Part shown: piece by piece, positions 1 to 64,000 of the stretch | Numbering within the stretch: the first letter of the stretch is position 1 | How the letters are laid out: every line of letters starts with the position of its first letter | Assembly (NCBI GenBank): GCA_002205965.3 | Contig: NADL03000114.1 | Coordinates: 186,001 to 250,000, forward strand | From: Kappaphycus alvarezii | Lineage: Eukaryota > Rhodophyta > Florideophyceae > Gigartinales > Solieriaceae | Direction of reading: 5' to 3' | Length of the DNA stretch: 64,000 nucleotides | Program-made: the position numbers and the translations under genes | Notes under the pieces: generated by a model | Told to the model about the DNA's origin: nothing | The model's input: only the letters and a program-made list of their open reading frames with translations | Database searches by the model: none

Positions 1-288
1 CTATATTTTTTCCAAAATGACTTCGTAGAGCTCTATTCGGTCAAAATCACGGCTTCAACATCCGAGTTTAACGCGTCCGCACAGACAAATACCAATGATA
101 ACTCAATAAATCTAACTATCCCCTTAAAGAACCATGTTATGTAGCAATTTCTGTCGTATTTCCGCGACTAACAAGCACCACTCCGAAAACCGTTCTTTTC
201 TTTCTTCTTTGTTGTGATAAATTCGTCAAATAAGTCTCTGTGCGAGCACTTCAGCTGACCTTTTTAAGAGCTAACTTTTTTTAATGGT

Positions 289-337
289 GTAAAATGGGGG
301 ATTAATTTACTGTGGTAGATATGTGGGTTGGTATCCA
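289..337 (+). repeat. 49-bp dispersed short repeat, copy 1
   Basis: This sequence is repeated, about 90% identical, at 25,019-25,066, where it sits inside a LINE reading frame. Both copies start with gtaaa and end with ggttggtatcca. The family is unknown. It may be a minimal insertion or a fragment of a larger repeat. Confidence 0.6.
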
Positions 338-637
338 GTAAATGCCTTTGCCGATTCAAAATATACCGGACCGGTTCGACCCGTCAATACAGTATTTCAT
401 ACTGTGTTGATCCAGAATTGCTCCAATCAATCATAGAATTGGACTGTACATCTCTGAATTAAAAAGTGTGGTTTCGCCCCGGAGATGAGCGGGGGCGAGA
501 GCCGAATTTCGACCAAATGGTTTGTGCTATACCGAGCACAGTAATATGAGGGGGGGGAAGGCGAACAAGTTTGCTGTTGTTTTTGTTTTGTTTGTTGATG
601 ATGTTGTTGTTGGTGAGGGTGTGCGGGATGCAACACC

Positions 638-682
638 AGTATACTCGTGACCTGCCTGAGGTGCCCAGGTCAGGAGTATACT
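638..682. repeat. Hairpin, 17-bp inverted repeat
   Basis: Arms 638-654 and 666-682 are reverse complements at 16 of 17 positions, separated by 11 bases. The outer ends read agtatact. The downstream 100 bp repeats the word gacagtatac. It could be one end of a small inverted-repeat element. There is no evidence that it acts as a terminator. Confidence 0.55.
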
Positions 683-1425
683 GTGGACTAGCTGACAGTA
701 TACTATAGACTAGCTGAAAAATTACAGTACAGTTGCATAGCCTAACTGACAGTATACCGCACAGCACAGTAAATTAATCTAAAATATATCAATTCTAGTC
801 ATAATACGTAATGAATTGGAACTACTGTCGGTTGGCATTGTTCGGCTGACAAAAACATCTTCTAATTCTAACAAAAAGTATTGGATACATTGCGGATGGG
901 GAATTCGACATCACTTAAAATAAGAGGCCAAAGAGGATCCGAATATGATGGAAACTGCTGTAATTGAAATTTTTGATTAAAAAGTGGTGTGTTTTGGGCA
1001 TAGCCGACAACTTTTGTAGCCAAAAATAATGAACCTCTTCGAAACTTACGTCTCACACGTAAGTTTTATTTATTTAAATATCACACTCAACTTTCACTCA
1101 GTGTTACAAATTTACAACTCGGCACAGGTGGTTGCCTGAAGATCGCCGTCTACATAGATTCCACCAGTTCCTCCATAAATGTCCCCAATACAATGAGCTC
1201 AATTCCCACCTCTCACACATGTGACCACTCATTTGCCATTAAGGACGAAAGCCAAGACGTCGAACGACTCTCCTTCTCGCCAACCTGGATTGCACCACAA
1301 ACACTTGGCCTCTGGAACCCCGGCTCTCATGAACATCTCTGTTCACATCCCAGACAATGATCTAGCATGAGAGCCCCTTTTCATTGGAAGGCCAATGATT
1401 CACCTCCTCCGCGTGGACACGCCAA

Positions 1426-3285
1426 ATGTACTTGACTACAACAAGTTTGCTCTTGTCGGTCGACCTGAAGAATGCGTTCAACCTATGCAGCCGTGCTTCC
1501 TTTTTTAATGCAGTCCGGAACCTCTTTCCCCAGTTGCTTCCTTGGGTACTGTATTGCTACAACAACGACCCAGCGTTCCTCTGGACGGGATTCGAGACTA
1601 TACGGAGTGTTGTGGGTACTCAGCAAGGAGACCCGCTCAGCGGATTGCTTTTCGCTCTTGTACTCCACCCCATCGCCCTAAAGATCAAAGAGCTATTGTC
1701 GGGATCCCCCGACGAGGACACAGGGTTAGACACACTGCTTTTGGAGCTTTGGTATCACGACGATGGCTACATTGTAGCCAAACACGAGGATATACTCAAG
1801 GTAATCGAGGTTCTGTCTTCTCCCGAGGCCAAACGTCGTGGTCTCCATCTGGCAGTCTCGAAATGCAAAGTATGGTGGCCCACCGCCCCCTCCGCGTCGG
1901 TTCAGTCCGCATACCCCTGATATGCGGCAGGAATACAGTGCTGGTACTTCGGTTTTGAACGCGCCAATCGGCTCCCAAACGTTCATGGAACAATACTTCC
2001 TGGACCATGTATACTCCCTTGAGCCTTTACTTAACGCTGTCATGGAAATCGAGGACGCGCACGCTTCATTCCAACTACTGCGCAACTGCTTTGGGGTTTG
2101 CAAAGTGGGATACCTCTTGCGAGTTGTGCCGCCCTCCTGTACGCGGAAAGGGGCCGAATACTTCGACAGCTTAATCGAGAGGTGCTGCCGCACTTTAGCG
2201 GGTGGAATGCTAGACAACTGTATATTCAAGGAGCTGCAACTGCCCATTAAGGCACTACAGGAGAAGAAGCCGACCTTGGGAATCGGCCTCTCCTCCGCGC
2301 GAGATGTCGCCGCCGCTTCGTTTCTTGCGTCCAGCGCCGCGACGCAGCAGTTATGCGAGAAGTCTTTGCCGTCCTGTGTTCAAGACCTGACGCAGTACGA
2401 GGATGCTACAGCCGCCTTTACCGCATGGAGCGCCTCTTGTCGACCCTCAGAACGAATTCCGTTTAGCAATTTCTGCTCATCCAACCCACCATCGCAGAAG
2501 AAGCTAACAGATGCAATTCATATGGCTGTGCAAGAGGCCTTGCCGCTCGGAAACATCCGCACCCGCGCCTTCCGCGCTAGCATGTCCCTCCCCGGTGCCA
2601 AAGGCTGGGTCTACTGTGCACCTTGCCCTGGATTGAGGACGCACATCAAGAGCAAAGACTTTTCCGTGTGGTTCCAGTACTTTTGCCAAACCCCCTTATT
2701 CGCCCCAGGTACCCCTTGCCCCAAAGCAGGATGCCATGAAATGCTGGATATCTACGGGGACCACTTGCTACATTGTCGCTTTGGCTGCGAGCGGAATACT
2801 CGCCATAACAACCAGGTGACTTTACTGGGGAACGACCTTGCAAGAGCCGCCCGACGTCCATTCATCGAACCTCGTCTACACTACCAAAACAGGACGAGGC
2901 CGGATATCAGGGCGATGGGAGCCGCCGGTGGCACGGATTATTCGACGTAACCTTTGTCAACCCGCTCGCTCCCTCCCACGCAAGAGCCAGGGCTTTCAAC
3001 CCACTCACAAGCCTCAACGCAGCTCACGCAGAGAAGCAGCGGAAATACCAAGGGTTCCTTGCTGAGCTGCCTGGGAGAAACAGGCTGGTTCCTGTTCCCA
3101 TCTCAACGCTAGGAGGTTGGCATCCGGCGGTTCTCCGTCGTCAAGGAACTCGCGAAACCGTTGCCACCCGCGCAATGGAACGGTTTTCGAAGGTTAGAGC
3201 CATTCTTTTACAGCGGCACTCCGCTTTGACAGTAACCTCCAATGCCGCTTGTTTGCTGGCTGGCCTCCCTTCCACCTCCTGGTAG
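1426..3285 (+). pseudogene. LINE reverse transcriptase with C-terminal endonuclease (lineage B, copy 1)
   Basis: This is the pol gene of a non-LTR retrotransposon, which would reverse-transcribe its own RNA at a nicked target. The reading starts abruptly at RT motif A (VDLKNAFN, about 1,453), followed by GTQQGDPLS (about 1,615) and a variant active-site box YHDDG in place of YADDG (about 1,752). The thumb region contains NAPIGSQ. A Cys/His cluster (C-x4-C-x8-H-x3-C, with YGDH) lies near 2,718-2,780. It is followed by a PD-(D/E)XK-like series: RPDI (about 2,899), FDVTF (about 2,948) and EKQRKY (about 3,033). The coding sense moves from frame 1 to frame 2 near 1,850-1,910 and back to frame 1 near 2,930-2,950, ending at the stop at 3,283-3,285. 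At least two frameshifts and a missing N-terminal third make it dead. Family assignment is inference from motifs. Confidence 0.85.
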
Positions 3286-4450
3286 ATTGGAGTGCCATCT
3301 ACAGTTTTCGACGCATTGTATGGTTTCACAATTGGCTTGACAATGATACGATATCTACGCTCCGGTACAAATTTATTGGTACCAACCCCCATTTACTGTA
3401 CATTGGTATTTTGTCCGTTTCTACAGTCCTAATTTTTATGTAAACGTCGTCTGTACTACAGGGGAAATTTGGGGGGTTTTTAATCGAAAATGAGGTCAGC
3501 TGTGATATCGTGATGAGGGTACAATGTAAAGGATTGGCGGGAAGCCGTAAAAAACGCTAGAAAACTGGCTGGAGACCAGCCACCAGGGATTGGACATCGC
3601 TGCGAGAAGTGAGGAAGTTCACGCGAGCAGATAAGCATCTTTCTTAAGCGTAGTCTCTACTGGTTTCAATTGAAAAAGTTGCATCACTGCAAAGTTCGCT
3701 CTTACCCCGAGGTTTCCAGAAATGTGAAAACTTTGATTCAAATCGACTCGCCGATTGGAGACGTATGGAAAGGTTCGGGAGGTCTTGAGGCAATGGTGCG
3801 CTATAGCAGCCGGTATGTCCATACGGCCCGCTTGATGGCTAGCTTCAAGATGGCTTTGGCGGGCCTAGCTTCTTCCTTGTGCTGTGTTGCGTTGCCCTTT
3901 TGAGTCGATTGTGGTTGTCTTGACTACCGTACTTTGGGATAAAGTTCACTGTACCTTCCAAGAACAAACCTCGCCCTTTACCACTTTTACCTTGTGAATT
4001 GTACGTAAATCTGCATCGGTGCAGGGGACAATTGGACCTCTCAAACCATCGCCTCTAACCACGTCCTAATATGAGGGCAAGCATCATTTCCCCCTGACCA
4101 TCAAGCCACGTCAACCCTTCCACAGAGGAACGCTCTGCCGCACAACTCGCAGTTGATGATACACATCAACGGGCCCGAAGATGTTGGGCGTTAGAGGACG
4201 AGTTATCCCCCACCACCCCACCACCAATCAAGCCAGTCCACCCACGCAGCCCAAACCTGTAAGCCCAGGTGGCACACGCCGCAGCGGCCGAAGCACCGCC
4301 CCCTCATTCCCATACGCCCCTAACCGCCAAAACTCCGACCAAGTGAATCCCGCCACAACCCCGCAATCCCCCGAGTGGCGACACACCGCCGCTGTGAACA
4401 GCCATCAACCAGGCGGCACATGCGGGGGCAGGCGACAACCCCGTGTTCGT
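3286..4450. other. No gene recognised; LINE 3' flank and R-repeat fragment
   Basis: The first 150 bases are probably the LINE 3' untranslated region. The rest has no recognisable frame apart from short shadows. A minus-strand R-family fragment lies at about 3,900-3,990. From 4,180 the sequence becomes C-rich and leads into a tandem array. Confidence 0.45.
3900..3990 (-). repeat. R-family dispersed repeat fragment
   Basis: Read on the minus strand this resembles the R core seen at 53,275-53,425 and 47,870-47,980: a gaggtttg-like block, then cttggaaggta, then an accacaatc-ac-ca block. Similarity is patchy, so this is an old copy. Confidence 0.45.
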
Positions 4451-5230
4451 CCCCCGTACGGTCCAACCCTCACGACTCTTCCCAACCAGTCTAATCACAG
4501 CCGCTCACCCCTTGTATCAACAATCCAGCCAGCCGAATCCCGCGCAACCGTTACAGCCGCCGGACATTCACGGACCCTGTGGAACACGACGCCGACGTGA
4601 GATCGTACGCTCACCGGCGGGCGTGATTGCCGGGGTGTACGTGCCGGGGTGCAGGTTGTTCACCAAGCGGGGTCGTCAACCAGGCCAAACACGCAGCGGC
4701 AGGCAACACATCCCTTTCTCATCCGCCGCTCGGTCCCCAACTCTAAACCCACATCAAGGCCCTCATGACTCTTCCCACCCAGTCTAACCACAGCCGCTCA
4801 CCCTTGTATCAACAATCCAGCCAGCCGAATCCCGCGCAACCGTTACAGCCGCCGGACCACCACAGACGCTGTGGAACACGACGCCGACGTGAGATTGTAC
4901 GCTCACCGGCGGGCGTGATTGCCGGGGTGTACGTGCCGGGGTGCAGGTTGTTCACCAAGCGGGGTCGTCAACCAGGCCAAACACGCAGCGGCAGGCAACA
5001 CATCCCTTTCTCATCCGCCGCTCGGTCCCCAACTCTAAACCCACATCAAGGCCCTCATGACTCTTCCCACCCAGTCTAACCACAGCCGCTCACCCCTTGT
5101 ATCAACAATCCAGCCAGCCGAATCCCGCGCAACCGTTACAGCGGCCGGACCACCACAGACGCTGTGGAACACGACGCCGACGTGAGATTGTACGCTCACC
5201 GGCGGGCGTGATTGCCAGGGTGCACGTGGC
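4450..5230. repeat. Tandem repeat, period about 292 bp, 2.6 copies
   Basis: The marker gactcttccca starts near 4,474, 4,767 and 5,059, giving periods of 293 and 292. Units two and three are nearly identical, and the third stops after about 165 bp at the change to G-rich DNA near 5,225. The unit is GC-rich. Open frames through it come from the absence of stop codons in C-rich sequence and are periodic with the unit. I do not think it codes for protein. Confidence 0.85.
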
Positions 5231-7990
5231 GTGATGCAGGGGGTTTAGGCGGCGGGGTCGCGGGGGACGACTCGAGGCGTGTGAGGAAGAAGGGCGGCAC
5301 GGGTGGTTGAGGGAGACACGGGGCGGGCGGGGGTGATGGGCGGGTGGAAGAAGGGGTGGTGATAGGGTAGTGTTTGGCTGTTTGCGGGGTGTGTGGGGAG
5401 TGTGGTGGGTTGGGGTGGAGAGGTGGTGTGGATGTGATGTGTCATTGTGTGGAATGGTGAAATGGCAGGGTGCGAGAGGGGGGGGGGACGAGGGCTGGTG
5501 ATGTGGAGTGTTTGTGACGGGGGAAAGGTGGGGGTGATGAGCGGTGAGAAGGGCGGTGTTGGGAGAGTTTCAGTAGCGAGATGGGAGAATGGACTTGCCC
5601 ACGTCGTGTGGGGATGATGAGGCGGTCATGGGAGGTTGGAGGCTGAGGGGTCGCGAGGCTGGCTGGCGGGGTAGAGCGGGAAGGGTCGAGAGGCGAGTCG
5701 ATTTAAATACTGTACAGTGCTGGACAGGCTCAGCAGCAGGAGTAGGAGGGTGTCGCCGATCGCTAGTACAATCGACATTACAGTGATAAGCTTACAGCGA
5801 CGTCCCCGCACACACGAAAGAAGCAATTCTGCCAACCAATCCAAAGGCGCCACTTGCAAATAGCCGGCGGCACATTGGCCCGTGGGTGCCGTGGTGCAAG
5901 GCTGGCCGCGACACAACGATCGGCGTGCGCCAATCGTTGCCAAACGGATCCAACGCTTGCCCAATCGCTGCAGCGACGCGTGTCCGATCGGCCGTCGCAC
6001 AGGCCGCCGCCGCGCTCAAGGCGCCCATGTGCCGTTTGCAAAGGGGTGCACCACTGGCCGCCCGGTGAGCCCCGCTTGCAAATGCGTATAAATGCCCTCC
6101 CTCCCTCGCCCCGCGCATCGATCCAACCCTTCCCGGCAGGGGCGTGGTGGACATCCCCGCTGCGTCCCTGCCTTTGCCTGTGTGGGAGATGGGGGAGGGA
6201 AGATCACATCATCGTATCGGCGGCCTCCCCCCGCCCTCCCTCGGCCTCTTTTTTTCCGAAATGTCACGGTACCATTTATCCTGCAGGGCGTCAAAAGCCC
6301 TGCCCGCACATCCAATCCTCTCCACTCCCCGGGAATCGCGCCTCGAACAAAGACCATCTTTCTAGCTCCCTTTCTTCTTCCCCGAGTTTTCCCCAGGCAA
6401 ACAATCCAAGCCTCAACACTCTCCGACTGCACCGCCCCCGCCCCACCACGTCCCCGCCCTCCCCCCCCTCGAATCACCCATCCACTCTCCCCATCCACCC
6501 CCTTTCATCCCCCCGACCCGCTCTGCCGCCCCAAACCCCCGTCAACCTGTTCCACTCTCCCCCCCGACATCCTACCGCTCTATCCCATCCTATCGTCCCA
6601 CCGCACCTCCCCCCACCACCACGACACCCTCCACGCACCCCCACCACACGCAGAAACGCTGCGTGCGGGTCGCGCAAGATTCCGCCCGCAAGCATACAAA
6701 GCTTCTGTCAGACGTCAAGCACAAGGAAAAAGACTCTGCCGCTCCGCAGCCGTCGTCGACTATGCCTCCGTCGGAAAAACATCGCGCATGAAAAAGGCGG
6801 AGTTTGACACATCCGCTTCTGGCCGACTGATGGAACACGGCAAGACGTGCGGCGCGGGTTGGGTAGGCTGTGACGACGTCGTTTGAATGTGGTGGGTTGG
6901 GATGCGGGGTGTGGTGCGTGGTCTTTGTGGACTTTGTTTAACCGATGAGAGGTGTCGATTTGGAGGGTTGTGGTGTGGATGCAGGAGGGATGCGCTCTGG
7001 GTCTTTTTTCTACGGGGGCATTTTGGGTGCCCGCGCGTGGGACAGGTTGTGCTGTGTCGCGGGGATTGTAGAGGGGATGTGTTTTGGGGGGATGGCGTTG
7101 GTATGCAGTTGTGGAGCGTGGATCGGGTCGGTCGCGCAAAATTCGCACCGGGTTTGGGAGTTTCATGCTGTGCCAGGTGGATGGGTTGAGGGGTGGTGGT
7201 GGTGGATTGGAGCGGAGGGGGGTTTGGAGGGGGCTGGTATGTGTGGATGGTGTGGGTGGGTTGGTTTGGGGCGGGGGTGGCGGGGTTGTCACTTTTGTTT
7301 GTGCAATGCAAGTGGATTTGCAATAGCGACGTATTCGGGATTGTGCATGAGAATCGTTGCCGGTTGGACTTTTTTTTTTTTATTTGATGAGCATGGCGAT
7401 CGACTTTGGCATGAATGCATCCGAGAGTTGATGCGAGAAGATATGCGTACGCCCAGAGTTGTGGCGGTTGATTCACGGCCTGCTGTCCTCTGAGATGGAG
7501 GACTCCAACAAAGGAGGCGACGAGAGCCAACGGCCCGTAGTCGAAGAATATTATAATATCCGTAAGACCTTGACCTTGTTGCAAACATTGTGAATGGACA
7601 TTGTGAATGGACCGTGGTTGGAGTATTGCAGCTGCGGTTGCGCAAGTGGTGTTGGGTGTGGGAATGGTGTAGTGAGTGGAGAGACTGTTGAGAGGCGAGA
7701 TTTGCGGGATGGGAACAAGGTGGGCTGTATGGAACGTAGCAACAGAGCGACTGGACGGGCGTCACAGTTGATCAAGAAGGAGGGTGGAGTGTGTCGGTTG
7801 TTTGAACGACGGGCGATGTGGGTATGGCGTCGCGGTGGGTGACGATGGGCATTGTCAGCCCAGCTTGGCCAGCATCAAGTGGTACGAGGTAGGACGGTTT
7901 CACGTAGGGGTCGGATGATGGAGGAAAGTGCTATAAATGAATACTGTGACTCGGAAAATATCATTGCACGTAGACTGCCAAGCGCCCCAC
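5230..7990. other. Strand-skewed GC-rich region without a recognised gene
   Basis: The plus strand is strongly G/T-rich at about 5,230-5,700, C-rich at about 6,200-6,700, G/T-rich at about 6,880-7,330, then mixed to 7,990. Overlapping long open frames occur on both strands and encode Pro/Ser/His- or Gly/Trp-rich strings with no domain. They look like by-products of base skew. A T-run of about 12 bases lies near 7,369-7,381. I see no promoter, intron pattern or motif that supports a gene. Confidence 0.5.
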
Positions 7991-7991
7991 C

Positions 7992-10983
7992 ATGCCATTC
8001 CACCACGGGGGCACTAGGCTCAAGCAATCCGGATATCTTGATCTCCTCCGACCACCTACGCTGCACCACCTCCCCCATCCTCAAGGGGCTCCCGAATTGT
8101 CCGTGCGGGCAGCGGAAGGTGTCCCCGCCCACCGGTCCGCAGGGGAACAGAAGCCCTTCATCCTCTTGTTAATCAAGCTAGTCCGTGCCGCGGCCCATGC
8201 TCGCGGCGATGACGCAACGTACCGCGCTTTTCTCCACCTCCACATGCTCCCCACTGCGGTCATGCGTCGGACCCTCCGCGGCGAGGACGGTTGGCAGCAT
8301 CCGAAGGGCCAACGTGAAGCGCTGAGTGCTCGCATTCGGCGGGCCCATACCAGCAACGAGTGGGCCGCCCTCTGGTCTGAAGCAATGCAGGCACACCACG
8401 CCCGAACTGAGTGGACAGAGCAGCACCGCCCATTGCCTCAGTCCAGCAGCACGCGCCGAGCACGGCGCGCCCAAGTGCTGTGCGCCGATGCCCGCTACGC
8501 CAAGGCTATGCGGTCCCTCCACAACGCACCATTGGCGGATGTCAACGACCCGCAGACCATCCAATCGCTTCGCACCCTACACCACCGCCGAGGTGCCCTA
8601 TCGCACCGCTTCCGCCTGACAGCCTCCCACCTCCTCCAGATGTCACACCGGATGCCGTCGAGTTTGCAGTCCACCGTATCTCGCGTGATACGTCTGCTGG
8701 GCCTGACCGCACGCCGTCGCGTTGGTTTCACCTCCTAGTCAAGACACCCATCAGCCCAGAAGCTGGAATCACGGGCAAAGGGGTCCTCACCCAGCTCGTC
8801 ACAGCTGCTACGCTGCTGCCTATCCAGCCAAAGCCCGGCAAGATCCGGCCCATCGCCGTCGGGTCAGTACTCTCCGTCGTCTGGTCACAAAGACGCTGCT
8901 CCCAGCTGCAATCGACGACACTCGCGCCTTCCTAGCCCCGTTCCAATTGGCAAACGGGATCAGGGCTGGAATGGACGCAATCGTCCATGGGTTCTCCCGC
9001 CGACGCGACACCGCAACGGTCCTTGTTGACGCGCACAACGCCTTCAACCTCGTGGGTCGCCAGTCAATGTTGGACCGGTTGCCCTCGCTAGCACCGGGCC
9101 TTGCCCGGTTCGTCAATATGATATACGGCCGCACGCAGCCGCAACTGATTGTGCCGAACCGTCACAAAACCACACTGCAAAGTGCACAAGGGACCCAACA
9201 AGGCGACCCGGCCAGCATGCTCCTGTTCTCCCTAACGATCCAGCCGCTCATCCGCCGGATCGCCACAGAGACAGGTGTAGTCATGAATCACTGGTATGCC
9301 GACGATGGGACCCTGATGGGGTCTCTCCCCGAGCTCCGAAAAGCGACCCGCTTACTCCGCGACGAGGGACCTGCATACGGCCTCCACCTCAACGCCGCCA
9401 AAACACGCGTTTTCTGGCCCACTGTCCCGCGGCCAGAACGCGAGGCGTTCCTTCGCGAGTTCCGCCTTGCCGAGTGCTCCTCCGACGGGTTTGAACTACT
9501 GGGAGCTCCAATAGGCAACCGCCGGTTCACTCAATCGTTCCTGCAAGGCAAGACCGACAGTTGCCGCCGCACCCTCGAGTTGCTGCTCATGGTTGACGAC
9601 CCTCGGGCCCGCTTCCACATGCATCGCCTGTGCGCGTCGGCCTGCCTGGTGGAGCACGCTTTCAAGCTCGCTGACCCGACGGACGCCCGTCCAGCCGCCG
9701 ACGCTTTCGACACCCAGCAACGGTAGTTCTTCTCGGAGCTTCATGGAATCACGCTGACTGATAAAGCGTGGTCCCAGGCTACCTTGCCCTTCCGACATGG
9801 TGGTCTCGGCTTCACGCTACTTGAGCCATTCCTGCATGGTGCTGTTGCCGCAAGCTCATTGACGCGGCACCTGCTCGCGTCAGGACTGGGACTCACATCG
9901 GACCACGCTCCACTGCCCTCACTGGAACCCGCTTCCGTCACGACAAGAACTTTTTCCTTATCCCTATGCACGAGTTTGTGCTCCACATCCCCGGCCTTCC
10001 ATACTCCGCTGACCTGGGCTCCTTCGACCCGCTTCCCCTTTCTGCAGCGCACACACGCGTCCAAACCTACCTAAAGGGTGTGCAGCAGGAGGCTCGGGCC
10101 AAGGTACACTGGACAGACAAGGTAATGGGCTCGCTGCCCGAATCCCGATGACCACACCGCCGCCGCAGTGCGGGACCGGATCCGCGGCCTGGCATTCCGC
10201 AATGGCCCTGGTGCCGCCTTCCTGTTCGCACATCCCTCCGCCGACACGGAAGTGTCTGCCGTACACTGGAAGATCATGATACGACGTTTTCTCGGGCTGT
10301 CCGTTTATGACGACTCGCTTCCTCGGAACTGCGAGCATTGTAAACACCCGATGGACAGCTGGGGAGATCACGCAGCCGACCTGTGCCCATCTGGATTCGG
10401 TCGCAAACACCGGCATAACTCGCTACGCAACTTCATCGCCGGTCGTATCGCCCGCGCAGCAGGCCTTGACTGCCAGTTGGAGGCCCCACTCCTTGTCCCA
10501 GGTACTGAGCTTCGACCCGCTGACATGCTTGTCCACCCACCGCTTGCCCCCGACGGGAACGACGTCCGCCCATTGCCTGTGATGTCACCGTCGTCTCTCC
10601 GTTCAAGGACAACGTACGAGCGCGGGCCACCCGCGAAGTGGGGGGTGCCGCGCGGCTATCGCTCACCGCAACAAGGTGACTGACCTGGAACGAAAATTTT
10701 CGCGGCGTCTGCCTCCGCCTCAGAAAACCTGAGCCCCCAACTTTGAAATTCCAGCGCTGGCGTTTGATTCCCTGGGGCCACCTTCGCCTGCCACCTTCCT
10801 CTTCGTAGAGGGTCTTCTGCCGCGCATTGCGGGAGAAGTTCGGCACCCCTGTCGGAGTGATCCGCAAGCGCGTGTTGAGTCGCATCAGTTGCACTATCTG
10901 GTCGTTGGTCGTCAGTTGCGCAAGCTATTTTCTCGCGCATGTCCCTGCACGTGGACGACGTGGACCATCCTGTTAGCTCTTAG
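7992..10983 (+). pseudogene. LINE pol gene with RT and restriction-like endonuclease (lineage A, copy 1)
   Basis: This is the most complete lineage A copy. An Arg/Ala-rich N-terminal region (7,992-8,560) is followed by RT: RPIAVGS (about 8,848), VDAHNAFN (about 9,027), GTQQGDPAS (about 9,192) and WYADDG (about 9,292), then LLGAPIGN (about 9,499). The Cys/His cluster CEHC...GDH...C with RKHRHN follows near 10,331-10,420. The endonuclease part shows RPADML (about 10,518), CDVTVVS (about 10,576) and a C-terminal FEIPALAFD stretch (about 10,743), which fits the end of a PD-(D/E)XK nuclease domain. The sense moves between frames near 8,560, 8,860, 9,950, 10,150 and 10,580, and there is an in-frame stop at 9,724-9,726, so it is a pseudogene with about six breaks. 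AATAAA near 11,006 is a plausible polyadenylation signal. Confidence 0.85.
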
Positions 10984-11100
10984 CTAGCATTATAGATACT
11001 TAATGCAATAAATTTACACCATGTGGACAAACGCGATCGCCTCCCGCCACACCTGTGCACGTGGCCGACGTGGGCCACCTGGCTTACACTCGATTGCTTA
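10984..11100 (+). repeat. LINE lineage A 3' untranslated end with a diverged direct repeat
   Basis: A block reading tgcacgtggacgacgtgg near 10,945 recurs in diverged form, tgcacgtggccgacgtgg, near 11,054. The spacing is about 108 bp. AATAAA lies between the blocks. This fits the 3' untranslated tail of the preceding LINE or a tandem duplication of it. Confidence 0.45.
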
Positions 11101-11135
11101 CAGTTATGCTGCTCCTAGTGTATATCCAGTGTTCA

Positions 11136-11830
11136 CTACAGTATGTTGTGCACTTTATCATAATATTCTATGAAGAAAGCAAGTTCGGCGTGTAAGGCGC
11201 AGAAGATGCGCCAGTTGAGGGAGCGGGAGGCGTCGGGCGATGTTGCGTTCAAGGGTTGTGACCTTATCGCGGACCGCCAGTTCAGCAGCGCCTCCGGCAA
11301 CCTGGGTCGCCTTGGTGCGAACTGCCGCCTGAAACGGTGAGACGACAGTGATGTCACAGGCAATGGGGCGCAACGCTGTGCCTTCCGGGGTTGGGGACCG
11401 TTGTACAAGGATATCGGCGGGCTGGAGCTCAGTGCCCAGCACGAGGAACGCAACCTCTTGCCGAGTATCCAGACCCGCCACGCGGGTAACGTGTGTCGCA
11501 ATCGCCTTACAGAGCGAGTTATGGCGGTGACGGCGGCCGAAACCAGGGCAGCAGAGGTCGGCGGTGTGATCCCCGAGGGTGTCCAAGGGGTGGTCACAGT
11601 GGTGGCAGTTGAGGGCCATGGTGTCATCATACACCGGCAGTGAGAGATGACCGCAGAGCATGGCCAGTGTGTGGTGTGGACCTTCGTAGTTGCCGTGGTG
11701 TAAGCGAAGGAAAACGCCGCAGCGGGGCTGCGGCGGAACGTTAAGCCACGGATGCCATGTCGAATGTCGGCGTCGCTATGGGCGGTCGGGTTTGCGCCAT
11801 TCGGCCAGGAGTCGTCGACTCCCACTCATG
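11136..11830 (-). pseudogene. LINE 3' fragment (lineage A, copy 2), 5'-truncated
   Basis: The minus strand encodes the C-terminal part of the lineage A protein. CHHC...GDH...C with RRHRHN is followed by QPADIL and CDITVVS, then the end LERNIARRLP, which matches LERKFSRRLP of the 8-11 kb copy. The frame at 11,158-11,661 stays open for 167 codons, so this piece is less damaged than copy 1. It lacks the whole reverse transcriptase, the usual outcome of 5' truncation during LINE insertion. The 3' end is near 11,100-11,140. Confidence 0.85.
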
Positions 11831-11889
11831 GCCTACTCTACCGTTAAGCGTCGAGCATCCATCCTCGCGTTAGCAACGATTAATGGCTA

Positions 11890-12340
11890 GTCATTCGACT
11901 CGCCGAGCAACGACGATAACCTACAGCCACGAACAGGATCGTTCGTTTGAAAGAAGCTGGTAGTCCGTGGTTATCAGAAGCTGATAAAGAAAGCGGGAAG
12001 AGCTGGACGTCAGACAAAGGGGAAAGCTGCTTCGTCATACAACGAGAAAAATGTCCGAAAAAGCTCGAGCCACGTTAGTTTCCGATTAAAACGCCGAGCG
12101 ATATTGGCTTTTCATGCGGGCTATCAATTTGGGATTCGACTCAACAAGAATCATCATGTAATACACGCTTTACTTTGAAGGATTGGATAAGAAAGGCATT
12201 AAATACTTCCTTTTCTATTTGTAAAACGTCGCCAAACAAGATACTGAAGGATAACAAAAGCCCGTACTTCATCCTACCTTCATGGGGGTGCTTTCCGCTT
12301 TTACTTCGAAAAGTTCACAGCAGGAGGTAATCTAACAGAT
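11890..12340. other. No clear gene; possible transposase or gag leader remnant
   Basis: A plus-strand stretch near 11,950-12,170 reads as a basic, Ser/Lys-rich peptide (RLKRRAILAFHAGYQFGI) that loosely resembles the N-terminal helices of some transposases. The evidence is too weak for an assignment. The remainder leads into the gag fragment. Confidence 0.3.
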
Positions 12341-12928
12341 GAAGGAAAAGATTACGACAAAGTTAAAGCCGAAAGTGGATCTGATAACGGTCATAGGAAG
12401 AGCAGTCGGTCTACAGATAACCGATGTCAGCAGCATACTTGACCTCATCAAGAAGGCCGATAGTCTCTATAACGAAGCGAAGTTTTCAGAACAGGAAAAG
12501 TAATTCTTCCTTCCGAAGGCAGTTGGAAGGTACGGAGAGCTGCAAACTCCAACATGCGTTCGCGGGCCGACCTTCTTGAGGATTTTAAGAAAGTACTCGT
12601 TGAGTATCATGAATCCGCGCGTCGGTTTAGTAGCCAGGAACATGTGGGAGCAGGTCACGTACGTGTTGGGTTTGAAGAAGGGGTGAAGCGTGCAGAAGTA
12701 GAACCGATGAGTGAAAAGAGTATGGAGTCCAAAATGGACTCAATTACCAAGCAACTTTCGGAGATGCATCTCAAGATGAAAAAGATTAGGCAGGGTAAGG
12801 AAGAGACAGAGAAAGGACTGGGACTGAGAACCAGACCCGATGTTTGTGGGTACTGCGGAATGCAGGGGCATGACGAGGATGACTGCTGGAAAAAAAATTG
12901 CGAAACACTTCTGCCGCGCGTCTAAGAA
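12340..12928 (+). mobile_element. Isolated gag fragment of an LTR retrotransposon (fossil)
   Basis: A Lys/Glu-rich frame ends in a CCHC zinc knuckle, CGYCGMQGHDEDDC, near 12,843-12,885. This is the nucleic-acid-binding motif of retrotransposon Gag. I find no protease, integrase or RT downstream and no LTRs, so this is a broken and partial copy. The family is probably Ty3/gypsy, but the zinc knuckle alone does not decide it. It looks old, with a few breaks. Confidence 0.65.
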
Positions 12929-12929
12929 G

Positions 12930-14540
12930 GATTTCCCTCCATCATGGGTTGCGCTGCCCTTTCTTTTTTTATGTGTTCCCTCCGTTGAGCCCAGTCATAC
13001 TTTGGTATTTAAAATTAACGAATCAACGCTACTGACGCACTCGGTGATCTCTCTACCAATTACCGCGAGCTGAGTTTTATTTCACAATGTACAAGGTGTT
13101 TATTTGTATCGCATTATTGAAATTGGCGGAAAGCAGAGAAGTCAGGCAGTAATATTACCTCATGAACCTTCCACCACAAGGCTATATTTGGAGCATTTGC
13201 TCGGCTTGGAGCATTCAAATTAACACCACCGTATTGTATCGGTACGAAAGTCAAGGAAACTAATCAATCGTTGTGGCCATATGACCAAGCAAGGGGCTCA
13301 GATCTTTATTCTCTACATAATATAATTCCTATCAATCTTGGACAATACCATACAGTACTGTGATCCGAAAATTCGCACTGCCTATCCTCCGTAACCAAGA
13401 ATGCTGCTGTCATCCGACGCAGAGGCAAGAATTATAGAGCTTTTAATCAATGCTCCAAAGTACGGTTTTGCCGTAGACAAGCCAGCGTTTGTTAGGGCTA
13501 CAGGGGCTGTTGTCAGCCGGGAGGGCGCCCGTTTGGAAACGACGACCCATGAAATGAATGGGCACAATATTTTCATGCACGACATCGATAAATTACATAC
13601 CGCAGCCACGAAAAAAGGAGCTGGCAAAAATAGACCCTAGAAATACAAAAACTTTAGGAATGTAATGACAGTACTGGAATTTTTGTTAAAAAACCTGTTA
13701 TAAAATAGGGTCCGATATTGGACTGTAATTTGGTTGAAACCAATGTGAGTGGGGAGTTTGGAATGAAAACCAAATTGTATTCTGATGCTACTGGGAACAA
13801 TGGAGGGTTTCGTTTGTTGATGAGGAAGGGGACCGGGAAGCAGCTGACAGCTGCCATTATTTCATCAGCTTTTTGAGACATTTTGCCTCTTTTTTTACAT
13901 TTGAAGGGAAGGATGAGATATAAAATTGGTTCAAACATCTGATTGACGATATTTAAAATGTGAATCTGGTGCACCAACGTGGTTTACACAAGAGGGGTGG
14001 TTTAGCGGGAAAAGCTTAACTTTTGGAACGGGAAAGATTCCATTGAGTCGCCTATCATTTCACTTGTCCTCGATTTCATCCATCGTCACACATTCGAAAT
14101 AGTCCGATCAGAAAAACCCCCTTCTGCTGTTAGATGGGCACAAGTCTCGCTGTGGGTGGAAATGGCTGGCAAACCCAACTTGTGCCAACGTGGAGGTCTT
14201 GCAACTCCCTACAAATACGATAAACTTCTTACAAACACGTGACAACAGCATAAAAAAGACTTTTCTCACCCCAGTCTATAAAACTCGAGACTGGGTATCG
14301 CAGAATGTCGACTGGACTCTTCTAGTATGCCTATAGAGATTATTCTTGAGATATCTCGATGTCGCTCTTTGACGAAGACATTTGTTCATAAGGCCATTCA
14401 AATCGTGCATTTGAGGCCTCTTGAAAACTTTTTTTTGTATAATTTGAATAGATGCTGTGCAAAATGCCATGCAGTGTTGAAAAAAACTCGAATCTTCTTG
14501 CAATCCGAGATGTACGGGACGCTTTCTTTTCTAATGAACA
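12930..14540. other. No gene recognised
   Basis: A 79-codon plus-strand frame at 13,401-13,640 (start MLLSSDAEARIIELL) has the look of a degenerate helix-turn-helix segment of a pogo-like transposase, but this is a guess. Another open stretch at 13,730-13,880 has no recognisable motif. The remainder is AT-rich and featureless. Confidence 0.35.
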
Positions 14541-14544
14541 GAGC

Positions 14545-15629
14545 TCAGTCTTGTACGATCGAATCAAAGCTGCAATTCAGAAAAGTGTAGTATTGTGATA
14601 TTCCGCAGGTTGGGTAGCCGGGAGTACCATGGTGGCGGCGCTCTAGGGAGGTTTTGTAAGCCGGGGGCTCGGGTGTAATGATCCAGCAGGGATGAGGACG
14701 TTCATTGCTGGTCGTCCAGGTGGGCATGCCATGTGTAGGTTTTGGAGTGCAACCGGAAATTACTGTAAGAATCTGGCGTGCGGTAAGAACCTTGATGGAG
14801 ATGTCGCCTGAAATCGTTGGGAGGGAGGGAAAACGACAAGGTATCGTGCAGTGTGTGAAAGTGATGCCGGATAGATGAATTGGTGTACTGTGTGACAGTA
14901 TGGAAATGCTGAGCAGTGGGGAGAAAAAGGCTTTTTGTACAGAGATGTACCTGTACTGAGGTGTCAGTTGGCGGTGCAATTGAGGTGAGGTGGCAGCGGT
15001 GAGATGAAGTGAACATTGTTTTTTACGTACAGGGAGAGTAGCGGAACTGTAAACATTTGCACTGAAAACGATTCCATAAAACGTGTCCATTTCGTCCTAG
15101 CGTGTCTCCAACAGCCACCAGCCACCAGGCCAAGCCAAGCCAAGCCAGGCCAAGCCAAGCCAAACAAGTGCAGTTGCACCCCCCCAACCCACATCAAGTC
15201 AGCCTACGACAACGGCTACAGCGCACCTGCGAGTTGCAAAGCGCAGTCCTCAAGCGACTCCGACTGATAGCCCCCCGACCAAAAACCCGCCAGCGGCACA
15301 AAACCTGCGCCGGCCATTACGTGCCTCTGTTCTGGAGAAGCGGAGGTCACATTGTCGGAGTGTGCGAGTCTGCAAGGAAAAGAACCTGCGCCTTGCACGT
15401 GGGGAACGGAAGGGGGACGGGGAAGGGGAGGACGCCACGGAGGGTGGCGTGGCAGATGCAGCCGAGGATTTGATTGAGGCGACGGGTGCCGCAGACGGCG
15501 CTTGGACAGACGATGCCAAAGGGACGGAGTCTGGATTTGGCGGGGCGGGTGGTTTGGAAGAGGGCGTGGGAGGGGGTGGAGGGGTGGAGGAGGGGGTGGA
15601 GGGAGGTTGTTGTGTTGGAGGGGGTTGGG

Positions 15630-15662
<33 letters not shown>

Positions 15663-15853
15663 GGGAGGAGGAAGAGGAGGAAGAGGAAGAGAGGGGTGGG
15701 GTGAGTGGAGTGCATGATTTGTTGGTTGAGATGTTGCGATGGGGAGGGAGGGCAGAAAGGCGCAGGTGGTCGATGGTTTATGTAGAGGTGGGTGGGTAGG
15801 CCAGTTGTCCATCGAGGCTGTGCTGTGCTGTGCTGTATTGTATTGTATGTCAT
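14545..15853 (-). other. Overlapping minus-strand open frames, function unknown
   Basis: Several frames of 90-198 codons overlap on the minus strand (14,545-15,090; 15,216-15,812; 15,347-15,853). One includes a hydrophobic stretch (LFLFLLFLLPTLTLTL) that resembles a signal peptide, but its Thr-Leu part is the translation of a hexanucleotide microsatellite. No domain is recognised. The 15,120-15,170 segment is a simple repeat of ccaagccaag. A real gene cannot be excluded, but base skew explains most of the openness. Confidence 0.25.
15629..15692. repeat. Microsatellites: (GGTGAG)n followed by (GGA)n-rich tract
   Basis: About 5.5 perfect hexamers of GGTGAG run from 15,629 to 15,662, directly followed by a GGA/AGA-rich tract to about 15,692. 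The hexamer is not a usual telomere unit. Confidence 0.8.
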
Positions 15854-16729
15854 TGTCCTCCCTTGTTGTTTGTATTTTACTTTACCGTTCCGGTAACAAA
15901 TAGAAAACTCTAGCTAGTCAGTCTACCTCTCGACACACTGCCCAATTCCATCGCTCGACAGAAAAAAAAAGAGTCACCTTTGCCCAATCACAACGCATTG
16001 CATGTCAAAATTCATTCCGATACCCAAACGTTTTTGCCTTGAACCATTCCATCCTCTACCACCACACCACAGCAGGACACATGCCAACCTGTTGCAACAA
16101 CATCACCCAATCCAATACCAAAACCTCAAAAAAAATCCCAGCAAACACAAAAATCTTCCCAACCCCATTTCTACCATCCCTGACGTCACAATCCCCCAAC
16201 TCTTCCCATCTTTTTGATGACGCACCACCTTTACCTCCCCACTCCAACCAACATCCCACCACACCCTTGCATCCGCCCTTCCCACCCCACACTGCAATCC
16301 ACAAAACAACAAAACCTACCCGAATTCCGCCCTATTCACCCTGTACCTCCCACCCACAATATACTCTACCTACTGTACCACCGCCCTCGCCCTCCTCACC
16401 TCGCCTACCACATCTGCTTCATATACCGACGTCCTACGTCCCACACCTAACCACCCCCGCAACAAACACCGGCGTACACTAGTGCGCACCCGCCCTCACG
16501 GCCCGATGTTTCAACCGCCGTTTCCAGCTTCAAACCCACGAATGCGTCAACGTTTGCAACCTTTCAACAGTGTATCACCGCCTGTGCTGGGTCCCGACTC
16601 ATCCAGTCTTTGTATCCACTCTTGGTGCGTCACACCCCGCCGCATTTGCGGCGCTGACCGATCCCCATGCATCTCGCCATGTACGGCCCTGGAGATTCTC
16701 GTCCGCATCCGTCCTTATTCAAACATTAC
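15854..16729. other. No gene recognised; C/A-rich DNA
   Basis: The plus strand is C/A-rich with few G, giving Pro/His/Thr-rich open frames (16,002-16,482) without motifs. A poly-A run lies at about 15,962-15,971. The pogo element begins at 16,730. Confidence 0.45.
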
Positions 16730-17099
16730 AGTGCTTTCTCGACAACTGCACATTGGTCAAACTCCACCAACTTTGATCCACCCTCCTCGTACCCCCCCCC
16801 CAAATGTAACTAATTTTAATGATTGGTGCAAATCTGCTTCAGTGCACCACGATTTGACTGTCAGCGCCTTTTGTTCTTGCGCAAATTTTTGTGCCAGCGT
16901 TCAAACGGGGTAAAAGCCACCACCAGGTCCAATGACAGTGCTCTCTTTTTTAACATGCTGCACAACCATGACAAGTTTCATTTCATATTGTTTGAGGCAA
17001 AGTGCGAGGGTGCTTCCATACAACCCCCCACGTTCCCAAACATCTCCAACACTGCTTCATCAACCATCAAATGCATCAACATGACAAATGTCCCCCTCA

Positions 17100-18673
17100 A
17101 CTATCCATAGAAGCGCCACATCGTTGCGACGCTGAGAGACGGCCCTTGGTACTGGAGCCTGCAACTGCGGAGAATTTAGCCAACTGGGTGCACGAGACGT
17201 TTCACCTCCACAAAAGCCGAACCGATCTACAGTCACACGCATCCTTCGCATTCCACCCCCCGCCACTCCACAAAAATTCACCGGCAACGACCTGACATGA
17301 AGGTGCGAGCTAGAAAAGGGACAAGTCACGCACTCGAAAAGCCCTTTAATCAATGCGTTTGTTGACATGTACAGAAGCCGTGTTAACATTTCTCATTTCT
17401 TGATTCAACGAAAAGCACTTCGTCTGCAGCATAAATGCAATGAACAGGTGACAGAGGATCGTCGAGTGGACTTGAAGTTTTCTGATGGATGGGTATCGAA
17501 CTTTCAGCGCCGTTGGAATCTTCGAAACGCAAGGTCACACGGAGAGGATGAAGATGCCGGTGACAACGCAGCAGCTCTTGCTCTTCCTTTATGAAGAGAA
17601 AATCTCTCCTCGTATTCGAGGAAAGACAGGTTCATTGCAGATGAATGCGGTTTAAACTACAGTATGCCATCGGACAAAACTGTAACACATCAGCCTCTCC
17701 CAGGGCGCAAGAAGGCGAAAGAGAGATTAACAGTTCTCTTTTGCTGTATTGCGGATAAATCTGAGAAGATTGAGCCGATTTATCGGCACTGCTATTCGAT
17801 CACGTGCATGCAAGAAGAAGGGCAGTCGATAACTTGGGATTGATCACCACCACAATAAAAGGCATGGATGACGTGTGAGTTGTTCTTTAACTGGTTGCGA
17901 CGGTTCAACGCATACATTTCAGCTACACCATGCAGGAAAGAAATCCTTCTCATCGACAACTATAGCGCCATGGAAGTGTTTCCAACATTCCAGATTTGTC
18001 TAATGTTAAGGTGGAGTTTATACCTCCGAACACCACTTCCAAAATCTAGCCGTTGGACGCTTGCATCATCGCGGCCATGAAACTTCGTTATCGTTCATTT
18101 CAGATGGAGAGTGCTCTGGACCTGCTTGATGAAAACGTTCGTACAATATACAACGTGGACATCCTGTCCGCTATGCAAACGGCTAAGATGCAGTGGAAAG
18201 AGCTAGAGGCGGCCATCATAAGCAATTGTTGGAAGCACACAAAACTGGAATATGACCAAACAAGTATGGACGGCAACGTTCTACGTGCCGATGAGCAACG
18301 TGCAAAGAACGCAATGGAGACTTTAATTCCAGATCATTCGCGAATGTCGGTAGCTGCGCTCCTGAATATGCCAGGGGAGGAGGTCCACACTCAAATATTT
18401 TTGCTCGAAACGGTGTTTGATCAAATGGTAGACGAGCACATTAACGGCGACAGTAGCGATGAGGAAGAACCGATTGAATCTCCACAGGTACCTCCCCGCA
18501 AAGAGACTCTACGTGCAATTGCAATGGTCAAGAGGTATGCTGTAGCGCGAGGCAGTCTGTCCGCACCCCTGCACAGGGCGCTCTGTTCCCTTCAGAGCGA
18601 GATTCGCGAGGAGATCTGCGGTTCCCGTAGACAGCTGAGGCTGGATGAGATGATGGGAGGTGATGGGAGTTAA
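17100..18673 (+). pseudogene. pogo/Tigger transposase (CENP-B-type DNA binding plus DDE), broken
   Basis: The intact enzyme would bind the inverted repeats and cut and paste the element. Near 17,150-17,240 a first helix-turn-helix can be read (LANWVHETF, then STVTRIL in another frame). A second, CENP-B-like HTH follows at 17,367-17,560 (IQRKALRL, FSDGWVSNFQRRW, ending ARSHGE). The DDE core has ADECGLNYSMP (first D, about 17,640), RKKAKERLTVLFC (about 17,710), NKKAWMTCELFF, LLIDNYSA (second D, about 17,955) and PLDACIIAAMK (third D, about 18,052). The C-terminal part is open at 18,053-18,673. Frameshifts near 17,220, 17,340, 17,590 and 17,810 and others around 17,990-18,050 make it non-functional. 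The Met at 18,053 is internal and not a start. Confidence 0.85.
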
Positions 18674-18732
18674 ATCAAATGAATCGTACGACACTTGTAG
18701 TCATACAGTCTTTATAATTGCACCAATACATT

Positions 18733-18770
18733 AATTGCACCAAGTGGAGGTCCACCTCCTCGGTGCAATT
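18733..18770. repeat. Imperfect hairpin inside the pogo right end
   Basis: The arms aattgcacc and ggtgcaatt enclose a second inverted pair, ggaggt and acctcc, around a 2-base loop. A third aattgcacc-like word lies just upstream at about 18,716. Repeated subterminal words of this kind often serve as transposase-binding sites, but that role is inferred. Confidence 0.6.
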
Positions 18771-18988
18771 ATCGAGCAACCACTGTACCCTGCGGTGATT
18801 CTTTCGTGCAACGCACCACGTTTTACGGCTAATCTTACACCAGCCTTTTCAGACAGTCCCGCCGGACTATATCCTTTTATCAGAAGCTCCGATTCACAGC
18901 ACTGCCCCTCCCCCGTCTCGGCAAATAGGCGTCCCGCATCTCTTACCAGCAAAACGTCCCAAGTCCCCCCGCTTGTAGCAACTGACGA

Positions 18989-21900
18989 TTGGGGGGGCTT
19001 CAAGTCGTTTGCATAATAACCCCTATCGTCAGCAAATTAGCGGGGCAGTTTTCGGAATTGTGTTTATTCGTGAAGAAGCAGTTTGAGAATGGAGGACATG
19101 CCGCTATGGTCGATGAAGACTTTAGTTGCAGCTTCTGTGGGCAAAGGGTCCACCGTGCCACGCAGTGCCCACAGAACCCCCACAGGCACACTCGATGCTC
19201 GTTCTGTGAGAAGAGGGTCACTCAGCGGCGACGTGCTGTTCCAACAGACAGCAAGATGGTGGTCGTGTTCGGATTACCGGAGCAAGCTCAGAGTCGAAAG
19301 AAGAACAAAAACTGAGGGAAAAGAATGACGACGAGCCCTTAGTCGTCGTCCAGGAGGCGCACAAGGGCGACGTGGTGGCCGCGGAAAAGAGAAGCGTCGA
19401 CGGCCATGCCCTTCCGAATCAACGTAAGGACGATGTCATGGACATCGACGCGCTGATGAATAAGGACCCTCTCGTTCGCCTGCCGATGGTAGTGTCGGAG
19501 CCAATGAAGAAGAAATCTAAGGGATGGAAGACCAGGAAGGCATCGAGAGCCCTTCAAGACCACGTAGGGAAGTATAATGTGGTCGAGGAACTTGCCTCAG
19601 CCTCGTCGAGAATAAACTTCGGGCAGCTTCTCCGCGATGACGTAGATATGGCAAGGAAGCAGTTGAAGCATTTGGTTTCCAAGACGGTCACAGTGACCCA
19701 TGCGTCCGTGAAAAGTCACCCCGAAGTGTCTCGTCGGTTGAAGGGAGTCGCAATAAAGGCTATATGGAACGGAGACGCACGCCCTGTTGGACACGGGGGC
19801 CGTTCCAAACCTGATGTTCTGGGACTTTTGCGAGAGACAAGCACACGCTCCGATGGCTACAGATCGTCGGGTTAAGGTCGTCAATGGAACGGTGGCTGAA
19901 GTTATTGGGTGTGTGCAGAAGGTTCCAGTCTCCTTTGGAACCTGGTGGTGACTCTGGGCTTCTTGTGGCACGGAACGCGCCATTTGACACCATATTGTCA
20001 GCCCTGCGCTCGAATCTATGCAGGCAAATTTGGATTACGGAAGGCAGCAGGTCACTCTGGTTGTTGGAAGGAAGAAGGCTCTTTTTCCGGTACTAGGTAA
20101 GCCCCCAGTGATTGATTGGATGCCGACTGACGGTGAGGATTTCACATCCCCTGGAGAATCGGATATAGAGCAGTTCCCTGCTTTTTCCTCTTCAGAGTCG
20201 GGCGGCAGCGAAGGTGGATCGGACACCGAGCAAGAATTGGTGCTGGCGATCTTAAACGAGGAACCATATGAGCCGACCTAGAGGGCGTGGCGCTGGAGGA
20301 GGGGCCCACTGAGGAAGATGAGAAAGCGGATCACTCCGCAGTTCTCGTCTCGAAGGTGAAACAACTCAAGGAGGAGGACCAGGAAGAGCTTGTGAATGCG
20401 CTCAAGGAGACGGACATGATAGCGTGGGATATACATGATTTGGAGCCGGCTCGGGTGCCGGTGGTGCACTCTTTCGAGTTGATATATGACACTCCTATAC
20501 AATCGAAGGCCCGCTGAATGCCGCTGAAGCATAAAAAAGTAGTGAGGAAAGAGGTGGATGAGTTATTGGGAGCTGGGATTATCACGCCGTAGAGGTCCGC
20601 CTGGTACTTTCCGGTGGTGATCGCCACGAAGAAAGACGGAAGGCGCCGTTTTTGCGTCGATTAACGTCAGTTGAACTGGATGATGAAGCCAGACCGCTGG
20701 CTGCTACCGAAGATCGAGGAGCTGTTCGACGATCTGTCTGGCTCGAAGGTCTTCACAAAATTGGATACGTATACCGGATATTGGCAGGTAAGGATGGCCG
20801 AAAGTTACAAGGAGAACACCGCGTTCGTTTCTGGGTACGGAACGTACAAGTTTGAGGTTATTTCGTTCGGATTAATGAACGCACCTGCAACATTCCAACA
20901 AATGATGGATGAAGTTCTCAGAGGTCTACCCTTTGCCATGGTTTACGTAGACGACGTGGTCATCTTCTCTCAGACGATGGAAGAACACGTAGGTCATTGT
21001 CAGGAGGCCTTCAAAGTGATTCAAGAGGCGAGACTGAAGCTCAAGGCAACAAAGTGCTGTTTCCCGCACTCGGAGGTCAAGTGGCTTGGCATGTGGTTAA
21101 CGAGCCGGCATAAAGGTCGACAACGACAAGATAAAGGATATAGTACAGTCCCCGAGCCTAGGAATGTGACCGAACTGAGGAGCTTTCTAGGGTTGGCGGG
21201 GTACTCTGGACGCTTTATTCGAAACTTTGCCGATATTTTGCAGTGCTGCATGCGGCAACCTCCGTTAAGAAGGAATTTGAGTGGACCACGGGAATGTAGG
21301 AGGCCTTTGAGTACTTGAAAGAGAAGCTGACTACGCCTACAGTCCTCTCATTCCCGGATTTCGACTCTCCTTTCGTGGTGGAGACGGATGCTTCGTCGAC
21401 CCCTCTAGGAGTGGTTCTCTCTCAGAAGAAAGAAGATGGAAAGGTGCACCCAGTTCAGTTTGCATCTCGGACAATGACGGAGTAGAAACGTCGGTGCACT
21501 ACGAGCGAACGGGAAGTACTTGCTGTATTGTTCGCTCTCAAGAAATTTCGTGTGTATCTGTTTTCTGATACACCGTTTGTGGTATATACGCACTACCAGG
21601 CCCTCAGACGGCTTTCAAGAAGGACATACATGGAAGGTTGGCGAGGTGGATGGATTTGATGGCCTGAGTACGACTTTGAAATTAAGTAGAGGCCTGGAAA
21701 GACCAATGTTGCGTCTGATTATCTCTCGCGAAGACCCGCTGTAGAGATTGAAGACACGATAGAAGAAAACGACACGAAGGGCCTAGCGGCGATGATGCAT
21801 GGGAAGAATCTAAACTGTCTGGACTGGAGCCAGACCTTCAGAACATCACGAGGTTTCTTGCCAGGGAACGGGTTCAGGAAACGGATCAGAAGAAGAAAAC

Positions 21901-23000
21901 CGCCATTCAGAGGAAAGCAAAGAGATATATTATTGGAATGACACTCTGTTCCGACGGGAGAAGGACGTATTGGGCGTTTTCCCGCCGATCGGGAAGCATG
22001 CAAAAATATTAAGAACGTTCCGCAATGATATCGGTCATTGGGATGATGGTTCTACAAAAAGGTTCGTAAGGGATAAGTTTGGGTGGCCGTGGATGTATCA
22101 GGACGTGACGGAGCACGTCAAGGCATGCGCGGCTGCCAACACGCTCAAAGACTACCGACTTATCATACAAGACTTAGAGCACCCCTTACCGGGTTGTTCC
22201 AAACGTTTTCAGTAGACTTCGCGGGCCCTTTCAAGCCATATTGGAAGGGAAAGAGGTTTTGATCTAATTTTGGTGGAACACATGACAGGCTGGCCTACAG
22301 CTTGGGCAATAAGAACTCCACCTCCAATTTCGTCACCAAATTCGTCGAGAAGGAAATATTCGAGCCGTTGGGCCCCCGAGGAGGATAGTTTCGGACAACG
22401 CCACGGCTTTTATGGCAGCTTCTCTCCAGGATTTTATGAAGAAGCACTGGATAGATTGGAAGGCTGTCCTCCCGTAGCCTAGATGGCAAATGGAAGGGCC
22501 GAGAATATGGTGGGGACCATAAAGCACGCAATCAAGAGGTCAGTCGTGCAGAATAGAGGCGATTGGGAGGAGGCTATACCGAAGGTCTTGTACGGCTATC
22601 GCCAAAGTGATCGGGGGAACGTCAACTCGCCGTTGCGGTTAATATATGAGTCGAGCCAAGGATGATGGAAAGCGACGCAGTAGCCCTTCTGGGCTAGGCC
22701 AACACAAGTCACCGCCTCGTCGAGATGTTGGGGGAAGATAGCGAAGAGCTGCTGTAGTGGAATGGTCGCGCGCTCCGCGAAAGGCGAAGTAGGAGGCTAA
22801 ATGTTTCGAGGTTGGGGATGAAGTGCTGGTGGCGCATGGGACGACGTTCGGTAGGGCCCGGAAATGGCCGGCATTTGAGTCGTTCTACTATGGACCGTGC
22901 CTGGTGATCAAGGCTGATCAACCGCGTTATGGGCTGGTATCCTGAACGTGTCACGTGACCAGAAAGCCCATACGCGTGCGGCGACTGGTTAGGTATACAA
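18989..23000 (+). mobile_element. Ty3/gypsy LTR retrotransposon (fossil)
   Basis: The parts come in Ty3/gypsy order on the plus strand. Gag has zinc knuckles (CSFCGQRVHRATQC, about 19,125-19,170). A protease-like stretch with an Asp-Thr-Gly box follows near 19,790. Reverse transcriptase has VYVDDVV (about 20,945), RNase H has ETDASSTPLG (about 21,385), and integrase with its zinc-binding and catalytic segments spans about 21,960-22,665. The tail resembles an integrase C-terminal domain to about 22,980. RT, then RNase H, then integrase separates it from Ty1/copia. It is clearly broken, with well over ten breaks, and looks old. I could not define LTRs. The 5' side abuts the pogo element region. 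Confidence 0.9.
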
Positions 23001-24560
23001 GGTCACCAAGGAAACTCGATTAGGGTGGGGAAATCGGTAGTTGTGGAGTCCTTCGACAACTACGAAGGGGTGAATCAGCAAGCTGATGCGTTGCAAAGGT
23101 GGAAAGGGAGCAAGTAGAACAAAAATATCGGTAGAGGAGTGAAATAGGGACAAGGAAACCGGAAGAAGGCAAGGAGAAAGAAAGGAAATGGGAGGCGGGC
23201 TGCTCGAGCCTGCACCGCAAGGTGGGCGAGTCAGCCGGCGCCAATTGAACTCCATTGAATCTCTTTCTTTTCCTCCCCTATCTCCTCCTATCGGTACAGG
23301 GTTTACCTTTATGTGGAAAGGAAAGGGCATCATGGAGGAGCAAGTACAGGTAAGGAGGTACTTCTTGGGGGTTGAGATGGTGGAGAGCACCGAATCAGCC
23401 GGGATAGACAGGCAAAGAAGGATCAGAATGACTATCCGGGGAACCAATGAGGGAACTAACGAAGGATGGGGCGTCTTTTGTGGTCCCGGAGAATAGTTTT
23501 GGAAAGGAAACGGAAGACTATACCTGTTCGGGGATGGCCTCGAGTGATTCGGTGTGACCGAAGTTTGGAAGGGCTGTGGGCAATCCAGATTGAGACCGAG
23601 AAGGTGGTCTAGAGCTGGCGCGGAATAAGTCTGATCGTGGCAGCCTTGAGAATTAGGTGGAAAACGGAAGATGAAAGTTAGAAGAGGGTGTCACGGGAGA
23701 TTTGCGGATAATTAAGGTGGGTTAGTGTGGGTTTGCTGGAGGAGATGAAGAGGAAGGTTGAGAGAGATGTTTGCAACGACACGCCAAAGGGTGCTCGCTG
23801 CGAGTGCAACAGCAGATTATCGGCACGTTGGCGCTTCTCAGAGGCAGGCGGGGATGGTTGAGGGCGTGCCGCAGTAGTTGATGGTTGAGAGGTTGGACTT
23901 AGGTCGGGAGGGGATGGCGTTGGTAGGAGGTAGGGTGGGGGAGTGTTAGAGTGGGGTTGAACTGCATATCAGCGCGCCCGTGGCGCACTGAGAGTTCTGT
24001 AATTTTATTGCATTAAGTGCGGGGGCGTGTGAGCGGTGTGAGCTCATTTAGTAATCTGGGGAGGGACTGTACTGCATCTCGCCAGTCTGTTAGAGTTAGG
24101 CATACTGTAGTTTACTCACCACCCGGCACAGTACAGTATATATAACATATATACTGTGCTGTGTCGAGGACACGGAAAAATAAAAGAAAACATTCTTCTT
24201 GGCCGAAAGGGAGGACAACAAAAATAAAGGATATTCACAAGCATCATTGTAGCGGACGAACAAGAGCGATTCCCGATGTGGTGCTCGATTATTCATTTAC
24301 TGTAACAGATAAGCTGGCTGATAGTCAGTCAACTTGTATGATGCTAGTGTCTATTCGACAAGTGTCATCAATTGATTTCATATGTATTTTGAAAATATTC
24401 TTTTCACGCCTTTTCTTCGATTTCTATTTTCCTTCACGTCTCTGCTACCTGTGCAAGGTTGCCGTTCAGAGCTTTCGCACGTTCACTGCCTCGTGAAACC
24501 CATTTACTCCTGTGCAAGATAGTTGTGGCGGATGTGCCTGAGTTTATTTGTGGTGTTATG
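23000..24560. other. No gene recognised; probable gypsy 3' flank
   Basis: G/A-rich plus-strand sequence to about 23,950 may be the 3' non-coding part or LTR of the gypsy element, but no matching 5' copy exists in the window to prove it. A 17-bp hairpin lies at 24,127-24,163. The 111-codon frame at 24,161-24,496 has no recognisable domain. Confidence 0.4.
24127..24163. repeat. 17-bp inverted repeat with TATATA centre
   Basis: Arms 24,127-24,143 and 24,147-24,163 pair at 16 of 17 positions around a 3-base loop (aac). The arms carry acagta and tatatat. Similar acagta/tactgta words are frequent across the whole window. Function unknown. Confidence 0.65.
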
Positions 24561-24744
24561 GTGGTAAATCTTTATGGGTTGTACAATGTCGGACAAAGGC
24601 GTGCGGAGGATATTCATAAATTAACTACGGATGCGGGCGGCGGTAAAAACCTGTCGCGCCTGCATTATTTGGAGACTAAAAGCGAAACGGGTAACGAAGT
24701 CACAGAGCTCCTGTTGAGGGGAGAAACTGCGACGGGAAGCAGCG
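24560..24744 (-). mobile_element. LINE 3' end fragment (lineage C, copy 2)
   Basis: The 185 bp closely match 49,090-49,275, the 3' end of the large lineage C LINE, in the same (minus) orientation. It begins at the same family terminus (ggtggt on the plus strand) and stops about 185 bp in, so it is an extremely 5'-truncated insertion. Confidence 0.8.
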
Positions 24745-24959
24745 GCGGTAGTGTTATACAGTAGCTGAAAATCAAAAAAATCAGATGCACCATACATTAT
24801 TTTTTAAAAAATTTTCAACACCCAAATCGTTTATTTCTTGTTCCCTCGAGCATCAGATGGGCATTTTTTTCGTCTGTCCTAGGTGGTGCACAGTTGGAGA
24901 TATTAACGATAATAGGATCTGAGCCAGTTGTCCACGCTATACGGTGATTTTAGGAGGAG

Positions 24960-26440
24960 CGTGGTGAATCGGCGGAGTATGCCCTCATAATCGATGACCT
25001 TCAAAAGGCTTTTAACTGGTAAATGGGGGGTTAATTTATTGTAGTAGATATGTGGGTTGGTATCCATTGTCAACTTGGTCAGCCACAGTGAGATTTTGAC
25101 GGAGGTCGAACATAGATTCCCGGAGCTCTTCCCTTGGGTCCACTACACGTACGCGGTAAACCGGGTCATCTATGGTGTGGGGATGATATTCTACGGAGCG
25201 TGGTTGGCGTGCAGCACGGGAATCCGCTGGGTCCACTTTAATTCTCCCTTGTGCTGCAAGAAGTGACACTGCAAGCAGTTACGCGGGAACTCCAAATCCC
25301 TCTGGAAAATGTGGGCGACACCACAGGCGGGCGTTCCCTACTCCTACATCTGTGGTACTTGACGATCGGTATATACTGTAGTTGGCACTCATGAAGCCAT
25401 TCGAACGGCACTACAGTTCCTCTCCTCCCAGGAGGTGCCCAGTTTAGGTTTTTGCCTCTGCATCGTACGTTTGCCTGCTTGTGGCCAACCATCCAGACCC
25501 TACCTGGTCAGCAGTCCTCCCGTATGAGCTTCGGCAGAACTATGACGACGTGACAAAAGTGCTCCGTGCTCCCATCGGGTCGGATCTAATCAGGGAGCGC
25601 GAGTTCACAACGCACGCCACTTCGTTACAGCCTCTCCTCAAATCCCCGTAACCCTGGAGGATACTCATGTAGCTCTCCACCTACTGCGGACCTGCTTTGG
25701 TGTATGTCGGACCAACTACCTTTTACGTGTAGTTCTCCCTAATTCCACTCTTGGGAGCTGCGGAATTCGACACCGCTGTTGAAAACAGGCTGCGGCGGAT
25801 GGTGGGCGGGGTTCTGGACGCCGACACTTTTTGGGAATTACAACTTCCTGTTGCGCCCTTTGAGCCACGCAAGCCAACATTTCTCATCGGACTCCCTCCG
25901 CTAAGCTGACTGCGGCGGCTGCCTTCCTTTCCTCCGTGTTCCTAACAAGTGCCCTGTGCTCTACCCTTCTCGCTGTACTACCGAACACTGCTCTCCAATC
26001 TTAAACATCTGCAGTTCGGGCTAATGACGAGTGGAAGAGCAAGTGACACCAGAGAAGGTTCTCCAGTTCACGGCAATAGACTCAAGGCAACGGTTTGGGC
26101 AGGGGCAACTCGCTCGCCCAGTTGAGTAGAAGGCCTTGGACGCCACACAGGGGAATGAGAGGCCCGCGGCATTTGGAGTCTTGGTGATAGTGGATGGTTG
26201 CAAAGACTGGCTTTCATGCCACCAGGCTCTTGGCTTCGGCACCTACCTCTCGAACCGCAATTATAAGAAGCGGTTGCAGTTTCAGGGCACCACTTCTTCC
26301 TCCCGCTTCAAAACGCCACAAGGGGAAATGCCTATGGCACGACTCGCAAGAACGGTTGCTTGTCGCAGACCTCTCCAAAGCCACCCAGAACCCTGTCCTC
26401 GAGCCCCCGGCGTCGGTGAGAGCAATTACGTATAGCGCCT
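24960..26440 (+). pseudogene. LINE reverse transcriptase remnant (lineage B, copy 2)
   Basis: This copy is parallel to the 1.4-3.3 kb LINE but far more decayed. DDLQKAFN (about 24,995) matches DLKNAFN. After a 48-bp interruption, LVSHSEI and ELFPWVHYTY (about 25,065-25,155) match the same region of copy 1. LLLHLWY (about 25,340) corresponds to the stretch before the active-site box, which is itself lost. The LSNRNYKKRLQF segment (about 26,245) corresponds to the region before the Cys/His cluster. No frame is open for more than about 100 codons. Stops and frameshifts are numerous. Confidence 0.7.
25019..25066 (+). repeat. 48-bp dispersed short repeat, copy 2, inside LINE B2
   Basis: This interrupts LINE coding sequence directly after the AFN codons of RT motif A and is about 90% identical to 289-337. 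The aac before it and the gtcaac after it suggest a very short target duplication. It begins GT but does not end AG, so it is not a standard spliceosomal intron. Confidence 0.6.
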
Positions 26441-26589
26441 GATAGCAAGACTTCTATTGAGAGTCGAAGGCATCCGCAGCAGGGATTCGCGTAGTGGACG
26501 ATAGACAGGCTGATGACTGAGATGCGTAAAAGAAACAGCTGCACTATTCTATTTTTGATAATATTGCCTAATTACCCATGTAATTAACG

Positions 26590-26705
26590 GATGCATATAC
26601 AACTGACATGGAGCCGCGACAGCGCGAAACGCCGACAGTTGTGTATGACAACTGCGCTGGAGCCCCTTATCATGTTCACTCATTATGTTGAAATCATTAG
26701 AGAGA
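26590..26705 (-). repeat. Internal (A2-type) repeat of the old DIRS element
   Basis: This is a second diverged copy of the same block, gtgaacatgataaggggct on the minus strand. It places an A2 repeat downstream of the recombinase region, as expected for split direct repeats. Confidence 0.65.
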
Positions 26706-29700
26706 ATGAAAAAATTAAAGAAATCCAAAAAGTACGGGAAATACAAGGACCGTAGTGAGTGTACAATACGTGGCTGGGGAAAAGAATAAATAATCACGCT
26801 GCAACACAAGTGCATCAAAATACAACTCGCGGAAGGTTCTTCCTTCAGACCAGTCGAACCAAATATTCATTCGATACTTTTGAAAGCAAGTGTCCGCACA
26901 CTTTAGAGCGTTTCTCACGAAAATTAAATGAGAAGTCCAGGTAACTAAATGTTGCGGAGCGATTGGAACTTTCGTGAGGCAGAACTGGAGCCATAATGTT
27001 ATCGTGCGGGCACTATTTGAAAATCTCGTTCCAGAGTAATAATTAATTCTATAGTAATATTTCCGACGTGTTGTACTGCAAAATATCATCAGGTAGATAC
27101 CACTTGAGGTAGAACTGGAATTACTTGCCTACGGAGGGGTCTGTTCCACGCGTTGTTTATTCTTGTGAAGGGCAATTTCAATGCTGATTGTATCTTGAGA
27201 GGCAGTGATATTGTTCAGTTGTAGGGACAAAACGGCTTCTTCAAGTTTTCAGAAATCCTAGCTTAATAACATAGCAAAAGCGTTTCGCAGAAATTCTAAG
27301 TTCTAATTTAGAGCTATGAATGCAGCAGTGAATATATTTTAGGCCACAGGGCTCGGAAACGACCAAGGCTTCATTGTTTGATCAAAATTGTTGAGTAACA
27401 AGCGATCACGGTCACCTTTTAGATAGACATAAACGGCCAATTTCACCAAACGTGTGAAACTAAGGGAGCGGGCTATATGGTATGAGCGGTTTTGACGGCT
27501 CATATAAAGTTTGATATAGAACTGAGCCTGCCCTTGTTGAATAGCAAACTTAGAGTAAACTAGAACTATTTTTTGATGATAACGTATCGATACCATTCTT
27601 AGAACTAAATATCGTCTACTTTTTCTAAAATATTTTACCGTGATTTCCAATTGTCTGACACTATAGCCTTTTGCGTCAGCTGCTTGATAACCGTTCAACC
27701 ATTATTTCCGCAATACACAACCTACATTGAATAGACTGCTGCTGCGCGTCTGCTAATGGTAGCGCTGCTACTTCTTCCATGGGATTTTATACACAGCGAT
27801 ATTCCACGGAGGCAAAGGAATTTAACCTGCGAAAATTCAGGTTTAAGTTGGGGGCCCAGTGGTCCGTACTATCATCCCTCAGGCCCTTTTGGGTGGTCAT
27901 ACAGTACCAAGATTAATAGTGAGTGACAATCGAAAATTGCTCTTACTGTAGAGTAAAGTACCTACTGTTAGCAGTGCGCCAACATGAAAAAAATTGAATC
28001 AAAAGAGATCACTTTAATCAGCTCTGCCGCTTGCAGTACAGTAGGAGTTCCAACTGCATTAAAGTGGATTCCGAAAGTTTGACTGCTTGCGCACATATTG
28101 GCTTAGATCGTCTATACCAAGGTATCAATGACATCCAAATTCGCTTTTGAAACAATGGCATACCTTGTTGAGACGGTCTACAAAGGGATCCAACTCTAGA
28201 TGGAACTCTTTTAGCACCGATCGGATGGTGGCGGTGATGATTCTGCAGTCGTCCGACGTGAGAAATATCGAGATGCTATCTGCGAAGCAATTGAACGTAG
28301 AGGGTAGGTATCGTAACTCGATTGAAACTTTAAGACGAGTCAAAAAACAGTGTAACACTCGAAGTTCTTGCATAAACTGGTGGGATTTCGTAGTTATAGC
28401 GTTCAGGAGGAATAAAAAACTTGGTTGTCTTCCCATACCCGTAGATGAATCCTGGATTTCAACATCTTAGCGAAAGATCGAATTCCGTCCGTTACTACAC
28501 AAAGCTCGAGAAAGATGATCGCGCTTACTCGTAGGACGGGATTCCAGAGAGCCCAAGCCTCCCAACTCATTGGCGTGCTATCAAGTATCAACCCTTCCCG
28601 ATTGAAGTAAAGGCGTCGACTTTTAAGGCTAGACTAATAGATGGGGTGAAATGGGCCTCTCTGGCTGAGGTTTGCTCAGGTTATGGTAGTGGTCGAGACC
28701 CTTGTTGACGGATTGTAAAAGCCCGGCAATGTTGCAAGACTTGGTCACGCTCTGCTTGAGCGAGTCGTATCGGGATCGAGTATAGAATCGGGCGAAAGGT
28801 ATTTTGATCGTAAATGAGATCACCACTCCTGCGAAGTGGCGTAAAAATGAGAGTTGACCAGTCGGCAACTTCAGTGTGCCTGCTCAAAAATGCTGTGAGA
28901 TACCCTGAATATTTTCCATATATCTAGCTAAAATTTCGCAAACCATGCAAGTCGAGTTCAGTACGGATCCCAATTGTTCTAATTGTTCTATACGTTGCGG
29001 TGCTTCGCGATTCCCTTCTTCCTTTCGTTGCAGTCCACATGCGGTGTAGAAGACGGTCAATCTCTAAACGGGCCTTTCGTAGAGGAGAACGACATCTGGT
29101 ATCTACTAAGATGTCTTTTATGTTCGTTTTAATGCGCAGTAGTAAATGATTTCGAGAGAATCTAATCAGAGGGCTCATGAATTTGAAGAAGTAGGCTGGA
29201 GATATTTTAAAACCAAACAGTAGCGCGATACAACGAAAGTAAATAGTTTAAGACTTGGGAAAGAAGCAATTGCGGATGAATGGGTGCAACTGTAAGTGTT
29301 GGTATCTTTTCGCCATACTGAAAGAGAAAATACAGCAGTTCTACTTGCGCTCCAATGCCAACGCTTACCAAGTCTCTATATTGAAGTGAATTCGTGGAAC
29401 CTAAATTGACTTTTTCGACAAATTCACAACCACCAGCTGCTTTCCACAAGATACTGCCAAGCGGTCTAAATTGGGTAGCCGTGATTGGGTAGGGTGAAAA
29501 TGTTTGCAATGGTAGAGCTTTTGTATCTTCAACGGTATAAGTCATACCGAATCGCTTATTAGGAGAAGACAAACACAGGCAAGAGACTGCGAAGTCGGTC
29601 GCTTTACTTGCGATTCGTCTTGTTATCGGAGGAAGCGGGGTACTTTGCGCTCCTCTTTTTCTAAGACTTCCTCCAGACACTGCTTGCTGCTTGTTCAACG

Positions 29701-30689
29701 CTTTTACATAGGAATGTGAATATTAGTAAACTTGTGGGCGGTAGAGCTCGGACGAAAACAGTAAATCGTCCTCACTCAAATACTTCTGTAGCAGATACTT
29801 CTGTGGCCAGATTGGTTCTGACTTACCGCATTCGAAAGAATCAGAGAATAAGTACTCACATTCGAGGAGATCATTTTACAAAGACAAAATGAAATGTGTA
29901 GCACAGAGGAAACTTCTGTGGCAGCCTCAATGTCTTTGGGCACAATTGCATCGGTGAATTGGTGGGCACAGACGATCTCGTTCTTGCAGTTGCTCCCAAT
30001 ACTGCAGATGATTTCGGCTTCCCAACTATCTCTTTGATCAGCGAAATTGATGCTTTCTAGAAGGCCCTCTGGTTAGGAGATGAACATGGTAGCGGAAAAC
30101 GCCGTAACTTTCAGCGGCTTCTCGAACTTGTAGAGCTGACCTGTAGCGCCGTAAGCTATTCTCACAGCGAAAACTTCGCCAGCATGTTCAGCAGTAGGAA
30201 GTGGCATTTTCAACTACATTTTTCTCTTTTCGAAAGTCTCGTAGACGGATAAAGGCTTGAAGAGAGAGTTTGGTGGTGACTTCGCGACGCCAGAAGGGTC
30301 CTAAGCGGCGACAGAAGCGACAAAGGCAGCGAATATAATCCCAGGATTGAATAGTTGGAGATTTCGCAGAGTTTTTCGCTGCTTCATGCAATCATGTGCT
30401 CCAGATTAAGACATCTGGAGGTATCTAATGACTAGGAAGCGGAAAAGTCAGCATCCGAAATTGGAGAAATAATGCTAAGTTTTGTTGAAATTCCACTTAA
30501 ACGTTAATTCCTCTAGAGCTTGTTCGAGGAATGAGTATAAACGACAACCTGAGGTACTAGGAGTTGCAGAAGAGGTTTCTTATTTGGTTTACTGTAGTTC
30601 CGTTCGACTGGTTATGGTCACGCACTAATTCTTTGAACAGCAGTAAGCTACCTACGCGGCCTTATCTTGAGGCCTTTACAATGGAACTG

Positions 30690-30802
30690 TTGCATATGCA
30701 ACTGTCATACAACCGTGATAGCGTGACCTGCTGAGAGTTGTGAATCAGAGCCAATTTGAAGTCCCTTATCATATTCACATATCATTTTGCGATCAATCCA
30801 CC
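30690..30802 (-). repeat. Left (A1-type) repeat of the old DIRS element
   Basis: Its reverse complement begins ggtggattgatcg and continues gtgaatatgataa, parallel to the first 150 bp of the young element at 42,606. Divergence is high, but the order of words is conserved. Confidence 0.7.
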
Positions 30803-31019
30803 AGAGAAAATCTCTTAATTGACAGCTTAATACTGTGAATATTATGTCATCTGTTGCTCATTCCTTAGCTACTTTGTAAAAGAAGAAAAGAGAAAGATTT
30901 TATTTGACTATTTGAAAGCAAGTTAATTATACAGCATTAAAAAATATCGTGATGTATCTTCCGCACACGAATTGTCCAACATGGAATTCTCGATGACTGA
31001 GCCAAATGGGGTCTTTCAG

Positions 31020-31140
31020 AGAACGTATTTCCTCCCCCATTACTTTGTCGGTACAACTTTTTAGTGGATTGAAGTTGTCAAATTTAGGATATATCGAAAA
31101 TATATTCCAACAATAATAACACTCAAAACTTCCCCCTTTC
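31020..31140 (-). repeat. R-family dispersed repeat copy
   Basis: Read on the minus strand it gives gaaagggggaag, TGTTGGAATATA, then gtaccgacaaagtaatgggg, matching the R core word for word but with substitutions. Its closest partner is 53,275-53,425. Confidence 0.6.
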
Positions 31141-31437
31141 GGAATGAGTGCTGCTGCATATCACGTCAAAGTTTGGGGGCGTGGAGCGAAGTAGATGTCA
31201 TCCATGGTGGTCTGGGCAGAGAAGGACTGAAGAGAGATGGACGTCCGGCTAGAGTTACTATCTCCGGACGTGATAGATAGAGCTCTCGCGAGGGTAGCAA
31301 GCTTGGCCCAAAGGCGACCAAGAAGCATATGTTGACGGTGAACAGAGCTGTCAGCACCTGGACAAACAGTGGCACGGTGACCAACGATATCAAGGACATG
31401 GAATATTAGAGAGAGGTGAAGCTGAAAGAGGATTGTC

Positions 31438-31630
31438 CGGCGCCCGGGAATATTGGCCATTCGAGGCGAGAACAGTGAAGCGTCAGATCTCCGGAGGGAT
31501 TCAAACGCGAATTAGAATTACAATCAATCACAGAGCGCCCGGAATATTGGCCATTCGAGGCGAGAAAACAGTGAAGCGTCAGATCTCGGGAGGGATTCAA
31601 ACGCGAATTAGAATTACAATCAATCACAGG
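31438..31630. repeat. 94-bp tandem duplication
   Basis: The segment starting gcgcccggaatattgg occurs at 31,438 and again at 31,533, with only a few differences, ending tacaatcaatcacag in both. The copies are head to tail. Confidence 0.85.
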
Positions 31631-31923
31631 GAAATTTTTCACGCCATAATTCCAATAAAGATGTATTTATCTCTGCATTACGTGCATTATACGGCGGCCG
31701 AAGATCTTTCCCGATGTTTGGCGAAAGGTTCTTCATAAACGAACTGTACACACTATACCTCCAGAATCTTGTCAGATATGCGTGTGTGTCAGCTAAGATA
31801 CTCAGTTCGAGGAGTTCTACCTCATCAAGGGTCCTTCCAAGGACTTGTTCAGGAGTGTTCCATCGATCGCTAGTCTAATTTTGTGCTGCTTTACTCGTTA
31901 TACAACATTTATCCCTGTCACAG

Positions 31924-34900
31924 TTGTGTTGCACAGTTAAATTGACAATTTTTGCAATGGAAGAATCTGCAAAGGTCAAGATTAGGCCGTTGGACTCCAA
32001 GTCGGATTATACTCCGAGGCGCATTCGCGTCGAAACTGCCCGTGACGCAAATAATCTCAATGATGCCCTAGAAAATGAGAGAGCTCCTGTGAATAACAGA
32101 TCCGAAGCCGAATTTAGAAATTTCAAAAAGAAGCAAAGGTTGGCCAGCAAAATCATTATAAATGCACTCATTCACAAAACATTGCGTGTCGTGTTGTCAG
32201 TTGTTGGAAATCCGTGTAAGATGCTAGGAAAGCTAGACCATGATACGATTCCAAGTGCACCGCCTCAAGAATCTCATCCATGACTGAGCTACTATCGCTA
32301 CGTTACAGTGATATCTCACACAATTTGTCAGGACACATTGATAAATGGGCGCTCTGCTGGAGAAGCTAAAGACAATGGGCTCAAGTTTCAATAAAGTTAT
32401 GGCCGTTGATAGTCTTATTGCGTCCATTGAGGCGGATATCCGGTTACGGCCGCAATTAAGACTCTCGCAGAGGAGAGGGTCAACTGGGAAAACATCAGTG
32501 CCAGAATCATTGAAGAGAAACAGACTCTCATTGCTGGAAAGAAAAGCACAGATCGAGAAAATATCGGAATACCTAACGACCGGAAATATCAGAATTGCGA
32601 AAAGACAAATTATACCACGGCAAGCTGTTTTCTGAATCCACTTAGCCCCAGGAACAAGCTCAAAATTCCTGGCGAGTTCATGAATCAACAAAAAGGCAAA
32701 GGTTCTTTAGACTCGCATGCGAAGACATGGACTGAGCTTTAAGTATGATGGTAGGAACACAAATAAGCCTGTGAAGTTTAGGAAACGTGGAGAAACTGAA
32801 CATGCTATGTCTGGCAATGCAAACGTAATCTTTAACAATAATAAAGCTACTTCAATAAATGAGTAACTCATGCTGGACTCAGGGACAACATCCCGCATGA
32901 CGCCCAACACATACATTGTCGATGAAGCTGAGAAATGCCAAGTTTCCATCCTACTTTGTTACGACTTCAGAGTAGTTGCAGATCATCGAGACACCCGCTG
33001 GGTATCATTATCAGGAGAGAAGGGATCACTAATGTGTCCATCAGCAACAGAATTGTTGCTCCTAGTCTCCCAATGAGTCTTCATTCGATTCTTGCTTTGC
33101 ATCTAAATTCATTTGTACCTTATTCGGTCCACAAAAGGCATTAATCATCGATACTTGACGACTTTCGCATGTTTGGGTATGTGCCGAGACAGGATGATGG
33201 ACAGTACTACATTGGAAGACCGGCAGGACAGCACCTGCAATATGGATATTACCGAGAATAAAATCTGTACTTAGCGTGCGATAATGGCTGTTGGTAGGTC
33301 TGCTCTCTTTTCAGAACCTAATGAAGTTATCGTTCCTACCGCCGAGAGCTTGAACATGATATATCAACTAGTACCATCACAGATCGCGATACATCTTCGA
33401 GCAGTTCTTTTGTCTCTACGACGATTCGTCAGAAGATTTACGTACAATTATCTTTGGGTCACATAGTAGATCATTTGAAAGAACGGACTGTATTGGAAAT
33501 AAAGACCAAGAAACCGATTCAAACATCGAGTATTGTCCTGAAGAACGTGAAGAAAAGGGACAAAAGACTGATCTTGAATCTAATATCTCACCCACCAACA
33601 AAAAAAGGAGAAGGTGCGCAAACAAACTATGTGACAACTTGGCACGATCGCGTTGCCCATGTGGGCACACAAGACACTATTTGTCAATTAATTGCATCTG
33701 ATGATTTGCTAAAGCCACCTTTACTAAACCATAGTGTGTACACTGTCCAACCGGTAAGTAAAGGAAGATATTAAACGGTTCCCTCATTAAGGCATTGCAG
33801 CATTGACATATACATGTTGATGTGAAAGGACAGGTCAATCAAGGGTCACACGCAGGTCATCTTTATTTTGCGGCCATCACAGATGATCGCTCTCGTCTCC
33901 GAATCGCCTCACTATTAAAGACTAAAGGAAATGCAAGTACTTTTGTACTTGGATCTGTTCGTAAGCTTGAGCGACAGTGTGGACACCTTGTAAGGTCATG
34001 CAATTTTGATGGTGGTGGAGGGTTCCATAAGGGTGCAGACGCACTTGAAGCCGAGGGTTTGAACACATCAACAACCACTCCGACAACTTCCTCCTCCAGT
34101 GGACTCGCCGAGCGTACTTATGATGTAATCCTGTCACTCGCTCGTACTTTACTCGGTCAAGCAAGGCTTCCTTTGAGGTACTGGCCCGAGGCAGCTGAAC
34201 ATTTCGTGCAGGCTCAGAATATAATTCCCCATTCAGTTACTAAGTAAATACCCCATCACATTATGTTCGGAGAATCATCTCTATGTCTTAAACACATTCG
34301 ACCTTTCGGTTGCCTTGTAAGGTATAAACCCACTGTCAAGCGCTTTCCAGCCTTTGAGAAGCAAACAAGAGATGGAATTCTACTATGTCATGTTCAAGGT
34401 GGTGCTTTCAAGATTACTACCATTGGAAATATCATTCGCTCTAAACATGTCAAGTTTGATTAATCATCATTTCAAGGTTATAGTGTAGTTGCCAACAGCA
34501 ATGCGGCCACAAAAGTACACGAATCATACTTAGATTCTACTACTGATACAACGAATTCTGTGGAGGTTAAACTTTAATCGTTTAATACTAGTGATATGCA
34601 GGGTGCAGGAAAACATAGGACAAGTGATATACAATCTAACAGTACCAATTTTACTGATCTTCTTATATATGTAAGAAGATCAGTAAAATTGGTGTTCCTG
34701 CTGAGCCAAGTGAAGCTGGCTTCGTAATTGGTCCTGAAGTTTTACAGCAACTCGAGCAAGCCAGCAGCGAAGCAGGCTCCCAAAACACTTCCCCCTATAA
34801 TGTAAGGCAGTTGAATTCTGTCAAATACTCGTTCACTGCTCCTCCGGCTGCCGTCATTACATTTGACTAACGGACCGTTAAGAAAGCTCTCGACTCAACA

Positions 34901-35112
34901 GAAGCCTCTTATTGGATTGATACTATCAATGAGGAGTTCGCTACCCTGATGGAAGCTTCTCCCTACGTCGATGACAATGAAATTCTACCAGATGCGGAGG
35001 TAATACCGTCTGGTGTGACATTACGCTTGTAAGGTGACCAACGAACCAAACCTACGATACTCAGAGGACGACTAGTCGCTGGAGGAAATTTTCAGAACCG
35101 ACGTCACATATC
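31924..35112 (+). mobile_element. Ty1/copia LTR retrotransposon, 3'-truncated (fossil)
   Basis: Plus-strand order is Gag (about 31,957-32,690), a protease-like region (about 32,870), a GAG-pre-integrase segment (WHDRVAHVGTQDT, about 33,640), an integrase core (ITDDRSR near 33,880; SGLAERTYDVILSLARTLL near 34,100) and the beginning of reverse transcriptase (TVKKALDSTEASYW, about 34,880; GRLVAGGNF, about 35,065). Integrase ahead of RT defines Ty1/copia. The RT active site and RNase H are absent because the element stops near 35,112. It is broken, with perhaps ten breaks in what remains. LTRs were not found. Confidence 0.85.
34644..34693. repeat. Perfect 22-bp inverted repeat
   Basis: Arms 34,644-34,665 and 34,672-34,693 are exact reverse complements around a 6-base loop. 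It lies in the copia element between the integrase and RT regions. Confidence 0.85.
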
Positions 35113-35117
35113 TACAG

Positions 35118-35315
35118 TTGAAGTTGCGCTAAGGTCGCGGTTCGAATCCCGCTGTTACACTTATTTGGATATTTGTTCCAGACATTACTGTAATAGTCTG
35201 TGTAAGCCCTGAACCCCTCGACAAGCATCTCGTTGTGCCTCTGAGCGAGGGAAGTGTTGATATATATATATTGTGTTCTGCTCAGATGCAGAAGAGCCAG
35301 CGAATGTGACTCAGT
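35118..35315 (+). repeat. tRNA-derived (SINE-like) fragments
   Basis: At 35,118-35,157 the sequence looks like the 3' half of a tRNA: an anticodon-loop-like TTGAAGT, then a T-arm with ggttcgaatccc (B box), then ctgttac. At about 35,295-35,320, tgactcagtggttagtg looks like a D-arm (A box). The order B box then A box, 160 bp apart, fits two abutting partial SINE copies. It does not fit one functional tRNA gene. The T-stem is imperfect. Confidence 0.4.
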
Positions 35316-35339
35316 GGTTAGTGTTTCCAAGAAAGAAGA

Positions 35340-35620
35340 CAGTGTTCCCTACCTTTAATCTGCCTTGCTTTTGTGAATCAACAGATTCGTGTACTGAGGG
35401 GATGAAATAATTCCCATTTTTATTTAATCGGATCCCGTCGGAGTGCCAAGCCCATTTAAAGCGACAATCAGGACATATCCTCATTTCGATATATTGAAGA
35501 CGCCGTTATGTTGTCCATATTCCCTTAGTGATCGTTCCCCGCAGTCTATAAAGTTGCTCTAACGGATATTTTACTACGTACAAATTCTGGGAGGAGAGGC
35601 GAGGATGACAAGCGGACTTT
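35340..35620 (-). repeat. Terminal segment of the minus-strand copia-like element
   Basis: This is about 80% similar to 57,135-57,545: shared blocks include aatcaacagattcgtg, gtcggagtgccaag and catttaaagcga. Recurrence outside the element suggests an LTR or LTR-adjacent sequence. Confidence 0.55.
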
Positions 35621-38300
35621 TGACATGTCAAGCGTTTGATTGTCAACACCGTCATAATCGATATTGTATTTTTCATCGTCATTGTTCATTGACGAGACCT
35701 TGCTCGGGTACAATGTATTATCTTCAGGCCAATACATTTCAATACTATCACCGACCTCAGGCATCTTGGACAGCCTTTCGTTCATCATCTACCATCGTAT
35801 CATCCTTAATATATTGTGTTTCATCTGATGGTCCTTCATTGTTATCGTCTGTCACTGTAGTAGCATATCACCTGCGGTATCATCTGAGTTTTGTGTGCCT
35901 GTTCGTCAATGTATATCAATATTTGAGGCAACAGAGTCGATCTTCCTTATGGCACTTGCCAATGAGTCAGTAGGAAAGCAGGCGAACGTCTTCAATGGCA
36001 GCCTGTATCTTGTTGTTTTTTTTCCTGGTACTGTAACAGTTCCAGTTTCTTTATCAACGCTAAGACAATTTTCGGCGCAGACCACTTGCCTCTTTTTTCA
36101 AACTGCTCTTTCTTATATATTTGAACGGTGTCACCAGGGCTTACTGAAATGTCATGAACTCCTTCGACTTGAGTATGCGATTCAGCTTTCGACTCGCGAC
36201 TAAATCCTTGTGGGCTTCCAATATATAATCAGGAACTTTAACAGGTAGCAAGCCAATTTCCACAGTCTAGTATAACCTTTAGCAAGCTCTTGAGCAGAGC
36301 AAACATCTGTTCCATAAAGATCGTTCGAAACTCTGAGAGCAGCTTGAATGATCATCCGTTCCTCCTTTTGTTCTTCGGTTGGTATCATCTTTCAAGCGCA
36401 AGTATATATCACGTATTACCTTTTTTTGATTCTAAAACATTTTTTATTATGTCGCCGAGGAGGGATAGGTCGAGATTCAATAGCATGATTTTCAGGTATT
36501 CACCGAATTCGTCATTCCCAAAAGCTGGTCAAACAGAACACTTTGTGGTGCAGAACTGACTTATCCATAAAGTTTCAAATAGCGTATGGCATCCGCCATG
36601 GACGTTGTATCAACGACATCACCGACAGAGTAGCGCGTAGTAGAGTCCATTATATGAAACACTCTATTGCCATCGAGATGGAGATGGTCAATACAAACCA
36701 CGGTATTGAAGTCACGGCTCATTGCACTTAGCGATACTTTCCTTGTATCAGCCGGTTTAGAGGTTACCGAACAACTGCTACACTCTTCCAGAGTATTAAC
36801 GAGATACTTCTTTACTCAAGATTCCATATTATTACGCTGAAGCAGTATCTTCATGTCACTGTACGTTGAATGTCCGCAGACATGTTTATGACCTTGTAAC
36901 GATTTTCTTAATTCAGACCAAGGTCTATTCAGTACTGCTTCACTAATCTGAGCAGTAGCACAATATATTTTGTTCGAGTTTCCGACAAGCCAAAAATTGG
37001 TCGCCAGAAATCTTTCATACGGAATAAACTGTGTGATCATGATCAACAAGAGAAATCAATCATCCTTGTTAGGCAGTAACAGCCTGTTCGTGTGAATGTG
37101 CTCAATATTCACTTGCGTGTAACGTTTCGACCGACTACCCATTGCGAGGATCCCTCAATAATCAAATGTCGAATTGCAACTGTATCATCGTTTCTGTGCG
37201 AGAACTTAACAAAACTGACCCCAAAATCTTTCTAATCTCACTCGAATGTTCTCCATTACCGTATTGCCAATATGGCCTAGATTGAAGATGTTTAGGGAGC
37301 GGTAGTACTAACCATCCCATTCTGGTAGCAGTACTGGTTGAAGTAGTTTAAACTCGGATAATCCATGCCACTGTCGGGGCGTCGTCCAACAGCGACCGAC
37401 GAAATCATCATCAATATCGTTATTGTCTGATACCACTTTAACCATACTAAATGTAACAGTTTTCTTTCCAGAACTTGATCTGGACTCGCTTTGTATCGGT
37501 TTGGGGTGTGATTTAGCTCCAGGATTCAAACTTCCATCGGAATTATGGTCAGAGTGCCGATGCCATATTACCCACATTTATGGCATTGCTCTTGCTCTTA
37601 AGTCACTAAGCTGAGCAGGCGTTAGCTTGCTTGACGGGGCTTATACCCATTCCTTCCGGATGTATTGGCGGAACTGGCAGACAGGAATTTAGATTCCTCA
37701 TTCTTCTCACTCTTAGCTCTGTCACATTGCCTCAATACTGATGCTACTTTTTCATAAGAAACTGATTGTAAACTCATAGTTGTAGCACTATAACTTTGAG
37801 TGCGATGCCATTGGATGACGCAGAAGTACTGAAATGCTCTGACTGTTACCAACGGATGAATTAGCGAGGAGCGTAAAGGCAATTAGCGCTTCAGGCAACT
37901 TACAACAGTTGTTTGTCGAGTTGAACTTCGATATTTGCGCCATAATCTTGATTCAAAGCTTTTAAAGGTTTCATTAGAACCTCTGTTCATCGAAAGCAGT
38001 CCGGTAAAGCTTTGTTAAACCTCACTGACAACAGATAAGGAGTCACGCTTGTAAACTGCTTCCACAATTTCTTCCAACCCTCGGCAGACAGAATTTCGGA
38101 GTCAGATATGGACCTGCAAATGTCTTTTGCTCTGCCATATAGCTGCGACTGTAATATAATACCTCGTAACTCAGCTGATATCTTGTTTGAGTTATACTTT
38201 GGTAGCTTCTAATGAAAGGCGTTCCATAGCTCGACCGACTTAGCATACTCCTCTTAGCTACCCTTACCACCTGTCCAGGGTACATACTTCAAATCCTATG
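35340..38300 (-). mobile_element. Ty1/copia-like retrotransposon on the minus strand (fossil)
   Basis: Reading right to left: Gag-like frames (about 37,600-38,285), a region near 37,380-37,580 that includes a Cys/His-like scrap, integrase core remnants (CIDHLHLDGNRVFHIMDSTT, about 36,690; RVSNDLYGTDV and ELAKGYTR, about 36,260-36,330), and a Tudor-like segment (VGDSIEMYWPEDNTLYPSKV, about 35,750). No RT follows. The left 280 bp recur at 57,135-57,545, so they may be a terminal repeat. The element is broken in many places (over ten). The copia assignment is inference from part order. Confidence 0.7.
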
Positions 38301-38651
38301 TAAAGCGGGGCCTATTCGGCATGCCGCCGAGCTTGAGTGTATTTCTGGGCCCATAACAAAGGAGCAATAGGTTTGGTATTAACAAGTTGGCAGTAGCAGC
38401 GGTATCACAGTATCAAAACAGGGATATCAAAATATTCTTTACCATGTGTGCTTCGTCTATAGTATAGTTATTTTCTGTAGCTAGAGCTTTAAGTGAGCAC
38501 CCAATCCAGCAAGCAGCAGTTGCAGCCATGAGAAAATCTTCAATAGGAAAGACCGTTAGCAAATAATAGAATGACGCGCAATCAACGGCGTCATTTTGCA
38601 AATTACATCATCATTAGGAATCCAACAGAGTAATGGAACATCCGTTTCAAT
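38300..38651. other. No gene recognised between copia fossil and duplication
   Basis: This may be the 5' non-coding end of the minus-strand copia-like element. No open frame with a motif and no repeat partner are visible in the window. Confidence 0.4.
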
Positions 38652-38837
38652 TATAAATGATTGACCATGGGTTCCAGCAGTTTTCTGGGACATGGACAAA
38701 CTGGTGAATGTAACCAGAATCGGATATTCTATTGAGAACATTAGCAGAGCTCGTCTTGAATACGTCTGTTTCGTAACAAGATTATATACCCTCTGGGAGA
38801 CAAAAATAATATCGACATTGCCCTGCATGCCCCAATA

Positions 38838-38870
38838 TATATCAAACAGTAAAACACCCAAGCCTTTCCC
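38838..38870 (-). repeat. Inverted R-family end within copy I
   Basis: acagtaaaacacccaagcct is the near-perfect reverse complement of the R core start at 39,998-40,025. The pair forms inverted ends about 1.2 kb apart here and about 450 bp apart in copy II (58,546-58,572 and 58,973-59,000), where the LTR-like insertion is absent. Confidence 0.7.
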
Positions 38871-39215
38871 CTCTATATGGTTCTGAGATATGGGGTCAAT
38901 GGTTCTTACTTCATATTAATATCCTGAAAGCACATATAACCCTTGGAAGAAATCTCGATGAGAAAACAAGAGTGTTACTAAAAATGATGGCCGACTCAAA
39001 GCTACGGACGGCATTGGAGTTCTGCGGACGACAGGAGTACGAGGAGGTCAGGCATTAGAAGATACTGACAGCATTTTGTAGAATCTGTAAAAAACGTAAT
39101 CTCTGCAAGCATTAGAGAAACAATAGTGCTCATTCTCATATCTCTGACTGCGCTGCCATAATACTTAACAAACACAATAACAAAAGGATAGAGACTTGAT
39201 TACCAAACTGACCCT

Positions 39216-39933
39216 TGATGTGCGCAAATTTGCACTCGAAAAAAATCTAGATGAGGACCATGATTGTATACAGTATCGGAATTAGGAAGATAATTTTATA
39301 GTTTTTGAATTTGCAAGATATTTTTAATTTGGGTGAGTGTGGCAAATTCGTCGGTTGATTTTTTTCATTTTAGGACACGCTGTCATAGTAGATGTCAGTA
39401 CAGTTCCAGGTTGTGGGTGATACTACAAGTAGCTCTGAAAGTCTATATAATGGCCACATCAATTCCCACCCCTGGCCGATGGGTGGCTGGATGGGTATGG
39501 CACCTGATATTTACCTTGAGGAAATATCTTCAAATAGTCTCTCTGGTTCACACGATTACCGTGAATACATTTTATGGTTATTAGTATGTTTGTTTGATAC
39601 TTTTAGGGTAGCCAAAAGTCTATATAAGCCGAGTAAACTGCTTCCTTTAGTGGAGGTGAAGCAAGTTGGCAGACAACTTCAAGTCATGCTCCGAGTAGTA
39701 GGAAGTTGGGAGTCAACTTCAGGCCCAAGAAACATTTTCCTACGCTTGTCACAGAGCAGCAGTGATAGACTCTGCCCCTTTTATACTTGCTTGTAGCTTT
39801 CTCAACTCTCTTCTATATACACTCCCTTTTGTTCGTTCAACAATACCACGGTAGCACTTTTGTCGCTCGCAACACCTCCTTCTCAGGGTAATTGGTTCTG
39901 AGGATCTCCTCCCCGCCGATTTACCCCTATCAT
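39216..39933 (+). mobile_element. LTR-like unit (solo LTR or short non-autonomous element), 0.7 kb
   Basis: This is present in copy I and absent from copy II, where the empty site reads through at about 58,907. It is flanked by direct repeats of tgaccct (39,209-39,215 and 39,934-39,940); microhomology leaves the exact edges uncertain by a few bases. It starts TGATG and ends TATCA. Its right 330 bp match 61,000-61,340, including a TATA box (tctatataag, 39,619-39,628), while the left halves differ. A 134-codon frame (39,392-39,796) has no recognised domain. It looks whole as a unit and young. Confidence 0.75.
39619..39628 (+). promoter_or_regulatory. TATA box in LTR-like unit I
   Basis: tctatataag lies in the half shared with the 59.8-61.3 kb unit, about 300 bp before the unit's right end. 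This fits a U3/R promoter position in an LTR. Confidence 0.55.
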
Positions 39934-39989
39934 TGACCCTAATAGGTTTAAATATTTGCGTGGAAAACTGTCCATCACCTCGGGGAAAG

Positions 39990-40330
39990 CAGGGAGATGC
40001 TAACAGGGGAAAGGTTTGGGTGTCTTTACTGTTGGAAGATATACTCGATCTAACAGTAACTGGCCGTTTCATTCTCACTTCATGTAGGAGAAACACACTA
40101 GCATTTTCGGGCAGTAACGGTGCGTAGCAGAATGTTTTAGGTCTTACAGATTTCTAGTTGCAATGAATCGAATTGGGGGGAATTGGGTAGTTTAACACTC
40201 GGAAAGTAGGGCCAGTTCCTAAACTGACCGCAGCTATTCCCGCAGGGACGACATAAGTGTAGTGTATGTGAGCTGATACACTACGAGATGACCAGGGCGC
40301 ACAGATCACCCTTAAAGACGGCCTGCACTG
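39990..40330 (+). repeat. R-family dispersed repeat, copy in duplication I
   Basis: This starts ggggaaaggtttgggtg, then TGTTGGAAGATATACTC. It shares further blocks with 47,870-48,215, including gggtagttt-aca-t-ggaaagtag and cagatcac near the far end. The alignment is over 300 bp with divergence, so it is an old repeat that was present before the duplication. Confidence 0.65.
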
Positions 40331-40945
40331 TGCTTTAGGAAAATCGTATTTCCAAGCAACCCTACTCTACGCAGGTTGATATATTGAGCTACCCAGAACT
40401 TTTCTCCTGGTTTCCAAACGGTATTAAACAATGCTGCATTTGGATCGGCCTCCGGGCAAAAGTAGACCGACAGGTACCCACGAGCATTCTGTCGAGGTAC
40501 AAAGAGCGGAGAACAGCTGACACAAATGCGGCATGATTAGGAGTGGAGAAGGCCGAACAGAAGTGACTTTATGAATCAAAGCTAACCTAGCCGATCAACA
40601 GCCTGTAGTCCGGATATGTACAGCCCCCACTCTGCCATCGACAATTTTTAGTAAAACACATTGATTTGGCAGCGACAAGGGGAGGTTTGCAAGAGTACAA
40701 AATGTCGGTAGTAAGATAATTCAGAAGGTATTATGATATTCCGAAAGTAGGGTAAGATTAATGTGTTTAGCATGAATGTGGTGGGCGGGAAGAAGAAGTA
40801 AGCGAAAGGAATGGAACGTGACAGAAACCGAATGCAGTATTAGAAGTGGCTAAGCTACCTAAGGCTGGAGCGGAGAAGCGAGAAATGCGGCTTGAGACCC
40901 TCGACACTTCCCTGGACTTCCGCAGGACGGCGGTTCACCGACCTC

Positions 40946-41631
40946 CTACAGTTTTCGGATCTCGAATCTTCCCACTACACGCCCCTCAAAGCGGTCAGTC
41001 TCGTCCTCCACCAGCGGTGCAATGTTCTTCTGTGGTACGGTCGGTAAGTCAAGGCTTAAATCCAGTGGCGGGGTGAATTCGCGGCCATCGTCAACTCCTG
41101 CATCGTATGCAATCAGCGTCCCCCTTTGGCGACGAACGAAACGGCCCGCCTCAACGTCGAAAAGATTGCGGTTGTTGATCTGCACGATCCAGTCTGGAGA
41201 GGGTGCAATCATTCCGAGCATTGTGACAAACGGGTGTTCACAATCGACATCAACCTCGAGGGAGGTGGACTGTCCAGGCATTGTCACGGCATCGGCACCC
41301 AAGACGGAGAGAACCCCGCGTCCCTCTGACCTCAAGCGACGAGCGAAATTGATGAAGCGGGTGTTGACTCCGGTTTCGGCCAGGATCTCGACAGGCCGGT
41401 TGGCGAAGCCGCGGATAGTGAAGAAGGACACGCGGTTTGAGTGCGACACAGCAGCCAGAGGGGAAAACACAAGGCCGGTGCCCGGGATCAAACTGCGAAA
41501 GCGATTGGGGGTGAGGAAGTTGGTAAATGTGATCTTATAGGTTGCGTTGCCAGAGCAATTCGGGAACGGCTCTCAAGTGCTGAGACGGCAATAGTGAACA
41601 CAGAGAGGATGAGGAGGCGTGAGAATAACAT
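40946..41631 (-). CDS. Spondin_N-domain secreted protein (copy I, one frame break)
   Basis: The protein is predicted to be secreted and act outside the cell. Spondin_N domains occur in extracellular matrix and adhesion proteins, but a role here is unknown. ATG at 41,629-41,631 (context gaaaatg) starts a signal peptide, MLFSRLLILSVFTIAVSA. The domain includes KITFTNFLTPNRFRSLIPG, then GLVFSPLAAVSHSN, the diagnostic MLGMIAPSPDWIV and AYDAGVDDGREFTPP, and ends at the TAG at 40,946-40,948. The gene is intronless. Compared with copy II, one base is missing near 41,572 (ggctctc against ggcctctc), which puts signal peptide and domain out of frame. The full-length protein would be about 228 residues, short for the family, with the Spondin_N domain alone. 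Assembly error or recent decay are both possible. Confidence 0.8.
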
Positions 41632-42605
41632 TTTCGAAATCCGGGAGCTCGGCAGTGCAGTGAGATGAGCAGAATGTTTGCTTTGGGTGTGCGGTGCAGT
41701 TGGGGAAAAGAACGGTGGGGGTAAAATGGCTGAGTCGCTGTGTCATTTATAGTACACTCAGGTGATGTCTCGCTCTACACGATTACATGTCATCGTCTAG
41801 CTTTTCCAATGCAACTCAAGCAGCTGCAGTGCGTACATGATCTGAGGACCAGGCCATCTGGTCCCTCCTGCTTAATCTGGTTTTCGGTTATGGTACGGGG
41901 ACGAAACGGAAACTTCCATCTTCTTTTCCACAACTGTAAGATTCTCATACTTCCATGAGCATCCACAGTGAGTTGGGTTAGTAAAGTACCAGCAGATCAC
42001 TTGAGGTTCGTACCTGTCGCATCGCAAACCATTGCGCCACGGTTTTCCGTTCCAAGTGACAATGCATTGGTGGTGGCCGTTCAATTCCTCCACACTAGTC
42101 CTTACACTCTTGTAAGAGGGCCATCTGAGGACTCGCTTTTTGATTCGTTAGCTTATATTAGTGTGTATGACATGAATCCGTAAGAATCTAAAGAACTACT
42201 AATTGAGGACCCCTGGTCCTCTCCTAGCGTTTACGAGTGAGGCTGTTTACAGAGCTTGAACTTACTCGACCTCTTGCCTCCGATGGAACTGCTGTCCCCC
42301 TTTCAGTTGTTGGGCAAGATCATCTGTTTCTGTTGTCTACTTTTTGTTGCCCACATCACCTGAACCGGTAAATGCACGCCAGGGACACCGATTGTCTGTG
42401 TCCTTTGCCGTTACCCGTCCTTCCCTACTGTACCAGGACAGAGGATGCCCGGGGAGCAAAAGAGCAATATTCGTGGGACACAGTGTTGTGTAATGCACGG
42501 CGGACCTTGACGGGTACGGCAGAGCCTGCGGAGTAATTTCGACGCCAGCCACGGATCTCTGATATCCTCGAGTACTTTTTCCCAGGGTGAAGGTTTGGGT
42601 GCTTT
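41632..42605. other. Upstream region of the Spondin_N gene and R-repeat start
   Basis: No other gene is recognised. The first few hundred bases upstream of the ATG should hold the promoter, but no clear TATA box stands out. The last 20 bases (42,585-42,605) are the start of an R-family repeat cut by the DIRS insertion. Confidence 0.5.
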
Positions 42606-42877
42606 GGTGGAATGATTGGAAAATTATGGGTGAATATGATAGGGGGGCTTCGACGTGGCTGTGATCCACAACTGGAAGCAAGTCACGCTGTCACGTCTGC
42701 ATCTCGGTTGCATTTGCATCCGCCGGACTGTAAGCCACTCGAGATAAGGCCACGTTGGCAGCGTACCGTTGCTCAAGGACTTGATGTGCGATCAGAACCC
42801 GTCGGACAGGTCTATATAACCGACAACTTGGAAACCTTTGGCACAACTTCTGGTCCCTCAAGTCGTCGCTTGTTCTC
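42606..42877 (+). repeat. A1, left terminal repeat of the DIRS element
   Basis: This 272-bp block is repeated, apparently without differences, at 46,826-47,097. It contains a TATA box (42,811-42,820) and so probably the promoter. Confidence 0.93.
42811..42820 (+). promoter_or_regulatory. TATA box in repeat A1
   Basis: tctatataac lies 125 bp upstream of the probable Gag ATG at 42,945 (context taccatg). The identical motif in A2 is at 47,031-47,040. Confidence 0.6.
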
Positions 42878-42944
42878 ATCCTTCGAACCAGCCTCAGACG
42901 AATCACCGTCTAGGCCGACATTCACACAACACAACACCCTTACC

Positions 42945-45734
42945 ATGTCTAATGCTGAGTCCTCCTCTGCTGCATCAACCGGTTCCCGTATCGACGCCCT
43001 CGAAAACAAGTTTTCAACCCTCGAGAATCAACTCTCTGAAGTCGTCAATTTGCTCAAGGGTGGTGCCGGTCCTTCCGCCCAAGCCGCTCCCGCCGCTGGG
43101 CCCTCCGCTGCCGCAGATCGCCGTCGGATCCCGCCGATCAAGCCACGGCCGCGCCGAGGCCTTCAAGGTTGGGCAACTGCAGTTTTCACTGCCGCCCCAA
43201 GTGCCGAGCAGGTGGGCGAAACCTTCGCCACTCGGCGAGCTTACGCCGCTACCGGTAAGCTCAACAAGTTCGAGAAACCTCTTACCGTCGCTCCCTTTCC
43301 CTCAAAAAGGTTCATTCCGGAACTGAAGGCCTGTTTGGACGCATCAAGACAGCCGATCAGAGGGACGGGTGGGAAGCTGAAGTCCTCTGGAACGTGGGCA
43401 ACAACTGTGAAAACGCCCTCGCCAGTGCCCATCGAGTCACCGAGGCCCTGGCTGCGAAGGACGTCCAAGCCGCTACCGAGGCCTTCGCAGTTCTACATCA
43501 CTTTCTTGAAGCTTCCTATTCCAGGGTATTGGAACGAGTTGATATCTTCACCGACTCCTTGGAATCCGGTAAATCAGAGGCTATTCTTCTCCAGAAGTAC
43601 CTCAGAGAAGACGACTTCCCCTACGCATCCGATTTGTATCGAACTACCAAACACAAGTTCGCCGAGCTCCGTTCGCAAGCTTACGCAAAGGAGTTCAACA
43701 AGCAACAAGCCGGGAATCGCCGCCCTCCGAAGGGACCTGGAAGGAACCAGCCTGGTCCGGCCGAAAAGCCTAGTCGCAAGTAAGCGGTCATCTCCGCCGT
43801 CGTTTTGTCCTATGTCTCAAGTCCTGTGGCGCAACACCCAACGCGCCGGCTCCCTTTTGGTCCAGACCCTTCAGGCCTCCGAATTCCTTCTTCGGGCACT
43901 CCGTTTTGGAGTTTACGAGCGCCCGGTGAAAACATCCCTTTCAGACACTCAATTCCGCCTCTCTCAAATCCCTATCGATCCGTCCGACCGGGAATTCTTC
44001 GACGACGCAATCAAAGACGCTCTTCACCGTCGAACGTACGAAGAAATCTCAGCTGCCGAAGCTCTTCGTCTGCACAAGGATGGCTACCCGATTTCCAACG
44101 CATTCGTCGCAGTTACCGGGGAAAAACAGCGGTTGGTTGTAAACCTTTCCCGCCAGTCTACATTATTTCGAGACATGCCTGTCAAAATGGAAACCCTGGA
44201 AGGGTTCGCTCTGGATCTCAAGCGTTCAGACTACCTTTTCTCGTTCGATATCGCGAAGGGCTACCACCATTTTCGATTGCATCCCGATATTCGCAACTGG
44301 TTTATTTTCAAGGTGGACAACCGATATTTCCGCTGTATCGCCCTCCCTTTTGGATGGAAGCTTTCGCCGGCATATTTTATCAAGCTCATGAGACCCTTCG
44401 TCCGCTTCGTCCGAAATCGCCTTCGTCTGCGTATGCACCCGTACATGGACGACTTTCTGGTCGCGGTTCGCCGACGCTCTCGTCTTCACAAGGCTCGTGT
44501 GCAAATCGATCGTCTCTTGAAGGCTTGCGGACTACTTCGCAAGGAAGACAAGGGAAACTGGGCCGGAACGCAGTGTATCGAACATCTCGGTTTTACTATC
44601 GATACCACTCGTATGATGTTTGGAATAACCGCAAAGCGAATGGAAAAACTCAAGGGTATCTCGCAACAGTTGCTCCGCCAAGCACGTCGGAACCGCCGCC
44701 TGGTCGACGTCCAACTGTTACGCCACTTCGCAGGAGTGGCAATATCATGCTCCCTGGCCATGCCACTCGCACGGTTCTACACCCGATCCATCTACGATTC
44801 GCTCAAGCTGAACACATCCAACTCAGGGAAACGGGTGAAGCTGCTTCACTCAGCGATTCGGGACCTCAAACACTGGCGCGATCTAGCTCACAGTCCGCCA
44901 GAGAGGCCCGTGTCGACCCCATCCCCTACGTTGGCGCTCCACTCGGACGCATCGACGACCATTGGTCAAGGGGGAACCTTGGGCTCCAATTTGCAACCAG
45001 GAACCCAAGGAACGTGGGAAGCTCGTGGCTTATGGGATCCTCTTCTTCGCGTCAAGCCAATAACATTCTTGGAGCTCCGCGCCGTGACGGACAACATCCG
45101 GTCGTTCGCCAACATGCTCAAGTCAGGGACTCACCTCAGAGTATGGGAGGACAACCAAGCAGTCGTGGCAATTCTCAACGCTATGACAACCAAGTCCCGA
45201 CCACTCATGCAAGAACTCCGCGTGTTACACCGCTTGTTACAGAAGCTGGGAATCTCCATAGAAGCACGTTACCTCCCGTCAGCAGTCAATCGTTTCGCAG
45301 ATCGGTTGTCACGACTACACACCCTCGACGACTGGAGAATCAATCAGGAGACACTCCAACCGCTGCTCGAATCATACCATCCGACTATCGACCGGTTCGC
45401 CGACAGCAGCAACAAGGTCTGCGCCAAGTTCAACAGCGAATTCGCGTGTCCTGGCTCCCTGGGGATCAACGCGCTACAACAAGACTGGCGTTCAGAGCTC
45501 AATTTTTGGAATCCTCCTCTCAAGTTGATTCCACTCGTCGTCAACAAGATCTGCCACGAACAGGCAAAGGGAATACTGGTCACGCCTTGCTGGCCCGCTC
45601 AGCAATGGTACACGAAATTGCTCCGTTGGCTCGTCCGCACGTGTTTCGCCGCAGAAGATCTTTACCTCCCGCCAATTTGGGCCCCGCAAACAATGCCCAC
45701 TCCTCCGTGGAAATTGGCCGTCTGGAAAATCTAG
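42945..45734 (+). CDS. DIRS Gag, reverse transcriptase and RNase H region (fossil)
   Basis: The Gag-like N-terminus has a short coiled-coil segment (RIDALENKFSTLENQLSEVV) and an Ala/Pro-rich linker. Reverse transcriptase follows with FSFDIAKGYHHFRLHP (about 44,240), the LPFGWKLSPAYF segment (about 44,345) and a YMDDF active-site box (about 44,441), typical of DIRS elements. RNase H shows LHSDAS (about 44,940), WEDNQAV (about 45,145) and YLPSAVNRFADRLS (about 45,270). These would copy the element RNA into DNA. The downstream recombinase frame overlaps this region for about 1.9 kb, an arrangement known in DIRS elements. The Gag portion shows a break; RT and RNase H look whole. Confidence 0.9.
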   Translation: MSNAESSSAASTGSRIDALENKFSTLENQLSEVVNLLKGGAGPSAQAAPAAGPSAAADRRRIPPIKPRPRRGLQGWATAVFTAAPSAEQVGETFATRRAYAATGKLNKFEKPLTVAPFPSKRFIPELKACLDASRQPIRGTGGKLKSSGTWATTVKTPSPVPIESPRPWLRRTSKPLPRPSQFYITFLKLPIPGYWNELISSPTPWNPVNQRLFFSRSTSEKTTSPTHPICIELPNTSSPSSVRKLTQRSSTSNKPGIAALRRDLEGTSLVRPKSLVASKRSSPPSFCPMSQVLWRNTQRAGSLLVQTLQASEFLLRALRFGVYERPVKTSLSDTQFRLSQIPIDPSDREFFDDAIKDALHRRTYEEISAAEALRLHKDGYPISNAFVAVTGEKQRLVVNLSRQSTLFRDMPVKMETLEGFALDLKRSDYLFSFDIAKGYHHFRLHPDIRNWFIFKVDNRYFRCIALPFGWKLSPAYFIKLMRPFVRFVRNRLRLRMHPYMDDFLVAVRRRSRLHKARVQIDRLLKACGLLRKEDKGNWAGTQCIEHLGFTIDTTRMMFGITAKRMEKLKGISQQLLRQARRNRRLVDVQLLRHFAGVAISCSLAMPLARFYTRSIYDSLKLNTSNSGKRVKLLHSAIRDLKHWRDLAHSPPERPVSTPSPTLALHSDASTTIGQGGTLGSNLQPGTQGTWEARGLWDPLLRVKPITFLELRAVTDNIRSFANMLKSGTHLRVWEDNQAVVAILNAMTTKSRPLMQELRVLHRLLQKLGISIEARYLPSAVNRFADRLSRLHTLDDWRINQETLQPLLESYHPTIDRFADSSNKVCAKFNSEFACPGSLGINALQQDWRSELNFWNPPLKLIPLVVNKICHEQAKGILVTPCWPAQQWYTKLLRWLVRTCFAAEDLYLPPIWAPQTMPTPPWKLAVWKI

Positions 45735-46766
45735 CAGAAGAAGCTCGTACTCTACCTCTTGCTGTTACGCTACAACAGTCGGTGCTTACAGTGGCCGGGG
45801 CTGGAGCGACTAATGGGGGTACCACGATCGCTCGTCTGATGCCGAAAGCGAGAGCACCGAACACGTGGAGATCAAATGAAATTTTGTGGAAGAAATGGCT
45901 GGAATTCTGCTCTCAAGATGGTATTGACCCGCTCTCTGGAAATGAAGGTGCTGTCCTTCGGTATCTGGGTTGGCTCTTCGAGGAAAACAAGATTAGTGCG
46001 GGTTCAGTACGCAACTACCTCTCGGCTGTCACTACGGCGCATACTCGTATTGGGCGGTCTCTGGCACTCACACCACTCATTCAATTGGCTGTGGATGCCT
46101 TTCAACAAGGGGACAGGGACCGAAAGTTGCTCTCAGACCCGCTTACAGAGCGGCGTGCTCTGCCAAGCTCAGTTGCTCGTCGAATCTTCGCTCTCGCACT
46201 CGCGTCTCCGGACACTGATCTCGAATTTCTACGCAACGCCTGTGCCGTACTCGTCAGCTACATTTTCTTTGAACGTGGCGAAGCTGGGGTGTCTCTGTTG
46301 CTGACCAACATCACTGTCACTCCGGATTCAATCAACATCGCCATCGCACTACGCAAGAATCGTAACCGGGTTGCTCATACTCTTGCTTACCGCCGAAATC
46401 CTCGCTTCGATACCAGCGTGATCGACCTGGTCTGTCGTTATGATACTCTACGCCGCTCGAACCGATCCGGGAGCAAGTACTATTGGGCTTTACCTGGGAC
46501 TCGTCTTTCTACGAGCGCAAGAACCATTACTCTTTGGCTACAGTCTTGTCTGCTCGTGCTCAAGTCACACCTCCGCCTCAAGTCTCTTGGTCTTCGCACT
46601 CGCTGCGCATGGGTGCCGCATCAGAATGTGCAGCGATTGGGGTTCAGGAATATCGGATATTGATATGGGGGGATTGGTCGGCTGGACGCACATTCCGCGA
46701 GTCTTATCTGGATGCTAGGGTGATGCAATGTGATGATTCGTTCATTTTCTTCGGTCACTTGCTGTG
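45735..46766 (+). CDS. DIRS tyrosine recombinase region (fossil)
   Basis: The product would insert the element as a closed circle without target duplication. Motifs: WKKWLEFCSQDGIDPLSGN (about 45,890, N-terminal SAM-like domain), GSVRNYLSAVTTAHTRIG (about 46,000), FFERGEAGVSLL (about 46,265), RTITLWLQSCL (about 46,520), then HSLRMGAAS and GVQEYRILIWGDWSAGRTF with a following Tyr (about 46,600-46,700). The open frame of this phase begins far upstream, at 43,805, inside the RT frame, but the recognisable domain starts near 45,800. About one break is suspected near the end. Confidence 0.88.
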
Positions 46767-46805
46767 ACCTCACTCTCGTTATCACGTACCTCCGGTACAT
46801 TTGGT

Positions 46806-47097
46806 TTTCTCTATTGTTTTAATTCGGTGGAATGATTGGAAAATTATGGGTGAATATGATAGGGGGGCTTCGACGTGGCTGTGATCCACAACTGGAAGCA
46901 AGTCACGCTGTCACGTCTGCATCTCGGTTGCATTTGCATCCGCCGGACTGTAAGCCACTCGAGATAAGGCCACGTTGGCAGCGTACCGTTGCTCAAGGAC
47001 TTGATGTGCGATCAGAACCCGTCGGACAGGTCTATATAACCGACAACTTGGAAACCTTTGGCACAACTTCTGGTCCCTCAAGTCGTCGCTTGTTCTC
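46806..47097 (+). repeat. B1-A2 junction of the DIRS element
   Basis: B1 (46,806-46,825) equals the last 20 bp of the element (47,850-47,869), and A2 equals its first 272 bp. The internal order B1 then A2 is therefore the sequence expected if the two element ends were joined in a circle. This is the hallmark of split direct repeats. Confidence 0.92.
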
Positions 47098-47849
47098 CCG
47101 CCTCCCTCCCTCCACTCATCCTTCATGGCCCAATCACAAGCCGTCTTTTGTTCTTGATTTATGTTATGCTTTATTTATGATTCGTTATTTATGGAATTCT
47201 GATTACGCAAACGCAGCAACTGGTGGAAGTTTGATTTGGTTCTGGTCAGAGGATCATCACGCATAATGGTCACGGGCGTATGACCGCGCTACTCTCCTTA
47301 CAACTCTTGCGACGCGAACACACCAAATCTAAAGAGTTTACCCAAGCGTACGCATGATGGAACGAATGGAACCGGACAAGGATCTCAGCGTCTGGGGAGA
47401 CACGCCGATCAACTCATCCAATTCCACCAATCCATTACTCCCGGTCATATGTCTCGGTCCACAGCTCACCTGCCCTCTCGCTGGAACATCTTCTCCCCTA
47501 CGTGTGCCTCCCCAGGCCGGCCATTGCTGGCAGCGTACGTGCACGCAAGACAAGTAAGGTTGGCACCAAACGGAAGCTGTCACACTACACCCCTTTGAGG
47601 TACCATCCCCGGAAGAAGCGCCCCGCGCCCATAGCCGCTGTACAGCAGCATCCGGAGATTCGAGTGATCAAGCATTTTTAACCCTGCCTTCACCAGTTCT
47701 GTCTCGAGCAAACGTTCAACACGAAGGTTCAAATCAATCCCAACTACTGGAGCAAGTAAGCTGCATAAGTTATCCCTGTTTGCTGTAATGCGTACTTATT
47801 TAGTTATCCCTGTTGCTGTTAGCTATTTGCTTTGATAAAGTTTTATGTG
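47098..47849 (+). other. Spacer between A2 and B2 of the DIRS element
   Basis: This is a 752-bp stretch unique in the window. Short frames are open, including a basic one ending near 47,680 (LRYHPRKKRPAPIAAVQQH) and one at 47,354-47,557. No domain is recognised. It may carry the 3' untranslated region or a degenerate accessory frame. Confidence 0.5.
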
Positions 47850-47869
47850 TTTCTCTATTGTTTTAATTC

Positions 47870-48215
47870 ACTTCTGAAAGATATACTCGATCTATGTTAA
47901 ATTACCTGACACAACCGCAATCAACTCAAAAGAGCATGTCAACACAGTAACGGGGGAGGAATTACACTCCGTAGCACGTCAATAACCACAACCGACCATT
48001 TTTCGAATGGCTCAACTGGTTGGTGTCGTTTGGAATCCATTCAAATCAAACCGCAATCAAGATTGATCTGGGGGAAAAGTTTAGGTAGTTTAATATTTGG
48101 AAAGTAGTGTGATTTCCTGAAGTGAGGCCAGATGTTCCTTTGAGACTTAAGCCAAGAGGGGGTAAGATTACACACTAAGGGGTCACCAGCGTGCTCAGAT
48201 CACTTTGGAAACTCC
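47870..48215 (+). repeat. R-family repeat and end of duplication copy I
   Basis: This continues the repeat that starts at 42,585 and is split by the DIRS element. It matches 63,716-64,000 almost exactly (duplication) and 39,990-40,330 with divergence (R family). Blocks include gatatactcgatcta, caatcaactcaaaag and acagtaacgggggagg. Confidence 0.8.
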
Positions 48216-49089
48216 GTCTAGATTCCCCTCCGCTAGAAGTGTCAGCCGACAAAGAAAACTACCCCATCATTCCCCCCGTTGGAAAAGGCCTGGAGGCCAT
48301 GGGATTGATCAGCTTTCAGAGCGGCGTTCAAATTGAGTTTTCCGGTCAGGCTTCTCTTGGTATAGTATCAAAGCCAGAGGTCTGTTGCAATTGCGGCTGT
48401 TGAAGCTTATCAGAACCTGGAGCATCTCCGTCCCAGTTCAAACGTTACCACGTCGTACTTTTCTGCTGGTTGGAATTGAAGTGCCGAGCATGGAGTGGGG
48501 GAAGGTTTGGGTGCTTTGTTCTTGGAAGAAATGTTCGAATCTATCGAGCATGGAGTGCTGCTTTAAATTACATTTTACCAGCACCACTAACGATCGCATT
48601 CCGTGCACGGTGTCCTGGGGCTTTCTACTCAGCCCTCTTGCCTTACCGGAGATCTCATATCTTCAATAGACGGGCCATGTGAATTAGCGCGTGTAGAATC
48701 GAAACTTGTATGTTGTCTACTCTCTGGACAACCTACTAAAGTATAGACAATCTACAACTTGGATCGAAAGCGTTTAGCGGGTAATCTATTTGGAGACGGG
48801 CCTTCCCTTCTCAATAGACTGCCCGTTCAGAGGACTCGAACCTGCACTCCACTAGCACTAAATTAACCCAAGTCCCTCCTATGACATATCGGCTTGTGGG
48901 ATGTCATCGAATAGACCTTTGAGGTTCTTTGTGGATGGAGATTGTACAAAAATTGAGTGACGGTTGGAGGGTGTTGCTGCACGTAGGTTTCCAATGTATC
49001 TTGAATCAGTTCTGCCAGGAACGGTAGAAATTCGTCATTGGTCCTCGCCTGATTGCAAAAGCATCCGTAATCGAGGACAAATATACCGT
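48216..49089. other. No gene recognised; one R-family fragment
   Basis: An R fragment lies at about 48,495-48,560 (ggggaaggtttgggtgcttt, then cttggaag). The rest has only short frames without motifs. The LINE 3' end follows at 49,090. Confidence 0.45.
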
Positions 49090-51800
49090 GGTGGTAGATC
49101 TTTATTTGTCATACAATGTCGCACAGAGGCGTGCGGAGGGTATTTATAAATTAACTACGGATGCGGGCGGCGGGTAGAAACTTGTCGCGCCTGCATTATT
49201 TGGAGACTAAATGCAAAACCGGTAACGAAGTCGCGGAGCTCCTGTTGAGGGGAGGAACTGCGACGGGAAGCAGCGAAGGAAGCAAGGCGGCGGAAAAAGC
49301 CTTACCGTCGTCGCCCAAGGCGCCATAGATATCAATCCCGACGGGGGAGAGGAGGATATCGTTTCGGTTGCAGTAAGTGCCGTAATGACGATGTTTCTCG
49401 CGCTCTGCGAGTGTTGCGGCAGCGCCGGCAGTAACCGTACTTGGCGAAATGTGGCGGCATGCGGAGGGTGGGCAACAGTAACGTCGACGGCTATATCGGT
49501 ACTGTGAAGCCCGTATGCAGCGGGTATGTAAATATCCATTCGTAGCACGGGGGACTCCGAATGCCCAGATGAGTCGGGAACCTGGTGGAGGAGCGGATGT
49601 TCGACGAGGGCGACGATCCCAACTTCCTTGCAGTAGCGGGCAAGAACGTTGCGGAGGATGTGGTGACGACGAGTCATTCCGTCTTCGTATTTGCAGGTCA
49701 ACGCGTGTTGACCACTTGGATCTAAGACGGGTGCGATGTCGGCCGAGCGGCGGGAGCAGACCGGACAGCGAGTAGATCCAGGGAATAGCGCGATGCCGAG
49801 ACGTAGAGCCAGAGCGACTTTCCAGGCGGAAGAGGACATGTACGTACCGCGGTGGGGTGAGGAAGCGAAGAGAAAACAGTCGATGCGGAGGATGTGCGCA
49901 CGGAGAGGAGCCGTGCTCGGTCGTGGGCTGCCGCGGACGAGAACAAGCTATCGGACTTCGATAGCATGAGTTCAGTTGTGATCGCAGACTGGAGCCTTTC
50001 GCCGGGGACCGGCGATGAACAACGCTCGAAAAGAGCCGTAGCTGTAAGCGACGAAGACAGCTGCGGGTGGCGGGAGGATAAGAGCGAGATGGCAGACCGA
50101 GGGATCTCTTCCAAGTGGCGGTCATGGGAAAGGGTAAGCAGGTCGGAGATAAGTCGAAAAGAATCAATTACAGATGCTGCGTATGCAGCCTCGGTAATGT
50201 CTGAAGTTTGCAGGAGACCTAGACCGCCCATTGAGAAGGGGAGAGAGGCTTGGAGCCAGGCTCGCTCTGGACAGGGCAGCTGCAATTGGTGGAACGCTTC
50301 CCTCTGCTTCTGATCGAAGCTAGCGGCGAGAACCGCAGATTGAGTGGAGGGAAGCGTACGCAGCAAGTGCATGACCTTGGAGGCGTTCGCGCAGAAGCGG
50401 TGTAAGTGGAAAGCCAATTGAGCATCATCCAAGTCTCGAAGGGATTGGAAGATGCGGTCAACTTCGTTTTGGCGGCCTGCGAAAAATTGGGAAACAAAAG
50501 CGTCCGAGCCAATCGGGGATCCCAGCACGATAAAACCAGGGGGGGTTGAAAAGGGGCAAGGAAGTGCCAAAGGGGAGTGGGAAGGGGAGAAGCCGTAAAC
50601 TTGGGTCTTGGCAAGGTTGAGCTGGAACCCTAGTGGACCTCCTTCAAGCTGGATGAAACGGATGGCAGCAGCGGCTTGGGATCGAGGAAGAACAATGTTA
50701 CCGTCATCTGCGTACCAAGCGTTCAGGGCAGGTGAGAACTTCTCCTGTAACGATAGCAAGAGCGGATGGAGAGCCAGGGCAAAGAGCAAGGGACCGAGGG
50801 GATCACCTTGCTGAGTGCCCTCTGAACTACGGACATAGTAGGGTCCGAAAGCAAGCTCTGTAGGAGCATCGTAACAAGAGTGTACCCACCGTGCGAGGCC
50901 TGGGGCATGTGTCTGTACGGTTCCAGAATGCGCTGGCGGGAGATGCAATTGAAAGCGTTGCGAGCATCTATCTGGACCAAGACGTGATCGTGGAACTCGG
51001 GTCTCTGGGAAAGACGACGCACAGAATGAATTATTGCATCGATGCCGTTCTTGACGCCTACCCCGACCTGATGGGGCAGAAGGTAAGAGCGGATGGCGGG
51101 GGCGGCTTTGTGTGCCGCGAGCCTAGAAATTAGGCGCCGGTAGAGAAGCCCAACCGCAATCGGACGGATTCCCCGTTTGGCTTCGGCAGGGCAATAAGAC
51201 GGCCTCCGCAGAAATACGGGCGGCACGCGGCCGGCAGATCGCTGTTCAAACAGAGGTTGAGGAACTTTGTCAGGGCATGTAGGCAATCCCTCGCGGGCGG
51301 GCGTGACCCACCTGCCGGGCGAAGCAGCATTCGCAGGAACACTGGGGATAGACCATCGGCCCAGGAGCGGTTGAAGGATCCAGGCTGTGAATGGCACGGC
51401 GGACATCCGAGACCGAGAACTTTAGCGCCGGAGGCAAACCGTGGGGGCATGGGAGTGATTGGGATGGGGGGCGGGGATGAAGTGAAGCCAAGGATTGAAA
51501 GGTAGCTTCGCTGGGGGAGAGTGGGGGATCGACTTGGAGAAGGGCTGCTGTGGCCCGGGAAGGGCTACCCCGGGAGAGGAAGCGACGGCATCTGCGAAGG
51601 CCGTGTCAGGGCGGGCGAGGGTGGGAGGGGATGGAATCGGAGAGGGGGTGGCGGAGATGAACAACGAGGAGGCCTCATCGATTGTGATGGCGAGAGGTTC
51701 TTCATAAACGAACTCAACGTACCATACCTCCAGAATCTTACGTACACGCAACCGTGCAATGTCGGTTTTCAACGACAGAGTAGTAAAGCCCATGCGCTTT
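49090..51800 (-). mobile_element. LINE lineage C, nearly full length
   Basis: This is a minus-strand non-LTR retrotransposon. Its 3' end (plus-strand ggtggtagatc at 49,090) is shared exactly with the insertions at 62,738 and 24,560, so the terminus gatctaccacc is a property of the family, and no poly-A tail follows it. The 5' end is uncertain; coding similarity reaches about 51,690 and the open frame 51,793. It lies just downstream of duplication copy I. Confidence 0.85.
49196..51793 (-). pseudogene. LINE lineage C pol: RT plus restriction-like endonuclease
   Basis: The N-terminal part (about 51,270-51,793) is Pro/Ser-rich, ending in FSVSDVRRAIHSLDPSTAPG, a typical pre-RT segment. RT follows: VRPIAVGLLYRRL type (about 51,150), VQIDARNAFNCIS (about 50,970), SEGTQQGDPLGPLLFALALH (about 50,800) and NAWYADDGNIVLP (about 50,700). 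The frame 49,722-50,948 stays open for 408 codons. A Cys/His cluster CPVC...GQHALTC with RRHH (about 49,690-49,760) is followed by an endonuclease-like part: RMDIYIPAAYG, TDIAVDVTVAHP, then EKHRHYG and GIDIYGALG. Frameshifts near 51,430, 51,130, 50,830, 49,840 and 49,450 break it. It is the least damaged LINE here. Confidence 0.87.
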
Positions 51801-52138
51801 TGAGTTAGCAGAGGACCTCAGCTGAAAGATCAATTTAACTATTCTCTTCATGCGATGGAAAACACGAGAAATTCTTTTTACACACTTCCCTATCCGCACT
51901 ACCATGCTATCTTTCATCATACCGCAGGTAAACGACTGCAAGCTTTGTTCGCTTTGGAACAGTATAAGAATGTATGGCTCTCGACTCGCATCGCCGAAAG
52001 CTAATCCCAGTCATCCTCAGCTTGCCTCAACGGAACTCCTTCAACATTGAACTTTACATTGTTCTGCTTATCTGAAGTGTTTAAAGTCCGTTCTTTGTTC
52101 TCAACTGATTCCACCCTTTCTCCTACTGCTTTCTTACC
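51801..52138. other. Short intergenic stretch, probable promoter of the cupin gene
   Basis: No open frame with a motif. T/C-rich sequence precedes the cupin start (about 52,075-52,138), and the ATG context is ttaccatgg. Confidence 0.45.
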
Positions 52139-52646
52139 ATGGAACGTCGCAACATTATCACAGCATTCTTTCTGATATCTTTATTCGGGATGTCCCACGC
52201 ATCGATTCCAGTTTCGGGCTGCAGACTGCGGCAGGAGCACGAGCTGCTCTCCGTGACCGAGATTTCCGCATTCGATTCAGCGAGGGTGCTCAGGTCAACA
52301 CCCCTAACTTCCGTGTCAGCATCGCAGACTTGACCAATTTTCCTGCCCTCGGAGCGCAAGACGTGCAGTCAACCCTTGTTCGAGTCACTCTCAAAGCGGG
52401 CCAGCCCTTCGTCACTCACCACCACCCTAGGGCTACCGAAACCTTTAACGCATTGCAGGGCGTCTTCCAGAATTCATTCCGTTTTGAAGGGCTAGGGGAC
52501 GTCCGAAATTTAGCAATGTCATCAGGGCCGGCGAGTCCACCATATTCCCCCAAGGCCTTGTTCACTCCACCGTCTGTATCAGCCGCACCGACTGTGTCTT
52601 CTTGTCCGTCCTCAACTCGGCTGACCCTGGTACCGTTCCGGCATGA
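52139..52646 (+). pseudogene. Germin-like cupin, secreted, with two frame breaks
   Basis: A signal-peptide-like start, MERRNIITAFFLISLFGMSH, opens at 52,139 in a strong context (accatgg). The cupin part reads FRVSIADLTNFPALGAQDV, then motif 1, G-QPFVT-HHH-PRAT-E-TFNALQ-G (about 52,397-52,460), which has all metal-binding His and Glu residues. Motif 2 follows, G-ESTIF-PQG-LV-H-STV-C (about 52,521-52,570), with Cys where Asn is usual. The stop is at 52,644-52,646. The three parts lie in three frames, so at least two frameshifts (between about 52,200 and 52,260, and near 52,490) break the gene, unless assembly errors are involved. Germin-like proteins are secreted beta-barrel metalloproteins; the substrate here is unknown. 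Confidence 0.75.
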
Positions 52647-55600
52647 AACAGTCGCCTTTCCCTCATAGAAATGGCTCTGCCGAAGAAATCTGGCATATTG
52701 CGGGTGACGTGGAACGGAAGGCGGCACATGAAGGCTGGCATCAGGCGGCAAAATTTTGTCTCCACCGGTGTAGCACAGTGGACCCATATCATTCCACTAC
52801 CAATTGTACAAATTATGACTGCCTTCCTTTTATCGACCGGTTTCGAGCTGGCTGGCCCTTCCTACCACGAGGTTCATCCATGTTTGCCAAGCATGACTAG
52901 GAAGGCCACTGGAGTTTGACAATTCGCTTGATTCTGTTTCCCAGTTCACTAATGCGCCCCTTAACTTGCAGTCTTATTAGTGGGGTGATTCACGTTCCAG
53001 CTTCAAGTACCAGGAGTAAAGGAATGCACGCAAAAAATAGGATAGAGCCTCCATCTCTTGTTCAGCTGTTTACAGGCGTTTCAACAGTAGCAGCCGTGAG
53101 CACACCTTACGGGAAGTGTGATGCGAGCTTTTTTCGTGCTACGGGAAAAGCTGTAGAATCCGATAGGGATTCTATCATGAAAATGCGGAGTAAAAGTCAT
53201 CACCAAGTTTAACTGTGTGTATCGGTTTTACCAGCTGGAGCTGTTCAATAAATATATGGCAGAATGTGCGCTGCCTTTGAAGGCCTGAAGGTAGCATTTT
53301 AGGGAGCGTAGTTCCTTCCCCATTACGGTGTCGGTATACCCTTTTGAGTTGATTGTGGTGGTCTGGAAAACCATGGGATAGATCGGATATACCTTCCAAG
53401 AGTAAAACACCCAACGTTCCCCCCTGTAAACTGGACGATAGGGTTTCAGAGGCTAACGGTAAACTAGTTTACGAGCTTTTCCATCAGCGCAAGCATATGA
53501 AAAAGGTCAGTGGGTGGTCATATCGAGATGGAATCTGTCCACTTGTCCTGCCTGATTTTTAGAGGGGTTCGTCCGAGTAGGTCGCTGCACGGCGCTGCTT
53601 CCATCCGTAAAGCTGGAACGAAGTTGCCTGGAGTAGGGCTCGATACAATGATGAATAGAAATCCCATTTTAATCGTAGCTGATCGATGGGGACTGGTCGA
53701 TAGCCTGGAACTGGAAAATGATTTCCAATATCTCAGCACTATTCGTACCGAATTGCAAGGAACAACTGCTCCCAGAATAATTCAGGTAACCAGTGTAATA
53801 ATTTTTGTAACCAGACTTCACACAGTAATAATTACTGAATATTTTCCGGATAAGAATTGGTCAAGATGAGATTTGCAACTCAAAATGGGTTCCAGCCAAT
53901 CCATACATCTCAATAAAGAAACCCCCTTTTTTTCCTATTATTGGATCACCTGGTAACTGTAATCATTACAGTCTGTGGAACATTGCAACCCGAGCGAATG
54001 ATCTAAAAACTGGTTCACATTTAATAGACTACTGACAGGCCAGAGTCAATTAGATAAGAATATCCTTCGATGATTTGCAATCAGAAAATTTGTCGGTTGT
54101 GATTAGGAATAGTTTCAGAATTTAGCATCACGTTAGAAAACCGGGACATAGATTGGATTATTTGCTCAATTTCACAATTTGGTTGTTTAAAGCTACGCTG
54201 TATCAAGTTCGTGCTGAGAATTGAGCGAATGTTTCGAAGATGAACAAATGACCGGCAATTATAAACACGCCATTGGAATCCGTAGGGCACAAAGTGTACA
54301 CGTTGTGAGTAGGTGGTATATTTCCCATCTGTATTGCAGCGATCCTCTCTTCAAGAATGAGCGACGGCGGAGGAAACCTCTCAAAGATAATGGAAATGTA
54401 AGGCAATAAGTCTCTTTGTAGGCCTTAGAATGCTTAAATGCGCGAGAGAACCGGTGCATACTTGGGTGTGGTAAATTAAGTTTACAACTGGCATATTAGA
54501 CTTGTTAATTTTCTTTTGGTCTCGTATGTTTGGCGTGTTGGAGCTGCTTACAGTTTCATACGTCAAGAAAAAGTACGGTACCGCAATAGTACCCCGTCTA
54601 AACCTATCCTCATTCAAAGCGATGCGCGGGAAAGTACAAGAGTTCTGTTCTCCTGTGCCAATGAATCGCCACATAACTTTTCCCCAACATTCACTAAACA
54701 ATGAGGTAAAAAGATGGAATAACGATGGGATCATCCGTAAAATTTTAAGCAAATCCTTATTCCATTACAGAAGAAGCCCATACTATTTACGACCCAAAGG
54801 TTTTCTTTCTTATACGTAATGGCCCCTGCGCTTACCCGCACGTCTATCATGGACACGCCACCAAATCAAACTAAAACGAACGGATGTCAAATAGGTACGA
54901 TTGCTATCCTATGCTTAACTGGTGGCGTAAATGGGGGCTTTTTTCGCGATATTCTATAGCAACCTACCCCACATACGCCTGGAATATACCGATAGAGTGC
55001 TAGAGTCTTATCTTACCAAGTGTAAATGTTCAATAGTTTCAGTGTATTATATTTGATGTCGCTAAATCTTTTGACCTCTTTTCTTTGAATATGAAAATGC
55101 AATCAAATGCTTGAATGGAACAACATACATCTTCTTGAAGCAGAACAAACGACAACATCATTTCAAGCGTCACAGCCCAAACGTAGATATTCCGGGTACC
55201 AGCTCATCAAACTCAGTTCCAAAAACAATGCAAACAAGATTGATTCATAATTCTGACATTAACTGCAAAAGGTCCTCGAAAATGGTATTTGAGTACTCCC
55301 AAGCTTAAGACTCTCGCAAACTGGTGTTCATATTCTTGACCTGTACAGTAAAATTTTCGGTCGGCAAAGAAATCTTTGAAACGTTGGCACGAAACAAATT
55401 CGTCGAAAGCAGTACAGGGCCGTCTTATCATGCGTTGTGCTATGAAATAAGCGTAATGGTTGATTTAATTCATCGTCCATCGGAAAGAAGCCATGCGTTA
55501 TAGTTTTTGCTCGTGGCTTCGTACTCAATATAGGCGCAATCAAGATAAAATATGCATTAAGGGCTTCGATGAGCGTCACTTGAGTCGTTTATATGAATTC

Positions 55601-57000
55601 ACTTCAAATTAATGAGGTAGCGCTTCATTTGAAAGTAATTTTGAATCTACTTTGATACTAAAGAGCAGTATTTATAGGTGATAAAAGAAATGAGTCACTT
55701 CGTATTTGCAAAGTACGTCACCAGGAGAACTGAAAGGAAATAAAATCGCGTTTCTATGACTCAGCTTCCATCAAACATAGAATTTTAAATCGCCACGTTC
55801 TATGGAAAGGATTTTGCGCAGCTGGTTTTGACACTTGCAGCAACTGAAATATTTCAAACAGCTACTTGAGGGTATTTTGTTGTGCTGTGTAATTTCTGAA
55901 AGGATTTGAAATGTAAAGGGAGCTGAAACATTTCAACAAATAATTTGTAGAACAATGCGGGCAATGAAAAGATGAAAACTATAAGGTTGAAAAACTAAGG
56001 GATGAGATACACACTTTCGCATTATATGGAAAGTAGCTTTTCGGCTCGTCTCGGTAGAATATTATTCCAACATGTCTTGAAAAAAATATTTGCCCAGTGT
56101 TCACATTCGAAATACTTTGCAATGTCAATCCTCGGAGTTGGAAATCTGGTGCATTTGTATAAACTTGTAATCTCAAAAAAGAGTTCAAGCAAAACGGTAA
56201 AAACTTGAACCACTTTTGAGCGGGTTTAAAGTATTTTACTATTTTCAGAATGACCCAGTCCGGTCATTCTGTCGACCCAGAATTCAAACAATAGATGAAA
56301 CCCCTATGTTTAAAGTGAGATGACAGTATTGAAGTACACTCCCTGCTGTCCTTGCCTTACCTGTAACTGGGTAGAATCAAACTTTTTAGCTGAACGCAAA
56401 CGGAAAATAATGAGTGAATTTTCTCAGACCGAAGAGAGAGCGCTAACTGTACATGTTCCAACGCGCTCTCTTTGAAAGAATTGAATGGGGTAGCTGCTAT
56501 GCAAATATTGAAAATTGAATATTAAGCTCTTCATAAATCTTTTCAAGTACCCTCACACGGTGAATGCTTTAGATCCACGCAATTCTACCAAAATAGTGAT
56601 GGAAACAATGTAATATTTGTTGTAGACAACTATCATCTTCAACATAAATGACGGGCCAGGATTTTGGAAAGAATGAGATCCACAACGTAGTTCCTACGCG
56701 ATGTAGTTAAAAAAGTATCTACATGAAATAAAAAAATACCTGAAGCAACAAACATTTGTCTCACAGTGAGTATATCTGGAAGCGGGCAAGTGACACACAG
56801 GTAGGGAATACTCTTCAATGATGACCACAAAATAAAAACGGCGGACATAACATAACACCCCATAGTTTACGATCACGAAATTCAGCTAGCGGGACAGTTA
56901 AGCTATCTGCGTCACTTTCGGAATTGTTTCCAAACTTTTGCGGGATCTGTTTTCTATTTTCTGTTATTATTGCTATTGCTTGTCTTGCTTGTGTTTGAAT
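52647..57000. other. Long AT-rich stretch with no recognised gene
   Basis: Only short frames are present, none with a domain I can name. An R-family copy lies at 53,275-53,425. Minus-strand frames at 55,213-55,579 (for example RPCTAFDEFVSCQRFKDFF) could be part of a decayed transposase, but no catalytic motif is visible. Confidence 0.45.
53275..53425 (-). repeat. R-family dispersed repeat copy
   Basis: On the minus strand: gggtgttttact, cttggaaggtatatccgatc, then accacaatcaactcaaaag, then gacaccgtaatgggg. This is the best match among the minus-strand R copies to 63,700-63,810. Confidence 0.7.
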
Positions 57001-57004
57001 TTGC

Positions 57005-57060
57005 GTTTCTATTTCTATTTCGATTTCGATTTCGATTTCTATTTAAATTTATATTTCCAT
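57005..57060. repeat. Hexanucleotide-like (TTTCGA/TTTCTA)n repeat
   Basis: A short run of about eight degenerate hexamers, directly before the terminal-repeat-like segment at 57,135. Confidence 0.75.
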
Positions 57061-57134
57061 TAGATCTATTTCTGGGTGATTAGTTTTTGCGCTCATTGTT
57101 TTATGAGAAAAGACATTGGGAAATGGAAGGAGTA

Positions 57135-57545
57135 CAGTGTTACCTCCCTTTAAGCTGCCTTGCCATCTGTAAATCAACAGATTCGTGTGCTGTGGAGAGG
57201 AAATATTTTCCACTTTTATCGAATCGGGCCACGTCGGAGTGCCAAGTCCATTTAAAGCGAAGATCAGGTCATATCCTCAGTTCAATATAATGAAGACACC
57301 GTTATGACGTGTGCTGTGGAGAGGAAATATTTTCCACTTTTATCGAATCGGGCCACGTCGGAGTGCCAAGTCCATTTAAAGCGAAGATCAGGTCATATCC
57401 TCAGTTCAATATATTGAAGACACCGTTATGATGTCCACATTCCTTGAGTGATCGTTTCTCCGCAGACTATGAAATAGCTCTAATGGATACTTTACTACGT
57501 AGAAATTGCCGGAAGAGAGCCGAGGATTACAAGCGGAACTTTATA
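57135..57545 (-). repeat. Solo copy of a copia-like terminal segment with internal 124-bp duplication
   Basis: This matches 35,340-35,620, the end of the minus-strand copia-like fossil. Within it the block starting gtgctgtggagagg at 57,187 is repeated at 57,311, nearly identical, period 124. The rest of the element is absent, so this is probably a solo or truncated terminal repeat. Confidence 0.65.
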
Positions 57546-58342
57546 AATGCCTGAAAACAGGAGGAACGCGGGTGACGCTGCGGAAAGCAAACGTTCTTTT
57601 ACGGCGCATTGCACGTGTATAATCTTCTAGTGTGAAGGATGTGTAAATTGTCCTGGTGCAGTACAAGTGTATAAATATTTGGTAGTTATGCGATCGTGTA
57701 TGATACAAACGTATTCTCGTTGCTGCAAATCAAACAGTCACTTCTATCATCCAACAACTCATTTGGACTTATTTTGTGTCACTATAAGCTATTGTTCTGC
57801 GATGCACATTCCGACACAGACTCAACAAAGGCTCCAGGATATTCGCAATACTTCCAAGCTCTACAATTGTTCTACTATTCGTTGCTATACATCCTTCACT
57901 TCAACTGACAGACGTTCTCCCTCCGACCTTCTTCCCTCTACAGATACCCGCTCTTCCGCTCCTCAATTCACTAATCCATCGTTAGTCCGCTGCTCTAGGA
58001 CTAACTGTTCTAATATCTACTTTTATCGGTTTTCTAGTTCTACTATTCTGCTCTTGAATTGTTTCCTGTTCTGTAGGTATACTGAACAAGAGTCTCTGGT
58101 TCGCTCATATTTATGTTTTCCGGGTTTATTAAGCAGAATAGGAATCCTGGTCACCCCGAATCCTAAATTTTGTTAGACGCGGACTTTGTTCCGGATTTCG
58201 TTGAATTTGAATGGTCAAAATCAATTCTGGACCTGTCGATATATCTCAAGGTATCTGAAAACCCTGATCGCAAAAAGGTGCTCAACTAACGCCTAAGTCC
58301 TGTAAAGGCATGTTAAACGAAGTTCGATTTCAAGATGAAGGG
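57546..58342. other. Unrecognised 169-codon frame
   Basis: The frame at 57,667-58,176 is Ser/Cys/Tyr-rich with no known domain. It directly follows the terminal-repeat-like segment and so may be retrotransposon leader sequence. Confidence 0.3.
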
Positions 58343-58972
58343 AATAAATGATTGACCATGGGTTCCAGCAGTTTTCTGGGACATGGACAAACTGGTGAAT
58401 GTAACCAGAATCGGATATTCTATTGAGAACATTAGCAGAGCTCGTCTTGAATACGTCTGTTTCGTAACAAGATTATATACCCTCTGGGAGACAAAAATAA
58501 TATCGACATTGCCCTGCATGCCCCAATATATATTCAAACAGTAAAACACCCAAGCCTTTCCCCTCTATATGGTTCTGAGATATGGGGTCAATGGTTCTTA
58601 CTTCATATTAATATCCTGAAAGCACATATAACCCTTGGAAGAAATCTCGATGAGAAAACAAGAGTGTTACTAAAAATGATGGCCGACTCAAAGCTACGGA
58701 CGGCATTGGAGTTCTGCGGACGACAGGAGTACGAGGAGGTCAGGCATTAGAAGATACTGACAGCATTTTGTAGAAGCTGTAAAAAACGTAATCTCTGCAA
58801 GCATTAGAGAAACAATAGTGCTTATTCTCATATCTCTGACTGCGCTGCCATAATACTTAACAAACACAATAACAAAAAGATAGATACTTGATTACCAAAC
58901 TGACCCTAATAGGTTCAAATATTTGCGTGGAAAACTGTCCATCACCTCGGGGACAGCAGGGAGATGCTAACA

Positions 58973-59310
58973 GGGGAAAGGTTTGGGTGTCTTTACTGTT
59001 GGAAGATATACTCGATCTAACAGTAACTGGCCGTTTCATTCTCACTTCATGTAGGAGAAACACACTAGCATTTTCGGGCAGTAACGGTGCGTAGCAGAAT
59101 GTTTTAGGTCTTACAGATTTCTAGTTGCAATGAATCGAATTAGGGGGAATTGGGTAGTTTAACACTCGGAAAGTAGGGCCAGTTCCTAAACTGACCGCAG
59201 CTATTCCCGCAGGGACGACATAAGTGTAGTGTATGTGAGCTGATACACTACGAGATGACCAGGGCGCACAGATCACCCTTAAAGACGGCCTGCACTGTGC
59301 TTTAGGAAAA
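58973..59310 (+). repeat. R-family repeat, copy in duplication II
   Basis: This is the counterpart of 39,990-40,330 and nearly identical to it, because it was duplicated with the segment. The inverted R end is at 58,546-58,572. Confidence 0.7.
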
Positions 59311-59819
59311 TCGTATTTCCAAGCAACCCTACTCTACGCAGGTTGATATATTGAGCTACCCAGAACTTTTTCCTGGTTTCCAAACGGTATTAAACAATGC
59401 TGCATTTGGATCGGCCTCCGGGCAAAAGTAGACCGACAGGTACCACGAGCATTCTGTCGAGGTACAAAGAGCGGAGAACAGCTGACACAAATGCGGCATG
59501 ATTAGGAGTGGAGAAGGCCGAACAGAAGTGACTTTATGAATCAAAGCTAACCTAGCCGATCAACAGCCTGTAGTCCGGATATGTACAGCCCCCACTCTGC
59601 CATCGACAATTTTTAGTAAAACACATTGATTTGGCAGCGACAAGGGGGAGGTTTGCAAGAGTACAAAATGTCGGTAGTAAGATAATTCAGAAGGTATTAT
59701 GATATTTCCGAAAGTAGGGGTAAGATTAATGTGTTTAGCATGAATGTGGTGGGCGGGAAGAAGAAGTAAGCGAAAGGAATGGAACGTGAGAGAAACCGAA
59801 TGCAGTTGTAATACAAAAA

Positions 59820-59925
59820 TGGTCCTCCCTCATTTAATACAGGAAATGGTCCTCCCTTCACGTAATACAGAAATGGTCCTCCCTTCACGTAAGACAGGAA
59901 ATGGTCCTCCCCTCTTGTAATCCAA
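59820..59925. repeat. Four 27-bp tandem repeats in the LTR-like unit
   Basis: Units contain tggtcctccc followed by ttcacgtaa-like sequence, with spacings of 27, 27 and 28. Such repeats near the start of an LTR are often transcription-factor sites, but that role is inference. Confidence 0.8.
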
Positions 59926-60281
59926 CAACCTACAACGATCCGCCCCTAACTTCTCCAACCGTCATTTCCAAATTTACTTCCATTTATCTAGATATTTTTA
60001 TACTGTATTAACCCTCTGAATCGACCCCGAATCAAGTCCCTTTTCCCTTTAGCTTACCTCCTCCTCCAAATTCGCCTTTTTGAGAAGAAGGGCGCAAATG
60101 CACTATTGCAAAATCCCTTGCAGATTTATTTTACCTATTCCTAATCTATAGAACCTGCCCCGGGAGCCTATTTAAACCCCTTTATTCTAAGTTCCAAATG
60201 CCCCCGATTTTCTCAACCCTCTCCCCCCCCCACACACCCAAAACACCCCACATTGCCTCCTGTTCCCCAACGTCTATCACA

Positions 60282-60546
60282 ATGAGCAACCTTCGCCCCT
60301 CTGTCCCTATTTCCAAAAACCGCCCTTCCCGTTCCATCAATGGCCTTCGTCTCGCCGCCTACGGGCCAACCCATGCCGACGACTACATCCGGCGGCAAAC
60401 AAAGAAGCAAATCATCGAGTTCGTGCGCCGCCTCTTCATAGAAGAAGAAGCGAGGGAGGTAAGTCCGGGAGAGGCTGAGAAGGTCGAGGAGGAGAGCGGG
60501 GAGTCCTTCGAGGAATGGTTAGCCCCTGAGCTAGTGTACGAGGCTC

Positions 60547-60577
<31 letters not shown>

Positions 60578-60719
60578 GGAGGATGAGGATGAGGAAGAAG
60601 AGGAAGAGGAGGGGAGGATGAGGAGGATGAGGAGGAAGAGGATGAGGAGGAGGAGGAGGATGAGGAGGATGAGGGAGCAGGGGGCATGGAAAGTGTTGGA
60701 CTGGTGGGGCCTGGAATAG
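60282..60719 (+). CDS. Acidic ORF inside the LTR-like unit, function unknown
   Basis: The ATG context is cacaatgag. The first 85 residues are not low-complexity and include IRRQTKKQIIEFVRRLFIEE, which should form a charged amphipathic helix. They are followed by a run of Glu/Asp codons derived from a GAG/GAT microsatellite (about 60,553-60,616), after which this frame becomes Arg/Met-rich. A second, overlapping frame at 60,686-60,898 is also acidic (for example DSMDILEELFGSDLENGK), reminiscent of transcriptional activation domains. No family is recognised. Confidence 0.45.
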
Positions 60720-61024
60720 AGAGTATGGATCAAGTTGTGCCCACGATGGAACCGGATGGAGATATCTTTAGTAGTCTAGATATCTCCCAGGGGGAAATAG
60801 AGAGGTGTGAGCCATTCGCAGATATATGTGGGGACTGCTTGGACAGCATGGATATTTTAGAGGAGTTGTTTGGATCTGATTTAGAGAATGGGAAATAAGA
60901 GGACCAAATTAATTGTTAGTTTCTTAAGTATCTTTTGCTTAGAGTATATTGTCCACAATAAGTATTTTTATGCATTTCTTGGTATCTTCTGTAGTTTTGT
61001 TCGGACTTTAGGGGTAGCCAAAAG

Positions 61025-61034
61025 TCTATATAAG
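61025..61034 (+). promoter_or_regulatory. TATA box in LTR-like unit II
   Basis: tctatataag lies at the same relative place as in the 39.2-kb unit, about 310 bp before the right end, in the conserved half. Confidence 0.55.
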
Positions 61035-61452
61035 CTGAGTAAACTGCTTCCTCATGGAGAGGTCAAGCAAGTTGGCAGACAACTTCAAGCCAAGTCCCGA
61101 GTAGTAGGAAGTTGAGAGTCAACTTCAGACCCAAGAAAACTTTTCCTTAGGCTAGTCGCAGAGCGTCGGTGGTAGACCCTGCCCCTTTTATACTTGCTTG
61201 TAGCTTCCTCAACTCTCTTCTATATACACTCCCTTTTATTCGTTCAACAATACCACGGCAGCACTTTTGTCGCTCGCAACACCTCCTTCTCAGGGTAATT
61301 GGTTCTGAGGATCTCCTCCCCCGCCGATTTACCCATATCAGCAGTATTAGAAGTGGCTAAGCTACCTAAGGCTGGAGCGGAGAAGCGAGAAATGCGGCTT
61401 GAGACCCTCGACACTTCCCTGGACTTCCGCAGGACGGCGGTTCACCGACCTC

Positions 61453-62137
61453 CTACAGTTTTCGGATCTCGAATCTTCCCACTACACGCCCCTCAAAGCG
61501 GTCAGTCTCGTCCTCCACCAGCGGTGCAATGTTCTTCTGTGGTACGGTCGGTAAGTCAAGGCTTAAATCCAGTGGCGGGGTGAATTCGCGGCCATCGTCA
61601 ACTCCTGCATCGTATGCAATCAGCGTCCCCTTTGGCGACGAACGAAACGGCCCGCCTCAACGTCGAAAAGATTGCGGTTGTTGATCTGCACGATCCAGTC
61701 TGGAGAGGGTGCAATCATTCCGAGCATTGTGACAAACGGGTGTTCACAATCGACATCAACCTCGAGGGAGGTGGACTGTCCAGGCATTGTCACGGCATCG
61801 GCACCCAAGACGGAGAGAACCCCGCGTCCCTCTGACCTCAAGCGACGAGCGAAATTGATGAAGCGGGTGTTGACTCCGGTTTCGGCCAGGATCTCGACAG
61901 GCCGGTTGGCGAAGCCGCGGATAGTGAAGAAGGACACGCGGTTTGAGTGCGACACAGCAGCCAGAGGGGAAAACACAAGGCCGGTGCCCGGGATCAAACT
62001 GCGAAAGCGATTGGGGTGAGGAAGTTGGTAAATGTGATCTTATAGGTTGCGTTGCCAGAGCAATTCGGGAACGGCCTCTCAAGTGCTGAGACGGCAATAG
62101 TGAACACAGAGAGGATGAGGAGGCGTGAGAATAACAT
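61453..62137 (-). pseudogene. Spondin_N-domain protein gene, copy II (two frame breaks)
   Basis: This is the same gene as 40,946-41,631. Here the junction between signal peptide and domain is in frame (SALERPFPNCSGNATYKITF), but one base is missing in a G-run near 62,014 and one in a C-run near 61,629, so the domain is cut in three. The diagnostic MLGMIAPSPDWIV remains. The 3' side now ends 110 bp from the LTR-like insertion at 61,340. Because the two copies are broken at different places, the shared ancestor was probably intact. Confidence 0.8.
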
Positions 62138-62737
62138 TTTCGAAATCCGGGAGCTCGGCAGTGCAGTGAGATGAGCAGAATGTTTGCTTTGGGTGTGCGG
62201 TGCAGTTGGGGAAAAGAACGGTGGGGGTAAAATTGGCTGAGTCGCTGTGTCATTTATAGTACACTCAGGTGATGTCTCGCTCTACACGATTACATGGCAT
62301 CGTCTAGCTTTTCCAATGCAACTCAAGCAGCTGCAGTGCGTACATGAGATCTGAGGACCAGGCCATCTGGTCCCTCCTGCTTAATCTGGTTTTCGGTTAT
62401 GGTACGGGGACGAAACGGAAACTTCCATCTTCTTTTCCACAACTGTAAGATTCTCATACTTCCATGAGCATCCACAGTGAGTTGGGTTAGTAAAGTATGA
62501 CCAGCAGATCACTTGAGGTTCGTACCTGTCGCATCGCAAACCATTGCGCCACGGTTTTCCGTTCCAAGTGACAATGCATTGGTGGTGGCCGTTCAATTCC
62601 TCCCACACTAGTCCTTACACTCTTGTAAGAGGGCCATCTGAGGACTCGCTTTTTGATTCGTTAGCTTATATTAGTGTGTATGACATGAATCCGTAAGAAT
62701 CTAAGAACTACTAATTGAGGACCCCTGGTCCTCTCCT

Positions 62738-63321
62738 GGTGGTAGATCTTTATTTGTCATACAATGTCGCACAGAGGCGTGCGGAGGGTATTTATAAATT
62801 AACTACGGATGCGGGCGGCGGGTAGAAACTTGTCGCGCCTGCATTATTTGGAGACTAAATGCAAAACGGGTAACGAAGTCGCGGAGCTCCTGATGAGGGG
62901 AGGAACCGCGACGAGAAGCAGCGAAGGAAGCAAGGCGGCGGAAAAAAGCCTTACCGTCGTCGCCCAAGGCGCCATAGATATCAATCCCGACGGGGGAGAG
63001 GAGGATATCGTTTCGGTTGCAGTAAGTGCCGTAATGACGATGTTTCTCGCGCTCTGCGAGTGTCGCGGCGGCGCCGGCAGTAACCGTACTTGGCGAAATG
63101 TGGCGGCGTGCGGAGGGGTGGGCAACAGTAACGTCGACGGCTATATCGGTACTGTGAAGCCCGTATGCAGCGGGTATGTAGATATCCATTCGTAGCACGG
63201 GGGACTCCGAATGCCCAGATGAGTCGGGAACCTGGTGGAGGAGCGGATGTTCGACGAGGGCGACGATCCCAACTTCCTTGCAGTAGCGGGCAAGAACGTT
63301 GCGGAGGATGTGGTGACGACA
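62738..63321 (-). mobile_element. LINE lineage C 3' fragment (copy 3) with target duplication
   Basis: A 584-bp insertion with a 10-bp target duplication, gtcctctcct, at 62,728-62,737 and 63,322-63,331; copy I has the empty site at about 42,215. It starts at the family 3' terminus (ggtggtagatc, minus strand) and contains only the endonuclease end of the protein (DIYIPAAYG, VDVTVAHP). It is strongly 5'-truncated and very similar to 49,090-49,670. Confidence 0.92.
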
Positions 63322-63694
63322 GTCCTCTCCTAGCGTTTACGAGTGAGGCTGTTAACAGAGGCTTGAACTTACTCGACCTCTTGCCTCCGATTGGAACGTG
63401 CTGTCCCCCTTTCAGTTGTTGGGCAAGATCATCTGTTTTCTGTTGTCTACTTTTTGTTGCCCACATCACCTGAACCGGTAAATGCACGCCAGGGACACCG
63501 ATTGTCTGTGTCCTTTGCCGTTACCCGTCCTTCCCTACTGTACCAGGACAGAGGATGCCCGGGGAGCAAAAGAGCAATATTCGTGGGACACAGTGTTGTG
63601 TAATGCACGGCGGACCTTGACGGGTACGGCAGAGCCTGCGGAGTAATTTCGACGCCAGCCACGGATCTCTGATATCCTCGAGTACTTTTTCCCA

Positions 63695-64000
63695 GGGTGA
63701 AGGTTTGGGTGCTTTACTTCTGAAAGATATACTCGATCTATGTTAAATTACCTGACACAACCGCAATCAACTCAAAAGAGCATGTCAACACAGTAACGGG
63801 GGAGGAATTACACTCCGTAGCACGTCAATAACCACAACCGACCATTTTTCGAATGGCTCAACTGGTTGGTGTCGTTTGGAATCCATTCAAATCAAACCGC
63901 AATCAAGATTGATCTGGGGGAAAAGTTTAGGTAGTTTAATATTTGGAAAGTAGTGTGATTTCCTGAAGTGAGGCCAGATGTTCCTTTGAGACTTAAGCCA
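63695..64000 (+). repeat. R-family repeat with the uninterrupted DIRS target site
   Basis: gggtgcttt joins acttctgaaag at 63,715/63,716 without the 5.26-kb element found at 42,606. Continues to the window end. Confidence 0.85.

Follow-up and report, generated by a model that had tools for sequence, protein, structure and literature searches.

A whole DIRS-order retrotransposon, of PAT type by structure, occupies 5,264 bp of the 64-kb window (the whole stretch of DNA analyzed), and members of its family are inserted according to a single target rule, TTT^A...AAA (T3-N8-A3), which is new here. Taken jointly, the observations are very probably explained by recent insertion of a full-length DIRS element, its circle having been integrated by its own recombinase at T3-N8-A3. 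Both ends of the element were fixed to the base by repeat comparison and by alignment with an empty site, and its parts follow the order A1, gag, RT/RH/MT, YR, B1A2, B2 (all features on the + strand):

42603..42605, +, left target half TTT, followed by the A1 end
42606..47869, +, whole DIRS-order retrotransposon, PAT-type by structure, 5,264 bp
42606..42877, +, A1, left direct repeat, 272/272 identical to A2
42945..43783, +, gag-like ORF region, its frame broken in this copy
43812..45734, +, open ORF of 640 aa encoding a reverse transcriptase (PF00078, E 1.9e-19), with a weak C-terminal N6-adenine methyltransferase match
45605..46767, +, candidate tyrosine recombinase region, HxxR...W...Y motif at its C-terminal end
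46806..46825, +, B1, at least 20 bp, directly adjoining A2
46826..47097, +, A2, 272/272 identical to A1
47098..47869, +, B2 segment of 772 bp whose last 20 bp recur as B1
47870..47880, +, right target half, 8-bp spacer ACTTCTGA with AAG behind it at +9 to +11, where the family rule has AAA
63704..63726, +, empty target, uninterrupted, in the window's second repeat unit; its junction falls between 63715 and 63716

The initial annotation was right on the DIRS type, on the exact edges, and on the 5,264-bp size. Its term "near-whole" is too cautious for the ends, where the element is whole; the gag and recombinase frames are interrupted.

Insertion Site

The joined flanks (42216-42605 plus 47870-48154) align with 63322-64000 at 674 of 675 identities with four 1-bp gaps, and the flank join ..GGGTGCTTT|ACTTCTG.. 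is exact, with no base duplicated or lost. The absence of a target-site duplication, a feature of the DIRS order, was thus read correctly from the outset; a short direct repeat at the junctions, named at that time as contrary evidence, was looked for and none is there. The empty locus, first described as a duplicate of the occupied one, does keep the uninterrupted target. It is not a single duplicate: it and the occupied locus are both units of an 11-kb tandem repeat. Among the matches listed, the flanks are contiguous at 26 of the 27 places where both reach the junction, and only the 42606-47869 unit carries the element. These empty places, at least 26 in number, lie on eight contigs in identity groups of 98-99%, 93-95%, and 90-92%; two of them, the third unit of contig C142 and C114:249715, may be one physical unit. 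All 13 of the 26 that were read base by base keep the same GCTTTACTTC word.

The event is an insertion and not an excision. The initial annotation had allowed that the 63.7-kb site might have arisen by excision or by collapse of the assembly, and the second repeat unit is indeed near a contig end (C114 ends at 254962), while a unit on C142 has the same 587-bp insert, so that C114 and C142 overlap or are allelic. That reading is nevertheless exceedingly improbable and we rule it out, because the empty state recurs at no fewer than 26 places, some of them in units whose identity to the occupied one is only 90-95%. It is rather improbable, too, that the second local copy represents the other allele, set head to tail by mistake in the assembly, and is no true tandem neighbor. 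Such an error would fit near-identical flanks differing by presence or absence of the element, a contig that terminates within the second copy, and 1-bp gaps that suggest uncorrected long-read indels, but two to five units are found on other contigs, mostly 11.1-11.4 kb apart among the matches listed.

Repeats and Age

The final 20 bp of the element (47850-47869) recur at 46806-46825 as B1, and B1|A2 has the same sequence as the circle junction B2|A1 predicted from joining the element ends. Inverted recombinase arms in this junction, plausible by eye, were dropped as not significant (P 0.06 at the by-eye spacing and 0.48 when a subset of spacings was covered).

The identity of A1 and A2 over 272 bp is borne out. 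Recency had been argued from this identity, which is weak evidence alone, since A1 and A2, unlike LTRs, need not come from one template. Recency finds better support in an almost unchanged flank and in at least 23 other matches to the 5' internal region at 98% identity or more. We found 31 matches to sister copies of the element; counting this copy, 24 of 40 scored matches to the 5' internal region reach at least 98% identity, and 32 of 40 to the 3' region at least 99%. Copies at 99% identity indicate that the family has been recently active. The window also contains a second DIRS element, too decayed for reading the exchange phase, and an Rfam search of the window returned nothing at gathering score.

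Encoded Proteins and Classification

The RT/RH frame is open in this copy. A Pfam search of the 640-aa ORF gave no RNase H match; acidic motifs visible by eye are presumably RNase H-like. Toward its C-terminus one segment is matched by the Dam model of Pfam (E 2.6e-4) and also by TIGR01712 (E 1.5e-4), each below its curated cut-off. A search of viral_contigs for relatives of the RT protein confirmed none. For gag, an open frame of 281 aa is present in some other copies, and that of copy L033 (281 aa) has a single Cys and, by eye, no CCHC zinc finger. The recombinase frame breaks near 46.55 kb. Its match to Cre is weak (E ~0.5), depending on HxxR..W, and was outscored by that to an antibody chain (E 0.049); searches of Pfam, NCBIfam, and PHROGs gave no informative match and of PDB no significant one. 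The gag and recombinase frame interruptions are possibly assembly indels.

Of the features of the DIRS order, the element has a reverse transcriptase with RNase H (the former by PF00078, the latter by the motifs above) and lacks a target duplication; its tyrosine recombinase, in place of a DDE integrase, is a candidate by the HxxR..W..Y motif and the weak Cre match. Its split direct repeats, A1..B1A2..B2, together with the RT, the weak methyltransferase match, a same-strand downstream recombinase region, and a gag without zinc finger, are those of the PAT type by structure, the last feature and the noninverted YR being as in Toc3-like PAT elements. A DIRS1-like class, with inverted terminal repeats and an internal complementary region, was rejected, no inverted pair of 20 nt or more being present in 42000-48500. 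We consider it unlikely that this is instead an Ngaro-type element, with split direct repeats and no true methyltransferase. The identical A1-[ORFs]-B1A2B2 order of Ngaro elements, as given in the relevant section of PMC8547959, and the subthreshold methyltransferase scores speak for that assignment; against it, two libraries match the same C-terminal segment as N6-adenine methyltransferase.

Target Rule

Scoring the target words around other copies, as had been proposed in the initial annotation, brought out the T3-N8-A3 rule from flanking sequence in 38 left and 38 right rows. The family-wide target is TTT^AC with an A-rich +9 to +11. On the left, T is found in 35/38 rows at -3, 35/38 at -2, and 38/38 at -1. 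On the right, A is found at +1 in 37/38 rows, and at +9 in 26, at +10 in 29, and at +11 in 21 of the 38 (binomial P for the last three 2e-7, 6e-10, and 3e-4). Six left words are other than TTT (TAT three times, CTT, ATT, and GTT), and right end L070 starts with CC, contrary to the A rule. The target spacer is without homology to the circle junction: identity is 83/304 (27%) against a shuffle mean of 71.6, a value reached in 6% of shuffles. A 3-bp word shared by circle and target was likewise rejected, the circle having TTC and the target word ending in T in all 38 left rows.

These counts exclude repeats of counted insertions (L016, L034, L044/L066, L047, and L055), left ends that were truncated, absent, or diverged (L018, L031, L032, L050, L052, and L056), and L061/L063, which are internal B1|A2 sequences with no left end. 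Right values are missing for L021 (contig end) and for L030, L031, and L032 (truncated). For L020 the right value comes from its repeated empty flank, which leaves 37 true right junctions among the 38 rows; L094 brings these to 38 and is excluded from the P values. L023, with a 12-bp deletion at the left and a C-to-T change at the right end, was placed by hand, and L037 belongs to an array as one of its units. On their 95-96% B2 identity, seven right rows (L072-L078) were assigned to a subfamily, C515, C625, C710, and C530 alone among them being viewed directly.

Exchange Phase and Proposed Mechanism

The circle junction (TTC|GG) can be told from the target (TTT|AC) on either side of the exchange point, so each insertion records its strand-switch point. 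In the rows read, the switch lies at the same (left) edge of the 8-base spacer, A1 retaining spacer GGTGGAAT from the circle, and the target's spacer staying at the right junction. The second exchange class occurs at none of the 38 right junctions read (37 plus L094), and no left flank of 38 ends in C. At left end L056, the first 7-8 bases of A1 are replaced and the match resumes at the far spacer edge, like a left-side second exchange class; however, the replaced bases are preceded by a word other than TTT^A, and L094, which is the right end of this copy, belongs to the usual class.

We propose that the RNA would be copied to cDNA, with internal B1A2 as the guide joining the cDNA ends into a circle, which the encoded tyrosine recombinase would insert at T3-N8-A3 with no need for homology in the 8-bp spacer. 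The exchange would be inherited at the spacer's left edge, one strand being exchanged and replication completing the insertion. The missing second product class, which ordinary two-strand exchange predicts, suggests such a one-strand exchange, integron-like in its completion by replication and acting at a Tn1549-like target. Extended to DIRS-type elements, the proposal that one strand is exchanged at one edge of a nonhomologous 8-bp spacer in T3-N8-A3, with replication finishing as for integron cassettes, is a tentative one, which we hold to be a serious possibility short of probable. The cDNA serving as donor may be single-stranded or nicked. It is possible, if somewhat doubtful, that an ordinary two-strand exchange took place and that repair or replication always retained the same strand, leaving one class visible. 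Textbook tyrosine recombinases, as outlined in parts of PMC5871717 and PMC3212892, swap both strands, their sites having a middle segment of 6-8 bp, and an 8-bp mismatched heteroduplex would need resolving; yet without bias about half of the right junctions would be expected in the class that none of the 38 displays. If the one-strand reading is true, the published model, in which circle and target recombine at a 3-bp word that is the same in both, would be wrong for at least this family. The many young copies and the 26 or more empty repeat places make a good natural record for testing one- versus two-strand exchange.

Comparison with Known Systems

The DIRS1 model, as set out in the pertinent section of PMC3266345, has the circle recombine, through its 3-bp junction, with a target word identical to that junction; the exchange point would be hidden there because circle junction and target have the same three bases. 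According to the same section, DIRS1-like elements make no target duplication, as here, and mostly end in NTT. Their repeats are inverted whereas those of the present element are direct, and in no left row here does the target 3-mer match the circle's TTC. With Ngaro elements such as the Cafeteria Ngaro (PMC8547959, in part), the present family has in common the general layout and also solo AB remnants; Ngaro elements are without a methyltransferase domain in the portion of PMC4157794 used, in contrast to the below-cut-off matches here.

The Toc3-like PAT elements are alike in split direct repeats, a YR on the RT strand, internal repeats downstream of the YR, and a gag without zinc finger; here a weak methyltransferase match follows RT/RH, and the host appears to be a red alga. 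PAT elements without zinc finger are reported only outside Metazoa, with Toc3 in algae (PMC4157794, same portion). The T3-N8-A3 rule and one-sided exchange are features of the present family that are absent from the PAT account in that portion of the paper. A similar target, TTTT-n6-AAAA with a nonhomologous crossover region, is described for the Tn916/Tn1549 Y-transposases in the corresponding part of PMC5871717. These belong to a bacterial DNA element with a crossover of 5-7 nt, in contrast to the 8-bp spacer found here, and the likeness is one of working.

Structure and Coding Content of the Element

The window contains a real, whole and recent DIRS retrotransposon, PAT-type by structure, with the following features.

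42606-47869, plus strand: whole DIRS element, 5,264 bp
42606-42877: repeat A1, identical to A2
43812-45734: 640-aa ORF with an RVT_1 match (E 1.9e-19)
Directly before A2: B1, a repeat of the element's last 20 bases
46826-47097: repeat A2, identical to A1 (272/272 bases)

When the flanks are joined without the element and aligned with 63322-64000, 674/675 bases match and there are four 1-bp gaps. GCTTT|ACTTC, the join, is exact, with no base duplicated or lost. The edges and size proposed in the initial annotation are therefore confirmed, as are its absence of a target duplication and its identical A repeats. Because the last 20 bases recur before A2, the B1|A2 junction (..TTTTAATTC|GGTGGAAT..) is the product expected from joining both ends of the element. 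Of 25 copies read in which both A repeats are present, 23 carry the 17 bases of this junction without change.

Two N6-adenine methyltransferase models match residues 504-587 of the 640-aa ORF, both below their cut-offs. The gag and recombinase frames are both broken in the window copy, and open frames for each occur in other copies. Gaps (10-37) and mismatches (11-30) between the window copy and each other 99% copy are roughly equal, a sign of long-read indels left uncorrected, and the frame breaks may thus be artefacts. The gag of the copy with a 281-aa frame contains a single cysteine and lacks a zinc finger. In one open-frame copy the recombinase ends in HSLRMGA..GDW..ESYL, aligning with the HxxR..W stretch of Cre. 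The Cre match is weak (E about 0.5, an antibody chain scoring better at 0.049) and family libraries returned nothing informative for this protein, making the putative tyrosine recombinase a motif-level assignment, strengthened by its position and the insertion signature.

Empty Sites in a Tandem Macrosatellite

The element lies in an 11-kb tandem macrosatellite that covers window positions 38653-64000 and recurs on contigs C881, C883, C874, C466, C142, C357 and C353. Two coding matches were found in the repeat.

52051-52665: weak cupin match (E 0.006)
61623-62039, minus strand: Spondin_N ORF (E 8.5e-15)

The assembly that includes the window (as C114:186001-250000) comprises 336 Mb in 884 contigs and was searched with the left and right flanks separately. 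An rRNA stretch at L038 looks red-algal, a point on which nothing here depends. Among the matches listed, the flanks are contiguous at at least 26 places (C881, five; C357, two; C142, three; C114:249715; C883, four; C874, two; C353, one; C466, five; and three on the other strand of C114, the window's contig), a count that leaves out matches of ~77%, in which the junction is not reached from both sides. The only interrupted site among these matches is C114:228606-233869. Adjacent units are mostly 11.1-11.4 kb apart, with spacings of 14.3 and 21.4 kb also on C881 and 21.4 kb on C357; they form three identity groups (98-99%, 93-95% and 90-92%). All 13 of the 26 empty places that were read base by base keep GCTTTACTTCTGAAAG, so the empty state is the ancestral one. 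An excision origin of the empty site, which the initial annotation had named as grounds for refutation, is contradicted by these observations.

The third unit of C142 and the second of C114 have a 587-bp insert in common and so may be one unit. In the C142 unit before it, neither the DIRS element nor the 2.6-kb insert of 49089-51697 is present. C142 may therefore represent the other allele, and the insertion would then be heterozygous. Other insertions differing among units lie at 49089-51697, 59806-61341 (1.5 kb) and 62737-63324; the first and last have sequence in common (98%) and by eye resemble members of one non-LTR retrotransposon family.

Copies, Age and Related Elements

With the window copy included, 24 of the 40 matches listed for the 5' internal region are at least 98% identical and 32 of the 40 listed for the 3' 772 bp at least 99%, some matches being one insertion on two contigs. 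The A repeats differ by 0-1 mismatches in the 99% copies (L033/L034, a pair with internal deletions, have 5 and 1) and by 0-25 in the ~92% copies. The insertion is recent by both copy identity and the A1/A2 comparison, as first proposed, although A1/A2 identity, the original argument, is by itself a weak clock.

At L014/L016 and at L033/L034, with L044 similar, one insertion recurs on two or three contigs and its flanks there are almost identical; probably both alleles are present in the assembly, or the loci were duplicated recently. Locus L021 (C618:67013-75175) carries two elements head to tail with one A repeat in common (A1-internal-B1-A2-internal..), extending to the contig end, and may be a dimer or an integration into a resident B1A2 junction. 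Solo A-B2 remnants of 1,044 bp, resembling solo LTRs, lie within a tandem ~1.77-kb unit at L037 (C757:115201-119000); 8 of 40 matches listed fall in this array on C757 and 3, assigned by position only, on C756.

Another DIRS element, older than the first, is present in the window.

About 26.6-30.8 kb, minus strand: second DIRS element, A1 starting at 30802

Its right end was not found. The main tblastn segments of its gag, RT and YR are 38-51% identical to those of the first element, its A repeats are only 70% identical over 111 nt, and its best other copy (84%) is on C466. A related subfamily (L092/L093 on C515; C625, C710, C530) has ends nearly those of the main element (B2 95-96%) and gag-pol matching the second family at 67-69%, and is possibly mosaic.

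Target Site and Exchange Phase

Flanks of distinct insertions (38 left, 38 right) were compared. T occupies -1 in 38/38 left flanks and -2 and -3 in 35/38 each; on the right, A occupies +1 in 37/38 (the sole exception, L070, starts CC) and C +2 in 25/38. Further out, A is found at +9 (26/38), +10 (29/38) and +11 (21/38), with P of 2e-7, 6e-10 and 3e-4, respectively, versus far flanks, and at least two of AAA are present in 27/38 right rows versus 3-10 at six control offsets. The best palindrome centre in the 21 paired rows lies 4 bp to the right of the junction (raw score 0.355 vs mostly 0.2-0.3), with a second peak 1 bp left of it (0.337). These rows give T3-N8-A3 as the family target. Seven right rows with a 95-96% B2 follow this rule (A+1 7/7, at least two of AAA 4/7), as does one left end from that group. 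L052 is probably a further empty site, for insertion L026. In L020 (C14:349510-356013) the element stops 6 bp past A2, followed by 65 bp and a 98.7% repeat of the left flank that continues as an empty site, TTTT|ACTG.

With TTC|GG at the circle junction and TTT|AC at the target, the exchange can be traced from the bases on either side of its position. The last flank base is T in 38/38 left rows, and A1 is present from its first base, with one G fewer in L033 and a 12-bp deletion just inside in L023; in the right rows the last base of B2 is C (T in L023), followed by the target's own bases. Two-strand exchange with an 8-bp stagger, followed by replication, is expected to leave a second class, in which GATTGG is preceded by the target spacer and AATTC is followed by GGTGGAAT. 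This class is found in none of the 38 right junctions read (37 plus L094). Two accounts fit: exchange of one strand, with replication resolving the product, or exchange of both strands with repair that is strictly biased. At the left end of the L056 copy (C818), dropped from the counts, other bases replace the first 7-8 of A1, up to the spacer's far edge; this resembles the second class on the left side, yet lacks TTT^A before the foreign bases. At its right end, L094, this copy shows the usual class. Target and circle spacers match at 83/304 positions (27%), against a mean of 71.6 in shuffles, 6% of which reach the observed count; strong homology in the spacer is thus dispensable. What merits the attention of specialists is this exact, family-wide record of exchange.

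Comparison with Known Systems

In the DIRS1 model given by PMC3266345, the 3-bp junction of the circle recombines with a genomic word of the same sequence, without target duplication; NTT stands at the start and end of 23/28 annotated elements. The TTT left word of the present element fits NTT; in contrast, its junction word ends in C and its target word in T, so the identity required by the DIRS1 model is absent. We found no report of a T3-N8-A3 target or of one-sided exchange for DIRS elements in the portions of the open-licence literature searched. PMC4157794 takes split direct repeats together with a methyltransferase as the definition of PAT elements; in the Toc3-like group gag lacks a zinc finger and the recombinase is not inverted. 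By structure the present element fits these descriptions, the methyltransferase being only weakly supported. Bacterial precedents for the exchange are found in integron cassettes (PMC2727003) and strand-biased elements (PMC9345347), and for the form of the target in TTTT-n6-AAAA of Tn1549 (PMC5871717).
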